A stretch of DNA of 64,000 nucleotides from Bacteroidota bacterium (GTDB taxonomy: Bacteria; Bacteroidota; Bacteroidia; Flavobacteriales_D; Crocinitomicaceae), in assembly GCA_024280295.1 (NCBI GenBank), contig JAJRQK010000073.1:1-64000 (forward strand), given 5' to 3'. The notes under the pieces are model-generated. The model ran no database searches. It had not been told where the DNA came from and saw only the letters and a program-made list of their open reading frames with translations. A program made the position numbers and the translations under genes. The first letter of the stretch is position 1. Each line of letters starts with the position of its first letter. Of the stretch, positions 1 through 64,000 are shown in pieces.

Positions 1-64
1 CCCCTTCTACGCTGCCATCTTGTCACAAAATTCCCTAAGGCACAATAGTTGACATCATCACAAC

Positions 65-859
65 ATGCGAATGCAACAACATGAATTCGGATCCCCTCTT
101 GAGGCGACACTCTATCCATTGCTACTAATAGTAGTGATGTGGCTCGTGTTTTGGGCTGATCATTTGTTTCCTGATATTCCATTTTATCATTGGGGAGTAA
201 TCCCTAAGGATACATCAACATTGAAAGGAATACTTTTGATGCCACTACTGCATGCAAAAAGTGACATTGGACATATACTGAATAATTCAGTTCCTACGGG
301 AATCTTATTGGCTGCGTTGATCTATTATTATCGAGCAATTGCTGGACGAGTATTTATTATTTCGTGGCTTTTAACAGGAATAGGGTTATTTATTTTTGCA
401 GATAATACTAGTTCGTACCACATCGGAATGAGTGGAGTGGTATATGCTTTAGCTGCGTTTTTATTTACTTCTGGAATAATTCGAAAATACCGCCCTCTTC
501 AAGCGATTGCATTATTTGTAGCGTTCGTTTATGGTTCAATGATCTGGGGAATTTTTCCTACGGAAGCACATGTTTCATGGGAAGGTCATTTGTCTGGAAT
601 GGTTGTCGGAATTTTACTGGCTATCATCTACAGAAAACGCGGACCTCAAGCCCCGAAATTCATTTATGAACTTGAAAAAGAACTTGGAATCGAGCCACCA
701 GACCTGGAGGGTCAATGGAAAGAGAAAGTGAGATTGCACGAATTTCATCAAGAAGAATTAGAACGAAGGCAAAACGGACATGTAATTATATATCACTACG
801 TGCCTAATAAGGGGAACCCTACGGAATCAAAATCCGAGGACGATAATGATCAACAATGA
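65..859 (+). CDS. Rhomboid family intramembrane serine protease
   Basis: An integral membrane serine protease that should cleave transmembrane segments of other proteins inside the bilayer. The 264-residue product has about six hydrophobic segments. It shows the rhomboid signatures: HxxxN at residues 70-74, the catalytic serine in GMSG (Ser123), and the catalytic histidine in WEGHLSG (His175). The C-terminal 70 residues are charged and probably cytoplasmic. The ATG at 65 is used; a second in-frame ATG lies two codons downstream (71). Its 3' end overlaps the convergent SixA-type gene by 41 bp. The substrate cannot be inferred. Family call is firm, physiological role unknown. Confidence 0.93.
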   Translation: MRMQQHEFGSPLEATLYPLLLIVVMWLVFWADHLFPDIPFYHWGVIPKDTSTLKGILLMPLLHAKSDIGHILNNSVPTGILLAALIYYYRAIAGRVFIISWLLTGIGLFIFADNTSSYHIGMSGVVYALAAFLFTSGIIRKYRPLQAIALFVAFVYGSMIWGIFPTEAHVSWEGHLSGMVVGILLAIIYRKRGPQAPKFIYELEKELGIEPPDLEGQWKEKVRLHEFHQEELERRQNGHVIIYHYVPNKGNPTESKSEDDNDQQ

Positions 860-1298
860 CTCCAGTTCCGCGTGAAGTCTCTTTTAGTTTAAGCCCATCA
901 AATTCGATGCAGTAGTATTCTGATGTCCGCATTTCTAGTTGGGTGTCAGTGAAATAGGTTGCTAAGTCAGAAATCCCAAAGTTGTGACCAATAATCATAA
1001 GTTCATTCTCATCTTCAGACGCCCATAATATTTCTAGAAATTGATCTCTGGAGCAGAGGTACAAATCATCTTTGATATTTACTCTATTATAAGAACGATG
1101 GTATTTCACAATTTCCAGTGTTTCCCGTGTTCGAACAGCTGAACTGCACCAAACTTCATCAATCGAATCAATTTTCTTCAGATAATCTCCCATTAAGTTG
1201 CTTTGTGAAATACCTTTAGTAGATAAAGGGCGATCGATATCCTTTCCACTGCTTGATGTTGGAGAAGTTTTGGCGTGACGTAATAAGTGAATTTTCAT
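819..1298 (-). CDS. Histidine phosphatase family protein (SixA-like)
   Basis: A 160-residue member of the histidine phosphatase superfamily, of the short SixA-like type that removes phosphate from phosphohistidine or small substrates. The RHG-type motif is LLRHAKT (Arg7, His8), the second catalytic histidine is in IIGHNFG, and an RTRET segment supplies a phosphate-pocket arginine. I start at the ATG at 1298, because the longer open frame to 1388 adds 30 residues ahead of the conserved MKIHLLRHAKT start. It is convergent with, and overlaps, the rhomboid gene. The true substrate is unknown. Confidence 0.88.
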   Translation of the reverse strand: MKIHLLRHAKTSPTSSSGKDIDRPLSTKGISQSNLMGDYLKKIDSIDEVWCSSAVRTRETLEIVKYHRSYNRVNIKDDLYLCSRDQFLEILWASEDENELMIIGHNFGISDLATYFTDTQLEMRTSEYYCIEFDGLKLKETSRGTGVIVDHYRPRILIP

Positions 1299-1513
1299 AG
1301 CGTTATTTATAGTAGATAATAGACGCAATTTACAGTTTAGACAACCATTATGGACGTTTTTATCATAAAATTGATCCTTTCTTCCCAACCTTTTAGAATC
1401 GACTGTCGTTATTAGCTTTACGAGAGATTCGGAGATTAAATGAGAGAGAGATAAATTGGATATAATTTAGTAAATTGCGTAAGGACAGTAAAATAATAGC
1501 CTTGAGAAAATCC

Positions 1514-2083
1514 ATGAGCATCACACCAGAAATAATACATCAATGTATTGGTGATGATCGGAAAGCAATTAACATCATGTATGAATATTGTTTTCGCCTC
1601 CTTATGCCCGTATGTTTCCGTTACAATAACAATGAAATTGATGCTCAATCTGCGTATAATTCAGGATTCATTAAAATACTGAAAGCGCTCGAAAAAGTAG
1701 AAAAGAATGTCAACTTCGATGCTTGGGCAAAACGAGTGATGGTGAACACGCTAATCGACGAGTACAGGAAGAATAAAAAATATACTACACGAATAACCAA
1801 AAGCGACAGCGAAAGGGAGTTAGATTACTATTCTGAAGGACAAGCAAATGATGCTGAGAGTAATTTAGGTTACGAGAACATCATGATGCTTGTGCAGGAG
1901 TTACCTATAGCTACTGCACACGTTTTCAATTTGTATGTCATTGAAGGTTATTCGCATAAAGAAATTGGGAGTCAGATGGAAATGTCGGAAGGAACCTCGA
2001 AATGGCATCTTTCGACCGCTAGAAAAATGTTAAGAGAAAAATTAGAACGATTGGAAAATCAGAATCAACGGATGGTGATATGA
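1514..2083 (+). CDS. ECF-type RNA polymerase sigma factor
   Basis: A 189-residue extracytoplasmic-function sigma-70 factor. Region 2 covers roughly residues 15-85 (the FDAWAKRVMVNTLIDEYRK segment is the -10-binding part) and region 4 roughly residues 120-180, with a helix-turn-helix in YSHKEIGSQMEMSEGTSK. There is no sigma-1.1 or region 3, as usual for ECF factors. I prefer the ATG at 1514; the frame opens further upstream at a TTG (1475), which adds 13 poorly conserved-looking residues. The stop overlaps the next start by 4 bp (ATGA), so it is translationally coupled to the membrane protein that is its probable anti-sigma factor. The regulon is unknown, but the coupled gene suggests envelope sensing. 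Confidence 0.92.
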   Translation: MSITPEIIHQCIGDDRKAINIMYEYCFRLLMPVCFRYNNNEIDAQSAYNSGFIKILKALEKVEKNVNFDAWAKRVMVNTLIDEYRKNKKYTTRITKSDSERELDYYSEGQANDAESNLGYENIMMLVQELPIATAHVFNLYVIEGYSHKEIGSQMEMSEGTSKWHLSTARKMLREKLERLENQNQRMVI

Positions 2084-3363
2084 GTTGGAGAGATGAAGAT
2101 ATAGATAAATTGTTTCAAGAAAACGCTGCCAATACATCTTCCGAGTACAAAAATGCGTACTGGAAGGAGTTTGAGGCTGCCTCCCTTCCTATAAATAAAG
2201 GAGGAAAGGATTTTATGTGGGTAGGAACTGCCCTCGTGTTTTTAGGAATAATTACAACAATGTCGGTGTACAACCTTAATGGGAATGTTGAGACTAACAA
2301 CACTGCTACACAATTGGCAAGTAATGGTCAAACAAAAAATACGACGAATAGTTTTGGAGACCAGGTGATAAGAACGACTGATGGAGATGCTGTTAATAGT
2401 AGAAATATCATAAGTGAGAATGGTGAAATAGAAGAAAAGGAGGAGGAGAATACTTCGAATTTAAATAACTCGAAGTTAGATGATTCTCGTGTTTATCAAT
2501 CGAATAATTATTCTTTAAATGGTAGTGCTAAATCAAATTCGCTGGCAACTTTGAAGAGAAACGTGGATATAGGCGAGGATGTATTAGGTAACCCTTTACT
2601 AACTGTGGTTATTCCGTCTGGAGTTGATGATTTACCTTCAGTTAATAACTCTGAAGATCTAGCATATTTTGAGATAAACTCATTATCACCTCGTTCGTTA
2701 CAGAATCAACTTGCTAAATCACAAGCCCCAGAATTCAAATTTAAGATGCCACCAATTGAACTTCGAACAGCAACTTTGCTGTATTTTGAAGTAAACGGCG
2801 GACTTTCAGAATCAATTGTTTCTCCTTCTAATCAGTATTCTAACTCTTTCGGAGCAGGAATAGGTGTTGAACTTCAAAAAAACAAACTCAATTTAACGTT
2901 GGGTGTCAATGGAATTATTTCGAGCCATAACGATATTCAATTGAATCGAAAATCTCTCGTTTACGGGTTTGGCTCTGAAGTGATAAGTACGCAGTTAATT
3001 TACAGTCAAATTTATTCAATTGAAGGAAACATATCCGTTGGGTATAACTTTGGAAAACATGTTTTGAGTCTTGGAATTAGACCTTCTTATGTCGTTGGAT
3101 CGAAAGTCCGTGATAAAAGGGTAGTAAACGATGTTCTCGTACATGATATTCAAGGGTACGGCCACATAGATGGCTTGAAACGATTTGGTTTGAAGCCTCA
3201 AATCGGTTATGCCTATAAATTTAAACATGGGTTTACACTTGGAGGGAATCTTGGTGTTCAAACTCAAGAATCTCTTAATGAAGATTTTATCAATGGGCAA
3301 AACAATAGATTTCCGCTAGATGGACAAATATATTTCAGAAAATCAATACGACTAAGAAAATAG
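2080..3363 (+). CDS. Probable dual-membrane-spanning anti-sigma factor with C-terminal outer-membrane barrel
   Basis: A 427-residue protein with three visible parts. Residues 1-44 are a short charged cytoplasmic segment containing a DEDIDKLFQ helix. One transmembrane helix lies at about residues 45-64. Residues 66-225 are low-complexity and rich in Asn, Ser, Thr and Glu. From about residue 230 to the end there are alternating, amphipathic, Tyr/Gly-rich strands typical of a small outer-membrane beta-barrel. The start overlaps the ECF sigma gene by 4 bp. This architecture matches the dual-membrane-spanning anti-sigma (Dma) proteins described in Bacteroides. The role is inferred: bind the sigma factor inside while the barrel senses the outer membrane. 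The C-terminus ends in basic residues rather than the usual aromatic residue, which is odd for a BAM substrate. Confidence 0.72.
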   Translation: MSWRDEDIDKLFQENAANTSSEYKNAYWKEFEAASLPINKGGKDFMWVGTALVFLGIITTMSVYNLNGNVETNNTATQLASNGQTKNTTNSFGDQVIRTTDGDAVNSRNIISENGEIEEKEEENTSNLNNSKLDDSRVYQSNNYSLNGSAKSNSLATLKRNVDIGEDVLGNPLLTVVIPSGVDDLPSVNNSEDLAYFEINSLSPRSLQNQLAKSQAPEFKFKMPPIELRTATLLYFEVNGGLSESIVSPSNQYSNSFGAGIGVELQKNKLNLTLGVNGIISSHNDIQLNRKSLVYGFGSEVISTQLIYSQIYSIEGNISVGYNFGKHVLSLGIRPSYVVGSKVRDKRVVNDVLVHDIQGYGHIDGLKRFGLKPQIGYAYKFKHGFTLGGNLGVQTQESLNEDFINGQNNRFPLDGQIYFRKSIRLRK

Positions 3364-3366
3364 ATA

Positions 3367-4452
3367 ATGAGAAGAAACGTACATAAGTACTTAATAGCGA
3401 TAGTTGGAGTTTCAGTGATGTTAATAACATCATGTAAGAAGCATTCACCCGATGATATCCAATCAAACAATCCTGTTTTTACAACAGTAGGTGCTTTTGA
3501 TGGTCAAGATTTCTCGCTTGTTGCTGGAGATAATAATGCGTATATGTTCACGATGGTGAATGAGGCGAATGGGGTTAACCTGTATTCTGGAAAACTGACA
3601 GATGGTAATTTTTCAATTGAACTTGGAATTTATGATGGGTTTGTTGACTATCAGACGAAACAGATTTATAGCGAATTGCCTGATGAGTTAATTTTTGCCA
3701 CAACTTCAACTAATGCATTACTTGTTTTAGATAAAGAACTATTTGCAAATGTAAATTTAATTAGTGGAATAAAGTGGTCGATTGATGGTGTAGTGAAGGG
3801 GTACGATTATTTTGAAGTTTATGAACCAGGTATTTACTTAGTTACGGCAGAGATCACCTTTAATGATTCTACAATTGAAACCTTGAGTAGTGAATTGATT
3901 GTTGGCTATCAACGACATGCAAATTTCCAGATTAAGCACTATTTGAATCAGAATGGAATGCTCATGGCTTGGATTGAACATGGAAATGAACCCATTGAGA
4001 AGGTTAGGTGGTTCCTTGATGGAGAACCTATTTCTGATGAACCTCAAGTGCAATTGAGCATTGATCCTCAAAGTTATAACCTCACTGCCGATGTTTCCTT
4101 TGAAAATAGTGTGGTTCGATCAAAGACTATGCTCGTTGATGGATCTTTAAGTGGTAAATTTATTGATGATCTTACGTTTCTTGAGACTGGAACTTTAACT
4201 CTTCAGAATCAAGATTTCAATTTACTGCTAAAGGTTGAGAGTGATAACGTAACGTATTGGTCATCTTACCTAGATAATAATGGAAGCAATGTCGAGATTA
4301 CAGGTGTCACTCATTTTGGGAAAAATCCTGAAGGTGATGAGGTCTACAAGTTGAGCGCACATATTAGTGCAAATGTTTCAAACGCAATTGGAGGAGTTGT
4401 TCATCAAGTGGAGTTCGATGCTGTGTTTGGTATTGCAATTCCGAACGAATGA
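3367..4452 (+). CDS. Secreted lipoprotein in the sigma/anti-sigma operon
   Basis: A 361-residue predicted lipoprotein. The signal peptide is followed by a lipobox ITSC with Cys23, then a KKHSPDD stretch, so it should be lipidated after export. The rest looks like several immunoglobulin/PKD-like beta-sandwich segments (for example the IKWSIDG and VRWFLDGEP strands near residues 135 and 215), but I recognise no named family. It begins 3 bp after the anti-sigma stop, so it is probably co-transcribed and may be a target or partner of that envelope-stress module. Function unknown. Confidence 0.75.
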   Translation: MRRNVHKYLIAIVGVSVMLITSCKKHSPDDIQSNNPVFTTVGAFDGQDFSLVAGDNNAYMFTMVNEANGVNLYSGKLTDGNFSIELGIYDGFVDYQTKQIYSELPDELIFATTSTNALLVLDKELFANVNLISGIKWSIDGVVKGYDYFEVYEPGIYLVTAEITFNDSTIETLSSELIVGYQRHANFQIKHYLNQNGMLMAWIEHGNEPIEKVRWFLDGEPISDEPQVQLSIDPQSYNLTADVSFENSVVRSKTMLVDGSLSGKFIDDLTFLETGTLTLQNQDFNLLLKVESDNVTYWSSYLDNNGSNVEITGVTHFGKNPEGDEVYKLSAHISANVSNAIGGVVHQVEFDAVFGIAIPNE

Positions 4453-4459
4453 AAATGTG

Positions 4460-4467
4460 TACCTTTG
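4460..4467 (+). promoter_or_regulatory. Predicted -7 promoter element for the T9SS cargo gene
   Basis: TACCTTTG matches the Bacteroidota -7 consensus TAnnTTTG. Using the rnpB calibration (start of RNA 5 nt after the final G), transcription would begin near 4472, giving a leader of about 10 nt before the ATG at 4482. The element lies just after the lipoprotein stop codon. Confidence 0.6.
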
Positions 4468-4481
4468 AAAAAAAATAAACC

Positions 4482-5570
4482 ATGCGATTCATTCTTATTT
4501 TAAGCATATTAACTTCTGGAGTATCATTTAGCCAAATTCAATTAACACAAGCTGACTTTGCAGATGGTGGAGACACCATTCGAATGAGTTTAGCGACAGA
4601 TCCAACAATTGATTTTGCCTCTACAGGAACAAATTTCACATGGAATTTCTCATCCCTAGTTGCTGATCAACAGATTCTTCGAAATTTCCGTAATATCAGC
4701 GAAGGTTCAGCTCTTATGACCTTCATCTTTGGGATTTTTGCACCTCCTGCTTATCAAGGAACAAATTTCACGGAAACAGATGCAATTCCTTTAGATCAAT
4801 TGAGTGCTTTTCTGCCAGTTACTATTTCAAACATGAATGTTGTCACCAAAATTGATGCTGCCCAGGTTAATTCAATCGGCTATTCAATGGTTGTTGATGG
4901 TACGGAAATTCCATTTAAATCTGACACCATCGAAACTCGTTACCAATTACCAATGAATTACGGTGATGTGTACACTTCTAATGGCTACACAAACTTGGAC
5001 ATGAACCCAATTCAAAATGCAATTTGGATTCAACACCGCCAACGTAGTAGTAATGTGGATGGCTGGGGATCTATTACTACTCCTTACGGAACGTTTGAGG
5101 CGCTTCGTGTTCGACATGACATTACTGAGGTTGACTCCTTATTTCTGGAAATATTTGGAACACCAACTTGGATAGAATTACCAATCCCCCCAAGTGTTAT
5201 TTATGAATGGTGGACGAATAGTGAGCTTGAACCAATTTTACGAATTACAACATCGGATATTCTAGGAACAACAGCTGTGACAGGGATTGAGTATAAAGAT
5301 ATATACCTTGGCTTAGATGCAGGAGTTGAAGAACAGTCTATCGTGATTGGGATTTATCCTAATCCAGCACAAAATACAATTACACTTAATGGTGTCAGTA
5401 ATCGTTCAAACTATTTGATTATCGATAATCACGGAAAGACTGTCATGTCTGGTGTTATCGATTCACAATCTGATACTATCGATATCCATTCTTTCGCGAA
5501 AGGAACTTATCAAGTGATTATTCGTTCTGAAAACGGTGAGTGGGGAGCTGCCAATTTCGTGAAGCAATAA
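4482..5570 (+). CDS. Secreted protein with T9SS type A C-terminal sorting domain
   Basis: A 362-residue exported protein. Residues 1-17 form a Sec signal peptide (cleavage after SFSQ is likely). The middle is a beta-rich region of no family I recognise. The last 75 residues form a type A T9SS sorting domain: the hallmark IGIYPNPAQN near residue 288, a central strand with a Gly-rich turn, and the terminal SFAKGTYQVIIRS strand. It should be exported by Sec, moved across the outer membrane by the type IX system and anchored or released at the surface. It has its own promoter, so it need not belong to the sigma operon. Confidence 0.85.
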   Translation: MRFILILSILTSGVSFSQIQLTQADFADGGDTIRMSLATDPTIDFASTGTNFTWNFSSLVADQQILRNFRNISEGSALMTFIFGIFAPPAYQGTNFTETDAIPLDQLSAFLPVTISNMNVVTKIDAAQVNSIGYSMVVDGTEIPFKSDTIETRYQLPMNYGDVYTSNGYTNLDMNPIQNAIWIQHRQRSSNVDGWGSITTPYGTFEALRVRHDITEVDSLFLEIFGTPTWIELPIPPSVIYEWWTNSELEPILRITTSDILGTTAVTGIEYKDIYLGLDAGVEEQSIVIGIYPNPAQNTITLNGVSNRSNYLIIDNHGKTVMSGVIDSQSDTIDIHSFAKGTYQVIIRSENGEWGAANFVKQ

Positions 5571-5654
5571 CTCATTAGCTTCAGTTCCATTCAAATTTAG
5601 TCATTCGTCTTAGTATCTGAAAGTCTCCCTACCTAACAATCCAACAAAAACAAC

Positions 5655-5662
5655 TACCTTTG
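5655..5662 (+). promoter_or_regulatory. Promoter -7 element of rnpB
   Basis: TACCTTTG, a perfect TAnnTTTG element. The P1 helix of RNase P RNA begins at 5667, five bases after the last G, which makes this a useful internal calibration for transcription start sites in this genome. No clear TTG -33 element is seen at the usual distance. Confidence 0.7.
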
Positions 5663-5666
5663 ATCG

Positions 5667-6059
5667 AAAGGCAAACCAGTCTATCGCTGGTAAAGATTTA
5701 TTCTTTGCGAGAGGAAAGTCCGGGCAGCATAGAGTGCCGTACTTCTTAACGGGAAGGCAGTTAATAGAATTCGTTTTATTGATTGACAGAAAGTGCCACA
5801 GAAAGGAAAACTACCTTAAGAAATTAAGGAAAAGATGAAAAGGTGAGGTAAGAGCTCACCGGATTTTTGGTGACAAAAATCGCTTGGTAAACCTTACGGG
5901 CTGAAAGACCAAATAAGTTCAGGATTGCTTCGGCATGTAGGATGACTCGTCCAATCTGAGTGGGTAGGTCGTTCGATCTCGATCGTGAGGTCGAGGCTAG
6001 ATAAATGATAGACGTTTCATTTCGATGAAATTACTGAACCCGGCTTATGGTTTGCCTTT
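5667..6059 (+). ncRNA. rnpB: RNase P RNA (bacterial type A)
   Basis: The catalytic RNA of RNase P, which matures tRNA 5' ends. The diagnostic universal segments are visible: GAGGAAAGTCCGGGC near 5710 (CR-I/P4 5' strand), the AACGGGAAGGC block near 5750, the GAAAGTGCCACAGAAA segment near 5790, a GGTAAACC block near 5886, and GATAGACG followed by ACTGAACCCGGCTTA near 6008-6047 (P4 3' strand and CR-V). The ends pair to form P1: AAAGGCAAACC at 5667-5677 with GGTTTGCCTTT at 6049-6059. Length is about 393 nt. Its 3' 29 nt overlap the end of a convergent coding sequence. Confidence 0.97.
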
Positions 6060-6558
6060 TATTTTTATTCTTGCACCAATGCTTCGCGTTGATGAAGAAC
6101 TTATCCAAGGTAATTGAAATCTCTGGAGGATTACCAATTAGAATCGTTTTGTGTCTTTTTCCATCCAAGTGATAATCTAGCTGAGTACACTGGACCGAAA
6201 GAATACTATATGAACGAACTTTTTTAATTGTATTTAAGGTCGTGAGATATGGTTTTCGCTTTGAGTTTTTGAGGATGAGTGAATCTCCGATTATGGAGGC
6301 TGATCTTAATCTCTTTGATATTCTACGGACATATAAAAATAAGGCAATGACAAAGATGCCTAAGGATGTGAGTACAATCAGATTTATTATGTCGAAAATG
6401 TATAGTGATGAGAACGTACTGATCATAATAGTAAAAAACGTATAGATGAGTATGTTAACTCGTCTGAAGTATTTTCTGTCATAAAGTTTTATGCGCATAT
6501 TTGATTCCAGTAGTTGCGCATAAGGTTCAAAATCAATAAGATCTGGTTTAATTAGCAT
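6031..6558 (-). CDS. Hypothetical membrane protein, possibly PH-like domain
   Basis: A 175-residue protein of no family I can name with confidence. Residues about 32-75 contain two closely spaced hydrophobic helices. The C-terminal half has a beta-rich run (SIIGDSLILKN, LNTIKKVRSY, TILIGNPPEIS) that resembles bacterial PH-like/YcxB-type membrane proteins; that assignment is tentative. The ATG at 6558 is chosen over a TTG at 6591. The stop codon and last codons lie inside the 3' end of rnpB on the opposite strand, which is unusual. Confidence 0.6.
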   Translation of the reverse strand: MLIKPDLIDFEPYAQLLESNMRIKLYDRKYFRRVNILIYTFFTIMISTFSSLYIFDIINLIVLTSLGIFVIALFLYVRRISKRLRSASIIGDSLILKNSKRKPYLTTLNTIKKVRSYSILSVQCTQLDYHLDGKRHKTILIGNPPEISITLDKFFINAKHWCKNKNKRQTISRVQ

Positions 6559-6631
6559 TTTTAAGTCATTTTTTTCACGTAAATATGACAATTTATTCTT
6601 ATTTGACCATAAGAATTTAAAACAAATAAGT

Positions 6632-7597
6632 CTACTTCAACTTGTTAAGAATTCTTTCAATCATTGGGTGGTATTGGAGTAGAATTTCATTACCAACTGG
6701 ATTTAATTTGAGATCAATTGATCGAGATTCCAGATAGTCATAGAGTGGAAACGTATTGAGTTGATCATTGATAATAGAATTGTGACCAGGATTTGTACAA
6801 TACTCGATGAATTTTTTCGCAAGGATATAGTTTTCTGCTTGCTTTATAATTGCCATTGGTAATACATCATAGTAGCATCCTTTGCGCAACCCGTTCGGGA
6901 ATAGAATCTTATCATCAAGTAAATTAGTATTCAAACTATCACGTAGTTTACTAATTTGACTGTACCGAGTTAGAATGGCAGGAATGGTATCGGAATTGAA
7001 ACTTGCCAATTCAACTGTTACAGAGTCCCATCGTTCAATCCAGTTAAATGTTTCTACTTGATCTTTGTATTTTCTAAGTGGTCCAAGAAAGGACAAGATA
7101 TCGTCACGGTTTAGAAAATGATAATGCCTAGTTTTGAATAAATCTTGATAAGTTCTTGCAGTAAGTAATGTGTCAGAAGGATAATAGATAACAAAAGGGT
7201 CAATGCCAAGTGCAACATAAGAGTACTTATAAGAAACGTACTCATTATCATCATTATTAGTGATGTCATCTTCGTAAATTGGTTGCAATAATTTTTCTTG
7301 CCACAATCTAAATGTACTATGTGAAGATGCCGAAAGAACCAAATCTAATCCAGAATTGTATTCTTTATTTCGCATCAAACCAATCACTGCATCTGTTGTC
7401 ATCGGTTTAATAACGATCCTAAGTTTATTTTTTTCGGAAAAATGTGTAAATAAAATAGTGTCACCCTTAGTCAAATAGTCAGAAGCAATAACCAATGTAT
7501 TTTCAATAGTCACCTTTGCTTGCTTTATATGACAAGAAAGAAGCGTTAAGGTTGAAATGATTGCAATAACGGTAAATCGAAGGTTGAACTGCTTCAT
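6632..7597 (-). CDS. Solute-binding lipoprotein, iron ABC-transporter type
   Basis: A 321-residue predicted lipoprotein (signal peptide, lipobox LLSC with Cys22) with the periplasmic-binding-protein type 2 fold of the Fe(3+)/FbpA-like branch. Recognisable parts are a start strand TLVIASDY, a segment resembling DLVLSAS...LQP, and VALGIDPFVIYYPSD near residue 130, which matches the hinge strand in this family. No ABC permease or ATPase lies next to it, so it is an orphan binding protein here and its ligand is unknown. A TATCTTTG element directly in front suggests a leaderless transcript. Confidence 0.7.
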   Translation of the reverse strand: MKQFNLRFTVIAIISTLTLLSCHIKQAKVTIENTLVIASDYLTKGDTILFTHFSEKNKLRIVIKPMTTDAVIGLMRNKEYNSGLDLVLSASSHSTFRLWQEKLLQPIYEDDITNNDDNEYVSYKYSYVALGIDPFVIYYPSDTLLTARTYQDLFKTRHYHFLNRDDILSFLGPLRKYKDQVETFNWIERWDSVTVELASFNSDTIPAILTRYSQISKLRDSLNTNLLDDKILFPNGLRKGCYYDVLPMAIIKQAENYILAKKFIEYCTNPGHNSIINDQLNTFPLYDYLESRSIDLKLNPVGNEILLQYHPMIERILNKLK

Positions 7598-7601
7598 ATC
7601 C

Positions 7602-7609
7602 CAAAGATA
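7602..7609 (-). promoter_or_regulatory. Predicted -7 element for the solute-binding lipoprotein
   Basis: On the minus strand this reads TATCTTTG, with its final G at 7602. By the rnpB calibration the first transcribed base would be 7597, which is the A of the start codon. Confidence 0.55.
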
Positions 7610-7709
7610 TTTAAAGTATTAGAATTTGATGTCTGGTCTGAGCGAAAAGATAGAGTGAATTTACTATTAACTGAAACAACCAAGAACTCTAATTGAGTCA
7701 AAATATACG

Positions 7710-7717
7710 TATCTTTG
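7710..7717 (+). promoter_or_regulatory. Predicted -7 element for the HEAT-like gene
   Basis: TATCTTTG on the plus strand. Predicted start near 7722, 13 nt before the ATG at 7735. This supports the shorter start and argues against the TTG at 7693, which would lie upstream of the promoter. Confidence 0.6.
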
Positions 7718-7734
7718 CCAAAAATTTGGATACG

Positions 7735-8283
7735 ATGGAGACAAAGGAGAAACAGAAATTACAAAGCATCATGCTGGATTTAAATTCTGGTGAAGCCAAA
7801 AAGGTAATGAAAGCAATCAAGGCTCTTGAAAGCAATGGTAATTCATCTGTGATTAAACCAGTAGTTGAGATTTTGATGAATGGTGGTCTCTCTGAGAAGC
7901 AACAATCATTATTAATCGAATTACTATGTAGTCTCAAAGACACATCTGTTGTAGTTGAAATAATGGAAGTTTTGGAAGATCAGAAATTTTTAACTGCTCG
8001 ACAATTGGTCCTTTCTACAATTTGGAATATGAAAGTTGACTTTAGTGGTTATATTGATGATTTTGTTTACATCGCGACTGTAGGAAACTTCATGGAAGCA
8101 CTAGATTGCCTAACAATTATTGAAAATCTTGAGGGACCATTCCTCGAAGAAGACATTTTAGAAAGTCAGCTGCACTTGAAAAATTATATGGAAAGTAACC
8201 CTCCATATGATGAGCAACGTTCTCATATCCTAAGTGAAATTGCACTTTTGATTAAGGAAATTAACATGAATTTGTCGGATTAA
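7735..8283 (+). CDS. HEAT-repeat-like alpha-helical protein
   Basis: A 182-residue, all-helical soluble protein. Pairs of helices of about 35 residues (SGEAKKVMKAIKALES; SVIKPVVEILMNGG; QSLLIELLCSLKDTSVVVEI) resemble HEAT repeats. It has no signal peptide or membrane segment. The ATG at 7735 is supported by the promoter at 7710. Its stop overlaps the convergent sufD stop by 4 bp. It probably acts as a scaffold or adaptor; no specific role can be given. Confidence 0.75.
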   Translation: METKEKQKLQSIMLDLNSGEAKKVMKAIKALESNGNSSVIKPVVEILMNGGLSEKQQSLLIELLCSLKDTSVVVEIMEVLEDQKFLTARQLVLSTIWNMKVDFSGYIDDFVYIATVGNFMEALDCLTIIENLEGPFLEEDILESQLHLKNYMESNPPYDEQRSHILSEIALLIKEINMNLSD

Positions 8284-9539
8284 TTAAAATCCCATTCGAA
8301 TCGTTCTTTAAGCAATCTTTCGACATATCTCACAACACTTTCATTTTCTATCTTCCCAAGTACTTCGCCGATAAATGCGCTTACCATTAATTTACGCGCA
8401 GATTTTTCTGATAATCCCCTTGCTCGTAAATAAAATATAGCTTCTTCATCAAGTTGGCCCGTAGTTGATCCATGAGAACATTTTACATCATCGGCATAGA
8501 TTTCTAACTCAGGTTTAGAGTTTACCGAAGCATCATCTGTAAGTAAGACATTTCCATTCGATTGAAATGCATTGATTTTCTGAGCATCTTTTCGAACGAA
8601 AACTTTTCCGTTGAATACTGCTGTCGCCTTTTCATCAATGACACCTTTGTACAGCTCATTTGAGTTACAATTAGCGGCGATATGATCTACGGTCGTATGA
8701 TTGTCAACGTGTTGCTTTCCTTTTAATAGATATGCACCATTTAAATTCGTCGTGCAATTCTGACCGTTCACTTCAACTTGAATGTTATTTCGAACAAGGC
8801 CACCGTTCAGTGTAATTGTATTCAATGTAAATGTTGAGTCTTTAGCTTGATCTACAAATTCTGTACTGATATGGTTTGCTTTCTCTTCCTCGAATTGTAT
8901 TTTATCGATTGTCAAAAAAGCATTTTCTTCTACGAATATCTCTGTGATCGAATTAGTGAAAGATTGATCAGTATCTTCAGAAAAGAAACCTTGAATAAAT
9001 GACGATTTTGAAAATGATTCAGCAGTAATTATAGTTCTAAAATTAGTAAGTTGACGCGCACCTTTGGTAATGTGAATGAGTTGAATTGGGCGATCCAAAA
9101 CGGTATTATTCTTGATGTTAATCCAAATCCCATCATTCAAATAAGCTGTATTCAGAGCATTGAATAATTCAGACTTATGCGTCACTTTTGTTTGCTGAAG
9201 GTCATCACTTGAACAAGATGATAATTTTTTGCAGGTAAATCCTTCGGGAAGATTATCCGATATTTCAGTTGATAAATATCCGTTTACGAAAAACAAAGTC
9301 AATGCAGAATCATCAATTATGTATGATGAAGTATCATTCACTTCTTTTCGCTCGGAGATAAAATCTATCTTTCCAAGTTTGGCAACTCTTGTGTATTTCC
9401 AAGCTTCAACCCTAGTTGTTGGAATCTCATTACTATCAAGCGTTTCGTTTGCCTCAGTTATCGAATTTGCAGGAAGTGGAACTGAAGTGAGACTTAATCT
9501 CTTAATGAACGCGTGTTTATTTTCTATAACCATCCCCAT
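8280..9539 (-). CDS. sufD: Fe-S cluster assembly protein SufD
   Basis: SufD is the scaffold subunit that pairs with SufB in the SufBC2D complex for building iron-sulfur clusters in the cytosol. The 419-residue product has the N-terminal helical part (PTTRVEAWKYTRV is the family's conserved entry segment) and the beta-helix core, with the conserved C-terminal SELEIYADDVKCSHG-like segment (here KPELEIYADDVKCSHGSTTG) and the terminal helical part ARGLSEKSARKLM. The ATG at 9539 starts 2 bp after the sufC stop; the longer frame to 9569 would overlap sufC. It is the last gene of the operon. Confidence 0.96.
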   Translation of the reverse strand: MGMVIENKHAFIKRLSLTSVPLPANSITEANETLDSNEIPTTRVEAWKYTRVAKLGKIDFISERKEVNDTSSYIIDDSALTLFFVNGYLSTEISDNLPEGFTCKKLSSCSSDDLQQTKVTHKSELFNALNTAYLNDGIWINIKNNTVLDRPIQLIHITKGARQLTNFRTIITAESFSKSSFIQGFFSEDTDQSFTNSITEIFVEENAFLTIDKIQFEEEKANHISTEFVDQAKDSTFTLNTITLNGGLVRNNIQVEVNGQNCTTNLNGAYLLKGKQHVDNHTTVDHIAANCNSNELYKGVIDEKATAVFNGKVFVRKDAQKINAFQSNGNVLLTDDASVNSKPELEIYADDVKCSHGSTTGQLDEEAIFYLRARGLSEKSARKLMVSAFIGEVLGKIENESVVRYVERLLKERFEWDFN

Positions 9540-9541
9540 CG

Positions 9542-10294
9542 TTAAAGCGCTAATTCTTCTTTTATCCAATCGTACCCTTTCTCTTCTAGCTCTAGTGCTA
9601 ATTCTTTCCCTCCAGTTTTCACGATTCTACCGTCATATAAAACATGAACAAAGTCAGGAATGATATAATCAAGTAAACGTTGATAATGAGTAATCACGAT
9701 AGATGCCGTATGGTTGTTTTTTAATTTATTGACACCGTTCGCTACAATTCTCAAGGCATCAATGTCCAATCCAGAATCTGTTTCATCAAGGATCGCTAGT
9801 TTTGGCTCGAGCATTGCCATCTGAAAAATCTCATTTCTTTTCTTTTCACCTCCAGAAAATCCTTCATTCACACTCCTTGAAGCTAATTTAGGGTCTAGTT
9901 CAACCAATGCAGATTTTTCACGAACTCTTGCCATGAAGTCCTTGGCTGATAAAGAATCCTCACCTCTATATTCTCGAATTTCATTAATTGCAGAACGTAA
10001 AAAATTAATATTAGACACGCCTGGGATTTCAACAGGATATTGAAATGCAAGGAACAAACCTTCACGAGCTCTGTTTTCCGGTTCAAGGTCAAGTAAGTCT
10101 TTTCCGTCAAAATCTATACTCCCCTGAGTAACTTCGTATTCTTCTCGTCCTGCAAGAACAGATGCTAAGGTACTTTTACCAGCACCGTTAGGCCCCATAA
10201 TTGCATGAATTTCTCCAGCTTTCACTTCGAGATTAAGTCCTTTCAAAATTTCTTTACCAGCGATTGTGGTATGTAAGTTCTTTATTGTTATCAC
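9542..10294 (-). CDS. sufC: Fe-S cluster assembly ATPase SufC
   Basis: The ABC-type ATPase of the SufBC2D scaffold. Length is 250 residues. It has Walker A GPNGAGKST near residue 35, the Q-loop FLAFQYPVEIPGV, the signature SGGEKKR, Walker B LAILDETDSGLD, and the H-loop histidine in IVITHYQR. The LDETDSGLD wording is typical of SufC. The start codon is GTG at 10294, which is needed to include the MITIKNLH strand; it lies 23 bp downstream of the sufB stop. Confidence 0.97.
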   Translation of the reverse strand: MITIKNLHTTIAGKEILKGLNLEVKAGEIHAIMGPNGAGKSTLASVLAGREEYEVTQGSIDFDGKDLLDLEPENRAREGLFLAFQYPVEIPGVSNINFLRSAINEIREYRGEDSLSAKDFMARVREKSALVELDPKLASRSVNEGFSGGEKKRNEIFQMAMLEPKLAILDETDSGLDIDALRIVANGVNKLKNNHTASIVITHYQRLLDYIIPDFVHVLYDGRIVKTGGKELALELEEKGYDWIKEELAL

Positions 10295-10317
10295 TTTCTA
10301 GTGTTTATTCGTTCATT

Positions 10318-11772
10318 TTAACCTACCGATCCTTCCAGACTGATCGTTAGTAGTTTTTGCGCTTCGACAGCAAATTCCATAGGAAGTTGATTTAAAACTT
10401 CTTTACAATATCCATTTACAATAAGACTTATAGCACTTTCTTCACTCAGACCTCGTTGCTTGCAATAGAAAATTTGGTCCTCACCAATCTTTGATGTAGT
10501 AGCCTCGTGTTCAATTTTAGCCGAACTGTTTTTACATTCGATATACGGAAATGTGTGGGCTCCACATTCGTCCGTCATAAGTAGAGAATCACACTGTGAG
10601 AAATTTCGGGCGTTAGTTGCATTTTTATGCACTTGAACAAGTCCTCGGTAAGAATTATGCGATTTGCCAGCTGAAATTCCTTTAGAAATAATCGTACTCT
10701 TTGTATTTTTCCCAAGATGAATCATTTTCGTTCCAGTGTCTGCTTGTTGGTAATTGTTAGTCACCGCTACAGAATAGAATTCACCAATTGAATTGTCTCC
10801 TTTTAAAATGCAGGATGGATATTTCCACGTCACAGCTGATCCTGTCTCAACTTGAGTCCAAGAAATTTTAGAATTATGTCCGCAAATACCTCGTTTAGTA
10901 ACGAAATTAAAAATCCCGCCAACGCCATTTTTATCACCCGGGTACCAGTTTTGAACAGTCGAATATTTAATATCTACTCCATCTTTAGCAATCAATTCAA
11001 CAACTGCTGCATGCAATTGATTCTCGTCTCGTTGAGGTGCCGTGCATCCTTCCAGGTAAGAGACAGTAGAGCCTTCATCAGCGATTACTAATGTACGCTC
11101 AAATTGCCCTGTTCCACCTTCATTAATCCTAAAATAAGTGGATAGTTCCATTGGACATCTAACTCCTTTGGGAATATAGCAAAAAGACCCATCTGTAAAA
11201 ACGGCTGAATTTAAAGCAGCATAGAAATTGTCACTTGATGGTACAACTGTACCCATGTTCTCTCTCACAAGATCAGGATATTCTTGAACAGCTTCTGAAA
11301 ACGAACAAAATATGATACCAAGTTCTTTCAGTTTGCTTTTAAATGAGGTTGCTACGGAAACAGAATCCATTACAAAATCAACAGCTACTTCAGTTCCAGT
11401 AAGACGTTTTTGTTCTTCCATTGAAATTCCCAATTTAGCCATGGTTTCTTTCATTTCTGGATCAACATCATCCCAACTTTCGTATTTTTTTGTCTGTTTC
11501 GGTGCTGAATAATAACTTATGTCTTGGAAATTCGGTTTTGTGTACTTTACATGAGCCCAGTTAGGCTCGACCATTTCTTTCCAAAGTCGGTATGAATTAA
11601 GTCTAAAATCTAATAACCACGATGGCTCATCTTTCTTTGATGAAATGAGTCGAATTACATCTTCGCTAAGTCCTTTGGGGATTTTATCTGATTCGATATC
11701 TGAAGTGAATCCAAATTTGTACTCTTGGTTTTCAAGGTCTTCAGCTAGTTCATTTTCTGTATAATCTGACAT
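10318..11772 (-). CDS. sufB: Fe-S cluster assembly protein SufB
   Basis: The core scaffold subunit of the SUF complex. The 484-residue product begins [13 protein letters not shown] at the ATG at 11772; the open frame to 11853 only adds sequence that overlaps the preceding gene. Family landmarks are [38 protein letters not shown], and the C-terminal block with [29 protein letters not shown] and ARGLSEESA-like [12 protein letters not shown]. Cysteines in the SYLEGCTAP region near residue 250 belong to the conserved beta-helix. It follows the A-type carrier gene by 7 bp. Confidence 0.97.
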
Positions 11773-11779
11773 ACTTACA

Positions 11780-12103
11780 CTATATTGAAAATGATTCACC
11801 ACAACCACATGTTCGATCCGCATTTGGATTGACAAAAATGAATCCCTTCCCATTTAATCCTCCCGAAAAATCGAGCGTAGTTCCAATAAGATAAAGGAAA
11901 CTTTTTTTGTCAACAACAATCTTCATTCCGTTATCTTCAAATGATTTATCATCCTCTTTTTCAGTATTATCAAAATCCAACTGATACATCAACCCAGAAC
12001 ATCCTCCACCTTGAACTCCAACTCTAATGAAATAACCATCCTTGCCATCTTCACTCATTAATCGAACTGCTTGGCTTTTTGCTGAGTCTGTGACTGTTAT
12101 CAT
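11780..12103 (-). CDS. A-type Fe-S cluster carrier (HesB/IscA/SufA family)
   Basis: A 107-residue A-type carrier that takes new Fe-S clusters from the SUF scaffold to apo-proteins. The three conserved cysteines are present: one in GGGCSGLMY near residue 37 and the CGCG pair near the C-terminus. The ATG at 12103 gives the standard [13 protein letters not shown] start; the open frame to 12172 is too long. It is the first gene of the suf operon. Whether to call it sufA, iscA or erpA cannot be settled from the sequence alone. Confidence 0.94.
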
Positions 12104-12197
12104 ATTTATTTTTTTAAATAATGCTCTTCCATTATTTAGATTAATTCTGAATAAAGGGAAAAGACATGACAAAAATACCCTTTTTATGGGATTGATG

Positions 12198-12205
12198 CAA
12201 AGATT
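12198..12205 (-). promoter_or_regulatory. Possible -7 element upstream of the suf operon
   Basis: Reads AATCTTTG on the minus strand, one mismatch from TAnnTTTG. It would give a leader of about 90 nt. I see no clear IscR- or Fur-like palindrome between it and the start codon. Weak call. Confidence 0.25.
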
Positions 12206-12353
12206 TGGAATACATCTTACTCTTGGGTAAGTAAATTGTTTACCTAGAATAATGTTCTCGAAATTATTTGCGCATAAAATTGATCCTATCTATCACTTAA
12301 TTCTTCTACACTATTAAATGCACTACATTTCGATAAAAGTGAAAGTAGATTTG

Positions 12354-12361
12354 TACATTTG
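12354..12361 (+). promoter_or_regulatory. Predicted -7 element for ribF
   Basis: TACATTTG, with a predicted start near 12366 and a 22-nt leader before the ATG at 12388. No FMN riboswitch fits in this short leader. Confidence 0.55.
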
Positions 12362-12387
12362 TTTAAGTACCCATTAAAGGGCAATTG

Positions 12388-13329
12388 ATGAATATTTTTC
12401 AAGGATTTGATCACATTGATGGAATTGTTAACCCGGTATTAACGATTGGTGTTTTCGATGGTGTTCATGTGGGGCATCAAAAAATTATCGAACAGTTGAA
12501 CAGGGAGGCCGAGAAGATTGGAGGAGAATCGGTGCTATTTACTTTTTACCCGCATCCAAGAATGGTTCTATACCCTGATAGCCATGAATTGAGATTGATT
12601 CAGACTCAAGCAGAGAAAATAGATAAGCTTAGAAGGATGGGGCTCAAAAACATCATTGTACATCCTTTTACTCATGAGTTTTCACGACTTACTGCAGTTG
12701 AATTTGTTCGTGATTACTTGGTGAATAGGTTGAATGTAAGTAAACTAGTAATTGGGTATGACCATCAGTTTGGAAAGAATCGAGAAGGGTCAATAACATT
12801 TTTGAAAGAGGTTGCTGAGATCTATGGTTTTAAGGTCATTGAGATTGATGCTCAGGAAGTTGATGAAGTGAATATTAGCTCAACAAAAATCCGTAATGCG
12901 ATTATGAAAGGGGAGATGGAACTTGCCAATAAATACTTAGGTGAACCATTTGAATTGAATGGTAAGGTAGTGCAAGGTGAGGCTCTAGGAAGGTCAATAG
13001 GATTTCCAACTGCTAATCTTGATATTGAGAGTGATATTAAGTTAATTCCAATGCTTGGAGTATATGCTGTCAATGTTGTTCTCCCAAATGGTTCTATTCA
13101 AGAAGGAATGATGAATGTTGGACTTCGACCTACTATTGCCAACCATGATAATCTCTCAATAGAGGTGAATTTATTCGATTTCCAAGGAGACCTTTATGAT
13201 GAGTATGTTACGGTACAATTCTTGTCACGATTTAGAGATGAAATGAAATTTGATTCTATTTTAGAATTGAAAGAACAACTTACAAAAGATGAAGAGAATA
13301 TTCGTTCTTATTTTACTTCTTTGGTCTAG
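12388..13329 (+). CDS. ribF: Bifunctional riboflavin kinase / FAD synthetase
   Basis: Converts riboflavin to FMN and then FMN to FAD. The 313-residue product has an N-terminal nucleotidyltransferase domain with the HVGH motif (residues 27-30) in GVFDGVHVGHQ, and the ISSTKIR segment that closes it near residue 165. The C-terminal riboflavin kinase domain starts near residue 185, with GRSIGFPTANL and PTIANHDNLSIEVNLFDF. The ATG at 12388 is used; the frame also allows a TTG one codon upstream. The LRR gene overlaps its 3' end by 41 bp. Confidence 0.96.
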   Translation: MNIFQGFDHIDGIVNPVLTIGVFDGVHVGHQKIIEQLNREAEKIGGESVLFTFYPHPRMVLYPDSHELRLIQTQAEKIDKLRRMGLKNIIVHPFTHEFSRLTAVEFVRDYLVNRLNVSKLVIGYDHQFGKNREGSITFLKEVAEIYGFKVIEIDAQEVDEVNISSTKIRNAIMKGEMELANKYLGEPFELNGKVVQGEALGRSIGFPTANLDIESDIKLIPMLGVYAVNVVLPNGSIQEGMMNVGLRPTIANHDNLSIEVNLFDFQGDLYDEYVTVQFLSRFRDEMKFDSILELKEQLTKDEENIRSYFTSLV

Positions 13330-13858
13330 TGCTATCCTTGCACAGGATGTTAAAATGTTTACTTGGGAAGAAGCATTAAGTGCTAACCCTGGCAGCGTAT
13401 TTGGGATTACTTTTGAGAAATTGAAGCTTAAATCACTCCCCGATGAATTGGAGAGATTCCACCAGCTTAAATATTTAAACATTTCTAAAAATAAATTGAC
13501 AAGACTTCCATCTTATATTGGTGAAATGAAGAATTTAATTCACCTAAATGCTGAACGTAATCAACTTGATATCTTTCCAATTGTTGTGTGCCGACTAGAA
13601 TCTCTCAGAGAGCTGATAATTAATCGGAATAGCATAACAGAGTTGCCTAGTTGCATTGAATATGCCTCAAAGTTGGAGTACATTGATATCTATGATAATC
13701 CAATCATTCATCTTCCAGAATCACTCGATAACCTCAATGAATTGAAGAAAATCGATTTCACCGGAATTCGTTTCAGTCCTAAATTCCAAAAATCGTGGAT
13801 GAATAGATTGCCCAATGTAGAGCTTATCTTCGATGCTCCGTGTGATTGTATGAATTAA
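13289..13858 (+). CDS. Exported leucine-rich-repeat protein
   Basis: A 189-residue protein with a signal peptide (residues 1-19, cleavage after ILAQ) and about six LRR units with the pattern LxxLxxLNxSxNxLxxLP (for example LKYLNISKNKLTRLPSYIG and LRELIINRNSITELPS). It should be periplasmic or surface-exposed and bind another protein. It has no T9SS sorting domain. The ATG at 13289 lies inside the 3' end of ribF in another frame, so expression is probably coupled to ribF, with no obvious functional link. Confidence 0.85.
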   Translation: MKRIFVLILLLWSSAILAQDVKMFTWEEALSANPGSVFGITFEKLKLKSLPDELERFHQLKYLNISKNKLTRLPSYIGEMKNLIHLNAERNQLDIFPIVVCRLESLRELIINRNSITELPSCIEYASKLEYIDIYDNPIIHLPESLDNLNELKKIDFTGIRFSPKFQKSWMNRLPNVELIFDAPCDCMN

Positions 13859-13967
13859 GCTGATTTAGTTTCACTTGTCTTCTCAGAATAAAATCTCGTC
13901 TTGCAATGTAAGCGCACTGTAAATGAGAAGTTTACCTACTTATATGGTGGCGTTTAATTAAATATTT

Positions 13968-13999
13968 TTTGAAACTGATATTTTTAATTCATATATTTG
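13968..13999 (+). promoter_or_regulatory. Predicted promoter of the surface-protein locus
   Basis: A TTTG -33 element at 13968-13971 and a TATATTTG -7 element at 13992-13999 with a 20-bp spacer, a good match to the Bacteroidota promoter layout. Predicted start near 14004 leaves a 68-nt leader before the adhesin ATG. Confidence 0.65.
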
Positions 14000-14071
14000 G
14001 TGTTGCTTGATTTCATACTAGAAGTTCAATTTTATTTTGGAACCAGCAACTACTTACTATTACTGAATAAT

Positions 14072-17000
14072 ATGAAAATATTTTACAATTCAAGATTGCA
14101 TAAAATTGCATTCTTACTTTTTGTCACTATTGGTTTTGGCTTTTCAGCTTCGGCATCTCATTATTCTGGTGGAGCTTTAACTTATACATACTTAGCTCCA
14201 AATCAATATGAGGTACGATTAGAGATTTACAGAGATTGCAACGGAATAGCAGTTGGGTCGTCTCAAATTGTAAATTATTCATCTGCGGCATGTGGAGTTA
14301 ACTCTAGTTTGACTTTAAACATTCAGAGTGTAACTGATATTACTCCTCTTTGTGCTGGCGCGACAAGTGCTTGTAGTGGGGGTGGATCTTTTGGGATTGA
14401 ATTGCATGTGTATACTGGAATTCTAAACTTGCCTCCAGGATGCAGTGATTGGATTTTATGGACTAGTAATTGTTGCAGAAATGGAGCGATTACTAACTTA
14501 TCTGGTGCAAGTTCTCAAGGCTTTTATATTGAAACTACGCTCGATAATACGGTTGGATTATTCGACAGTTCACCTCAGTTTTCTAATGTTCCTCAGTTTT
14601 TTGGCTGTGTTGGTCAAACAATCAATTTTCAGCAATTGGCATTTGATGCAGATGGAGATTCACTTGTATATTCACTTGTAAACGGTTTAACTTCAGCAGG
14701 CTCTTTAGTTGCTTATGCAGGAGGGTTTAGTGGTGTCAACCCATTTACAGTTCCTTTGGTTTTTGATCCTGCTACTGGACAGATAACATTTACTCCAAAT
14801 GTTGCTCAGGTTGCTGTTGTAGTGGTTCTGATCGAAGAGTATCGAAATGGTGTGTTGATTGGTTCTATCATGCGTGATATTCAATTTATTATTCAACCAT
14901 GTTCAAATACGATTCCATCACTTTCAGGTATAAATGGTGCAGTTGGTGTTTACGATGTTACACTATGTGAAGGCGCTACGATTTGTTTTGATATCTTTGG
15001 AAGTGATCCTGATATTGGTCAAAATGTTACGTTGACTTATTCTAATAATATTCCAGGTGCAACATTTGTGACTGCTGGTTCGGGAACGAACCCTTCTGGA
15101 ACATTCTGTTGGAATACAATGATTGGGGATGCAGGAACCTACGCGTTTTCAATTATAGCAGTTGATGATGCTTGCCCACTTATTGGACAGAATGCTGCTA
15201 TATATACGTTGAATATTGTGCCAAACCCGAATCCTACAGTAGATGCTGGCTTGGATGTTAATATCTGTGGAGGTGATACAACGGTCTTAACTGCAACAAC
15301 AACTGCTACTCCGGGGATTATATCATCTTATACATGGTCTCCAACTACGAACCTATCAACACCTAATACCGCAACTACTGATGCATTTCCAATAACTACA
15401 ACCTCATATACGGTTACGCTCCTTTATAATGATGGTTGTAGTTCTACAGATGCGGTAACAGTTAATGTGCTCCCAGATCCGTTAGCAAGTGTGTTCCCAT
15501 CATCTGCTGATGTTTGTGGAGGAGCAACTTACTTATTGTCTGGAGTAACGGATCAAATTGGTATGACTTTTCAGTGGTATGATCCAGCATTGGTTGCATT
15601 AGGACCTGGCACTGTGACAGGGGTACAGTCAATACTGTCAATTACTGTTCCTGCGGCGGCGGGTATCTACCCTTATATTTTGGAAGTTACAAACCCTTTG
15701 GGGGGATGTCTTTCTACGGATACGATTTTCTTAACTGTTGGAACTCCGCCTGTTTTGCCAAGTTGTGTAAATATTTATGTGTCAACTACAGGAACTGTAC
15801 TTGGGGCGGGTACTCAATTAGACCCAACAACATTGGCTGAGGGTATGAACCGTGCGGCTTGTAATAATGCTGTAATAAAAATTGCAACTGGAACATATAA
15901 TATCGACAACCCACTAAGTATTGGAAGTTTCTCTACACTAGAAGGTGGATTTATCCAAGGAAGTGCATGGACGAAAACGAGTACACAAGGAGCAACAACA
16001 ATAAATAGAACAACACTCAACCCTGAAGGTCCAGCTAATAATCAACGCTTGGTGGTTTTTTACGGAAATGGAAATACTGGATTTAGATTTCAAGATCTTA
16101 CGGTGACAACTGCAAATGGGAATCAGCCAGGTATGTCAACTTATGGATTACACTTAACTGCTTGTTCAAATTATGAGATTACCCGTTGTCAAATTAATGC
16201 AGGAGATGCTGCTGCCGGATCTATTGGCTCAAACGGAGTCGGTGGTTCGATCGGTACCAATGGTTTGAATGGAGGGGCGGGAAATAATGATAATCAAAGT
16301 GCTTCTGGTGCTGGTGGAAACGGTGCTTTAGGTGCTGGAATTAGTGCAGGAACTGGTGGTCCTGGTGCTCCAAACCCAGGAGGTTGCTGTAATAATGGTG
16401 GAACTGGCGGTATAGGTGCTGGAGCAAATCCTGCTAATCCTCGTTCTGGTGGAGGAGGAGGAGGTGCTGGATCTGGAGGAGAAGAGAATAGACCTGGTGG
16501 TCCAGGAGGAAATGGAGGAAATGGTGGTGCTGGTGCACTTGGAGGAAATAATGGTAACGGTGGAAATGGCGGCGGAAGCGGTGGAGGAAATTGTGGAACT
16601 GTTGGAATTCCAGGGGCATCTGGTTTAGTTGGAATAGCAGGTGCAGTTGGCCCTCTTGGATCGCACATAGGTGGTTTTTGGGTCCCTGGAACTATTGGTG
16701 GAACTGGAACTGACGGGACTGGCGGCGGCGGTGGCGGCGGCGGCGGCGGCGGTGGCGGTCAAGGTTGTCTTTTTTGTATTGATGGTGCAGGTTCCGGCGG
16801 CGGCGGCGGTGGCGGTGGCGGAGAAGCTGGTACTCCTGGGAATGGAGGTTTAGGCGGTGGATCGTCTTATGCTGTATACTTATTTACAAACGGAACAAAT
16901 AGTAACTTTGTCCAATCGAATTTAACATCGGGTCTTTTGGGATCAGGTGGGCTAGGCGGACCAGGTGGATTAGGAGGAGCTGGTGGTACAGGTGGATTTG

Positions 17001-19885
17001 GATCTACCTATACAGGTGGAGGAGAAGTTGGTTGTGGAGGAAATGGTGGTGCTGGTGGTGCTGGTGGTACAGGAGGAACTGGTGGTGCAGGACAAGTTGG
17101 AGAATCGAATCAAGCATTTATTTCTGGGACTGCCATGGCAACTTCAGATATTAATTTCGGATTGGTTGCTCAACCAATTATTACAGCTACAAACGTGAAT
17201 TGTACTTCTACGGATGTCAACTTTACTAACCCTACATCTGTAACTTGGGATTTCACTGTGAGTGCTATCCCGCAATCGCCCGTTGGTACTGCTGTTACTA
17301 CTCAATTCACAGCGATTAATAGATATGATATTGTAGCCGGTCTGGAAACTTATGCAGGTTTTCAAAACATCGCATTTACAGGAGGAATTCTTCCAGATAT
17401 TATTACGAATGCTCCGATTGTTGGTGTTGATACATTCATGGTTTGTGAAGGTGATTATGCCACTTTCCAAAGTCTTTATTATGCTGATACTTATACATGG
17501 AATTTCGGTGGAGCAATAGCTAACCCAGGAAGTGTCCAGACGTTATCTGATCAATTTAACATTCCAGGATTCTATACAATTACTTTATCAATGACAACGG
17601 ATTGCTGTGGAACTACCCCAGATGACATCATCTACTTGTATGTAGCTCCTAATCCAGTTGCAACGGGATCAGGTAATGTCACAATTTGCGAAGGGGAATC
17701 TATAAATTTAACATTGTTGGGTCTTAATCCTTTAGATTCTGTTGAGTGGAGTCCAACAATAAACATGGTAATCTCTTCTCCATCTAATGTGACGGTTAAT
17801 CCTGTTTTTACAACAACCTATACCGCATCTGTTTACTCGACAGTGTTAACACCAACATCTTCAATTTTGGCTTGTCCTATTTCAATTGATTTTATCATAA
17901 CAGTTAATCCATCACCAGTAGCTACAATGTCTTCTACCGATGTGATTTGTTCAAGTGATGGAACAGCAACGGCAAATGTCACTCCTGCTGGAATTTACAA
18001 TTTTGTTTGGGACAATGGAACAACTGATCTTGGAGTTGGAACTTCAACAATTGCTGGATTGAATTATGGAAACTACCCTGTTACAATCACGGATCCTGTT
18101 ACTGGGTGTTCAAGCCGAGACAGTGTTGATGTGTTTGCAAGTCCAACAGCACCAGTTGTTTATGTGGAAAATCTTACGATTTCATGTTTCGGTGCGAATA
18201 GCGGAAGTGCTACTCTTAATACTTCTGGAGGAACTCCTGGGTATAACTACGTATGGGGAGGTGGTTTTGTTGGCCCAACTCAAACTGGTCTTGCGGGTGG
18301 AAATTATACCGTAACTGTAACTGATGGGGTAGGATGTACGTCTTCAATTTCGTTTAACGTACCTGAATCTGACCAATTGGATGCTACACCATTTGCTCTC
18401 AGTCCGATATGTTCTGGAGATACTGCTTTCTTTGAGGTGGTAGGACATGATGGTGCAACACTGACTTATAATTTTGGAGGTGCTGATACAACTCTCTTAT
18501 TTTCAAATGACACTGCGTATTTTACACTACCGAATATAACGACCAACTTGACATTAAATCTTGTCTCAATTACGGATGGCGTCTGCTCAACCATATTAGG
18601 TTCAAACGTTACGGTAGTAGTTAACCCGCTACCTACTGTAACTGCTATCAATGGAGGTTCTGTTTATTGCATTGGAGCAATCGCAGCAGACATTCTTGTT
18701 GATGTTACTGGTCTTGGCCCTTGGACAGTTGACTATACATTAGATGGTATACCTGGATCAACATCTGGAGTTACCAGTCCAATTAATCTTGGAAATACCC
18801 AAGGAGTTTATGTTTTGACGAATGTAACGGATGCGAATTGTACGGATGCTGCAAGTGGAACTCAAACAATTACAATTATTCCTGTAGTTACATTGGATCC
18901 AATGCCAGATGTTTCAGTGTGTGATCAGTATGTGCTTCCTGCGATTACAGGATTGAATCTACCTGGTACTGAAGCATTTTATGATAATTCGCAAGCTTTA
19001 GGTGGATTAGTAATTACAGGACCTATCACTTCGTCTCAAACAGTATATATATACGCAGATAACGGCGGATGTTCGGATGAAACAAGTTTTGTTGTGACTA
19101 TAAACATCACAGATGATCCGTCATTTACGCTTGTAGATATTTGTTATGGTTTCCAAAACAATGCTACTATAACAGGAACACCTGGAGGTGCTTTTTCATT
19201 CACTATAGCAGCGACTGATGGGGCAACAATTGATCCTATAACTGGAGAGATATTCAATGGTGTGATTGGAACAACATACAGTGTGAACTATCTCACAAAC
19301 GGAATTTGTCCAGCAACAATGGATCAGTCATTAATTGTTTATCCAAATCCAGCTGCACCTTTATTAACAGGAGGTGGAGAGTATTGTGCTGATGCGCTAG
19401 TCCCTCCAACGCTATTTGCATCTGGTGGAACCGGAGTGTTTGACTGGTACGATGATCCAGCATTGGATCCAAATTTTGTACTCGCAACAGGATCAAGTTA
19501 CCAACCTCCTATTATTCTTGGGACTACAACGTACTACGCAACTGAAACTGAAAACGGGTGTGTGAGTGAACCGACACTAATCGATCTATTATTTATTGAT
19601 TGTGAAGTAATCATCCCAACAGCATTTACACCAAATGGCGATTTAATTAACGATGATTGGGAACTTGTTAATCTCGATGAAGTCTATCCAAATAATATCG
19701 TTCATGTATATAATCGTTGGGGAAATCAAATTTTTGAATCAAATAAAGGTGATTATAATGGAAATCGATGGGATGGATCGTTTAATGGTCAAGACATGCC
19801 TGTTGCTTCCTACTATTATATTATAGAGTTTAACGACGGAATCACTGAAACTCTCAAAGGTTCTGTTTCAATATTAAGAGAATAA
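14072..19885 (+). CDS. Giant T9SS type B surface protein with beta-helix and glycine-rich insert
   Basis: A 1937-residue exported protein. Order: signal peptide (residues 1-29); an N-terminal domain of the HYSGGALTYTYL...YRDC type common at the start of Bacteroidota surface proteins; PKD/Ig-like cysteine-bearing domains to about residue 565; a beta-helix (DUF1565-like) region near 566-710; a glycine-rich segment near 714-1010 containing pure runs of 13 and 9 glycines; more PKD-like domains; a SprB-type repeat near 1360-1436; and a type B gliding-motility-associated sorting domain at about 1846-1937 (PTAFTPNGD...NDDW, YNRWGNQIFES). I start at the ATG at 14072, which places the signal peptide correctly. 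Export should use T9SS with the PorP/SprF partner encoded 7 bp downstream. Likely an adhesin or surface filament; ligand unknown. Confidence 0.9.
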   Translation: MKIFYNSRLHKIAFLLFVTIGFGFSASASHYSGGALTYTYLAPNQYEVRLEIYRDCNGIAVGSSQIVNYSSAACGVNSSLTLNIQSVTDITPLCAGATSACSGGGSFGIELHVYTGILNLPPGCSDWILWTSNCCRNGAITNLSGASSQGFYIETTLDNTVGLFDSSPQFSNVPQFFGCVGQTINFQQLAFDADGDSLVYSLVNGLTSAGSLVAYAGGFSGVNPFTVPLVFDPATGQITFTPNVAQVAVVVVLIEEYRNGVLIGSIMRDIQFIIQPCSNTIPSLSGINGAVGVYDVTLCEGATICFDIFGSDPDIGQNVTLTYSNNIPGATFVTAGSGTNPSGTFCWNTMIGDAGTYAFSIIAVDDACPLIGQNAAIYTLNIVPNPNPTVDAGLDVNICGGDTTVLTATTTATPGIISSYTWSPTTNLSTPNTATTDAFPITTTSYTVTLLYNDGCSSTDAVTVNVLPDPLASVFPSSADVCGGATYLLSGVTDQIGMTFQWYDPALVALGPGTVTGVQSILSITVPAAAGIYPYILEVTNPLGGCLSTDTIFLTVGTPPVLPSCVNIYVSTTGTVLGAGTQLDPTTLAEGMNRAACNNAVIKIATGTYNIDNPLSIGSFSTLEGGFIQGSAWTKTSTQGATTINRTTLNPEGPANNQRLVVFYGNGNTGFRFQDLTVTTANGNQPGMSTYGLHLTACSNYEITRCQINAGDAAAGSIGSNGVGGSIGTNGLNGGAGNNDNQSASGAGGNGALGAGISAGTGGPGAPNPGGCCNNGGTGGIGAGANPANPRSGGGGGGAGSGGEENRPGGPGGNGGNGGAGALGGNNGNGGNGGGSGGGNCGTVGIPGASGLVGIAGAVGPLGSHIGGFWVPGTIGGTGTDGTGGGGGGGGGGGGGQGCLFCIDGAGSGGGGGGGGGEAGTPGNGGLGGGSSYAVYLFTNGTNSNFVQSNLTSGLLGSGGLGGPGGLGGAGGTGGFGSTYTGGGEVGCGGNGGAGGAGGTGGTGGAGQVGESNQAFISGTAMATSDINFGLVAQPIITATNVNCTSTDVNFTNPTSVTWDFTVSAIPQSPVGTAVTTQFTAINRYDIVAGLETYAGFQNIAFTGGILPDIITNAPIVGVDTFMVCEGDYATFQSLYYADTYTWNFGGAIANPGSVQTLSDQFNIPGFYTITLSMTTDCCGTTPDDIIYLYVAPNPVATGSGNVTICEGESINLTLLGLNPLDSVEWSPTINMVISSPSNVTVNPVFTTTYTASVYSTVLTPTSSILACPISIDFIITVNPSPVATMSSTDVICSSDGTATANVTPAGIYNFVWDNGTTDLGVGTSTIAGLNYGNYPVTITDPVTGCSSRDSVDVFASPTAPVVYVENLTISCFGANSGSATLNTSGGTPGYNYVWGGGFVGPTQTGLAGGNYTVTVTDGVGCTSSISFNVPESDQLDATPFALSPICSGDTAFFEVVGHDGATLTYNFGGADTTLLFSNDTAYFTLPNITTNLTLNLVSITDGVCSTILGSNVTVVVNPLPTVTAINGGSVYCIGAIAADILVDVTGLGPWTVDYTLDGIPGSTSGVTSPINLGNTQGVYVLTNVTDANCTDAASGTQTITIIPVVTLDPMPDVSVCDQYVLPAITGLNLPGTEAFYDNSQALGGLVITGPITSSQTVYIYADNGGCSDETSFVVTINITDDPSFTLVDICYGFQNNATITGTPGGAFSFTIAATDGATIDPITGEIFNGVIGTTYSVNYLTNGICPATMDQSLIVYPNPAAPLLTGGGEYCADALVPPTLFASGGTGVFDWYDDPALDPNFVLATGSSYQPPIILGTTTYYATETENGCVSEPTLIDLLFIDCEVIIPTAFTPNGDLINDDWELVNLDEVYPNNIVHVYNRWGNQIFESNKGDYNGNRWDGSFNGQDMPVASYYYIIEFNDGITETLKGSVSILRE
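16721..16822 (+). repeat. Two GGC/GGT trinucleotide tracts coding for polyglycine
   Basis: At 16721-16759 there are 13 consecutive glycine codons and at 16796-16822 nine more, almost all GGC with a few GGT and a final GGA. Elsewhere in the same gene glycine is mostly GGA or GGT, so these tracts differ in base composition and look like products of trinucleotide slippage. Length changes would keep the reading frame. Confidence 0.85.
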
Positions 19886-19892
19886 TTTAGCT

Positions 19893-20870
19893 ATGAAAAA
19901 GAGTATATTATTTTGTTTGCTTGCCCTATGCACTAATTCGGTGACTGCGCAACAATTACCTCAGTATAGTCAATACCTTAGAAATCAATACTTGGTAAAT
20001 CCTGGTGCTGCTGGGGTCTATGACTTTGTTGACATAACGATTGGAGGAAGAATGCAATGGCTTGGCTTTGATGATGCCCCAAAAACATCTTACCTGTATG
20101 TTTCAAGCCCATTATCTTCTACAAAGACACGGCATAATCCTGCGCTTAGAACAAGTGCTGGAGCATTCAAGAATCCTGAAATCAAAACAGGAGCATTGAA
20201 ACATGTGATAGGTGGACAGGTTATTGCTGATCAATATGGCGCGTTTAGGCATTTAAAGTTTGCAGGAACCTATGCTATTCATCTTCCTGTCGCTCGTGGA
20301 TATAATTTATCATTGGGAACTTCAGTAGGGATCTCAAATAGATCTTTTCTATCGGAAAAAGCTCAAGTGCTTACAACAATTTTAGGAACTGGAACGGATC
20401 CATTGTATGATGACTATGTGGCAAATGCTTCAGGTCAAAGCACGCTTGATATTGATGCTGGAATTTATTTCTACTCTAATAAGTTGTTTGTTGGTGTTTC
20501 CGCAAATCAATTGACAAGAGATTTAGTTCAATTTGGAAATAAACTAACGAATTTCGATCCAGGGATTCATCTTCAAGCAACAGCTGGATATAAGTTCCTT
20601 ATCAATGATAAGTTTTCATTGATGCCAGCAGTGTTAATCAAAATGCTAGCACCTGCTCCAATTTCAATGGATTTCTCATTGCAACTAGAATACAACGAAT
20701 GGTTGTGGGGAGGAATGTCATTCAGGAATCAAGATGCCGTTGTAGCAATGATTGGTTTCAATGTTAGTGAAAAATTTAAATTTGGATATTCTTTCGACTA
20801 CAATATTTCGCGTCTCAACAATTACAGTAGTGGAGGACACGAAATTATTTTAGGTTTAATGTTAAGGTAA
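19893..20870 (+). CDS. PorP/SprF family T9SS outer-membrane protein (first copy)
   Basis: A 325-residue outer-membrane beta-barrel of the PorP/SprF family (TIGR03519 type). Proteins of this family work with T9SS to export or anchor a specific type B cargo; SprF for SprB is the known case. It has a signal peptide (cleavage after SVTAQ), the family entry motif PQYSQYLRNQYLVNPGAAGV, and a barrel with the GGRMQWLGFDDAPKT segment. It lies 7 bp after the giant type B protein, so it is very likely its dedicated partner. It shares its N-terminal motif with the second copy at 22459. Confidence 0.93.
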   Translation: MKKSILFCLLALCTNSVTAQQLPQYSQYLRNQYLVNPGAAGVYDFVDITIGGRMQWLGFDDAPKTSYLYVSSPLSSTKTRHNPALRTSAGAFKNPEIKTGALKHVIGGQVIADQYGAFRHLKFAGTYAIHLPVARGYNLSLGTSVGISNRSFLSEKAQVLTTILGTGTDPLYDDYVANASGQSTLDIDAGIYFYSNKLFVGVSANQLTRDLVQFGNKLTNFDPGIHLQATAGYKFLINDKFSLMPAVLIKMLAPAPISMDFSLQLEYNEWLWGGMSFRNQDAVVAMIGFNVSEKFKFGYSFDYNISRLNNYSSGGHEIILGLMLR

Positions 20871-20877
20871 ATAAATC

Positions 20878-22392
20878 ATGATAAAAAACACTATTCTACT
20901 TATTATTGGCAGTTTGATTTCTATTTCATCATTTGGACAATTCTGGAAAGTAATTGAACCAGAACAATTGGGGGGCACGGTAAACAACATTGACTCAGAA
21001 GAAAGTATTCCCGTTTTTTCGAAAGATAGCTCCTTGCTTTATTTTGTAAGAACGTTTGATAAAAATAATCGAGGTGGATTGGAAGATCAAGATATTTGGT
21101 CTAGTAAAAGAGATGATCAAGGTCGATACTCTGATTGCAGTCTTCTAAAGACGTTCAATAATAAATATAATAATGCAATTGTTGGGATCAACGATGCTGG
21201 AGATGCTATCTATTTATTAAATGCATACGAAGGAAAAAAAGACACCGTAAAGGGAATTGCTGTTTCTAGGAAAAATGGAAATGGATGGACATCTCCAGAA
21301 GCACTAGATATACCAGGCTTAGTTATAAACGGTTCATTTTATGGATTTCACATGGCGGCCGGAGAAAAAACGCTTATTATTTCATATAACGGTGATAATT
21401 CATTAGGTGATGAGGATTTATATGTAAGCACCAATTTGAATGGAAGTTGGTCTAAGCCAATACACATGGGTAATTCGATTAATTCATCGGGTTATGAAAT
21501 TTCGCCATTCCTTGCTCCAACTGGAGACACTTTATTTTTCTCTAGTAATGGATTTGGAGGAGAGGGTGATGCCGATATATTTTATTCTGTGAAGCAAGAT
21601 AGTTGGACTTCTTGGTCAACTCCTGTTAATCTTGGAAAATCAATTAATACGCCTCAGTTTGATGCTTATTTCACCTATTCTGGAAATCAAGCGTACTGGT
21701 CTAGCAATAGAGAAGGAGAACGAAGCGATATTTACACGGCTAGAATTCTTTCAGCTCCACCACTTAGCGCAAGTGCTACAGGAACTGATGTGACAGTAAA
21801 TCGCGGTGCTGATGGAAGTATTGATTTAACCGTAAATGGAGGAGTTAAACCGTTCTCATTTACTTGGTCGAATGGATCAACAGCTGAAGATCCAATTGGA
21901 TTGGTGAAAAATGAATACAGCGTTCGAGTGATGGATGCAATTGGTCAAGTAGCCGATGTGACGGTTATGATTGATGAGCCACCTTTAGAAATTGATCCAG
22001 TCTTAGTATCAAATTATGACATCCTTAACTTCCAACACTTCTTTGGTTATGACAAAAACAAGCTGAAAATATCGAGAGGTGATTTGAAGAAATTCGTAAA
22101 ATCGATAGAGACACAAATTAAAGAGGGAAGGCCAAATATTACAGTTAAAGTTACTTCTTCCGCATCTTTCGTCCCAACCTACCTCTATTCATCTAATGAT
22201 CAATTAGCGAAATTACGCGCAGAGAACATTAAGTACGATATCGTTTCTCATTTTGAGAAAAAGGATAAGTGGATAGGTAAGGTGACAGTTGTTGTTGTTT
22301 CAACAATTGTACAAGGTCCTGATTATGAAAAGGATGCTTATAATCGATCGAAGTATGAGCCCTATCAGTTCGTGAAGTTAGTTACTGAATAG
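20878..22392 (+). CDS. PD40 / SprB-repeat / OmpA-like envelope protein
   Basis: A 504-residue exported protein with a signal peptide (cleavage after SFGQ). Residues about 40-290 carry PD40/WD40-like propeller blades (IPVFSKDSSLLYFVRT, ISPFLAPTGDTLFFSSNG, YFTYSGNQAYWSSNREG). Residues about 300-365 are one SprB-type repeat (VNGGVKPFSFTWSNGST). The last 130 residues resemble a diverged OmpA-like domain (LNFQHFFGYDKNKL; LAKLRAENIKYDI). It lies between two PorP/SprF genes, 7 bp after the first. PorE in T9SS also joins propeller and OmpA parts, so a peptidoglycan-tethering role in cargo export or anchoring is a reasonable inference. Confidence 0.75.
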   Translation: MIKNTILLIIGSLISISSFGQFWKVIEPEQLGGTVNNIDSEESIPVFSKDSSLLYFVRTFDKNNRGGLEDQDIWSSKRDDQGRYSDCSLLKTFNNKYNNAIVGINDAGDAIYLLNAYEGKKDTVKGIAVSRKNGNGWTSPEALDIPGLVINGSFYGFHMAAGEKTLIISYNGDNSLGDEDLYVSTNLNGSWSKPIHMGNSINSSGYEISPFLAPTGDTLFFSSNGFGGEGDADIFYSVKQDSWTSWSTPVNLGKSINTPQFDAYFTYSGNQAYWSSNREGERSDIYTARILSAPPLSASATGTDVTVNRGADGSIDLTVNGGVKPFSFTWSNGSTAEDPIGLVKNEYSVRVMDAIGQVADVTVMIDEPPLEIDPVLVSNYDILNFQHFFGYDKNKLKISRGDLKKFVKSIETQIKEGRPNITVKVTSSASFVPTYLYSSNDQLAKLRAENIKYDIVSHFEKKDKWIGKVTVVVVSTIVQGPDYEKDAYNRSKYEPYQFVKLVTE

Positions 22393-22422
22393 TTGCTAGA
22401 TTGCCTGAAGTAATTTCATTTT

Positions 22423-22454
22423 TTTGCGAATAGCAGGAAATCTGCGTAAATTTG
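22423..22454 (+). promoter_or_regulatory. Predicted promoter of the second PorP/SprF gene
   Basis: TTTG at 22423-22426, a 20-bp spacer, and TAAATTTG at 22447-22454. The predicted start is 22459, exactly the A of the ATG, so this gene may be transcribed without a leader as well as by read-through from upstream. Confidence 0.6.
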
Positions 22455-22458
22455 GTGA

Positions 22459-23478
22459 ATGCGCATACTGCTGTCGATTCCCCTCTTATTGATCGTTTTC
22501 CATTCTTTTGGCCAGCAGACTCCTCAGTACAGTCAATATTTGCAGAATCAGTACATGGTAAATCCAGGAGCTACTGGAGTTTATGATTTCATGGCAATTA
22601 CACTTGGAGGAAGAATGCAATGGATAGGAATTGAAGGCGCTCCAAAGACATCTTACATCTATTTTGCTGCACCATCAAATAAATGGCGAAGATCATCAAT
22701 GAAACGAACCTTTGGTAAGGTAAAACGCAATAATGTCAAGGTGAAGCATCCAACGATGAGAATCAATAAACTGACTCATGCTTTTGGAGGGCAACTGTTA
22801 GGGGATCAATATGGGCCATTTCGTGAGTTTAAATTTATGGCATCTTATGCAATTCATATTCCACTATCAAGAGAGTATGCCCTTTCATTTGGGACGAGTG
22901 TTGGATTGGCAAACCGATCATTTACTTCAAGCAATGCTCAGGTATTGAGTGTTCTTACGAATACAGGTGTTTTTGATCAGACTTATGATCAGCAAGCTGG
23001 AAGTCAAGGTGCTCAAAATACACTCCAAGTTGATGCTGGAATTTACTTCCATGGAAAGCTTGGATTTTTTGGAGTTACTGCGAATCAATTAACGACAGAC
23101 CTTGTGAAATTTGGAAATCGTGATTTTAATTTTAATCCACGGACTCATCTCCACATTACAGGAGGTTATCATTTCAACTTACAAAAACAACACATGAGAA
23201 TAAGTCCGTCTTTCTTAGTAAAGTACATAAATCCAGCTCCTGTTTCTTGGGAACTTAGCTGTCAATTTGAGTTCAATGATCGCTATTGGTTGGCAACTTC
23301 CTATCGACACAAGGATGCAGTTGTCCTCGGAACAGGATTGTATGCAACCAATTCCTTCAAAATTGGATATTCTTTCGACTTTAGTACAACGACTCTCTAT
23401 AAGTACAACGCTGGTGGACATGAAATTGCCTTAACGTTTATGTTGGGTAGAAAATCCAGTTTTAGCCCGAAATATTAA
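22459..23478 (+). CDS. PorP/SprF family T9SS outer-membrane protein (second copy)
   Basis: A 339-residue PorP/SprF paralogue of the protein at 19893. It keeps the PQYSQYLQNQYMVNPGATGV and GGRMQWIGIEGAPKT segments and the C-terminal GGHEIALTFML strand, but has a more basic loop near residues 75-100. The signal peptide is residues 1-18. It has its own promoter 66 bp after the PD40 gene. No second giant cargo lies next to it, so it may serve a cargo encoded elsewhere or be alternative to the first copy. Its stop overlaps the convergent muiA-like gene by 4 bp. Confidence 0.92.
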   Translation: MRILLSIPLLLIVFHSFGQQTPQYSQYLQNQYMVNPGATGVYDFMAITLGGRMQWIGIEGAPKTSYIYFAAPSNKWRRSSMKRTFGKVKRNNVKVKHPTMRINKLTHAFGGQLLGDQYGPFREFKFMASYAIHIPLSREYALSFGTSVGLANRSFTSSNAQVLSVLTNTGVFDQTYDQQAGSQGAQNTLQVDAGIYFHGKLGFFGVTANQLTTDLVKFGNRDFNFNPRTHLHITGGYHFNLQKQHMRISPSFLVKYINPAPVSWELSCQFEFNDRYWLATSYRHKDAVVLGTGLYATNSFKIGYSFDFSTTTLYKYNAGGHEIALTFMLGRKSSFSPKY

Positions 23479-25229
23479 AACGAAGGGCATGAAACAGTTC
23501 TGAATCGCTGTACTACAACATTGGAATTTTTGGGATACTTAACGGTGTACCCAATCTCATTTCCAGTAACATTTCCAGGATTGATTTTTAAGCTCCAAAC
23601 AACCTCCCCCGTTTCTTCATTGTGTTTACCAGAAGACAATTCATCTATCGAAATAGTGATATCGCTATTCTGCGAAACAGGAACTTGACCGTAAATTTTT
23701 ATGGCAATTGGTGTAGAACGATTATTTCGAACTGCAATTTCATACATATAAGAATCCTTCTTAGAATTTCCAATAACGCGTTTTGAACTATACTCTTTTT
23801 TCAACTTGCGCAGAACAACTACTTGATCATCACGGCCAAAAGACAAACGAAGTGTATCTGAAACATTTCGTGTATCAATTTCAGAAACACCAACATAAAC
23901 TCCACCAAAATAAACGTTTGTAGGTCCAGGTATCAAATCCAAATCTTGCCACCCAATGATATTTGCAATTAAAAATGCTGCACGATCAAGTTTCGGCACG
24001 GTGATGTGCGAAAATGTTGCGTCTAAGTTTACCTCTTTCACATTCACCATATATGGTTTTGCATCTGATGGACATGAAAATTTTGCCTCAATCTTAAATT
24101 CAGTCGTCAATTCAGAGATATCAATATTTCTCATTTGAACTGTTCCATTTCCGACGGCTTGAGTCTTCTTTAGCTTCGTCTTATTTTCATTAAAATTAAA
24201 GGTGTTACTGATTTCTTGATCGCCCAAATAGTAATTATCATAAGCACGAACATTTGCTGAATTAATATTAAACACCGCAGTTTGTCGATATTCAGCGTTA
24301 GCCTGTTTTGGGGCATAATACCCACCTTCGCTTTTCATATCATTAATTGAACCATAAGACAAATACCAAGGAGTTAATTCTGGATGCGACGCAGACAATC
24401 TTGGATCAGCTGTTGAAAGTGTTAATGATACATCCTTCCAACTATTGCCTGTATTGTTATATACTTGAGCTTTATATTTCAAATTAACCTGTTGATTAAT
24501 ATCTGCCGCAGATAAATCGTATGTAGCTGCCCAACCACAATCGGACACTAAATAATTCAATATTGAAGTGAGTTGCGTGGGTTGATCAACGTCTACTAGA
24601 ATGATCACTTGATTACTTCTTTGATTTTCATCATAGTTCAATTCTACCAATTGGAAACGAGTATCTTCTATCATTCGATCTAAATTCAGCTCTTGTTTTC
24701 GCATTTTAGTGATCTCCTTATTCATTTCAAGTGTTCGTTCTCGGTAATAAGTCCCAGTTGCACGAATTTCTTCCACAGATAAATTTTCGGAGTTCCCTCC
24801 TAAATCCCTATTCGTATTCATAACCGCCTTCTCAGCTAGGTAAGAATCTCGAATGTCTTTAATATCTTGAAGGTTGGCAACAAGCAACTCTAAAGAATCC
24901 TTTAAAACAGATATTCGCGGATTGAAACTCTCAGCAGCCAAGAAATCCATTTCAGTTGAAACGGATACAAGACGATAATTTCCTTCAGCAGTAAACTGAA
25001 TGGATTGAGGATCAGCATAAGCTGAAATTCCTGAAAAAATCAACTTATTTCTTCCTTTCACTAACTTGATATCTTGGTGATGATACATCTGCCCTGCCGT
25101 TAAGTAGAGTTTAACCTCATCAATAGGGGATTTAATTTGTTGTGCATGAATTTGTTGTGCAAATCCAGAATTTGAAATCAAGCATGCTAACATAGGTAGC
25201 ATTGTCAGTAGTAGCAGTCGTTTTTTCAT
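23475..25229 (-). CDS. MuiA-like protein with DUF4140 and DUF4139 domains
   Basis: A 584-residue exported protein of the mucoidy-inhibitor MuiA family. The signal peptide is residues 1-24 (cleavage after SGFAQ). An N-terminal DUF4140 part (VKLYLTAGQMYHHQDIKLVKGRNKL) is followed by a coiled-coil region near residues 90-200 and the DUF4139 part (GWAATYDLSAADINQQVNLKYKA onward; terminal VVWSLKINPGN). The ATG at 25229 is chosen because it starts a proper signal peptide. Family function is poorly understood; an envelope role is likely. Confidence 0.9.
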   Translation of the reverse strand: MKKRLLLLTMLPMLACLISNSGFAQQIHAQQIKSPIDEVKLYLTAGQMYHHQDIKLVKGRNKLIFSGISAYADPQSIQFTAEGNYRLVSVSTEMDFLAAESFNPRISVLKDSLELLVANLQDIKDIRDSYLAEKAVMNTNRDLGGNSENLSVEEIRATGTYYRERTLEMNKEITKMRKQELNLDRMIEDTRFQLVELNYDENQRSNQVIILVDVDQPTQLTSILNYLVSDCGWAATYDLSAADINQQVNLKYKAQVYNNTGNSWKDVSLTLSTADPRLSASHPELTPWYLSYGSINDMKSEGGYYAPKQANAEYRQTAVFNINSANVRAYDNYYLGDQEISNTFNFNENKTKLKKTQAVGNGTVQMRNIDISELTTEFKIEAKFSCPSDAKPYMVNVKEVNLDATFSHITVPKLDRAAFLIANIIGWQDLDLIPGPTNVYFGGVYVGVSEIDTRNVSDTLRLSFGRDDQVVVLRKLKKEYSSKRVIGNSKKDSYMYEIAVRNNRSTPIAIKIYGQVPVSQNSDITISIDELSSGKHNEETGEVVWSLKINPGNVTGNEIGYTVKYPKNSNVVVQRFRTVSCPSF

Positions 25230-25796
25230 GTCGCGAATGGGTTTTCTATTATATACAGTTTTGAAGGTAGATCGTTCATTGTCTATTTGTAAACGCAAAA
25301 CAGTTTATAATAACTGTTTGTATTAATTAAATGATTTTTTCGATTCAATTATACAAATAAGTCGGCAAAAATTATTTTGTAGCAGATCAACATTTTAGAA
25401 CTTCAACCTATTTCTATGTTGCTAATGTAACCATTAAACAATACAGAAAGTTACATGTCACACTTAAAGCAAACAACATCAACTGTATTCATTAGTTTAG
25501 ATAGTGGACAAAATCACTTTTTACGGACTATCGTTTTCAGTGAGTAATCATTACAATACTCGCCTTCGCCTTCGCCTTGGTGAGGTAGTGCTTTATAAAG
25601 ATGACTTGCAGCTCATCAGGAAAAGAGAAACACTAGAAGACATCTATCGTAGCGAAATAGGAGTGATTCAGTCGACAAAGATATAAGAGATAGTAAATGA
25701 ATTAATAGACATGATATCAGAATAATACTTTTCACCATCATCCTAATAGTAGACTAATTAGTATATTTCGACTCTCAAACATTAACACACTAGAAA
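25230..25796. other. 567-bp AT-rich intergenic region
   Basis: Divergent region between the muiA-like gene and the VOC gene. It holds an 8-bp inverted repeat (AAACAGTT at 25298-25305 and AACTGTTT at 25312-25319, 6-nt spacer) about 70 bp upstream of the muiA-like start, which could be an operator or a small hairpin. A 60-codon open frame beginning with GTG at 25504 has no recognisable features. I see no RNA gene or mobile-element remnant. Confidence 0.5.
25298..25319. promoter_or_regulatory. Inverted repeat upstream of the muiA-like gene
   Basis: Perfect 8-bp arms with a 6-nt AT spacer. Its position 69-90 bp ahead of the start codon would suit a repressor or activator site, but no regulator is known. 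Confidence 0.3.
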
Positions 25797-26213
25797 ATGG
25801 GAGTGATAGGAATCGGTGGAATTTTTTTTAAATACAAAGACCCGAAAGCGATGCGTACATGGTATACTGAAGTATTAGGAATGAAAGTGAACGATTACGG
25901 TGTCCTTTTCGAGTTCAATGGTGATACGTCTAAAACTAAAGGACACTTACAATTAGGAGCATTTGAGTCGGATTCAGATTATTTTGGAAACGAGAAACAG
26001 CAAGCAATGATTAACTATCGGGTGGATGACTTAGTTACTTTCCAAAGGGAATTGACCGAAAAAGGAGTTAAAATAGTCGACGAATTAGAATCGTTTAATT
26101 ACGGGAAATTCCTCCACATAGAAGATCCAGAGGGAAACAGAATTGAACTTTGGGAACCGATAGATACTGACGAGTTTGGCAATACCCCAGATGATGTAAT
26201 GAAAATGCGTTAA
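25797..26213 (+). CDS. VOC family (glyoxalase/bleomycin resistance-like) protein
   Basis: A 138-residue protein with two beta-alpha-beta-beta-beta modules of the vicinal-oxygen-chelate fold (FFKYKDPKAMRTWYTEVLGM at the start, HIEDPEGNRIELWEP at the end). The terminal glutamate in NRIELWEP is a typical metal ligand position; the usual first-strand histidine position reads GGIFF, with no histidine. It could be an isomerase, a small resistance protein or a dioxygenase-like enzyme; the substrate is not evident. It abuts the next gene tail to tail with no gap. Confidence 0.88.
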   Translation: MGVIGIGGIFFKYKDPKAMRTWYTEVLGMKVNDYGVLFEFNGDTSKTKGHLQLGAFESDSDYFGNEKQQAMINYRVDDLVTFQRELTEKGVKIVDELESFNYGKFLHIEDPEGNRIELWEPIDTDEFGNTPDDVMKMR

Positions 26214-26579
26214 CTAAATTCCTTTAAGGAAACGCTCTAAGTTTTCATTTTTCACGAGATCATCAGAACCAATAATCAGAACTTGCTTGCACTTATTGTT
26301 ATCCACCCACATTCGAAAATTATTTACGGCAACTTGAAGCGTTCCGTTTAAATCAATTTTTTGCGTTGGGATATGCTTAGTATCAAAATGAGAATGAATT
26401 TCATCTATATCCTTGCGAATATCTTGATTTTCATTGATCAATAATAACCCATCCGGAACTTGATCCTCGGCAGGTTTGAAGTTATAGGGAGCAACAGAAA
26501 TCCCCATTGCTTGAGCCCACTCACCTATATAGGTTGAGAAAGGTGATCCTTCTCTTAAAAAAACGGTATTCAAATTCAT
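26214..26579 (-). CDS. Small cytosolic protein of unknown function
   Basis: A 121-residue protein I do not recognise. It looks like a small alpha/beta fold with alternating strands (DGLLLINENQ, KQVLIIGSDDLV) and no signal peptide. The coding call is supported by a TATATTTG promoter element 43 nt (leader length) upstream. It ends exactly where the convergent VOC gene ends. Confidence 0.65.
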   Translation of the reverse strand: MNLNTVFLREGSPFSTYIGEWAQAMGISVAPYNFKPAEDQVPDGLLLINENQDIRKDIDEIHSHFDTKHIPTQKIDLNGTLQVAVNNFRMWVDNNKCKQVLIIGSDDLVKNENLERFLKGI

Positions 26580-26626
26580 TCTATAAAATTCTTAGCACTT
26601 GAAGCTTTTCAAGATTTAAGCGAGCG

Positions 26627-26654
26627 CAAATATACGTAATTCATCGACACGCAA
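26627..26654 (-). promoter_or_regulatory. Predicted promoter of the 121-residue protein gene
   Basis: On the minus strand a TTG at 26654-26652, a 17-bp spacer, and TATATTTG at 26634-26627. Predicted start near 26622. Confidence 0.5.
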
Positions 26655-26700
26655 CTCTATCTGTTCAAAATTCAATCCAAAAATAACATAATATGTTACT

Positions 26701-26733
26701 TTATCGACGAATGACCGATTATTATCGACGAAT
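26701..26733. repeat. Pair of 12-bp direct repeats with 21-bp period
   Basis: TTATCGACGAAT occurs at 26701-26712 and again at 26722-26733. A shorter ATCGAC match lies at 26643. The 21-bp period (two helical turns) is typical of a factor that binds as a tandem dimer. The pair lies upstream of the promoter of the 121-residue protein and just after prfB. Confidence 0.5.
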
Positions 26734-26751
26734 AAAAAAACTGTTCGCTCT

Positions 26752-27837
26752 TTAACTCCCAAAAGTCATTAGGTATGATTTCAGTATTTCATCTAACCCA
26801 CCGTCCATAACTGCATCAACATTTCCTGTTTCAAATCCTGTGCGGACATCTTTCACTAATTTATAAGGGTGCATCACATAATTTCTAATTTGAGAGCCCC
26901 ATTCAATCTTCTTTTTATCCGCTTCAATTTCCGCTCGTTTATCCATTTTCTCACGGTATTCTAATTCATACAATTGGGATTTTAATAACTGCATTGCCTT
27001 TTCTTTATTCCCCAATTGGGAACGAGATTCAGAATTTTCAATAACAATTCCAGATGGTGCATGTCTAAGTCGAACAGCAGTTTCAACCTTATTAACATTC
27101 TGTCCACCTTTACCACCAGCTCTAAATGTTTCCCAACTAATATCGCCTGGGTTGACATCAATTTGAATTGTATCATCCACTAGTGGGTAGACATATACAG
27201 ATGCAAATGAAGTATGACGCTTGGCATTTGAGTCGAATGGTGAAATTCTTACAAGGCGATGCACACCATTCTCGCCTTTTAAATAGCCAAAACCAAAATC
27301 ACCGTTGATTTCAAGAGTAACGGTTTTTATTCCTGTCACATCTCCGTCTTGATAATTCAGTTCTTTGATTTTATAGCCGTTCTTCTGGCCCCACATTGTG
27401 TACATTCGCATCAGCATAGCAGCCCAGTCACAGCTTTCAGTTCCGCCAGCCCCAGCAGTAACCTGTAAAACAGCACTCAACCCATCCTCTTCGCCCGAAA
27501 GCATATTCTTAAGTTCAAGTTCTTCCACATCTTTAGAAAGTGTAGTGAACATCTGATCAACGTCACTTTCTTCGCCTTCACCCTCTTTAGCAAATTCGAA
27601 CAAAACTTCAAGATCACCATTCATCGAAATGAGATCATTGTAAGAGTTAATCCAAAACTTGATACTCCGGATCAATTTCATGTGAGTTTCAGCCTTCTTC
27701 GGATCGTCCCAAAAACCAGGATCCTGAGTTTTCAATTCAGCTTCCTGTACTTCAAGGCGTTTATCTTTAATCTTGAGATATTCACCAATTTTTTCGATTC
27801 GAATTCCCAAATCCTTTAACTGATCCTGATTTACCAT
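26752..27837 (-). CDS. prfB: Peptide chain release factor 2
   Basis: Releases finished proteins at UGA and UAA stop codons. The 361-residue product has the RF2-specific SPF tripeptide (residues 199-201, in [12 protein letters not shown]) and the GGQ motif (residues 244-246, in [12 protein letters not shown]). The gene reads as one open frame: the usual in-frame TGA of the autoregulatory +1 frameshift near codon 25 is absent (the sequence there is EYLKIKDKR). The ATG at 27837 is chosen over a TTG three codons upstream that overlaps the promoter element. Confidence 0.97.
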
Positions 27838-28240
27838 AGCAAACAAATTTAGTTAAAACCTACTTAGATCTTAGTTCATTCGGCAAGAAGTTATTTTATC
27901 ACAGATGACACGTTTCTATATCCTAGATAAGATGGATCTTATCACTTCCGTAATAATTAATTGGTACTATCAATATTTGATGCATTAGCAATATAAAATA
28001 ACAGAAGAGATCCGGTAGCATCATGTAACTTAAAGCATTAATAGGATTCATTGACAAAACATTAAATTTTAACGCTTGTTAATCAGTTATTTAACTGTTT
28101 AATTTAATTTAATTCATTGAATGTAATTGATCTTTAATTGACTAAATTTGACCTGTATCTTCACGCTAAAATAGAAATGAATCCTTATTTAGCTGGAGAG
28201 GAAATTATTTTTTAGATCCTAACTTAAACCACAACCCAAA
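27838..28240. other. 403-bp divergent intergenic region
   Basis: Very AT-rich. It holds the prfB promoter at one end. At the other end there are two candidate -7 elements for the cysteine-rich protein gene: TAAATTTG at 28143-28150 and a weaker TATCTTCA at 28156-28163, giving a leader of 70-90 nt. I see no RNA gene or further open frame. Confidence 0.5.
27844..27851 (-). promoter_or_regulatory. Predicted -7 element for prfB
   Basis: Reads TAAATTTG on the minus strand with its last G at 27844. Predicted start is 27839, only 2 nt before the ATG. Confidence 0.55.
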
Positions 28241-28735
28241 ATGAAATATCTAATTCATTCTCTAATCATCATGTTATTACCAGTGCTAAGTTTTTCCCAA
28301 AACGAGGAAATACATAATGCTACAGTAATCGGTTCTTTCGAATTTGGATCTTACGAAGTGACAACAATTCACGATTCAACAACGGGCTGTGAACGACGAA
28401 CAAATCCACACTCCAAAAATCTATTCATTAAAGATGAGACGGTACAAATCAAGATAACTGATAATCTATTGGTGGCAGAAATCATCAAACAAGGACTATC
28501 AGAACGCGTATTCGCCAACAAAGACTGTGTAAATGGTAATTCAAACAATACAGCAATTCTTTCAAACGGTGACGGTAAAGTTAGTATCAGTTGTACTGGA
28601 TCCTGCGACTGTTCCCTTCAAGGTATATTAACTAGTCCGAATTCTTATGTAACATGCACATGCGACGAATGCAGCATGGAAATAGAGTATACAAGACTAG
28701 CGCAGATAGTGGAAGCCCTACGGAATATATACTGA
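28241..28735 (+). CDS. Exported small protein with six-cysteine C-terminal module
   Basis: A 164-residue protein with a signal peptide (residues 1-19, cleavage after LSFS or FSQ). Near residues 115-150 is a cysteine module: SISCTGSCDCS, a spacer, then TCTCDECSMEI. Two further cysteines lie near residues 49 and 96. The same module appears in the next reading frame (SISCDGDCGC...SCSCDDCVMI), 16 bp after this stop. I do not recognise the family. The pattern CxGxCxC-x(n)-CxCDxC could bind metal or form disulfides in the periplasm or outside. Confidence 0.7.
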   Translation: MKYLIHSLIIMLLPVLSFSQNEEIHNATVIGSFEFGSYEVTTIHDSTTGCERRTNPHSKNLFIKDETVQIKITDNLLVAEIIKQGLSERVFANKDCVNGNSNNTAILSNGDGKVSISCTGSCDCSLQGILTSPNSYVTCTCDECSMEIEYTRLAQIVEALRNIY

Positions 28736-28749
28736 AAGGCCAGACTAGT

Positions 28750-29043
28750 ATGCAGGTTCCTTTCTTAGAAGATTTTATCAATTACATGGAAGATGAATTG
28801 TTCTTAACCGAATATAAACTGACCACCATTGAAATCTACAACAGCGGAGACGATGTTGCTGTAGAGTTTATTTACACGAATCAAAACGAAATAGAAAATA
28901 CGGTAATGTTCGCCAGAGCTGCCGGAAAAAAATATTCAATATCTTGCGATGGAGATTGTGGATGTAGAGAGATATACTCATTCGACACAAATTCAGCCTC
29001 ATGCTCATGTGATGATTGTGTAATGATAATAATTGAAAGATAA
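28750..29043 (+). CDS. Second six-cysteine protein, or 3' part of a frameshifted gene
   Basis: A 97-residue product from the ATG at 28750, ending in SISCDGDCGC...SCSCDDC, the same cysteine module as the protein before it. It has no signal peptide, although its partner is clearly exported. The frame is open back to 28654, overlapping the end of the upstream gene in another frame. Either it is a separate cytosolic paralogue, or the two were one two-module secreted protein now broken by a one-base frameshift between about 28690 and 28735. A terminator follows at 29078. Confidence 0.5.
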   Translation: MQVPFLEDFINYMEDELFLTEYKLTTIEIYNSGDDVAVEFIYTNQNEIENTVMFARAAGKKYSISCDGDCGCREIYSFDTNSASCSCDDCVMIIIER

Positions 29044-29077
29044 ATTTTCGCTCATTTTTACTGTCAATAAATTTAAC

Positions 29078-29115
29078 AAGGGAGATCGCATGTAAAATGT
29101 AGTCTCCCTTTTTTT
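29078..29115 (+). terminator. Rho-independent terminator after the cysteine-rich genes
   Basis: AAGGGAGA at 29078-29085 pairs with TCTCCCTT at 29103-29110, followed by a run of T to 29115. Confidence 0.8.
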
Positions 29116-29313
29116 CATAGGGACTGTCTCGTAGTTACATCTACATCTTATATACTCATAAAAATATAGAATTGACGTAATTCGAGAAAATCTAATTCAT
29201 CAACATTATAAACCCGAAAAATAGTTAAGCTCCATACTTATAAAAAGGTTCAAAACTTCATAGAATTGTGCAGAAGAAAATGTTAATCACGCTCTTTTCA
29301 GTTCAAAAAAAAT

Positions 29314-29321
29314 TACATTTG
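29314..29321 (+). promoter_or_regulatory. Predicted -7 element for gcvH
   Basis: TACATTTG; predicted start near 29326, 15 nt ahead of the ATG at 29341. Confidence 0.55.
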
Positions 29322-29340
29322 TCTTCAAAATAACTATTGT

Positions 29341-29718
29341 ATGAACATACTCGAAAATCTGAAATACACAAAAGATCACGAATGGATCAGTATAGAAGGC
29401 GATGTTGCCACAATTGGCGTAACTGATTTCGCACAAGGTGAACTTGGAGACATCGTTTACGTTGAAATCGAAACAGAAGGTGAAACACTTGAAATCGAGG
29501 AAGTTTTTGGATCTGTTGAAGCTGTAAAAACTGTTTCTGATCTATTCATGCCTATTTCTGGTGAAGTTATTGAGTTCAATGAAGCTCTTGAAGCAAATCC
29601 TGAAGTTGTAAATAGCGATCCTTATGAGGCGGGTTGGATGGTTAAAGTGAAGATGTCTGACACTAGTCAAATTGATGATCTACTTGACGCTGCAGCATAT
29701 ACCGCATTGATCAGTTAA
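29341..29718 (+). CDS. gcvH: Glycine cleavage system H protein
   Basis: The lipoyl carrier that shuttles the aminomethyl group between the P, T and L proteins of glycine cleavage. At 125 residues it is full length. The lipoylated lysine is Lys63 in [13 protein letters not shown], preceded by the conserved [14 protein letters not shown]-like segment ([15 protein letters not shown]). No gcvP or gcvT lies in the window. A VanZ-like gene and a tonB-like gene follow on the same strand. Confidence 0.97.
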
Positions 29719-29728
29719 GGTTAGTTAG

Positions 29729-30106
29729 GTGCCAATTCGCATACTTCTCCCTGGAATAATTTGGCTCGGCATGATGGTGTTGATAATTTGCACACCGCTT
29801 TCTGAGAAACAAATCTTCTATTTTGATTGCATCCCCGCACGTTCATTTGTCCACTTATTCTTATATTTAGGACTCGTGCACACTTGGTTGGGAGCATTTA
29901 AAAAGCAGTTGAAGTACGATAACTTAAGAATCAATGCGTTTCGCATCGTTTTTGTGTTAGCAGTTTTATTTGCATTGATAACAGAAGTAGTTCTTTACCT
30001 TATACACAGAGAGATAATTGTCAGCCTATGGAAGTTATTATTTGACACGATCGGAGCTGGATTAGGAATAGTTTCATTCCGTATCTTATACAGGGCATGT
30101 TATTGA
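29729..30106 (+). CDS. VanZ-like membrane protein
   Basis: A 125-residue protein with four hydrophobic segments. The pattern of an N-terminal helix, a FYFDCIPA loop, a histidine-led helix VHLFLYLGLVHTW, and a C-terminal helix TIGAGLGIVSFRIL fits the VanZ-like family. The start is GTG at 29729, 10 bp after gcvH; starting at a later ATG would delete most of helix 1. VanZ confers low-level teicoplanin resistance in enterococci, but VanZ-like proteins elsewhere are of unknown function. Confidence 0.8.
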   Translation: MPIRILLPGIIWLGMMVLIICTPLSEKQIFYFDCIPARSFVHLFLYLGLVHTWLGAFKKQLKYDNLRINAFRIVFVLAVLFALITEVVLYLIHREIIVSLWKLLFDTIGAGLGIVSFRILYRACY

Positions 30107-30166
30107 GTGTTTGGTACGGAATTTGTAACTTAAATTACATATATTTACACACTATAGACGAAAATT

Positions 30167-30835
30167 ATGGAATTAAAGAAAAGCAGTGAAGCAAATATCG
30201 AGCGTGTTCGGATTCCGATCATTATGCTTGGTTTATTATTCAGTGGTAGTCTTGTATTAGCAGGTTTCACCTTTACATCCGTTGCAGAATTGGGTGACAA
30301 AAAGAATAATGGAGATAACGTAGCTACAATTAACTATCAACAAGAGGAACAAGAACAGCCTGAGGAAATCGAAACTCCTCCAGAGCAAGTTGATGTTCCG
30401 CCACCTGTTCAAGAAGATGTTATTATAGAGGAAAATAAAGTTGAACCGCCGGAACCGGATGTAAAGCGTGATCAACCACCAAAACCTCCAGGACCAAAAA
30501 CGGAAGTTGTAGTAACCAAAGAAATTATTGATTTCCCAGATGTTGAGGCATCATTCCCGGGTGGAGCTGCAGCAATGAAAAAGTGGATTCAAGAAAATGT
30601 ACAGTATCCAGATATGGCCATGCAAATGGGTGATCAAGGAAAAGTGTACCTTTCATTTGTAATCGAGCCAGATGGATCAATTACAGGAGTGAAAATTCAA
30701 CGTGGAGTAACAGACGAATTAGATCGTGAGGCGAAACGCGTTGTTCGTAAGATGCCTAAATGGACACCAGGTGAAGCGAAAGGTAAAGCAGTAAGAACAC
30801 GCTGTAGATTACCGATCACATTCACGATTGGATAA
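30167..30835 (+). CDS. TonB family energy-transducing protein
   Basis: A 222-residue TonB-like protein. One N-terminal transmembrane helix (residues 14-36), a Pro/Glu-rich periplasmic stretch (residues 60-115, with PPEQVDVPPPV and PPKPPGPKTEV), then the TonB C-terminal domain (residues about 125-222: VEASFPGGAAAMKKW, VQYPDMAMQMGDQGKVYLSF, RVVRKMPKWTPGEAKGKAVR). It should pass proton-motive energy to TonB-dependent outer-membrane receptors. No exbB or exbD is adjacent. A strong terminator follows. Confidence 0.93.
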   Translation: MELKKSSEANIERVRIPIIMLGLLFSGSLVLAGFTFTSVAELGDKKNNGDNVATINYQQEEQEQPEEIETPPEQVDVPPPVQEDVIIEENKVEPPEPDVKRDQPPKPPGPKTEVVVTKEIIDFPDVEASFPGGAAAMKKWIQENVQYPDMAMQMGDQGKVYLSFVIEPDGSITGVKIQRGVTDELDREAKRVVRKMPKWTPGEAKGKAVRTRCRLPITFTIG

Positions 30836-30853
30836 GATAAATTCTATATGAGA

Positions 30854-30892
30854 ATAGCCTGACGATTCGAAAGAATGTCAGGCTATTTTTTT
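30854..30892 (+). terminator. Rho-independent terminator after tonB-like gene
   Basis: ATAGCCTGAC at 30854-30863 pairs with GTCAGGCTAT at 30877-30886, with a T-rich run to 30892. It can also act for the convergent ALDH operon. Confidence 0.88.
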
Positions 30893-30950
30893 GTTTCAAC
30901 TATTGAAATTATTATAGTCAAATACTATCAAGTGTTGCAAATAGTAGTTT

Positions 30951-31832
30951 CTAATACGTTGAATTCGCACCACCGATGTTCTCAATTGGATGCCAAGTTG
31001 TTTTCACTTCTTGATAATCTGAAATCATATATAAGTCTTGACTGTCTGAATTCATCCAATCTTTAGTATATGATCGAACTCTTTTCAAGTTCATCACTGC
31101 ATATTCTTGAAGTTCTTTCAATACAGCTTCATCATTACCTGAATAAGCAAGCGCATTCACATCCATGTGTGTAGATAGTGGTTTCGCCATTTCTTCACTT
31201 GCCCCAGTTAAGATATTAATTACACCTCCCGGAACATCAGATGTTCCAAGCACCTCCGCAAAAGTAATCGCAGATAATGGTAACGATTCAGATGCAATCA
31301 CTACACAGGTATTTCCTCCAGCAATTACAGGAGCAATCATCGATACTAGTCCAATTAATGAAGTTGATTCATCTGCAATAATTCCTACTACACCTGTTGG
31401 TTCATGAACCGAAAAATTAAAGTGAGATGATGCTACAGGATTCACGCTCCCCAATACTTGCGTGTATTTGTCGCACCAGCCCGCATAATAAATCAAGCGA
31501 TCAATTGCCGTGTTCACTTCCTGTTCTGCTTTAATCTTTGTTGCTCCTTGAAAAATTAGTTCCTCAATGAACTGAGCTTTACGACCTTCTAGCATTTCAG
31601 CAATTCGATACATCACTTGTCCGCGGTTAAATGCCGCACGACCTGCCCATCCTCCTTGTGCCTTTCTTGCAGCGACAACAGAATTCCGAACATCCTTACG
31701 AGAGCATAGGCAAATATTGCCTAGCGCATCTCCTTTTGCATTCGTAGGTGTATAATAGCGACCAGATTCTGTACGTGGAAATTTCCCTCCGATGTATATT
31801 TTATATGTCTTTAGTACTTCTACTCTTTCCAT
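30951..31832 (-). CDS. Truncated aldehyde dehydrogenase homologue without catalytic residues
   Basis: A 293-residue protein in the aldehyde dehydrogenase superfamily that stops before the catalytic domain. The N-terminal and nucleotide-binding parts are recognisable (YKIYIGGKFPRTESGRYYT; EPTGVVGIIADES; APVIAGGNTCVVIASE; GGVINILTG), but the ELGGK glutamate and the GQxC cysteine segments are missing and the tail is unrelated. It starts 1 bp after the full-length ALDH stop. Together the two resemble ALDH16, in which a full ALDH domain is fused to a truncated non-catalytic one. A structural or dimerisation role for the full enzyme is inferred. Confidence 0.82.
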   Translation of the reverse strand: MERVEVLKTYKIYIGGKFPRTESGRYYTPTNAKGDALGNICLCSRKDVRNSVVAARKAQGGWAGRAAFNRGQVMYRIAEMLEGRKAQFIEELIFQGATKIKAEQEVNTAIDRLIYYAGWCDKYTQVLGSVNPVASSHFNFSVHEPTGVVGIIADESTSLIGLVSMIAPVIAGGNTCVVIASESLPLSAITFAEVLGTSDVPGGVINILTGASEEMAKPLSTHMDVNALAYSGNDEAVLKELQEYAVMNLKRVRSYTKDWMNSDSQDLYMISDYQEVKTTWHPIENIGGANSTY

Positions 31833-31833
31833 C

Positions 31834-33300
31834 CTAATTCATTTTTAAGTAAGCACCTAATCCTTGCAATCCTCCCTCGCGACCGAATCCACTTTCTTTG
31901 TATCCTCCAAATGGAGAGGTTGGATCAAACTTATTGTATGTATTTGCCCAAATTACCCCAGCACGAAGCTTTGTTGTTAGATTGAAAATTCGTGAACCTT
32001 TATCAGTCCAAATACCAGCTGCTAGTCCAAAAGGACTGTTATTCGCCTTCTGAATAACCTCGTCTACAGTTCTAAACGTTTGAATCGTTAATACAGGCCC
32101 AAAAATTTCTTCTTGCACAAGGCGACTTGATTGCGCCACATCCATAAATAAAGTTGGTGGACAGTAATATCCCGAATTGGGTAATTTACATTTAGGTTGA
32201 TATATCTCTGCACCTTCTGCAATACCAATTTTGACATAGCCATTGATAATGTCAAGCTGTTCTTTTGAATTTATCGCACCAATATCAGTGTTCTTATCCA
32301 TCGGGTCTCCAATTATCAGAGAATCCATACGATGTTTCAATTTCTCAATTACTTTGTCAGCAACTCCTTCCTGAATAAATAACCTAGATCCTGCACAGCA
32401 AACATGCCCTTGATTGAAGAAGATTCCGTTTACAATTCCTTCTACCGCTTGATCAATTGGTGCATCATCCATTATTATGTTGGCTGATTTACCTCCCAGT
32501 TCAAGTGTTGATTTCTTATGTGTTCCAGCAATTGCTTTTTGAATGATTTTACCGACTCCGGTAGAACCAGTAAATGCAATTTTATCTACGTCAGGGTGAT
32601 TGACAATGGCTGCTCCAGTGTCTCCGTAACCTGTAACGATATTTACAACTCCAGCTGGAAGTCCAGAATCGTGAATGATTTCAGCTAGCTTAAGTGCAGT
32701 TAGTGGTGTTGTTTCAGCTGGCTTTAGAACAACCGTATTTCCAGCAGCTAATGCTGGTGCGATTTTCCAAGCTGCCATCAACAATGGGAAATTCCAAGGG
32801 ATTATTTGCCCAGCAACTCCTAATGATTCTACTTTCCGATTAGGGAATGCGTATTCTAGTTTATCTGCCCATCCTGCGTAATAGAAGAAGTGATTGCAGG
32901 CCAGTGGCACATCGACATCCCTAGATTCACGGATAACTTTGCCTGCGTCTAATGATTCTATTACTGCAAATTCTCGTGCGCGTTCCTGCATTAACCGTGC
33001 GATGCGGTAAATATATTTTGCACGTTCACTCGGAGCTATTTTAGACCAAACATTTTTATATGCCTTTCGAGCCGCTTTTACTGCAAGGTCAACGTCTTTA
33101 TCATTTGCGTGCGCAACTTCTGCTAATACCTCCTCGTTTGCAGGGTTTATTGTCTTGAAATACTTCTTAGATGATGGTTTAACCCATTTTCCGTCGATGT
33201 ATAGCTCGTATTTATCTTTCAATTTCACGTGAGATGTACTTTCCAGAGCCGGTGAATAATTCCATTCTACTGGTTGATTGTTTTTCTTTTTCGTCGCCAT
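31834..33300 (-). CDS. Aldehyde dehydrogenase family protein (ALDH16-like N-terminal unit)
   Basis: A 488-residue NAD(P)-dependent aldehyde dehydrogenase with all catalytic parts: the GQIIPWNFP oxyanion asparagine (Asn170), the LKPAETTPL coenzyme lysine (Lys193), FTGSTGVG, the general base Glu267 in LELGGKS, and the nucleophile Cys301 in GHVCCAGSR. The ATG at 33300 is 2 bp after the deoC stop. In this operon its likely substrate is acetaldehyde released by DeoC, oxidised to acetate; that is inferred from context. The truncated homologue follows 1 bp downstream. Confidence 0.95.
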   Translation of the reverse strand: MATKKKNNQPVEWNYSPALESTSHVKLKDKYELYIDGKWVKPSSKKYFKTINPANEEVLAEVAHANDKDVDLAVKAARKAYKNVWSKIAPSERAKYIYRIARLMQERAREFAVIESLDAGKVIRESRDVDVPLACNHFFYYAGWADKLEYAFPNRKVESLGVAGQIIPWNFPLLMAAWKIAPALAAGNTVVLKPAETTPLTALKLAEIIHDSGLPAGVVNIVTGYGDTGAAIVNHPDVDKIAFTGSTGVGKIIQKAIAGTHKKSTLELGGKSANIIMDDAPIDQAVEGIVNGIFFNQGHVCCAGSRLFIQEGVADKVIEKLKHRMDSLIIGDPMDKNTDIGAINSKEQLDIINGYVKIGIAEGAEIYQPKCKLPNSGYYCPPTLFMDVAQSSRLVQEEIFGPVLTIQTFRTVDEVIQKANNSPFGLAAGIWTDKGSRIFNLTTKLRAGVIWANTYNKFDPTSPFGGYKESGFGREGGLQGLGAYLKMN

Positions 33301-33302
33301 AA

Positions 33303-34220
33303 TTAGTCAATTGCGAAATAATCTGATGATTGATAAACTCCTGTTTCCGCTTTCATTATTTGCATTAATACGTCATTGGCCAAGCTACTTGCTCCGAATC
33401 TAAACCATTCGTTCGTGAGCCATTTACTTCCCAGAGTTTCATTCACCATCACAAGATTATGTAGTGCTAATTTAGAATTTGAGATTCCTCCAGCGGGTTT
33501 CATACCTACTTGTCGACCAGTTGTGTTCATGTAATCTCGAATAGCCTCAAGCATTGTGTAAGTAACCTGCATTGTTGCAGCAGGTTGAATTTTCCCTGTG
33601 GATGTTTTGATGAAGTCTGCGCCTGCATACATAGCTATATCACTGGCTCGTCGAACATTATCTAAAGTTACAAGTTCTCCTGTTTCCAGAATCACTTTCA
33701 ATCGAGCGTTTCCACATATATCTTTAATACTTGCTATTTCATCAAATACGAAATTATAATCACCAGTTAAGAATCTCCCCCTAGAAATAACCATATCAAT
33801 TTCATCTGCTCCTTGATCTACTGCAAATTTAGTGTCCGTTATCTTGACTTTCATTGGAGCTTGTCCACTTGGAAATGCTGTTGATACCGAGGCAACTTTA
33901 ACTCCGCTACCTTTCACTTCTTGTTTAGCGATTTTCACCATGGAAGGATAAACACAGACAGCAGCCACCGTTGGAAGGTTGGGGTGAATATCGTGTAGAT
34001 GTTGCGCCTTATAGCACATTTGCCTCACCTTTCCTGGGGTATCCTTTCCTTCAAGGGTTGTCAAGTCAATCATGCTAAGAGCCATTCGCAGGCCTTGCAT
34101 TTTCGATTCGTTTTTAATTGATCGTTTTTGGAAACGCTCAACACGTTCTTCAACTCCAACTTTATCTACTATTGGAGATTGCGAGAAGTCGGGGATTTCC
34201 AATCCTTTATTGTTATTCAT
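33303..34220 (-). CDS. deoC: Deoxyribose-phosphate aldolase
   Basis: Splits 2-deoxyribose 5-phosphate into glyceraldehyde 3-phosphate and acetaldehyde in deoxynucleoside breakdown. The 305-residue product is a longer-type DeoC with an extra N-terminal arm. The catalytic set is present: EIDMVISRGRFLTGDY, the strand LKVILETGEL, the Schiff-base lysine in FIKTSTGK, and MKPAGGIS with the proton-relay lysine. The ATG at 34220 is chosen; the frame to 34271 runs over the promoter and a terminator. It is the first gene of a three-gene operon with the two ALDH genes. Confidence 0.96.
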   Translation of the reverse strand: MNNNKGLEIPDFSQSPIVDKVGVEERVERFQKRSIKNESKMQGLRMALSMIDLTTLEGKDTPGKVRQMCYKAQHLHDIHPNLPTVAAVCVYPSMVKIAKQEVKGSGVKVASVSTAFPSGQAPMKVKITDTKFAVDQGADEIDMVISRGRFLTGDYNFVFDEIASIKDICGNARLKVILETGELVTLDNVRRASDIAMYAGADFIKTSTGKIQPAATMQVTYTMLEAIRDYMNTTGRQVGMKPAGGISNSKLALHNLVMVNETLGSKWLTNEWFRFGASSLANDVLMQIMKAETGVYQSSDYFAID

Positions 34221-34240
34221 AGGTTGATCGTTATTGATAA

Positions 34241-34248
34241 CAAATATA
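34241..34248 (-). promoter_or_regulatory. Predicted -7 element for the deoC operon
   Basis: TATATTTG on the minus strand; predicted start near 34236, 16 nt ahead of the deoC ATG. This also rules out the upstream start of the open frame. Confidence 0.55.
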
Positions 34249-34271
34249 GCCAATCTAAAGAGTTTTGACAT

Positions 34272-34309
34272 AAAAAAACTCTCAATCCTAAATCATTCAG
34301 GATGAGAGC
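34272..34309 (-). terminator. Rho-independent terminator after the MORN-repeat gene
   Basis: Arms at 34280-34289 and 34300-34309 (CTCTC-a-ATCCT with AGGATGAGAG, one bulged A), followed on the minus strand by a run of T at 34278-34272. It separates this gene from the deoC operon. Confidence 0.75.
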
Positions 34310-34334
34310 TTTTAAAATTCAGATTTTCTAGTTC

Positions 34335-35204
34335 TTAGAGTTGACCATCTGAGTGGTAGACTCCTTTTTTAAACACTTTCACTTTTAATAAAATTCCATC
34401 AGAATCATACTCATACACTTTGCCGTCCCAGAGTCTGCTGCCACGGAATTCACCGTCTTGCCATATTTCATCATCTGAATTATATACTTTGTTGTACCCA
34501 TTTGGCTTAAATACCGATCCTTTCGTTCTAGGTTGACCAATTACTGGTGCTTGTTCATTACTTGCACCTACAGAAATAATTGTGATAGGTGGATTCACCA
34601 TCTCAAGTTGTTCAGATTTTTCAACAGAGCCATCAACTCCGTAGTAGATTATTTCTTTGATATCACCGTTTTCGAAATAACGAGTTGCCTTACCAGTAGC
34701 TATTCCATCTACAGAGCTATATACGAACTCTTCTTGACCATTATCATAAAAATATTTAACAGTTCCTTGCTCTTTTCCAGCATCATTGTAGTTCGACTCG
34801 TAGACAAGTCCGCCCTCACTATTAAATCTTTTTAAAGAATCGTAATACTTGTTTCGATTGAACGTCCCTTGCTCTTTGATTTCGCCATTAGCGTGGTACT
34901 TAATGTAAGGGCCGCTTGGACGATTATTCACGTATTTACCACGAAGTTTTGGTGTTTCACCATCGTTATGATACTTAACCCAAACGCCTTCTTTACGATT
35001 GTCCTTGTACTCTCCCTCTTCGATTTTACCGTCAGCAGGGTAACCTGCGCTGGGCCTATCTTTCCCAAGGTATATCCATTTACCTTGTTTTTTCCCGTCT
35101 TCATCAACGATATTTGCGCCGCCTTGATCGCCATTATCACCTCCTGCATACGTAATTGTAAGCAGACCGAAGAAGACAAATGTTAAGAATGTTCTTAAAA
35201 CCAT
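34335..35204 (-). CDS. Exported MORN-repeat variant protein (YwqK-like)
   Basis: A 289-residue exported protein (signal peptide residues 1-20, cleavage after TYAG). It consists of MORN_2-type repeats: GKKQGKWIYLG, NRKEGVWVKYHNDGE, NRPSGPYIKYHANGEIKE, GKEQGTVKYFYDNGQE, GIATGKATRYFENGDIKE, then a last unit near residue 260 (LWDGKVYEYDSDGI). Such repeats are common in Bacteroidota envelope proteins and in YwqK antitoxins; no toxin gene is adjacent, so the antitoxin label should not be carried over. It is a single-gene unit. Confidence 0.85.
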   Translation of the reverse strand: MVLRTFLTFVFFGLLTITYAGGDNGDQGGANIVDEDGKKQGKWIYLGKDRPSAGYPADGKIEEGEYKDNRKEGVWVKYHNDGETPKLRGKYVNNRPSGPYIKYHANGEIKEQGTFNRNKYYDSLKRFNSEGGLVYESNYNDAGKEQGTVKYFYDNGQEEFVYSSVDGIATGKATRYFENGDIKEIIYYGVDGSVEKSEQLEMVNPPITIISVGASNEQAPVIGQPRTKGSVFKPNGYNKVYNSDDEIWQDGEFRGSRLWDGKVYEYDSDGILLKVKVFKKGVYHSDGQL

Positions 35205-35382
35205 AACATAGTAGTTTCGTTTGTTAATTGGAGCAATACAGTTTTATTTCTAGTTCCTAACGAAAATACAAAGACATCTTAGATTATCAAAATATACATC
35301 TGTCTTTTCGGCAAACATGCTTTTTTCTTCGATGAACCTAAAATATGGAAAGTATATGTTCAAAAAAAACGTTAATTAACCC

Positions 35383-36336
35383 TTATTTCGTTAATAATTC
35401 CACATTAACGTTCAATAACATGAGACGAACTAATTCTTTTAAATCAACCTGCTCACACCATCCCCAATCATTACGAGAACTATTGTCATCAATAGATCCA
35501 GGCCAAGTGTCTGCTATTTTTTGTCTAAAATCTGGTTCATAGTTAACTTCAAATTCTGGTTGATGTAATAAGATCTCTTCTGTTACTTCTTTTGGAGTGA
35601 AATTACATCCAGAAAGATTATAGGAGGAGCGTATTTTAATCTTATTTTTTGGTGCGTCCATCAACTCAATTGTTGCCCTAATTGCATCTTGCATATACAT
35701 CATTGGTAAACGCGTATTTTCACTTAAAAAACAGGTGTATTTGTTTCGTAATTTGGCTTGATAAAAGATGTCAACTGCATAATCTGTCGTGCCTCCGCCT
35801 GGTAAACTGGTATAAGAAATTAATCCTGGATAACGGATGCTTCGCACATCTACACCATACTGATCATAGTAATACTCACACCAACGTTCTCCTGCTTGCT
35901 TTGATATTCCATAGACTGTAGTTGGTTCCATGATTGTTAATTGCGGTGTGTTCACTTGAGGCGTTGTTGGACCAAAAACAGCGATTGAACTTGGCCAAAA
36001 TATTTTCTTTACATGCCCTTCTTTTGCCAAGTCAAGAATTGTAAAAAGCCCTTCCATGTTTAACTTCCATGCGAAGGCAGGATTCTTTTCCGCTGTAGCC
36101 GATAAAAGGGCTGCGAGTAGGTACACCTCTGTAATTTTCTCTTCAATAATAAAAGATCTTACATCATCCCTCTCCAAGGCATCCATTCTTTCATAGGGGC
36201 CATTTAATAATGCATCAGGACATTGTTCTTTGATGTCTGCTGCCACAACCTGATCATTTCCGATCATCTGTCTCAACCTGATCACTAACTCAATGCCTAT
36301 TTGTCCTCCGGCTCCAATGACTAATATCTTTCTCAT
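35383..36336 (-). CDS. L-threonine 3-dehydrogenase, SDR (epimerase-like) type
   Basis: Oxidises L-threonine to 2-amino-3-ketobutyrate with NAD+. The 317-residue product is an extended short-chain dehydrogenase of the UDP-galactose-epimerase-like type, not the zinc-dependent Tdh. The NAD-binding motif is GAGGQIG at residues 8-14, the active-site YGISK has the catalytic tyrosine and lysine, and GGGTTDYAVDIFYQA is the signature of this threonine dehydrogenase group. The ATG at 36336 gives the compact MRKILVIGAGG start; the TTG at 36357 is rejected. The partner gene kbl is not in the window. Confidence 0.9.
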   Translation of the reverse strand: MRKILVIGAGGQIGIELVIRLRQMIGNDQVVAADIKEQCPDALLNGPYERMDALERDDVRSFIIEEKITEVYLLAALLSATAEKNPAFAWKLNMEGLFTILDLAKEGHVKKIFWPSSIAVFGPTTPQVNTPQLTIMEPTTVYGISKQAGERWCEYYYDQYGVDVRSIRYPGLISYTSLPGGGTTDYAVDIFYQAKLRNKYTCFLSENTRLPMMYMQDAIRATIELMDAPKNKIKIRSSYNLSGCNFTPKEVTEEILLHQPEFEVNYEPDFRQKIADTWPGSIDDNSSRNDWGWCEQVDLKELVRLMLLNVNVELLTK

Positions 36337-36458
36337 ACACCCAAAATTGAATGGCAAATAGACTCAATATTTCACAATTATGCACTATTGCTCATCTACT
36401 TTTTTTGGAGGACTTAATTTGATGACCAAAGTCATTTTTATTCAAGTATATGAATCGT

Positions 36459-36466
36459 TATATTTG
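36459..36466 (+). promoter_or_regulatory. Candidate -7 element for hmgA-hppD
   Basis: TATATTTG; it would give a leader of about 141 nt. A weaker TAAGTTTA at 36580-36587 is closer to the start. The choice cannot be made from sequence alone. Confidence 0.4.
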
Positions 36467-36611
36467 TACTAAATCTAATAATTTCAGAATTATGTGGTCT
36501 GAATTCAATTTATTGCTCATATTCTTAATCAAGCGAAATCCGGAATGATTTGCAATTATTTCTTTTCAATCGAGTAATCTAAGTTTACGTATTCACAAAA
36601 ATTAGAACAAA

Positions 36612-37769
36612 ATGCCATTTTATCATAAACTAGGAAAGTTTCCAGCCAAGCGACATACTATTTTCCGAAGGGAAAATGGAGAATTGCACCATGAACAACT
36701 ATTCGGTACAATTGGTTTTGACGGAATGTCGTCCTTGCTTTATCATCTTCATCCTCCAACAGGAGTTACTGAATTTGTTGAAAAAGTAGACCTAAATCCA
36801 GAAATCGTTGAAGACAAGCAACTTCAAATGCGTAGCTTGATGGGTTATAAGATTGATCCAAAAGACGATTTTTTAGAGAGCCGTGTTGCTATGCTTGTTA
36901 ATAATGATTGCCACATAGTTCTTGCCGCTCCAAAAAAATCATTAACTAAGTATTTCTACAAAAATGCGGACTGTGATGAAGTCATTTTTGTCCATGTAGG
37001 CTCTGGAACACTACGAACACAATTGGGGAATATTGAATTTAAGTACGGTGATTACCTTGTGATTCCAAGAGGAATGATCTATCAAATTGAGTTCAATACA
37101 GATGACAACCGCCTTTTTATTGTTGAATCATTTCACCCCATTTACACTCCAAAACGCTATCGGAATTATTTTGGTCAATTGTTAGAGCATTCACCTTTCT
37201 GCGAAAGAGACATTCGTCCACCATCAGAGTTAGAGACTCATGACGAGCATGGAAGCTTCCTTGTAAAAACCAAAAAAGAAGGGATTCTTTATTCTTATAC
37301 TTATGCCTCACATCCTTTTGATGTAGTTGGCTGGGATGGTTACAATTTCCCCTATGCATTTTCGATACATGATTTTGAACCAATTACTGGGAGAGTACAT
37401 CAACCACCTCCGGTACATCAAACATTCGAAACATCGGCATTTGTAATTTGTTCATTTGTTCCGCGGCTATACGATTACCACCCAGAAGCAATTCCTGCAC
37501 CTTACAATCATAGTAATATTGATTCTGATGAGGTTCTGTACTATGTTGATGGAGATTTTATGAGTAGAAACAACATCGATAAAGGACAAATTACACTTCA
37601 TCCTTCAGGAATTCCACACGGGCCACATCCTGGAGCTTATGAGCGAAGTATAGGAAAAACGAAAACAGACGAGCTTGCTGTTATGGTGGATACATTTAAA
37701 CCATTGAAATTAACGAAGCAAGCATTAGAAATTGAGCATAAGGATTATTACAAATCTTGGCTTCACTAA
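36612..37769 (+). CDS. hmgA: Homogentisate 1,2-dioxygenase
   Basis: Opens the ring of homogentisate in tyrosine and phenylalanine breakdown, giving maleylacetoacetate. The 385-residue cupin-fold enzyme shows the family segments HQPPPVHQTFETSAFVICSF (residues 263-281), DYHPEAIPAPYNHSN (289-302), and ITLHPSGIPHGPHPGAYE (327-344). Probable iron ligands are His300, the acidic pair Asp306/Glu307, and His336. It precedes hppD by 23 bp, so one transcript should encode two consecutive steps of the pathway. Confidence 0.95.
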   Translation: MPFYHKLGKFPAKRHTIFRRENGELHHEQLFGTIGFDGMSSLLYHLHPPTGVTEFVEKVDLNPEIVEDKQLQMRSLMGYKIDPKDDFLESRVAMLVNNDCHIVLAAPKKSLTKYFYKNADCDEVIFVHVGSGTLRTQLGNIEFKYGDYLVIPRGMIYQIEFNTDDNRLFIVESFHPIYTPKRYRNYFGQLLEHSPFCERDIRPPSELETHDEHGSFLVKTKKEGILYSYTYASHPFDVVGWDGYNFPYAFSIHDFEPITGRVHQPPPVHQTFETSAFVICSFVPRLYDYHPEAIPAPYNHSNIDSDEVLYYVDGDFMSRNNIDKGQITLHPSGIPHGPHPGAYERSIGKTKTDELAVMVDTFKPLKLTKQALEIEHKDYYKSWLH

Positions 37770-37792
37770 CATTCATTTAAAAAATTTACTAA

Positions 37793-38956
37793 ATGGGAAC
37801 TGAAATAAAAAATTTAAAAGACTTACAAAATACAGAGTACGGCCTAAAAAAAATGTTTGCCGAAGCAGAGGATTTTCTTCCGCTCTTAGGGACAGACTAC
37901 GTTGAATTATATGTAGGGAATGCTAAACAATCGGCACTCTTCTATAAAACGGCATTTGGATTTCAGTCTGAGGCTTATGCAGGACTAGAAACAGGGATGA
38001 AGGATCGAGTATCGTATGTTTTGAGACAAGATAAGATTAAGTTGGTCTTAACTACTTCCCTTGAAGAAGGTGGTGTGATTAACGAGCATATTAACAAGCA
38101 TGGCGACGGTGTGAAAGTTATTGCGTTAATGGTTGAAGATGCCACTAAGGCATTCGAAGAGACAATAAAGCGTGGAGCAAAACCATTTATGGAGCCAATA
38201 CGAGAGGAAGATAAGGATGGATATGTTGTTCGTTCTGGAATTCACACTTATGGCGATACCGTTCACATTTTTGTTGAGCGCGGAAATTACAATGGGGTTT
38301 TCCTTCCAGGATATAAGAAATGGGAATCCCATTACAACCCAGAACCAGTTGGATTAAAGTTTATTGATCACATGGTTGGAAATGTTGATTGGAATGAGAT
38401 GAATGAATGGTGTGAGTTTTATGGTAAAGTAATGGGCTTTGCACAAATCATTTCTTTCGACGACAATGATATTTCAACAGAATTTACTGCTTTGATGAGT
38501 AAGGTGATGAGTAACGGGAATGGACGTGTAAAGTTCCCAATCAACGAACCTGCCGAAGGAAAAAAGAAATCTCAAATCGAAGAATACATCGACTTTTACA
38601 ACGGACCTGGAGTGCAGCATATTGCCGTAGCCACAGATGACATTATCAAAACAGTTTCAGCAATGCGCGAAAGAGGTGTGGAATTTCTCTACGTCCCTGA
38701 TAGTTATTACGAAGATGTACTTGAGAGAGTTGGTGAAATCGATGAGGACATTAACGTCTTAAAGAAACATGGTGTTTTAATTGATCGTGATGATGAAGGG
38801 TATTTACTGCAGCTTTTCACAAAACCAGTTGTGGATCGACCAACTATGTTTTTTGAAGTGATTCAACGCAAGGGAGCACAATCGTTTGGCAAAGGAAACT
38901 TTAAGGCGCTTTTCGAGGCAATTGAACGAGAACAAGATAATAGGGGGACGCTCTAA
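37793..38956 (+). CDS. hppD: 4-hydroxyphenylpyruvate dioxygenase
   Basis: Converts 4-hydroxyphenylpyruvate to homogentisate, the substrate of the enzyme encoded just upstream. The 387-residue product has two VOC-type halves. The iron triad is visible: His193 in FIDHMVGNV, His276 in GVQHIAVATDDI, and Glu355 in FFEVIQRKG. The C-terminal QSFGKGNFKALFEAIE is the typical gating helix. No fumarylacetoacetase gene follows in the window. Confidence 0.97.
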   Translation: MGTEIKNLKDLQNTEYGLKKMFAEAEDFLPLLGTDYVELYVGNAKQSALFYKTAFGFQSEAYAGLETGMKDRVSYVLRQDKIKLVLTTSLEEGGVINEHINKHGDGVKVIALMVEDATKAFEETIKRGAKPFMEPIREEDKDGYVVRSGIHTYGDTVHIFVERGNYNGVFLPGYKKWESHYNPEPVGLKFIDHMVGNVDWNEMNEWCEFYGKVMGFAQIISFDDNDISTEFTALMSKVMSNGNGRVKFPINEPAEGKKKSQIEEYIDFYNGPGVQHIAVATDDIIKTVSAMRERGVEFLYVPDSYYEDVLERVGEIDEDINVLKKHGVLIDRDDEGYLLQLFTKPVVDRPTMFFEVIQRKGAQSFGKGNFKALFEAIEREQDNRGTL

Positions 38957-39307
38957 TATTAGGTTGAAGTGTTGAAGTTCATTAGGACGCTGATAACGCA
39001 GATTTATATATGAGGTAGGGGTTATTGGAATTAATTGACTTGCTTGGCGAATATAGCCATCGTAACTAGATTTTAGAATAAAAAATAATGAACCTTCTTG
39101 ACGCATAGTTGGGAAGGTTTCTTCATTCCTTATCGATGATGTGATTTTGGACTTGGCACTTGTGCTCCTGATTGAAGGGGAAATCAATAATACGAAATAC
39201 TTACTTTGCAAGAGCGACTACAGGAGCTCCTCACAAAGTACTAGTAGCAGTTAGTTTTGCGTGGAATTTTTGCAGCGTAAAGCAGGGATTAGCAACCAAA
39301 TCACCAT

Positions 39308-39340
39308 TCACCGAATAATGGATACAACTCACCGATTAAT
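39308..39340 (+). promoter_or_regulatory. Candidate LytTR operator: two direct repeats with 21-bp period
   Basis: TCACCGAATAAT at 39308-39319 and TCACCGATTAAT at 39329-39340 differ at one base and are 21 bp apart. They end about 25 bp ahead of the -7 element at 39366, so they abut the -33 position. LytTR-domain regulators are known to bind two 9-bp direct repeats spaced two helical turns apart just upstream of the promoter. The operon downstream encodes a LytTR regulator. Confidence 0.5.
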
Positions 39341-39365
39341 CCTTTTTATCTCGCTACCTGCTGCT

Positions 39366-39373
39366 TACATTTG
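39366..39373 (+). promoter_or_regulatory. Predicted -7 element for the LiaF-like/LytS/LytTR operon
   Basis: TACATTTG; predicted start near 39378, 21 nt before the ATG at 39399. No TTG is seen at the -33 position, consistent with an activator-dependent promoter. Confidence 0.55.
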
Positions 39374-39398
39374 ATTCAACAACTAATAAGTATAAGAG

Positions 39399-40145
39399 AT
39401 GATGACATTAAATATTGATACTGAAAGACAACTAAGACACCGTAAATCAAAAATGCTTGGCGGGCTTTTTGTGATTGCATTTGGAACTGTATTCCTTCTT
39501 GACCGAACTGGGGTGGATATTCCAAATTGGTTGTATTCATGGAAGATGATTTTAATTGCTGTTGGAATTGTGTCCCTATACAAGCATCAGTTTAAAGATG
39601 CATTCGGATATGTTCTGATTCTTATTGGTTCTGTGTTCTTAGTTAATGTGATTAAGCCTAACACGATTGATTCATCCCTTATTTTGCCTATAATTGTGAT
39701 TGGAATCGGAGTGGCAATGATTTTAAAATCGATGGGTTTCATAAAAAAAAAGTCCCGACATTTCGAAGAGCTGCACATAAACGCAAGTGAGAATTCTCCA
39801 GAAGATTTCCTTGACTTAACCACCTTTTTTGGCGGTACAACTAAACTAATTACTAGCAAGAATTTTAAAGGTGCTAATGTAACATCAGTATTCGGTGGAA
39901 CAGAATTGAATTTCACAAAGGCAGATATGCAACATCCAGTTGTCATTAAATCCACAACGGCATTCGGTGGGCTTGTACTTATCGTTCCTTCAAATTGGCA
40001 AGTTCAATCTGAATTGGTTACGATTTTCGGTGGAGTCGATGACAAGCGTCCAATATTGGATGACACAACGCGAGACGATAATAAAATTCTCATACTGAAA
40101 GGGAATTGTGCCTTTGGAGGTGTTGAAATTCAGAGTTACATCTAG
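39399..40145 (+). CDS. LiaF-like membrane protein (DUF5668 and YvqF C-terminal domain)
   Basis: A 248-residue protein with four hydrophobic helices in residues 18-115, then a soluble C-terminal beta-helix-like domain with repeated FGG turns (LTTFFGGTTKL, SVFGGTELNF, TAFGGLVLIV, TIFGGVDD, CAFGGVEIQ). This matches the LiaF/YvqF cell-wall-active-antibiotic response family. In Firmicutes LiaF restrains the LiaS kinase; here the next two genes encode a kinase and regulator, so a similar gatekeeping role is inferred. The stop touches the kinase start with no gap. A second ATG lies one codon downstream. Confidence 0.87.
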   Translation: MMTLNIDTERQLRHRKSKMLGGLFVIAFGTVFLLDRTGVDIPNWLYSWKMILIAVGIVSLYKHQFKDAFGYVLILIGSVFLVNVIKPNTIDSSLILPIIVIGIGVAMILKSMGFIKKKSRHFEELHINASENSPEDFLDLTTFFGGTTKLITSKNFKGANVTSVFGGTELNFTKADMQHPVVIKSTTAFGGLVLIVPSNWQVQSELVTIFGGVDDKRPILDDTTRDDNKILILKGNCAFGGVEIQSYI

Positions 40146-41195
40146 ATGGATATTAGGCAAAATAATTCTTCGGTATTCTCTGGGAGAATGATCTATGTGA
40201 TTGTTCTCCTTTTATTGCTTTCTAGTATTGCTGTGATTTGTCTTGAAGTCTTTTCTAGCTACAATTACTATCAAGCAACTTGGGAAGGAATAATTATCGT
40301 TGCGAGCGTACTACCTTTCATTTTAGTCATTTCTGTCATCCAACGCTACAGTCATGCCAATCGCGTTTTTGGTTTACCGAACTTTTCAACTGTTATTCTA
40401 TTCTCATTTCTTTCATTACTTCTATTTTATATAGTTGCGCCTTCTGTTTTCGAAAATTCATCTATTTACATAACGTATATCTGGTTCACAATTCTTCCTA
40501 GAACTGCAATTACTTTTTTATTCTTTCTAATTGTTACTGCGCTATTCTGGATAGATAGAGAGCGAATTATGGTTCAACGCATTCAGCAGTTTGCAGTAGA
40601 AAAAGAGCGGGAATCCAATCAACTAGAGCTAAATAGTATTCAACAGCAATTCAAGCCTCATTTTTTATTCAATAGTTTAAATTCTATTAGCGCATTGAGT
40701 ATTATAAACCCAGAAGAAGCAAGAAAAATGATTGTTCTGCTCTCAGAATTTATGCGAAAAGCAGTTAAAGAAGGTAATTCGGAATTAATCTCGATTGAAG
40801 AAGAAATCTTGCACATTCAACGCTACACTGAAATTGAAAAGATTCGTTTCGGTGACCGTTTAACAATTGATTACGATATTGATTACGACACAAGAAACAC
40901 AAAAGTTCCAGAGTTAATTTTGCAACCAATTATTGAAAACGCAATCAAATATGGGCTATACGGGCAGTTCGGTAATGTGACAATTACCATTCAACTTTCC
41001 ATGGTTTCTGGTGCTCTTCAAATTGTTGTCGAGAATCCATTTGATGAAGAAAGTCAACAATCTTCACAAGGAACAGGTTATGGTCTTCGGTCGATTGAAA
41101 AGAAATTACTCTTACTTTACAGACGTGGAAATCTTTTATCGACTAGTGATGAAAATGGCACCTATAAAACACAGCTAATAATTCCACAACTATGA
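40146..41195 (+). CDS. LytS-type sensor histidine kinase
   Basis: A 349-residue membrane kinase with four predicted transmembrane helices (residues about 14-135) and no obvious extracellular sensor domain. The phospho-acceptor His172 is in the his_kinase motif FKPHFLFNSLNS, and the ATP-binding N-box is LILQPIIENAIKYG near residue 255, with a GTGYGLRSIEKKL glycine loop. The lack of a sensor loop supports input through the LiaF-like partner. The 3' end overlaps the regulator gene by 4 bp. Confidence 0.93.
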   Translation: MDIRQNNSSVFSGRMIYVIVLLLLLSSIAVICLEVFSSYNYYQATWEGIIIVASVLPFILVISVIQRYSHANRVFGLPNFSTVILFSFLSLLLFYIVAPSVFENSSIYITYIWFTILPRTAITFLFFLIVTALFWIDRERIMVQRIQQFAVEKERESNQLELNSIQQQFKPHFLFNSLNSISALSIINPEEARKMIVLLSEFMRKAVKEGNSELISIEEEILHIQRYTEIEKIRFGDRLTIDYDIDYDTRNTKVPELILQPIIENAIKYGLYGQFGNVTITIQLSMVSGALQIVVENPFDEESQQSSQGTGYGLRSIEKKLLLLYRRGNLLSTSDENGTYKTQLIIPQL

Positions 41196-41923
41196 AAAAA
41201 GTATTAATTATAGATGATGAACCTCTTGCTAGGTCTGTAGTCCGTGAATTTCTTTCTCAACGAAATGACTTTGAAATTCTCGGAGAATGTGCCAATGGGT
41301 ATGAAGGATTAAAATCAATTGAAGCACTAAAACCTGACCTTATTTTTCTTGACATTCAGATGCCAAAAATCAATGGCTTTGAAATGTTAGAACTTGTCGA
41401 TCAACCTATTTCTGTAATTTTCACTACTGCCTACGATGAATATGCGCTTAAAGCTTTCGAAACATCCGCAGTAGATTATTTACTCAAACCATTTTCTCAA
41501 GAGAGGTTTGATCAAGCTATCGAGAAATGGAGTCGGCAATCAGATGCAACAATCAACCAATCAGATTTATCAGAAATCACTAAGCAACCTGATGAACATC
41601 TTCGTATTGTTATCAAGGATGGATCGAGTATAAAAATTATCCCAACTTCGGAAGTAACACACCTAGAAGCTTATGATGATTACGTTAAAATTCATACTTC
41701 GAATAAGACTTATCTAAAAAACAAGACGATGAGTTACTATGAAAAGACGCTAGACGCCTCCAATTTCGTTCGAATTCATCGTTCTTTCATCCTTAATATT
41801 AATGAATTAACAGGAATCGAAGCTTTTGAGAAGAACAGTTATCGCGCAGTTTTAAAAAGCGGAGAACGAATTTCAATCAGTAGAAATGCGTATGGTCCTT
41901 TGAAAGAACTTTTAGGAATATGA
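41192..41923 (+). CDS. LytTR family response regulator
   Basis: A 243-residue regulator. The receiver domain has the acidic pair Asp8/Asp9, the phosphorylated Asp54 in LIFLDIQMP, and Lys99 in DYLLKPF. The LytTR DNA-binding domain occupies about residues 140-243 (IIPTSEVTHLEAYDDYVKIH, FVRIHRSFILNINEL). It is coupled to the kinase gene by an ATGA overlap. Direct repeats ahead of the operon are a candidate binding site, which would make the operon autoregulated. Confidence 0.95.
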   Translation: MKKVLIIDDEPLARSVVREFLSQRNDFEILGECANGYEGLKSIEALKPDLIFLDIQMPKINGFEMLELVDQPISVIFTTAYDEYALKAFETSAVDYLLKPFSQERFDQAIEKWSRQSDATINQSDLSEITKQPDEHLRIVIKDGSSIKIIPTSEVTHLEAYDDYVKIHTSNKTYLKNKTMSYYEKTLDASNFVRIHRSFILNINELTGIEAFEKNSYRAVLKSGERISISRNAYGPLKELLGI

Positions 41924-41976
41924 TCGTGAACTAAGAAAAGCTGATTAAGGTCATTTCACAGCCCTCAATATTTCTT

Positions 41977-41984
41977 TAACTTTG
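41977..41984 (+). promoter_or_regulatory. Predicted -7 element for kynA-purE
   Basis: TAACTTTG; predicted start near 41989, 19 nt ahead of the ATG at 42008. Confidence 0.55.
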
Positions 41985-42007
41985 TAGTGTAAAAAGAAAC
42001 CAGTAAG

Positions 42008-42982
42008 ATGAACAGAGAAGAACTCATTCAAGCAATTGTCGAAAAATATGAAGCCATGGGCCAAAATCCAGACACTCATTTATCTGGACTACTCCATGCA
42101 GAACCAATGACCTATTGGGACTTCATCCAAGTTGATGCCCTATTGGGATTACAGACACAACGCACTCAGTTGAAAGATGAGATGGTTTTTATCATGTACC
42201 ATCAAATTAATGAGCTTCTGTTTAAAATGATTCTTTGGGAAGTGGATCAGGTATCGCATGAAGAAGTTGTATCTGCTGAAAAGTTCACGAAGCATCTTTC
42301 ACGGATCAGTCGGTATTTTGATATGCTTTCGAACTCATTTACAATAATGGGAGATGGGATGGATCCAGAGCAATACATGAAATTTAGAGATACATTAACT
42401 CCTGCAAGTGGATTTCAGAGTGCTCAATATCGAAAAATTGAATTTGCATCTACAGAACTGATCAACCTAATTGATTATCGATTCAGAAAAACAATCGACC
42501 GTGATACTCCGTATGAATACGCTATGGAAAACTTATATTGGCAAGCGGCAGGAGTCGATCATAAAACAGGAGAAAAAAATGCTTTGTTGAGTAACTTTGA
42601 AAACAAGTACACTGAAGAATTCATACGCTTCATGAAAGAATATAATTTGATCAACTTATGGACTAAGTTCAAATCATTGCCTTCTAAAGATCAAAAAAAT
42701 CTTGATTTGATCAATGCAATGCGTCATTATGATCATACTGTTAACGTGAAATGGGTTATTCATCATTTAGAAGCGGCTAAAAAATACTTAAATACCGGAT
42801 CAGAAAGTGCTGAAGCAACAGGCGGATCTGATTGGCAAAAGTATATGCATCCGCGCTATCAGCGTCGAATTTTCTATCCAGAACTCTGGACTTCAGAAGA
42901 ACTAGAAAACTGGGGTGTGACAAATTTAGAGGATCATAAATCGGTTAGCGATGCAGATTCATTACCTTTGTTCAAAGCATAA
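42008..42982 (+). CDS. kynA: Tryptophan 2,3-dioxygenase
   Basis: Haem enzyme that opens the indole ring of tryptophan to give N-formylkynurenine, the first step of the kynurenine pathway. The 324-residue helical product has the conserved [11 protein letters not shown]-type start, the haem-pocket segment [20 protein letters not shown], and the substrate signature [16 protein letters not shown]. The haem-ligand histidine lies in the C-terminal half, probably in [17 protein letters not shown]. purE follows after 5 bp. No other kynurenine genes are in the window. Confidence 0.95.
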
Positions 42983-42987
42983 AAAAC

Positions 42988-43473
42988 ATGACACTAGTAG
43001 GAATCATCATGGGAAGCACTTCAGATCTTCCAATCATGCAAGATGCTGCGGACATTCTTGACGAACTAGGAATAGCGTACGAACTCGATATTGTTTCAGC
43101 ACACAGAACACCTGAAAAAATGTTCGAATATGCTAAATCAGCACACACACGTGGATTAAAAGTGATTATTGCGGGAGCTGGAGGAGCAGCGCATCTTCCC
43201 GGAATGACAGCATCTATGACTCCATTACCAGTGATTGGAGTTCCAATTAAATCTCGCAATTCGATAGATGGCTGGGACAGTATTCTTTCTATCTTACAAA
43301 TGCCAGGAGGAATTCCAGTGGCAACAGTTGCACTTGATGGAGCAAAAAATGCGGGAATTTTGGCAGCTAAGATTATTGCTTCATCAGATTCTGATGTTCT
43401 TGAACGAATGCTTGCGTTCATGGAAGGAATGAGGGAGAAAGTGCTGGAGGGGGCAAAGGGTGTGAGGAAGTAA
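42988..43473 (+). CDS. purE: N5-carboxyaminoimidazole ribonucleotide mutase
   Basis: Purine biosynthesis enzyme that moves the carboxyl group from N5-CAIR to give CAIR. The 161-residue class I PurE has [20 protein letters not shown] at the N-terminus, the SAHRTPE loop (catalytic His near residue 38), and [12 protein letters not shown]. It follows kynA by 5 bp, a metabolically unrelated pairing. purK is not adjacent. Confidence 0.97.
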
Positions 43474-43597
43474 AAAGAGAAACTAATGTCAGGGTGAAAC
43501 AAGAGTTGTTAAACAATTCAAGATAATAGCAAACGTTTGACTTCTACTTCGAATTAATGATATTAATTACGACAACTGAATTAACAATAAAACTATA

Positions 43598-44731
43598 ATG
43601 AAAGCATCAATCACACTTCTTTTACTTTTATGTCTTAACACTTTTGTTTATAGTCAAGTTAATTGCCCTTTAAACACACCTGAATTTCCATTCACTACAG
43701 ATGACTGGACAACAAATTACAGCTGGTCGGCAAATCTATATGACCCATCTCAAATGGGAGGGGCTCAATTATTAACCGCAATTTCATTTAGACTTGACAA
43801 TGACGCTTGCAACGGATGTAGTACCTACATGTATTCTAATTGTAAAATTTGGGTTAGAAACACTGCCATTAATGATTACGCCTCAAATCCTGGTTACCCT
43901 GGGAATGCAGGATTCACAGAAGTTTATAGTGGCAATTTTACGTTTAGCGGCCCTGGTGTTTATACAATGAACTTCAACGTCGCTCCTTCATTCAATTATG
44001 ACGGTACAAGTACTTTTGAGGTATTGTTCGAGAATCAAGGAGGTGTTGACAATACGTGGGACGAACCTTGGTTTGATAGAACAGATGGAAGAACAGATGG
44101 TGTGTATCCGGGGAAAGTTGGTTGGGGGTTTTCTTGGGCAAACGCAATGACAATAAGTTCAAATAGACTTTTCAACCTTCAAATCAACGGTGTAACTTGC
44201 GCTGCTTACCCATTGCCTGTAACATTAAGCTCAAGCACATTAGATTGTTACGCTGAGAAAATTGTTCTTAATTGGTCAACTACATCAGAAGTTGAAAACG
44301 ATTATTTTTTGATTGAAAGTTCTTCGGATGGAATAGAATGGTATGAAGTTACTAGAATTGAGGGACAAGGTAATTCTCAAAGTAATTATGACTACAGTGC
44401 AACGATTAACAAACAGCAATTCAGTCGAACAAAAATCAACTATTTCCGATTAAGTCAAATCGATTATAATGGTGAATTTGAACATCTGGTTACACATTCA
44501 TCAGATTGTAGCCAAAATAGTATCGCTGTTTATCCAAATCCATTTTCGGGAGAACTAAATATAGCTAACTCCGAAGGAACTCAGATTTTGATTTTAAATG
44601 CGCTTGGACAATTGCAGAATGTTGACCCCGTTTTTGTTGATGGCGGATTAGTGATTAATACAAACGGCTTCAGAAGTGGGCTGTACACTCTACTGATCGA
44701 CGGTGAAGCATTTCGGATAATTAAAGATTAG
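43598..44731 (+). CDS. Secreted protein with T9SS type A sorting domain
   Basis: A 377-residue exported protein: signal peptide (residues 1-19, cleavage after YSQ), a beta-sandwich of unknown family in residues 20-205 with several Cys pairs (DACNGCSTYMYSNCK), a linker domain of the VTLSSSTLDCYAEKIVLNWST type that commonly precedes sorting domains, and a type A C-terminal domain (IAVYPNPFSGELNI to the end). Expected to be a T9SS cargo at the cell surface or in the medium. It is transcribed alone. Confidence 0.87.
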   Translation: MKASITLLLLLCLNTFVYSQVNCPLNTPEFPFTTDDWTTNYSWSANLYDPSQMGGAQLLTAISFRLDNDACNGCSTYMYSNCKIWVRNTAINDYASNPGYPGNAGFTEVYSGNFTFSGPGVYTMNFNVAPSFNYDGTSTFEVLFENQGGVDNTWDEPWFDRTDGRTDGVYPGKVGWGFSWANAMTISSNRLFNLQINGVTCAAYPLPVTLSSSTLDCYAEKIVLNWSTTSEVENDYFLIESSSDGIEWYEVTRIEGQGNSQSNYDYSATINKQQFSRTKINYFRLSQIDYNGEFEHLVTHSSDCSQNSIAVYPNPFSGELNIANSEGTQILILNALGQLQNVDPVFVDGGLVINTNGFRSGLYTLLIDGEAFRIIKD

Positions 44732-44836
44732 TCTATCACCTATCAATCTGTAGAACATTTACCTAAATGTTAGTTAGCCAAGATTAGATTACAAGAGTTG
44801 GCGTAATTTGTGCTGCTATTTATGAAATCTGATTCG

Positions 44837-44844
44837 TATCTTTA
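44837..44844 (+). promoter_or_regulatory. Predicted -7 element for the HMA protein gene
   Basis: TATCTTTA, one mismatch to TAnnTTTG; predicted start near 44849, 14 nt ahead of the ATG. Confidence 0.4.
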
Positions 44845-44862
44845 CCAAAACGTCACCAATTT

Positions 44863-45201
44863 ATGAAATCTTTATTTCTTCTTGTCGCAATTACTTTGTT
44901 CACACTAACAAACGCGCAAAGCCAATCGAAAACAGTTACCGAGACTCTCAAAGTTTATGGGAAATGCGGAATGTGCAAAACTAAGATCGAGAAAACACTT
45001 TCCTACACTTCTGGAGTGAAATATGGTGAATGGGACGTTGAGACAAAAATGTTAACTGTTAAGTACAACTCTACAAAGGTCACTTTGGAAGAAATTAAAC
45101 AAGCACTTGCAGACATAGGTTACGATAGCGAAACACATCGAGCGACACAGAAATCTTACGATAATTTACATGGCTGCTGTAAATACGAGCGACCAGAGTA
45201 A
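44863..45201 (+). CDS. Exported heavy-metal-associated (HMA) domain protein
   Basis: A 112-residue protein with a signal peptide (residues 1-18) and one HMA domain. The metal-binding CxxC is CGMCKTKIEK near residue 35, and the rest of the ferredoxin-like fold is complete (LTVKYNSTKVTLEEIKQALADIGY). A CC pair in HGCCKYE lies near the C-terminus and could add ligands. It probably binds copper or another soft metal in the periplasm. No metal-exporting ATPase lies nearby. Confidence 0.9.
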   Translation: MKSLFLLVAITLFTLTNAQSQSKTVTETLKVYGKCGMCKTKIEKTLSYTSGVKYGEWDVETKMLTVKYNSTKVTLEEIKQALADIGYDSETHRATQKSYDNLHGCCKYERPE

Positions 45202-45314
45202 TGAGAAGACAGTAAGACACTTATATCTTAAGACTTCCAGACCGTAAATTTGCTTTAATAAGCACTTCTTGAGTAAAAACTGATGCGATTAGTATCAAGA
45301 TAATTTATGCGTTA

Positions 45315-45352
45315 GGGCTGTCCATTTTATCAAAAGATATAGTGGATAGCCC
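45315..45352. repeat. Inverted repeat between HMA and NamZ-like genes
   Basis: GGGCTGTCCA at 45315-45324 pairs with TGGATAGCCC at 45343-45352 (10 bp with one G-U). There is no T-run on either side, so it is not a standard intrinsic terminator, but its place between convergent genes suggests it may stop transcription. Confidence 0.5.
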
Positions 45353-45363
45353 GCTCGAACGCC

Positions 45364-46620
45364 CTAATAAATCAAATACTTTGCGCGAATGAGCTTGAAT
45401 TTATCAAGGCCATCTTTCCACGAAGCTCTGATATCCTCTTCAGATGTACCATTCATTAATTGCTTGTAGAGTTTATTATTCCCTGCAAGACCATTGAATG
45501 CTTTCGGTCGATCAATGAAAGGTTTCCCTTTCAATAACTTATTTGAATTGAGTAGAAATGTTAAATCAAATTTGAACATTCGCCTATTTTCTGAAATGTT
45601 CAGATTATAGCCATTACACAATCTTCCTTTCATCTTTGGGTTCTTTGATCCAACCCCTGATTCTGGCGTAAAAGAAAATTTTGTTTCCGAAAAATTGGGG
45701 TGTCCATAAATTTCGAATGGGCTATCTGTTCCTCGCCCTACACTCACAGTAGTTGCTTCGAGCAAACATAGACTTGGGTACAATTGAATGGAAATATCCG
45801 ATCGTAAATTTGGAGATGGCGCCACTGGTAGCGAATACTGCATCTCACGCCAATAGTTTGCACAGGGAATAACCGTTAAAGCGCACTCAATATTATTGTT
45901 CAACCACTTTTCACCATTGATCATCTGACCGTATTCGCCAATTGTCATTCCATAAACTATAGGAATTTCATGCATCCCAACGAATGATTTGTATGCAGAC
46001 TCAAGAACAGGTCCATCAACATAATGTCCATTTGGATTCGGACGATCCAACACAATAACAGGGATACCCGCTTCTGCACATGCTTCCATGACATAGTGCA
46101 GTGTTGAAATGTAGGTATAGAAACGAACACCTACATCCTGGATATCAAAAATAACAACATCCAAGCCTTTCAATTGTTCTTGTTTTGGCTTTTTGTTCGA
46201 CCCATACAATGAAATAACAGGCAATCCCGTCTTAAGATCTTTACCATTCGCAACATGTTCTCCAGCATCCGCTTTACCACGAAAACCATGCTCAGGCGAA
46301 AAGACACGTTGAATATCCACACCAAGAGAAACAAGAGAATCGACAAGATGAGTGGAACCTATAAGAGAAGACTGATTTCCAACGACTCCTACTTTTTTAT
46401 CTTCCAAACTTGATAAATACAAATGAGTTCGTTCTGCACCAACTTGAAATGGCGCCGCGATAATTCGATTCTGCGTATTCGCTATATCTCGATTCGTCAC
46501 ATTGTTATCTGTACTATATCCGCAGGATAAAATCAAAAAAATGAAAATACTTTTTAGGCACAAAACCTTTATGTATTTTAGCCGAAAAGCTCTCAGTAAT
46601 TTGGCATTTGAATATTTCAT
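45364..46620 (-). CDS. DUF1343 lipoprotein, NamZ-like exo-beta-N-acetylmuramidase
   Basis: A protein of the DUF1343 family, whose characterised member NamZ removes N-acetylmuramic acid from peptidoglycan fragments. Recognisable parts: VGVVGNQSSLIGSTHLVDSL, RVFSPEHGFRGKADAGEHV, FDIQDVGVRFYTYISTLHY, VLDRPNPNGHYVDGPVL and SVGRGTDSPFEIYGHP. A lipobox ILSC places it in the envelope. The start is uncertain: ATG at 46620 (418 residues) gives a long signal region; a TTG at 46563 gives a compact signal peptide and avoids overlap with the divergent permease gene. Confidence 0.9.
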   Translation of the reverse strand: MKYSNAKLLRAFRLKYIKVLCLKSIFIFLILSCGYSTDNNVTNRDIANTQNRIIAAPFQVGAERTHLYLSSLEDKKVGVVGNQSSLIGSTHLVDSLVSLGVDIQRVFSPEHGFRGKADAGEHVANGKDLKTGLPVISLYGSNKKPKQEQLKGLDVVIFDIQDVGVRFYTYISTLHYVMEACAEAGIPVIVLDRPNPNGHYVDGPVLESAYKSFVGMHEIPIVYGMTIGEYGQMINGEKWLNNNIECALTVIPCANYWREMQYSLPVAPSPNLRSDISIQLYPSLCLLEATTVSVGRGTDSPFEIYGHPNFSETKFSFTPESGVGSKNPKMKGRLCNGYNLNISENRRMFKFDLTFLLNSNKLLKGKPFIDRPKAFNGLAGNNKLYKQLMNGTSEEDIRASWKDGLDKFKLIRAKYLIY

Positions 46621-48298
46621 ATCTAAAAAAACGCTCAAGGGTGTGGTACAAGGTAAGAAAGTTTCTAAACCTATTGTCCGCATCTCCATCATTAGTATTG
46701 CATTGGCTATTATTGTTAATCTGATAACCATTGCTGTTGTAACTGGTTTTCAGCAAGAAGTGCGCCAAAAAGTAAGCGGTTTTGGTTCTCACATTTTTGT
46801 GATGGATGCTGGCGAGAATTCTATTTTTGAAAGTGCGCCACTTCGAAGAGAACAACCGTTCATTAAAGCACTAGAAAAAGACCCAGGAATAAGTTCAATT
46901 AGCGCAGTTGGATATAAACCTGTTCTTTTTCAATCAGATGAGCGAGAAACTACATTCGAACTTCCTAGTGGAAAGGATACAACTGAATATCAATATCAAG
47001 TTCACGGAGCCGTAATCAAAGGGGTGGACTCGACATTCAATTGGAATTTTTTCAAAAAGAATCTAGTTAAAGGTGTTATTCCAGATTATTCGATTGATAC
47101 CTGTGAAAACCACATTGTTATTTCCAAGCGTCTTTCCAAAGATCTCAATTACAAAATCGGAGATCGGGTGAGTGCTTTTTTCGTAAAGAACACTCCTGTT
47201 AAGCGGAAATTTAGGATCGTTGGTATTTACGAAACGGGATTAGAGGAGTTTGACAAGCAGATCGTATTAGGAAATCTTAAAACAGTTCAAGAATTAAATG
47301 ACTGGGGAATACAAGCTTCGATTGAAATTGCGGATACGCTGATTGATGGTCAAATTGTAATCAAAGCCAATGCTTCTGGTGGGAATGGAAATTTACGCTA
47401 TGATTGGGGAAATGGGTTCAATACCTACATTGGATTTGGATTATGCCCGAAAAATGATACGGTCATTCGCTTAGTTGTGAGTGATTACTGGACAAGTTTG
47501 GATGAAGACCTCTCAGAAACAACAATGCCAGATACGGCTTATTTGAAGATGACTGTGGAGGGAGATTTGTCTTCAAGATGTGTCTTTGAGTTAAATTCCG
47601 ATCAAGAACTTGAGAGGGAATATCTTTCTGAAGACGGGCGAAAATTCGCTATTACTGATGGAGTAAAACGCATTATCTGTGAGTTTCAAGAAGGAAAAGG
47701 AAGTTCTTCAAATTACATTGGAGGTTTCGAGATCACGGTGAAAGATTGGTCGACGTTGGATGAAGTAATGGCAAGAGTAAAAGATAAGGTTGATTTGCGA
47801 CTCACACCCTATGGAGAAGTGATGAAGACCACGAGTATTGTGGATAATCAGCCAGATATTTTTATGTGGCTCGGATTTTTAGACATCAACGTGATTATTA
47901 TACTAACTCTTATGATTTTGATTGGAATCATTAATATGGGATCCGCACTCCTTGTTTTGATTTTAATACGTACTAATTTCATCGGAATGATGAAGGCAAT
48001 GGGTGCTAGCAACTGGAGCATTCGTAAAATCTTTTTAATTCAAGCTGGATTTCTCATCGGTCGAGGAATGATCTGGGGAAATGTCATCGGTCTAGCTATT
48101 TGTCTGATTCAAAAATACACTGGCTTCATATCCTTAAATCCTGAAGTTTATTATCTGACAGAAGTTCCAATAGAATTAAATATCTGGCACTGGTTGATGC
48201 TGAATGCGGGAACGCTTATTGTTTGTTTGATTGCGTTGATTATTCCAAGTGTTGTGATTACACGGATAAACCCCGTTAAGGCGATTAAGTTTAATTGA
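46571..48298 (+). CDS. LolC/E-type ABC transporter permease with periplasmic insertion
   Basis: An FtsX-like/MacB-type permease of the lipoprotein-releasing (LolCE) group: one N-terminal helix (RISIISIALAIIVNLITIAV), a large periplasmic domain, and three C-terminal helices, ending in PSVVITRINPVKAIKFN. At 575 residues it is about 130 longer than the usual 400-440. The excess lies between VQELNDW and YIGGFEITVKD (about 47309-47714) and includes a segment like a SprB/PKD repeat (ASGGNGNLRYDWGNG). The ATPase partner is not adjacent. Start is uncertain (46541, 46571 or later), because the 5' end overlaps the divergent NamZ-like gene. Confidence 0.85.
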   Translation: MYFSRKALSNLAFEYFISKKTLKGVVQGKKVSKPIVRISIISIALAIIVNLITIAVVTGFQQEVRQKVSGFGSHIFVMDAGENSIFESAPLRREQPFIKALEKDPGISSISAVGYKPVLFQSDERETTFELPSGKDTTEYQYQVHGAVIKGVDSTFNWNFFKKNLVKGVIPDYSIDTCENHIVISKRLSKDLNYKIGDRVSAFFVKNTPVKRKFRIVGIYETGLEEFDKQIVLGNLKTVQELNDWGIQASIEIADTLIDGQIVIKANASGGNGNLRYDWGNGFNTYIGFGLCPKNDTVIRLVVSDYWTSLDEDLSETTMPDTAYLKMTVEGDLSSRCVFELNSDQELEREYLSEDGRKFAITDGVKRIICEFQEGKGSSSNYIGGFEITVKDWSTLDEVMARVKDKVDLRLTPYGEVMKTTSIVDNQPDIFMWLGFLDINVIIILTLMILIGIINMGSALLVLILIRTNFIGMMKAMGASNWSIRKIFLIQAGFLIGRGMIWGNVIGLAICLIQKYTGFISLNPEVYYLTEVPIELNIWHWLMLNAGTLIVCLIALIIPSVVITRINPVKAIKFN

Positions 48299-48333
48299 TT
48301 TAGTCCAAAATATTAAACGGATTTAAGGTGTTT

Positions 48334-49647
48334 CTAGGCTAATTTTAATTTCTTCTTAGAGAATATCCACGCACCAACTCCTAAAATAAGGTATAGAAAA
48401 ATAATGACAATCATTTGCTCCCACTTCGTTGTAAATTCATAATAAAGAATTAGCAGAGTTCCGGTTCCGAGCCCAATGATTGATAGAATAGTCAGAAATT
48501 TTGAAGATTTTGTTTTATCTCTAATTCTGTAGTTAGCTATTGCCATAAGTAGAGAGACTAATAAAAAAGTAATACTTCCAAATTCAAGTATTAGCTCAAG
48601 ACCACCAATTAAGATTAAAGCACTAGCCATTACCGCCATTCCGATAATGGCATTTCGTGGACTATTGTTTCTTCTAATGGACAGCCACTTGGGGAAATAT
48701 CCATCCTTTGCTATAACAGACATCTGTCTTGAAGATCCAAAGATAGTTCCGTTAATAGCACTACTTGTAGCTAAAACAGCTCCTAATATAACGAGAGTCG
48801 TTCCTATACTTCCAAGTACATTACCCGCTCCCGCAGCAAGTGCATATTCCTTATTTTTTATGATTTCTTCAGTTGGTATAGCAAACAACGCCCCTAAAGC
48901 AATCACGACATAGATTAAAATTGCAAGGGCAATTGCTGAATATATTGCTCTTGGTATATTTTTTTCTGGGGTCTTCATTTCGTTCACCGCATTTATCACT
49001 AACTGAAAACCTTCGTAAGCGACAAAAGTTAATGATGCGACTATCAAAATTGAAAAAATGCTCGAATTTCCAGCATCCATAGCCATATTATCCATGAATA
49101 CCCCGAAATCAGTAGTTCCGTGTTGCATTAAAATTACTGAAATAACAGTTAAAACAATTAATTTGGTGTAGACCATTAAGTCTTCGAGTTTGCCCATACC
49201 ATTAACACTCCATATATTTATTAGCGCAAAAAGTCCAATTACACCAACTGCAATAGCCTTTCTAATCCAATCATTGTCAGAAAAATTTGTACTACTAATG
49301 ACATAAGAAGAAAAAGTATATGCATATAAAGCCAAAGTACTTATGTAACCAAAAATGATAAACCAGCCAATTGCTGATGCTGAAAAATTAGATCTCGGAT
49401 AGGTTCTTTTGTAGAACGAATAAGTTGCCCCTTCATCACGATAATATAAGCCTAATTTCACATAGGAATATGCTGCTAAAGTAGCGATTAGTCCACCAAT
49501 TGTTATTGCAATTGGCGTAAGATTACCAATCATAGAAACAGAAACCCCCAGTATAGTGAAGATTCCACCACCAACCATTCCTCCTAATGCAATAGCAATC
49601 AATTCTGCTAAACCCAAACTTTTATTTCTCTTTCTATGCTGTGTCAT
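48334..49647 (-). CDS. APC family amino-acid permease
   Basis: A 437-residue transporter with about 12 transmembrane helices. The first helix carries the APC signature ALGGMVGGGIFTILG, and helix 6 has the conserved FVAYEGFQLVINAVNEMKTPEKNIPRAI segment. It probably imports amino acids by proton symport; the substrate is not evident. It lies 12 bp after the DUF3179 gene and is likely co-transcribed with it. Confidence 0.93.
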   Translation of the reverse strand: MTQHRKRNKSLGLAELIAIALGGMVGGGIFTILGVSVSMIGNLTPIAITIGGLIATLAAYSYVKLGLYYRDEGATYSFYKRTYPRSNFSASAIGWFIIFGYISTLALYAYTFSSYVISSTNFSDNDWIRKAIAVGVIGLFALINIWSVNGMGKLEDLMVYTKLIVLTVISVILMQHGTTDFGVFMDNMAMDAGNSSIFSILIVASLTFVAYEGFQLVINAVNEMKTPEKNIPRAIYSAIALAILIYVVIALGALFAIPTEEIIKNKEYALAAGAGNVLGSIGTTLVILGAVLATSSAINGTIFGSSRQMSVIAKDGYFPKWLSIRRNNSPRNAIIGMAVMASALILIGGLELILEFGSITFLLVSLLMAIANYRIRDKTKSSKFLTILSIIGLGTGTLLILYYEFTTKWEQMIVIIFLYLILGVGAWIFSKKKLKLA

Positions 49648-49659
49648 TTCTAGTAATCA

Positions 49660-50793
49660 TTACAACCTTATCAACTCACTCTTTGGGTGAAATTTTTTCC
49701 AAGAGAACCAATACTCATTAGTCAAAGCAATTTTCTCTAAATCATTTTTGATAGTCCCAGATAGATGTTTCCCTGTTAAATCCCATGTGGAATTACTTAA
49801 ACTATCTTCAATAAGAAGGGTTTTTTTTAGAATTAATTTAGTCTCATTTGATTTAAAACCAATCACCGTTTCACCAACAGATAGTAATGTGAAATCTAAT
49901 TTTTCGTTGATCACATTTTTTTGTTCTATTACTTCTGAGTTTAGGTAAAAGACACTCCCGCTAATTGACGGATCTATTATTCCGATGACTTTCGTTTTAG
50001 AAGGAAATGTTTTATCCTTATTCGAAAGTCCTGGAGTTAACTCTGATGACATGACTTTTTTCCAGACACCTGGCATAGGGAGTTTAAAGGGGCGAAGATC
50101 ATTTTCGGTTACAACAGCAATGTGAGGACGATTCTTAAGGTTTTTCACAGCGTCCCATGGTAAAATTTGAAATGGAATCATCTCTAACGAAGCTGGATGT
50201 AATTTACCAATAATCGAATTAAAGGTTGCTTGCTGAAAGAATGTTCCTGTCTTTTTATCTGCCACAATCATATTGGCATTTTTGAAAGAAGCAACGAATA
50301 ATGGACCGATTTCCGTAACATCGAAAGGGATTATACTCCGACACATCGCACAGTAGGTGAGAGCAACGGTTTTATCTTTGAATTGATCGTTCACAATATG
50401 ATGATGGATGACATAATCCAACGAATATGCTTTAGTGATCCCCTCATATTCAATTAGTGCGATCTCAAGTTTATCCGTAAGCGGAAGTGATTCAAAATCG
50501 TCTGTCATTTTAGGGAGGTAAACCGCCTTAAACCAGTTTGATTGATGCACCTTATAAGTTAGAACAACTGATAAACAAATAATTATTAATGGAGGAATAA
50601 CTTGATATGAAAGTCCATTCCAAGCGGGAATAAACAGAGAACCAATGGCAACAATTAAAATGACCCAAATGAGTGACTTTCTGAAGTGATAATGGTAATA
50701 GAGTAGTTTAACTGGGAATTTTTCTACCAGCGTAAAAATAGCCCCCATTCCAATAATCAAGGAAAAAAATGCTGAAACGTAAAGTAGTACCAT
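49660..50793 (-). CDS. DUF3179 membrane protein
   Basis: A 377-residue protein with three N-terminal hydrophobic helices (residues about 1-80), followed by a DUF3179 domain. The family motif is VALTYCAMCRSIIPF (CxxC at about residues 147-150), and FQQATFNSIIGKLHPASLEMIPFQILPW matches the second conserved block, where the family often has a G.L. substitution. Function is unknown; the CxxC may be redox-active or metal-binding. The APC permease follows. Confidence 0.85.
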   Translation of the reverse strand: MVLLYVSAFFSLIIGMGAIFTLVEKFPVKLLYYHYHFRKSLIWVILIVAIGSLFIPAWNGLSYQVIPPLIIICLSVVLTYKVHQSNWFKAVYLPKMTDDFESLPLTDKLEIALIEYEGITKAYSLDYVIHHHIVNDQFKDKTVALTYCAMCRSIIPFDVTEIGPLFVASFKNANMIVADKKTGTFFQQATFNSIIGKLHPASLEMIPFQILPWDAVKNLKNRPHIAVVTENDLRPFKLPMPGVWKKVMSSELTPGLSNKDKTFPSKTKVIGIIDPSISGSVFYLNSEVIEQKNVINEKLDFTLLSVGETVIGFKSNETKLILKKTLLIEDSLSNSTWDLTGKHLSGTIKNDLEKIALTNEYWFSWKKFHPKSELIRL

Positions 50794-50918
50794 AAGTAAG
50801 TTAAATTTGCTCAGATCAAGATTTCTACCCCAAGATACACATCTCTAACAGAAAATCTCTATTCTTTATTGTGTTTGGCATGTGAGTTGAAATTTAGTAA
50901 CTTGTTTTCATGTTCAGC

Positions 50919-50951
50919 TTTGTTTTTTCTGCAATTTTCTTGATATCTTTG
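50919..50951 (+). promoter_or_regulatory. Predicted promoter of the DUF6089 gene
   Basis: TTTG at 50919-50922, a 21-bp spacer and TATCTTTG at 50944-50951. Predicted start near 50956, 12 nt before the ATG. Confidence 0.65.
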
Positions 50952-50967
50952 CGTTCTAATAACTGTA

Positions 50968-51783
50968 ATGATACGAATACTAGTAATCTTTATTCTTACA
51001 TGTCTACCTGTAAGCATTTACGCTCAGAGACAGACCAAAAAATCACGCTCTGAACTGGGGGTGCTTTTAGGAGGTTCTTATTATATCGGGGATTTAAATC
51101 GATTCGGACATTTCAATAAGACACAACTCGCGGGAGGATTGATGTTTCGTTACAATATTCATTCAAGAGCAGCTTTTCGATCAACATTTAGTTATATGAG
51201 TGTGAAAGCTGATGATGCAGATGCAAAAGCAGAACAACAGCAAGATCGAGGATTGAATTTTAAATCGGATATTTGGGAATTTGCGAATGGAGTAGAGTTC
51301 AATTATTTCCCTTTTCAAGTTGGACATAAGCGTTACAGAGGAACGATGTATCTTTTTGCTGAAATTGCGGTCTTTCGCATGAATCCAAAAACAGCGTTTG
51401 AGGGTGATGATATTGCATTGCAACCATTAGGGACTGAAGGTCAAGGAACATCGCTAACGAATGCTAATAAATATGGCTTGTTCCAATTGGCAATTCCGTT
51501 TGGGTTTGGGGGACGTGTTTCTGTTGGTAAAAGAGCTTGTCTTGGATTTGAATTTGGAGTGCGAAAAACCTTTACAGATTACTTAGACGATGTTAAGGCA
51601 GGTAGTTATTCTGATTATGACGTATTATTGGCAGAGAACGGACCAATTGCAGCGAATTTGTCGAATCGTTCGAATTCTCGCTTCGGACAACGTGGTAATG
51701 CCTCAAATAAAGATTGGTATTTCTTTACTGGCGCTTCATTGACGTTTACGCTTGGAAAGCCAAGTAGCTGCCCGCCGAGATAG
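50968..51783 (+). CDS. DUF6089 family outer-membrane beta-barrel protein
   Basis: A 271-residue exported barrel (signal peptide residues 1-19, cleavage after IYAQ) with the DUF6089 pattern: ELGVLLGGSYYIGDLN at the first strand, FEFGVRKTFTDYLDDV in the barrel, and a C-terminal strand followed by a short Cys-containing tail (GKPSSCPPR). In many Flavobacteriales this family lies beside nadK, uppS and bamA; here it stands alone, about 8 kb from nadK. Function unknown, probably envelope biogenesis. Confidence 0.88.
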   Translation: MIRILVIFILTCLPVSIYAQRQTKKSRSELGVLLGGSYYIGDLNRFGHFNKTQLAGGLMFRYNIHSRAAFRSTFSYMSVKADDADAKAEQQQDRGLNFKSDIWEFANGVEFNYFPFQVGHKRYRGTMYLFAEIAVFRMNPKTAFEGDDIALQPLGTEGQGTSLTNANKYGLFQLAIPFGFGGRVSVGKRACLGFEFGVRKTFTDYLDDVKAGSYSDYDVLLAENGPIAANLSNRSNSRFGQRGNASNKDWYFFTGASLTFTLGKPSSCPPR

Positions 51784-51805
51784 TTTCTTGGTATCATTCG
51801 TGTTC

Positions 51806-53404
51806 TCAGAAATCTGAAATAAACGTAGCTAGATTTTCTTCTCTGTTAAGACCGATTTTCTTTCTCAAGCGGTGTCGAGCAACCTCAATTGTTTGAACTC
51901 TTTGTCCGGTAATTGTTGAAATTTCTTTGCTAGTCATATTTAACTTGATAAAAGCACATAATTTTCGTTCATTTTGAGAAAGCGTCGGTACTTTTTGCAA
52001 TAACTTTCGGTAAAAATGAACATGAACTTTTTCAAAGTATACCACAAACTCCTCCCATAGATGGGTTCTAGTTGAGTTATCAATGTCTGATGTTAGAGTC
52101 TTGATTTGTGAGTAGCTTATCGTTTCTTGTTCATTTGTAAATGCTTGTTTTATTGTTGCTAAGACTTCTTGAACACTTTGTAGTTGCAAGATGTTTGATA
52201 CCATTTCTTTATTCTTTTGTTCTATTTCTAATTGATAGATTTTACTTTGATGGTTTATTAGACTATTTTCTTGTTTTTGAATTGTTAATCTGTTTTTAGA
52301 TCTTCTGTAAAATGATATGAAGCTAATTATGAAAATGAGACAGAGTAGTATTATGAGCCAAAACCTAAACTTACTTTCACTTTTAATCAAAATAGCATTT
52401 TTATTCTGTAAATCGAGCACCTTTATTTGCGCTTCATTTTTTTCTATCAATGAAATATTCTCTGAAAGAATTGTTGGGTAGCTTTGCTTCGTTTTAAGCT
52501 CAACCTCAAGAGACTTCGCTAAATAGTGGTATGCTGATTTAAAGTGGTTCAACCCAAACTCTAATTCTGATTTAACGAGATACAGATGATTTACTTTTTC
52601 TAAGTAATTAATTTTTTCACTTAAAAAAATCGCGGAATCTGAATAGAGTGTTCCAATAGTGTAGTCTTTCTTGAGAAGATGAAAAGACGCAAGATTACCG
52701 TAGGCAAGAATCAACTCTTTTTTATTATCAAGTTTTTTAGAAAACTCTAAATGCAACTCGAAATATTTTTTGGCACTATCTAATCTCGCTGAATTGTAAA
52801 ATGCGTACCCAATATTAATGTATGCGTTTAAAAATAGAGATGAATCTATGGGCTGTGCATTTGTATTAATTGATGAGTAAAACTGAGAGAGTGCTTTATC
52901 AAACTCTTTAGTGTCAGAATAGAATAACCCAAGATTATTTTTTAACCGAATGATTTCTTTTTTGTCATTTAATTTTTCTGCCAACTGTAAGGCTTTTTGA
53001 GTGTAGTAAATGGCTTTTTTATAATCAGGAATTTGATAATAACAGCTTCCAATGTTCCCTAAAAATCTCTCTCGATCCTTATGAGTTCTGCTAAATTCAA
53101 TTCCATGAAGTAGGGTTTCTAACGCTTCCCTTTGCTGATTTTGAATACCTAGGAAATAGGCAAGTTTATTCGAACAGTTTATTATCCGTGTTGTATCATT
53201 AATTTTAATTGAAAGTATAAACGCCTCCCTGATGTGCTTTTCTGCAAGAAAAAAATCATTATTTTCATTCTCTCCTGATATTTCTATAAGCGAATCAATT
53301 AGAATAGTATTTTTTTTGTTGGAATAAAATTTGTCAGGGATTTGTGGCTGTGCGATTACATTTATACCTAAGCAAAGTAAGAAACTTATTAGTAAGGTTT
53401 TCAT
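51806..53404 (-). CDS. Membrane-bound TPR protein with LuxR-like HTH domain
   Basis: A 532-residue protein. Order: signal peptide (residues 1-19), TPR repeats to about residue 320 (for example YKKAIYYTQKALQLAEKLND), one transmembrane helix at about residues 345-363 (FWLIILLCLIFIISFISFY), a coiled coil, and a C-terminal helix-turn-helix of the LuxR type (LSQNERKLCAFIKLNMTSKE, ITGQRVQTIEVARHRLRKKIG). The TPR part should face the periplasm and the HTH the cytosol, making it a one-component transmembrane regulator. The divergent T9SS cargo gene is a possible target. The ATG at 53404 is chosen for the signal peptide. Confidence 0.85.
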   Translation of the reverse strand: MKTLLISFLLCLGINVIAQPQIPDKFYSNKKNTILIDSLIEISGENENNDFFLAEKHIREAFILSIKINDTTRIINCSNKLAYFLGIQNQQREALETLLHGIEFSRTHKDRERFLGNIGSCYYQIPDYKKAIYYTQKALQLAEKLNDKKEIIRLKNNLGLFYSDTKEFDKALSQFYSSINTNAQPIDSSLFLNAYINIGYAFYNSARLDSAKKYFELHLEFSKKLDNKKELILAYGNLASFHLLKKDYTIGTLYSDSAIFLSEKINYLEKVNHLYLVKSELEFGLNHFKSAYHYLAKSLEVELKTKQSYPTILSENISLIEKNEAQIKVLDLQNKNAILIKSESKFRFWLIILLCLIFIISFISFYRRSKNRLTIQKQENSLINHQSKIYQLEIEQKNKEMVSNILQLQSVQEVLATIKQAFTNEQETISYSQIKTLTSDIDNSTRTHLWEEFVVYFEKVHVHFYRKLLQKVPTLSQNERKLCAFIKLNMTSKEISTITGQRVQTIEVARHRLRKKIGLNREENLATFISDF

Positions 53405-53636
53405 ACTGTCTAAATTATCTAATCTTTCCTTTTTCCTCATACTAATCAACTATATAATAACTATACAAATGAAGATTTATACATTAGTATACTTATTCAT
53501 AGACTAATACATAAATATAATTTATTAGCTAGAAAAGTGCAATAATGTATGGTTTATGTAGAGCATATCTGGCATGATTTGTAAAAAGAAGGTTGTAGAT
53601 TTCACATTACAACTCACTGAATGAAACACTATTCCT

Positions 53637-55799
53637 ATGATTTCTTCTCTTCTTGTATGGTGCAAATCAAAATTAATTGCCCTCTCCGTAGTTTTACTTT
53701 TTTCTGTTTTTTATTCCATTCAAGTTTATGGACAATGCAATGCTGCTTGGCCAACTGTGAGCGGTGCGAACCAAACGATTACAGTCGATAGCCGTGTGGT
53801 ATCTAGCGCATCATTGACAGGCACATTAACAATTAATCCTGGAGTAACTGTATGTGTGGAGGGGAACGGATCAATAGATGTCAGTTCGTTTATCAATAAT
53901 GGGACGCTCAATCATAATTCAACTGGACTTTTCCAAGCATCAAATGATGTAATTAATAATGGGGTTATAAATTCAACGATTGTTGGATTTATAAAAACCA
54001 ATTCTGGTTTTTCTGTGACAAATGGAAATGGCTCAACCTTTAATGTAAATGGTCCTGTCCAAATGGCAGCCTCATTTTTCCAAAATGGAGTGGGGGCAAG
54101 CTTCATTGTTACTGGAGTAGGAAACTATATTAATACAAATGCGATCGTTAATAACTATGGACTGATTCAAACAGATGATGAATTCATTACAACAAATTCG
54201 GGAACAGCATTTACGTGTTATACCGGGGGAGTTGTTATTGCAGACAATATCAATTTGAATACATCATTATCTACCATTGAAACTAATGCACAATTAATTG
54301 GTGTAGTAAATATTACTCTTCGAGGAGTTATTGTTAATGATGGACTTATTGATGCTCAAACAGGTTTTCTCTTTAAGACGAATAATTCATCAGACCCTTT
54401 ATCCAATGGTGTAAATGGAATAATTAGATCTTTTGGAAATATGACACTTGAAGCTCAAATAACCAATGATGGATTAATAGAGATTGTAAATGGTGGAGTT
54501 TTCGCTAAATCAATAACAACTGAAACCATTACAAATAATTTGAGCGGAAGAATAATAATAAATGGTTCTGCTTCGATGTTCAATGCGCGAGGTAATTTTT
54601 TTAATTCTGGCTATTTTATTTGCGCAGGAGGGGCTAATAGAACAGGTAGTACGAATACGACGTTAACAAATACTAGTTCAGGATACATGAGGGTTTGTGG
54701 TGATTGGCGAAGGAGAGCAAACTTAACTAATGACGGGGTAATTGAATCATTAAGTAATATGATCTATTCTGGCTCATCTTCAACGATTATTCAGAATAAT
54801 GGGATGGGTAAACTGCATATTGCTGGTGATCTCCGGTTTAATTGTAATTTGATTAATTATGGTCGCTTAATAGTTGGAGATACACTGGAACATAGAAATA
54901 CTTCAAGCACTTCTATCACAATTGCTAATGGTGGTATAATTCGGACCAATAATTACATTCACAATAACGGTAGTCTTATTGGCGGCAATAATGCTGCAAA
55001 TATTGGATTTTTAGAAATTTGTGATCATTCTGAGACAAGGAATACTGTAAATCTTTCAGGTCATCTAGATATTTGTGATATGGGACATACAACAATTTCT
55101 CCCTACTTTGATTCTGAATCACCTGTTTACCCATACCCAATAGTGAATATTAGTGATTGTGGTTCACAAGCGACTGACAACACTAAATCTTTTTTAGATT
55201 CCTGCAATAATGTATTGATCTCAACGTGTAGTTTTATCACATTAGCAGTAGAATTATCTACGTTTAATGTAAGGCTTGAGAATAGGGCTGTAATGATTGA
55301 ATGGTCAACAGCTTCAGAATTAAATAACCAGTATTTCACTGTTCTGAGATCAAAAGATGGTATAAACTTCAACGAAATTGGTTTTGTTAATGGAGCTGGG
55401 AATAGTACATCCAATATTGATTATCTATTCATTGATGATCATCCTTTGGTTGGGATTAATTATTACAGACTGAAAAATACAGAAATTGACGGAACATCTG
55501 AGTTTTCAAAAATAGAAGCAATTAACCTTAGTTCCAATAATTTGGAATTGTTAGTTTTTCCTAATCCTGTATCGATTCACCAAAACATTTACGTGACTTT
55601 AGATGCTTCCGATGATGAGTTTAATTTAACGATCCTTGATATTCAAGGAAAGGTGCATTATTCACGTAAGTATTTGAGTCATGGAATTAATAAAGCTTTA
55701 ACGATTGAAGAGCCTAACCTGTCAAGCGGAGTATATTACATTACTATTCAATTTCAAGATCGAATTATTAGATCTAAATTACTAGTTGTGAAACGGTAA
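53637..55799 (+). CDS. Large secreted beta-helix-like protein with T9SS type A sorting domain
   Basis: A 720-residue exported protein with a signal peptide (residues 1-32, cleavage after VYGQ). Residues about 50-510 consist of irregular 18-25-residue units centred on (I/F)xNxGx(I/L)-like turns (VINNGVINS, IVNDGLIDA, ITNDGLIEI, LINYGRLIV), consistent with a right-handed beta-helix. A connecting domain (ELSTFNVRLENRAVMIEWSTAS) precedes the type A sorting domain (LLVFPNPVSIHQNIYV to the end). It is likely a surface adhesin or filament. It is divergent from the TPR-HTH regulator. Confidence 0.88.
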   Translation: MISSLLVWCKSKLIALSVVLLFSVFYSIQVYGQCNAAWPTVSGANQTITVDSRVVSSASLTGTLTINPGVTVCVEGNGSIDVSSFINNGTLNHNSTGLFQASNDVINNGVINSTIVGFIKTNSGFSVTNGNGSTFNVNGPVQMAASFFQNGVGASFIVTGVGNYINTNAIVNNYGLIQTDDEFITTNSGTAFTCYTGGVVIADNINLNTSLSTIETNAQLIGVVNITLRGVIVNDGLIDAQTGFLFKTNNSSDPLSNGVNGIIRSFGNMTLEAQITNDGLIEIVNGGVFAKSITTETITNNLSGRIIINGSASMFNARGNFFNSGYFICAGGANRTGSTNTTLTNTSSGYMRVCGDWRRRANLTNDGVIESLSNMIYSGSSSTIIQNNGMGKLHIAGDLRFNCNLINYGRLIVGDTLEHRNTSSTSITIANGGIIRTNNYIHNNGSLIGGNNAANIGFLEICDHSETRNTVNLSGHLDICDMGHTTISPYFDSESPVYPYPIVNISDCGSQATDNTKSFLDSCNNVLISTCSFITLAVELSTFNVRLENRAVMIEWSTASELNNQYFTVLRSKDGINFNEIGFVNGAGNSTSNIDYLFIDDHPLVGINYYRLKNTEIDGTSEFSKIEAINLSSNNLELLVFPNPVSIHQNIYVTLDASDDEFNLTILDIQGKVHYSRKYLSHGINKALTIEEPNLSSGVYYITIQFQDRIIRSKLLVVKR

Positions 55800-55856
55800 T
55801 ATCCCAATGCCTAATTAATATGGTTTAATCAATAGCATGTGAACTGAGTAAGCCAC

Positions 55857-55886
55857 AAAAAAAGGCACTGATTTCTCAGTGCCTCA
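55857..55886 (-). terminator. Rho-independent terminator after the cyclophilin-FKBP gene
   Basis: AGGCACTGA at 55863-55871 pairs with TCAGTGCCT at 55876-55884. On the minus strand the hairpin is followed by a run of T, so it ends transcription of the PPIase gene; it may also act weakly for the convergent T9SS gene. Confidence 0.8.
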
Positions 55887-55905
55887 TCTAATTCTATTGT
55901 GCAAT

Positions 55906-57201
55906 TTAATGATTGTGTCCTTCGTGATTGCCTCCATCATTCTCATTGTGAGTTGGTGGTGCTTGAACATCAAGAATTTCGAGATCAAATACTAAATCAG
56001 AGTATGCAGGAATTGGCCCTCTTCCTTCAGATCCATAAGCACCATGATAAGGAATAAAGATTTTCAAATTCCCTCCTTTTCCAACAAGTCCTAGTCCTTC
56101 TTCAAAACCTGGAACCATTCTGTTCACTTTGTAGGAGAAGTCCATTGGCTGCCCTCGGTCTTTAGATGAGTCGAACTTATCGCCACCTCTTCTGAAGGTT
56201 CCAGTATAGTGAACAGACATTTTGCTTCCACTTTCTGGTCTTGCTCCTGTTCCTTCATCGTAGATGATATAAACAAGCCCAGATTCAGATTGAACTGCAT
56301 TTGGGTGCTTCTTTAGAATTTCATTGTACATAAATTCATTGTACTCGTCAGTTGATAAATTTGCAATTTTTGTTACGTATTCATCAGCTTCTTTCTTTCT
56401 GATTTCCAGTTGGGCATCAATTTTCTTGATTTTATCTTTTACTTCTGAATTATCTGGAGTGATTTGAAGTAAGGATTGACATGCAGTCTTTGTTCCGTTT
56501 AGATCTCCAGCTTCCTCAAAGGTCTTTATTTTCCCTTGTAGATCGGCGATCATTTTCTGTTGTGCTTCTTCGATTGATTTTTTGAAAACCTCAGTTGCAT
56601 TAAATTTTTTCGCCTCTTTACCTTTGCGAATGATTTTCACAGTAGTCATAATATCATTTTGCTCGATAGCATTAACGATGTCTTGTCCCCAAATAACATG
56701 ACCAAAAACTGTATGCTTATTATCCAACCAAGGTGTTTCGACGTGAGTGATGAAGAATTGACTTCCGTTGGTTCCAGGTCCCGAATTTGCCATAGATAAG
56801 ATTCCAGGTCCACTATGTGTTAAACTTGCATCAAATTCATCTGCAAATTTAGGATGGCTAGGTCCTCCTTGTCCGTTTCCTTGTGGATCTCCACCTTGTA
56901 TCATAAAGTTTGGCATCACTCTGTGAAATTTTAATCCGTCATAAAATGGAGCGGTATATTCAATAGTGTCAACTTTGAAATTACCTTCTGCCAAACCAAT
57001 AAAATTTGCCACTGTCATTGGAGTTTTCTTGAACTCTAATTTACAGATGATCTTACCTTTGGTTGTATTGAATTCAGCGTAAATTCCTTTTTCTAATTTT
57101 GGTTTTTTAGGCTTTTTGCCTTTGTCCTTTCCGTCAACTCCTGCAAGTGCAACTCCGCTAATTAACATTACCGAAAGGAGCGTAAAAAATAATCGAATCA
57201 T
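55906..57201 (-). CDS. Periplasmic peptidylprolyl isomerase, cyclophilin-FKBP fusion
   Basis: A 431-residue exported foldase with two different prolyl isomerase domains. Signal peptide residues 1-20. The cyclophilin domain (about residues 38-190) has FHRVMPNFMIQGGDPQGNGQ, NGSQFFIT and the HTVFG segment. A helical, coiled-coil-like linker (about 195-295) follows. The FKBP domain (about 320-415) has VHYTGTFRRGGDKFDSS and VPGFEEGLGLVGKGGNLKIF. The tail is His/Asn-rich (ENDGGNHEGHNH). The ATG at 57201 is chosen to start the signal peptide. It probably helps fold envelope and secreted proteins. Confidence 0.93.
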   Translation of the reverse strand: MIRLFFTLLSVMLISGVALAGVDGKDKGKKPKKPKLEKGIYAEFNTTKGKIICKLEFKKTPMTVANFIGLAEGNFKVDTIEYTAPFYDGLKFHRVMPNFMIQGGDPQGNGQGGPSHPKFADEFDASLTHSGPGILSMANSGPGTNGSQFFITHVETPWLDNKHTVFGHVIWGQDIVNAIEQNDIMTTVKIIRKGKEAKKFNATEVFKKSIEEAQQKMIADLQGKIKTFEEAGDLNGTKTACQSLLQITPDNSEVKDKIKKIDAQLEIRKKEADEYVTKIANLSTDEYNEFMYNEILKKHPNAVQSESGLVYIIYDEGTGARPESGSKMSVHYTGTFRRGGDKFDSSKDRGQPMDFSYKVNRMVPGFEEGLGLVGKGGNLKIFIPYHGAYGSEGRGPIPAYSDLVFDLEILDVQAPPTHNENDGGNHEGHNH

Positions 57202-57507
57202 ATAAAATCTGTTTTTTGAAATGCTAAAATAAGCTTTTCTTACTAGAAGCGATTGCAAAAGTCCTGCCGAATCTTGCTATTGTAAATATGTTATCACAAT
57301 TCTTGATAAGAAAACGATTTTGCGCTCCTGATTGAGTGGAAATCATTGTAAATCAAAAACCTGATGAAATCTTGGCTTAACTGAGCTGCCTTGTAAGCTC
57401 CAATTAAGCTTAGATGAATTGGTTTTTGGGAACAACATTGTAGCAGAAAGCAGGATTATGCGCCCAGTAAATAAGTTAGAATCAAGGAATATTGCCATCT
57501 TTGTGCC
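57202..57507. other. 306-bp divergent intergenic region
   Basis: Lies between the PPIase gene and mscS-like gene. It holds the promoter element of the mscS-like gene at its right end (57496). I see no further gene, repeat or RNA structure. Confidence 0.45.
57496..57503 (+). promoter_or_regulatory. Predicted -7 element for the MscS gene
   Basis: CATCTTTG, one mismatch to TAnnTTTG. The predicted start (57508) coincides with the A of the ATG, so the mRNA may be leaderless. Confidence 0.45.
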
Positions 57508-58362
57508 ATGTCGTGGAAGGAATTTGTGCATTTGGAATTTGAAATCATCGGGGGTAAGGTTATCCACATGGATCAATTGTTGCTCGCAGCCCTTGTCTTA
57601 TTATCTACATGGCTGGGGCTTTTGTTACTTCGCTATCTAATAGTCAGACCAAGTTTTATTGCCGATAAAGTGAGTAAAAAGCGTCGAATGACGGTCTTCT
57701 ATCTCTTTAAATTTATTGGATGGATGGTCTCGATTATTGTTGCTCTTAAGGTGATGGGTATCAATATAACTGGGCTTTTGGTCGGATCAACAGCACTTTT
57801 GGTTGGTCTAGGTCTTGGGCTGCAGAATATATTTAAAGACCTCGTTTCAGGATTATTTTTACTCTTTGAAGGTTCAATTAAAATTGGAGATGTTATTGAG
57901 GTCGATGGAGTGATCGGCAAAGTGATGGAGATAAATTTTCGGAGTTCGGAGATTATGACACGAGACGATGTTATCATTATCATCCCAAACTCGAAATTTG
58001 TTGGGGAGAAAGTTATCAATTGGTCGCATGAATACGAACAAGTTCGATTTACAGTAACAATTTCACTTGCTCATGGTTCAGACGTTGAGAAGGTTTTCGC
58101 TTGCTTGGAAAAAGCAATGACTTTCGATAAACGGATTTCTAAATCCCCTAATCCGGTTGTTCAGTTTGTTGATTTCGGGGAATCTTCATTGGATTTCAAG
58201 ATGATGTTTTGGTCTAAAGAAACGTTTAGAATTGAGCATGTGAAATCAGATTTGCGTCGGTTGGTTTATAGAAAATTATCTGAGGCTGGATTAGTTATTC
58301 CATTCCCACAAAGAGATATACATATCAAGGGGATTGAGAAGATTCTAGACTTGAAAAAATAA
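57508..58362 (+). CDS. MscS-type mechanosensitive ion channel
   Basis: A 284-residue small-conductance mechanosensitive channel that releases solutes on osmotic downshock. Three hydrophobic helices (about residues 22-45, 62-85, 88-115); the third is the pore helix with the GSTALLVGLGLGLQNIFKDLVSG pattern (Gly/Ala-rich, split over two lines of the family consensus). A beta domain follows (FEGSIKIGDVIEVDGVIGKV, IIPNSKFVGEKVINWS) and then the C-terminal alpha/beta domain. The start at 57508 keeps the amphipathic N-terminal segment seen in relatives. Confidence 0.93.
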   Translation: MSWKEFVHLEFEIIGGKVIHMDQLLLAALVLLSTWLGLLLLRYLIVRPSFIADKVSKKRRMTVFYLFKFIGWMVSIIVALKVMGINITGLLVGSTALLVGLGLGLQNIFKDLVSGLFLLFEGSIKIGDVIEVDGVIGKVMEINFRSSEIMTRDDVIIIIPNSKFVGEKVINWSHEYEQVRFTVTISLAHGSDVEKVFACLEKAMTFDKRISKSPNPVVQFVDFGESSLDFKMMFWSKETFRIEHVKSDLRRLVYRKLSEAGLVIPFPQRDIHIKGIEKILDLKK

Positions 58363-58375
58363 AACTTGAATAGAA

Positions 58376-58990
58376 TTAGCCTACTTCTACATGCTTTTTC
58401 AATTTTGAAACGCTTACTTTTTCTTTTTCATAAACTGCATCAACACTTTTTACAATTTGAACTTTAGCTATTCGATTGATGCGCAATTCCTCTCCTAACT
58501 CTCCTACTAAAAATTGATTTGCTGCTGACTCTGAAGTTTCTGGGTCAAGGTGTCCTATGTTTTTTGCTTCTATGATTATCTCAAGTTGATTGTCGTCTTG
58601 ATCTATAGCAACCAAGTTCCAGTTAGAAGCATCAACAGCCATTTCTTGCATATCAAATGAATGAACTGTAAAACAACGATCCCAATTTTTGGCAGGCCGA
58701 CTAGAGTGAAATTGCCACTTTATATGGGGTGGTGCCTCCACTATTAATTGTTGACTAATACCTAAATTATCAGCATTTCCGTTTGGAGATATCATTAAAA
58801 ACCAGTTATCCTGCTCATTCAACCCCATGTCCCATGTAAAAACCCCAAGATCGAGAATTAATTCATTCATTTGATTGACCACGTAGGATTGATTGGGAGA
58901 TGTGTCAAGATCAATACATTCTTTGATAACGGCTTCATTTTTAACAAACCATTGCCAAAATGCGTCAATTTTATCTTCTCTTGATTTCAT
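58376..58990 (-). CDS. Hypothetical cytosolic protein
   Basis: A 204-residue acidic protein with no signal peptide or membrane segment. It starts with a helix rich in charged residues (KIDAFWQWFVKNEAVIKECI) and continues with alternating strands and Trp-containing motifs (WFLMISPNGN, IKWQFHSSRPAKNW). The FWxWFxxNE opening is seen in uncharacterised bacterial proteins, but I cannot name the family. It is convergent with mscS and close behind the nadK 3' end (18 bp). Confidence 0.65.
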   Translation of the reverse strand: MKSREDKIDAFWQWFVKNEAVIKECIDLDTSPNQSYVVNQMNELILDLGVFTWDMGLNEQDNWFLMISPNGNADNLGISQQLIVEAPPHIKWQFHSSRPAKNWDRCFTVHSFDMQEMAVDASNWNLVAIDQDDNQLEIIIEAKNIGHLDPETSESAANQFLVGELGEELRINRIAKVQIVKSVDAVYEKEKVSVSKLKKHVEVG

Positions 58991-59008
58991 ATAATGTTAG
59001 CTGAAAAT

Positions 59009-59893
59009 CTATTTCCCGTTTCTACTATCAACGCCCCAATTCATCTTGTTTCGAATTGTGTCCAGGAAGTTGTTCTCCTCAAACTTGATAACGTTTATCA
59101 TGTAATCTGCCTTCTGAACAATGACTTCTTCTCCCTGTCGAATACTCATAGAATGTCCATCCAAACTGACCAAGTAGCGTCGACTTCGACCTTCAACTTT
59201 CAGTTTTATTGGCAAATGATCAGGAACAACCATCGGCCTTACATTTAAATTATGTGGAGCAATTGGTGTTAAAATATGCACTTGACATCCAGGAGTGATG
59301 ATAGGTCCGCCACAACTTAAACTATATGCGGTAGATCCTGAAGGTGTTGCTACGATAAGGCCATCTGCCCAATAAGAATTCAAGTATTTATCATCTAGTG
59401 ATGCATGAACGGTAATCATGGATGAGGTATCACGTTTTTGAAGTGTCATTTCGTTCAACGCGATATTATCGTCTCCAAATAAATCATCTGCTGTTTCTAC
59501 CCGAATTAAAGATCGCTTTTGATGTGCGTATTCTTTCCGATAAACCATGTCCATTGCTTCTTGAATTTGCTCTTTACCAATGTTTGCTAAGAAGCCTAGT
59601 CTGCCTGTGTTAATACCTAAAACAGGAACTCCAGAATCACGAATGTACTTGATGTTTTTTATAAAAGTTCCATCTCCACCAATACTAAAACTAAGATCAA
59701 TACCCGTGGCAAGGTCTTTATGTGAAGCAAATTCGTCTGTGTTTTCAGATAATCCTACTTTTCGAATAAGTGTGTCCTTCAGATCTTTATGTATAATTGG
59801 ATTCCACCCAAAATCTTTTAGTACACCCAGAAATTCCATGAAGTAGGTCGAGTTTTGCTTAGTAACTCGTTGGCCATATACCGCGACGTTCAT
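59009..59893 (-). CDS. nadK: NAD kinase
   Basis: Phosphorylates NAD+ to NADP+ in the cytosol. At 294 residues it is full length. Motifs: GGDGT at residues 72-76, NTGRLGFLAN from residue 95, the substrate-binding ALNEMTLQK (here IALNEMTLQKRDTSS), and the glycine-rich TPSGSTAYSLSCGGPI. It starts 3 bp after the CBS protein's stop, so the two are one transcript. Confidence 0.97.
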   Translation of the reverse strand: MNVAVYGQRVTKQNSTYFMEFLGVLKDFGWNPIIHKDLKDTLIRKVGLSENTDEFASHKDLATGIDLSFSIGGDGTFIKNIKYIRDSGVPVLGINTGRLGFLANIGKEQIQEAMDMVYRKEYAHQKRSLIRVETADDLFGDDNIALNEMTLQKRDTSSMITVHASLDDKYLNSYWADGLIVATPSGSTAYSLSCGGPIITPGCQVHILTPIAPHNLNVRPMVVPDHLPIKLKVEGRSRRYLVSLDGHSMSIRQGEEVIVQKADYMINVIKFEENNFLDTIRNKMNWGVDSRNGK

Positions 59894-59896
59894 TTT

Positions 59897-60559
59897 CTAT
59901 AAGTTCAAATAGTTGATCAAAGCATCGTAACGAAATTGAAGATCTTCTCCAAATCGATTTTTTTGAAAAGATGCCTTAATTACATAATCATACCTTTCAA
60001 AAGTACGAATTATTCGATCCAATTCAAGCGTATTGATTTTTAAGGTTACTTCAATATTTGTAGAATTTTCAGAAGACATCATGTATGAACTTAAAATTTT
60101 AGCGTCATTACTTTCTACAATCTGACCAATTTGAGCCATAGAATAATCAGAACTTGACATTTCTACAACCAAAATCCCTCCAATTTCCTTAATACTTCCT
60201 GTATCTGCAATAAGCGTCAACAGATGATGCACACCTGAACAGCCAATGTATTGTTCGTCATTATCTAAAATTGGAATTAAACTTAGCTGATACTCAGAAA
60301 TTCTAGCTAGTACTTGATAGATATGATCTCCAACGTACGAAAATGGTCTTGGAAGATGTTGAAATAACTTATCAAGTGTGAGTGAAAGGTCTTCTTGATC
60401 AAGTAGCATCGATTCAGAAACAACTCCAACAAAGTTTCCAGATTTGAGAACAGGTAGATGAGAAACTTTGAATTCTTCCATCCAACTCAGTGCCTTCTCC
60501 CCCGTATCAGTGTGCATCAATGGAGGAATCTCGTCTGTTATTAAATCTATTGCTATCAT
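59897..60559 (-). CDS. CBS-domain protein in front of nadK
   Basis: A 220-residue protein with a pair of CBS motifs in residues 1-130 (SHLPVLKSGNFVGVVSESML; SLIPILDNDEQYIGCSGVHHL) and a C-terminal ACT-like part (GGILVVEMSSSDYSMAQIGQIVES). CBS pairs bind adenine nucleotides. Its tight coupling to nadK (3-bp gap) suggests it senses NAD(H), ATP or AMP for NAD kinase; that is inference from position. This pairing recurs in related genomes as far as I know. pdxJ is divergent. Confidence 0.85.
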   Translation of the reverse strand: MIAIDLITDEIPPLMHTDTGEKALSWMEEFKVSHLPVLKSGNFVGVVSESMLLDQEDLSLTLDKLFQHLPRPFSYVGDHIYQVLARISEYQLSLIPILDNDEQYIGCSGVHHLLTLIADTGSIKEIGGILVVEMSSSDYSMAQIGQIVESNDAKILSSYMMSSENSTNIEVTLKINTLELDRIIRTFERYDYVIKASFQKNRFGEDLQFRYDALINYLNL

Positions 60560-60626
60560 TTCAGTCGCTAAAGTACTATTTTACTCTTTATAGTTATTAC
60601 GTTTGTAATCACAAAAATTGTACCGA

Positions 60627-61343
60627 ATGAGCGCGAAGTTAAGTGTGAACGTAAATAAAATTGCGACCCTACGAAATGCAAGAGGTGGAAATTACCCGAA
60701 TGTTGTTCAAGTTGCGACCGATTGTGAACGATTTGGAGCGGAAGGAATTACCGTTCACCCACGACCAGATGAACGGCACATCACTCGGCAGGATGTTCTT
60801 GATTTAAAGTGTGTTGTGACTACTGAATTTAATGTTGAAGGCTATCCAAACGATCGGTTTTTAGAGTTAATTTCCGAAGTTAAGCCAACACAAGTTACGC
60901 TTGTTCCAGATCCTCCAGGAGTGCTAACTTCCAGTGCTGGTTGGAATACAAAATTAAATTTAGATTTACTGACAGATTTGGCAAAAACCTTTAAACAGCA
61001 GGATATTCGCTCGGCAATATTCGTTGACACAAAGCTTGAAAATATTGAATATGCAGCTAAATCGGGAATAGATCGCATCGAGCTTTACACAGGTCCATTT
61101 TCGGATAACTATTCAGCAAATCCTAAACGGGCAATTAAAGATTATGTTGCAGCAGCTAAATTAGCTCAAGAACTTGGGTTAGGCATTAATGCGGGGCATG
61201 ATTTAAGTCTTGATAATTTGATGTTTTTTCAAGAGAACATACCTGGGTTACTGGAGGTGTCAATTGGTCATGCCTTGATCTCGGACGCTATCTATTATGG
61301 ATTGGAGAATACTGTACAGATGTATTTAAGGTTGTTAAAGTAA
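60627..61343 (+). CDS. pdxJ: Pyridoxine 5'-phosphate synthase
   Basis: Condenses 1-deoxyxylulose 5-phosphate with 3-amino-2-oxopropyl phosphate to make the vitamin B6 ring. The 238-residue TIM barrel has the conserved [16 protein letters not shown] start, [12 protein letters not shown], the TLVPDPPG-type strand, and [11 protein letters not shown] near the C-terminus. The ATG at 60627 is used; an in-frame TTG three codons upstream is rejected. Confidence 0.97.
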
Positions 61344-61364
61344 GTTTGTCAATTAGTTAATTTT

Positions 61365-63392
61365 TTACCTCATAACAATCCTACCTAATTTTTCTGCGAT
61401 AATCCGTTTCACATTCTCCAGTGCAACCTGTTCAGAAAGCAAATCAATTAAGACTTCATCAGTCATCTCTTCCGCTTCTCTTATTAGACTCTTCCGAATT
61501 TCATTAATGCGTTTCTCTACCTTAGATACCTTATAGCTATATATAGAACCCATTACTGCTTTACGAAGGTTGTCTTTTTCTGAATTTGTATAAATGCCAT
61601 GTTTCGTGATCCAGTTATGACTGATTTCAAGCTCATTCATTTCTATTTCAGATACAAATTTGACAATAGCTTGATCTTCCATTCGTTGGAAGTAACTCGA
61701 TTTCAGAAGTACTTTTTCGTTGAGAGAATCTGTAATTATTTGGTACATTTTTGCGAAAAGGGGGTCATCAAAGACTAATTCATCGACATCTAATTCGTGA
61801 CAGATAAGTTCGGTAATACTGGTTTCAAATTCCTCTTCTTCACCTTGCTCATTTAATTCTTTATGGCTTAAACCTAATGCTCCATATTGCACCATGATTC
61901 GCATTAAATCGTACTCGTTGTGATCAAAACCATCAACCTTAGCCATTTCTGTAGAAGCCATTTCCTCCTGCATTGGATTGGGCTCGTTTGCATAAGGGTC
62001 ACTTGCTTGAGTGGAGGATGATGAGTTTGTTAACGTGTTATCTCTTCGAGGTTCGGTATTTGTAAATCGCTGTTTAGAAGCAGCTGATTGTCGCAGTTTA
62101 ATCAGCTCATTTGCCAAAACCTCTTCACTCATTTCAAAACGTTGTGCAATTGTTTGCATATAAACGTTTCGCGTAATTTGGTCTGGAATCAATGATACTG
62201 AATGAACAATTTCACGAATTAATTCAGCTCGCTTAATTGGATCATCTTCTCCATTTTTTAGTAAAATATCAGCCTTGAACGAAATAAAATCTTGTGTATG
62301 TTCTTCTAAATAGGTTTCTAATTCTGTTGTCCCAACTGCTTTCGAGTATGAATCCGGATCTTCTCCTTCAGGGAAGAGAACAACCTTAACGTTCATTCCT
62401 TCCTCTAATATTAGGTCTATTCCTCTAAACGAAGCTTTGATTCCTGCCGCATCACCATCGTAGAGGATCGTGATGTTTTTAGTGTAGCGGCGAACCAATC
62501 TTATTTGATCTTTCGTTAGTGCAGTTCCTGATGATGCAACGACATTTTTAATTCCCGCCTGATACATCGCAATCACATCCGTATAACCTTCACACAAAAA
62601 ACACTGATCGTATTTAATAATGTCTCCTTTTGAAAAGTATAGCCCATAGAGAATTTCGCTCTTGTTGTAGATTATACTTTCGGGGGAGTTGAAGTACTTT
62701 GCAACTTTTTTGTCTGCAAGCAATGTACGTCCACCAAAACCTAAAATTCGACCAGAAACACTGTGGATTGGAAACATTACACGTCCACGGAAGAAATCAA
62801 AATAGCGATCATCCTTCACTTTGGTTAAGCCGACTTTCTCCATGAATTCGCGCTTGTACCCTTTCGCTAAAGCAGCATCAGAAAAACCTTTTCCAGAATT
62901 GAGGCAATAACCCAATTGGAATTTTTCAATAACCTCAGGCCGGAAACCGCGTTCTACGAAATAAGACATCCCAATCTTCTTCCCTTCATCGGATTGAGTG
63001 ATGTTTCCCATAAAATGCTCTTTGGCAAACTCATTGATGATGTGGAGACTTTCTCTTTCAGAAATTGCAGCTAGTTCTTCTGGGGTAGCAGGCCGATCTT
63101 CGGGAAGTTGAATTCCATATTTATCCGCAAGCCATCGAAGTGCTTCGGGATAGGTGAAATGTTCTTTTTCCATCAAGAAACTTACTACATTTCCGCCTCG
63201 TCCAGAGGAGAAGCATTTAAAAATTTGTTTGGCTGGAGAAACGACAAAAGAAGCTGTTTTTTCATCGGTAAACGGGCTCATTCCCTTGAGGTTTGAACCA
63301 GCGCGTTTGAGATTCACAAATTCACCAATGACTTCCTCTATTCGTGAGGCTTGAAGAATATCATCAACGATATGTGGTGGAATCATTGCCAT
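61365..63392 (-). CDS. dnaG: DNA primase DnaG with degenerate zinc finger
   Basis: Makes RNA primers for DNA replication. The 675-residue product has the N-terminal zinc-binding fold (residues 1-100), the RNA polymerase/TOPRIM core (CEGYTDVIAMYQ near residue 260, ILYDGDAAGIKA near 310) and a C-terminal helicase-binding region after a low-complexity Ser/Thr linker (about 445-475). Only one of four zinc ligands remains: the usual C-H-C-C positions read Ser39, Thr42, Cys60, Ser63. The start overlaps the upstream lipoprotein stop by 1 bp (TAATG); an ATG two codons in is also possible. Confidence 0.96.
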   Translation of the reverse strand: MAMIPPHIVDDILQASRIEEVIGEFVNLKRAGSNLKGMSPFTDEKTASFVVSPAKQIFKCFSSGRGGNVVSFLMEKEHFTYPEALRWLADKYGIQLPEDRPATPEELAAISERESLHIINEFAKEHFMGNITQSDEGKKIGMSYFVERGFRPEVIEKFQLGYCLNSGKGFSDAALAKGYKREFMEKVGLTKVKDDRYFDFFRGRVMFPIHSVSGRILGFGGRTLLADKKVAKYFNSPESIIYNKSEILYGLYFSKGDIIKYDQCFLCEGYTDVIAMYQAGIKNVVASSGTALTKDQIRLVRRYTKNITILYDGDAAGIKASFRGIDLILEEGMNVKVVLFPEGEDPDSYSKAVGTTELETYLEEHTQDFISFKADILLKNGEDDPIKRAELIREIVHSVSLIPDQITRNVYMQTIAQRFEMSEEVLANELIKLRQSAASKQRFTNTEPRRDNTLTNSSSSTQASDPYANEPNPMQEEMASTEMAKVDGFDHNEYDLMRIMVQYGALGLSHKELNEQGEEEEFETSITELICHELDVDELVFDDPLFAKMYQIITDSLNEKVLLKSSYFQRMEDQAIVKFVSEIEMNELEISHNWITKHGIYTNSEKDNLRKAVMGSIYSYKVSKVEKRINEIRKSLIREAEEMTDEVLIDLLSEQVALENVKRIIAEKLGRIVMR

Positions 63393-63814
63393 TAGAGCAA
63401 ATTTCCGAAATCTTTTTCATTTAGTAAAACTCCAGTAGAATCATACGTTTTCCAAATTCCGATTTGCTCGTTATCCTTGTACTCTCCAGTATATCGAATA
63501 ACACCAGTATCATATTTTACCATTGTCACACCGTTTTTTATCCCATGGTTATATTCTGTCATGGATACTTGGATGTTATTCAAATTGTAGAAGTACCAGA
63601 TACCATGGCGTTGCTTGTTCTCGTCTTGTGGGCCTTGAAATTTAATCTTCTTTCGATCCGTTCCTGGATGATATTCGGTAAAAATTCCATTAACAACCTC
63701 AATGAGATCATCGCGAGTTTCAATTACAATTTCCTCTTTTTCCTCCACAACATCGTCTTCACCACAGGAGAAAAGTATGAAAATAAGAAGAAAGGCAGAT
63801 ATATATTTCATCAT
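63392..63814 (-). CDS. MORN-repeat lipoprotein
   Basis: A 140-residue predicted lipoprotein: a short signal peptide with lipobox LFSC (Cys17), an acidic linker (EDDVVEEKEEIVIE), then three MORN_2-like units (KQRHGIWYFYNLNN, GIKNGVTMVKYDTG, NEQIGIWKTYDSTG). It lies between the polyprenyl synthetase gene and dnaG and is coupled to dnaG by a TAATG overlap. Envelope role unknown; the pairing with dnaG is positional only. Confidence 0.8.
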   Translation of the reverse strand: MMKYISAFLLIFILFSCGEDDVVEEKEEIVIETRDDLIEVVNGIFTEYHPGTDRKKIKFQGPQDENKQRHGIWYFYNLNNIQVSMTEYNHGIKNGVTMVKYDTGVIRYTGEYKDNEQIGIWKTYDSTGVLLNEKDFGNLL

Positions 63815-63815
63815 T

Positions 63816-64000
63816 CTATTTTTTTCTATTTGTTGTATAGTCTACTAACCCAACGATTGCCGTTTTAGCATCAGAGTTAGGAATATCCTTCAATAATTCA
63901 AGTGCTTGCTCTTTGTATTCGAGCATTCTTTTGTAAGCATAATCAATTCCACCATGCTCAATTACTAGTTGGACAGCTCGCCTAACCTTCTTAGGATTTT
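63816..64000 (-). CDS. Polyprenyl synthetase, C-terminal part (runs off the window)
   Basis: The minus strand from the window end translates to about 61 residues: VRRAVQLVIEHGGIDYAYKR, then a helix with QALELLKDIPNSDAKTAIVG and a VDYTTNRKK end. This matches the C-terminus of trans-polyprenyl diphosphate synthases (the GGIDYA segment and the ALxxLxxxPxSxxxxxLxxLVxY pattern). These enzymes make octaprenyl-type chains for menaquinone. The catalytic DDxxD motifs lie outside the window. The stop codon is 63816-63818, one base upstream of the MORN lipoprotein ATG. Confidence 0.85.
   Translation of the reverse strand, partial: NPKKVRRAVQLVIEHGGIDYAYKRMLEYKEQALELLKDIPNSDAKTAIVGLVDYTTNRKK

Follow-up and report, generated by a model that had tools for sequence, protein, structure and literature searches.

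Within a 64,000-nucleotide stretch of a Crocinitomicaceae contig (JAJRQK010000073.1, positions 1 to 64,000; hereafter the window), three adjacent genes probably constitute an autoregulated operon in which an ECF sigma factor is paired with a trans-envelope (Dma-type) anti-sigma factor, and which controls exported and surface proteins. The operon (positions 1514-4452; Table 1) encodes the sigma factor, a translationally coupled 427-aa protein and a lipoprotein, and the sigma start, the ATG at 1514, agrees with the starts of its orthologs. The first-pass annotation of this DNA, made from the sequence alone, had proposed that the ECF sigma gene is overlapped by 4 bp by the second gene and that a lipoprotein without recognisable family lies 3 bp downstream. 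Both descriptions were borne out: the second gene opens at 2080, ahead of the sigma gene end at 2083, the first product carries Pfam sigma-70 regions 2 and 4, and the lipoprotein gene, which starts at 3367, 3 bp past the end of the 427-aa gene (3363), yielded a product with no Pfam or NCBIfam family over the cut-off.

Table 1. Features of the operon and of the 427-aa protein, in window coordinates.
Feature	Coordinates	Strand	Basis or remark
Predicted ECF promoter, CCAACC-N16-CGTT (-35 at 1385-1390, -10 at 1407-1410)	1385..1410	+	invariance in genus
ECF sigma factor	1514..2083	+	Pfam Sigma70_r2 4.6e-12, r4_2 1.6e-11
Predicted Dma-type anti-sigma factor, 427 aa	2080..3363	+	ATGA 4-bp overlap with sigma gene; AlphaFold2 anatomy
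N-terminal cytoplasmic motif, residues 3-35, W.DEDIDKLF...EYK.AYWKEFEA, putative sigma-binding	2086..2184	+	single copy here
Membrane helix, residues 44-64 (signal anchor)	2209..2271	+	hydropathy; helix in AlphaFold2 model
Disordered Asn/Ser/Thr/Glu-rich linker, residues 65-227	2272..2760	+	pLDDT <50 over 68-224
Eight-stranded barrel domain, residues 228-427	2761..3360	+	strands 230-424; fold matches
Lipoprotein, 361 aa, lipobox Cys23, beta domains	3367..4452	+	Cys23 invariance; AlphaFold2

The arrangement is conserved among relatives in the Crocinitomicaceae (order Flavobacteriales). A first search for the 427-aa protein recovered it from 30 of 60 relatives, every one of the same genus, and from none outside that genus. 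Sigma, anti-sigma and lipoprotein genes occur in the same order at about 26 loci of the genus, where the sigma factors are 66-91% identical, and, in the rest of the family, all three stand in order at 24 of 33 loci from other genera. Because the ordered set recurs in this way, the three-gene arrangement is not a product of chance. The 4-bp overlap between the sigma and anti-sigma genes is preserved throughout genus and family. A profile built on 16 members had matches in 116 of 399 genomes of the order, mostly in the same family, and scattered matches in genomes across the class. With the window set aside, all phylum-wide profile loci except one immediately follow an ECF-sigma-like gene on its 3' side, and the proteins that they encode open with a motif and membrane helix of this kind; the exception (L060) is apparently a junk match.

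Cys23 of the lipoprotein is invariant in 18 aligned sequences. Its AlphaFold2 model has a pLDDT of 78, and the only part that stood out in the fold search was residues 183-261, which resemble PKD/Ig domains (Z 10). Despite synteny throughout the genus, the gene that follows (4482-5570), for a protein with a T9SS tail, was not counted as a fourth member of the operon because it has a housekeeping-like TACCTTTG box of its own (4460-4467) in the gap before it. The protein that it encodes resembles the T9SS-cargo family that is the commonest predicted target of the window sigma factor. On the other side of the operon, a rhomboid protease gene (GxSG, GHLSG; 65-859) and, on the other strand, a phosphohistidine-phosphatase-like gene (819-1388) remain in synteny with the operon across the genus.

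Upstream of the sigma gene we found a candidate ECF promoter, CCAACC-N16-CGTY, which is invariant in 15 of 15 aligned loci of the genus, with intervening bases that vary. The window holds one match to this pattern (0.17 expected). Across eleven other genera of the family, the exact site lies 67-257 nt before the sigma ORF in 30 of 33 operons, with ten genera represented among the 30 and some close relatives sharing an identical spacer sequence. It is present even at a diverged operon of another genus (G036), where the sigma factor is 44% identical and the site lies 123 nt ahead of it. Conservation of the promoter ahead of the sigma gene through genus and family is strong sequence evidence that the operon is autoregulated by its own sigma factor. 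The site was not found at the other ECF operons of the same genome, nor at L350 (G019) and L351 (G022), which are second, diverged and paralogous Dma-like operons in genomes of the same genus. By its -10 box alone, the promoter can be likened to the SM6 ECF promoters of Flavobacterium psychrophilum, which have CGT at -10, include an ECF sigma/anti-sigma operon and belong to a case of an ECF sigma factor linked to T9SS genes (PMC9723704). The PorXY-SigP system of Porphyromonas gingivalis (PMC4800418) likewise links an ECF sigma factor to T9SS genes; however, SigP is driven by a two-component system rather than by a trans-envelope anti-sigma factor. Past the ECF promoter and ahead of the start codon lies a second conserved block, GTAAATTRC (1460-1480), which is perhaps part of a second promoter.

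A promoter signature conserved over at least eleven genera predicts a regulon. Whole-genome motif counts were weak by themselves (28 for N15-17 against 25 for the reversed control); a signal emerges only with the N16 spacer, from the genes around the sites and from comparing genomes. In eight operon-bearing genomes of the genus, the N16 site occurs 147 times, the reversed pattern 102 times and the N18 form 68 times. On calls that were based on ORF lengths without a gene finder, and with orthologous sites not independent of each other, 56 of 110 N16 sites examined were intergenic and ahead of an ORF, against 2 of 30 N18 control sites (p 5e-6) and 1 of 25 N16 sites in genomes without a detected orthologous operon (p 7e-6). 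A crude rule with a background rate of 40% finds a signal-peptide-like start in the products of 45 of these 56 downstream ORFs (p 8e-10). We therefore predict that CCAACC-N16-CGTY marks a regulon of secreted and surface proteins.

The same orthologs recur as predicted targets in up to seven species. They include a T9SS-cargo family (seven species; tail domain confirmed), a lipoprotein beginning SCKKENTVWETDW (six species, this genome among them), a small secreted protein (four species), rpoD (three species including this one, with the site about 31-35 nt before the start; L094, L099, L110), a second ECF sigma gene (two species) and a PorP/SprF gene (one species). Since the site is short, some of these listed targets will be chance matches. 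The site ahead of rpoD implies that the switch may feed into housekeeping transcription.

It could be argued that the main reader of the regulon is a different ECF sigma factor, which has the operon as just one of its targets, given that ECF regulons commonly overlap and that the second ECF sigma gene itself bears the site in two species. Yet four genomes of the genus that lack the window sigma (G001, G014, G023, G024; best match 35%) keep other ECF sigma factors while the site stays at background (16 against 33 for the reversed pattern), the other ECF operons of the window's genome are without it, and it tracks operons of the window type through ten other genera. We consider this alternative unlikely, and prefer the sigma factor of the operon as the reader of the site.

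The predicted anatomy of the 427-aa protein matches a description made earlier from the sequence, namely a short cytoplasmic segment, one transmembrane helix, a linker of about 160 residues and a C-terminal barrel of the small outer-membrane type. It matched no Pfam or NCBIfam family over the cut-off, and a PDB sequence search with the anti-sigma and lipoprotein families returned nothing convincing. In the AlphaFold2 model, which draws on an alignment of only 20 sequences, two short cytoplasmic helices (5-16 and 25-34) fall within the N-terminal motif, in which D5, D9, A16, Y23, Y27 and E30 are invariant among aligned relatives. Hydropathy and the model both predict a single hydrophobic helix at 44-64. 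The linker of about 163 residues is 38% S/T/N/Q and 14% D/E; in relatives it spans 122-210 residues and is little conserved in sequence, as expected of a tether. Eight strands follow between 230 and 424 (pLDDT ~80-96), and residues 226-427 match OmpA, NspA, OprF and OmpW with Z 13-15. The barrel thus stood when it was checked against a soluble fold, and probably inserts in the outer membrane.

One rival explanation accepts this anatomy and proposes a cut of the chain in the periplasm, after which the barrel would be a separate outer-membrane protein and the anchored anti-sigma factor would work alone. Three loci of other families (L059, L061, L062) fit such an arrangement in that a sigma gene is followed by a gene for a shorter anchored protein with a linker and then by one for a separate secreted outer-membrane-like protein; these are possibly split versions of the Dma layout. 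The rhomboid protease gene, which looks intact across the genus, is a suggestive upstream neighbour. However, the gene shares in a synteny that is general to the neighbourhood, and in G036 it is missing from the upstream position; we did not retain it as an activating protease. Moreover, barrel and anti-sigma factor remain fused through the family, and linker length is held although linker sequence is not. Separation of the two halves is accordingly improbable, and the continuous trans-envelope chain remains our preferred reading.

A second rival takes the protein for an ordinary one-membrane anti-sigma factor whose C-terminal domain senses as a soluble beta-barrel in the periplasm. The absence of a terminal aromatic residue, already remarked on in the first-pass annotation, is real and extends to the whole genus, whose members have basic C-terminal ends, and Pfam barrel families match only weakly. 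Nevertheless, soluble barrels (Z ~9) rank below the small outer-membrane barrels as fold matches, and, elsewhere in the family, the proteins of several genera do end in F. We regard a soluble domain as very improbable and proceed with a barrel in the outer membrane.

The layout of helix, disordered linker and barrel is that of the published dual membrane-spanning anti-sigma factors encoded in three-gene operons (PMC13088901), as had been suggested for this locus. The closest comparison is Dma2/Das2 of B. thetaiotaomicron (BT_1558/BT_1559; PMC13088901), in which an ECF sigma gene, an anti-sigma gene and a third gene follow one another and Dma2 consists of an N-terminal sigma segment, one membrane helix, a disordered tether and a C-terminal barrel. 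Using PF16301, we fetched two dma2-type operons (L280, L281) from other genomes of the class; both encode sigma, Dma2 and a lipoprotein in this order, and their downstream genes agree with the published description (PMC13088901). Sequence similarity to these proteins is slight: comparison of the window family with the two Dma2 orthologs gave E 3e-4 and a probability of 39%, over the N-terminus and helix only, and the N-terminal motif model scored weakly on L280 (E 0.035). The barrel region was strongly matched by a set of twelve Dma-like proteins, but this match is not independent because the set includes L210, which belongs to the same family of bacteria. In a sigma tree with partial das2 rows, the window sigma, das2 and the sigmas of other short-motif anti-sigma factors split from other ECFs on a 97/98 branch. 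We therefore assign the window protein to the Dma kind by its modelled architecture; homology to the Bacteroides Dma proteins at the sequence level is probable. Loss of Dma2 switches its sigma factor on and strongly induces the operon (PMC13088901), as expected for autoregulation. The same layout and gene order make it highly improbable that the 427-aa protein, instead of inhibiting the sigma factor, serves to activate or deliver it or simply tethers the two membranes.

The systems also differ. The third-gene lipoprotein of the dma2 operon is a DUF4943 protein unrelated to the one described here, the Dma2 barrel has diverged in sequence from the window barrel, and Dma2 targets PULs whereas secreted and T9SS proteins are predicted for the window sigma. 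Dma1 of the Dma1/Das1 pair in B. thetaiotaomicron shares the four-part layout but acts through nigD1 on vesiculation, and Dma3 of the same species carries its sigma as an N-terminal domain (PMC13088901). Any vesiculation role for the window system would be borrowed by analogy from Bacteroides. Few Dma proteins have been described, and studies of them apparently concern Bacteroides only. What is new here is the conserved CCAACC-N16-CGTY promoter, which gives the window operon a defined motif in comparison with Dma2, the regulon that it predicts, and tandem N-terminal motifs in relatives of the window protein. These results suggest that control by trans-envelope anti-sigma factors is not confined to vesiculation or glycan loci and can extend to how much surface and T9SS-exported protein a cell carries.

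We propose that the sigma factor would be held at the inner membrane by the ~33-residue cytoplasmic motif of the anti-sigma factor, which one helix would anchor there while the disordered tether crosses the periplasm to the outer-membrane barrel. Tension, failed assembly or cleavage could relay a change at the barrel, perhaps one that involves the co-encoded lipoprotein, to the cytoplasm, where the sigma factor would be freed. The freed sigma factor would read CCAACC-N16-CGTY promoters, first that of its own operon, including its inhibitor and the lipoprotein, then those of lipoproteins and T9SS-exported proteins and, in some species, of rpoD and the second ECF sigma gene.

The window protein has one copy of the N-terminal motif, as do the proteins of all other genera read. 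Within the genus, and only there, 8 of 25 full-length members (L005, L010, L015, L017, L021, L022, L023, L026) have two to four tandem copies before the membrane helix, each scoring E ~1e-5 to 1e-18 and largely retaining D..(I/L/V)D and Y....(Y/F)W. About three changes in copy number are required on the tree. We came upon no relevant paper on anti-sigma domains in tandem when searching the literature, though that does not show that none exists. Each copy presumably binds one sigma factor. We tentatively suggest that anti-sigma factors of the genus are multivalent, one barrel and tether holding up to four sigma factors, with a single outer-membrane event that frees a burst of sigma factor or sets a threshold for a regulon of exported proteins; on this reading, and just as provisionally, copy number would range from one to four between species and the window protein would be the single-site form. 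The series offers a natural experiment on one membrane sensor that holds one or several sigma factors. A similar N-terminal motif and helix also occurs in two proteins of the window's own genome, each encoded after another ECF sigma gene (L284, G000:C19; L285, G000:C14) and each with a different, apparently non-barrel C-terminal part; since they share the short motif and helix, the N-terminal module may be general.
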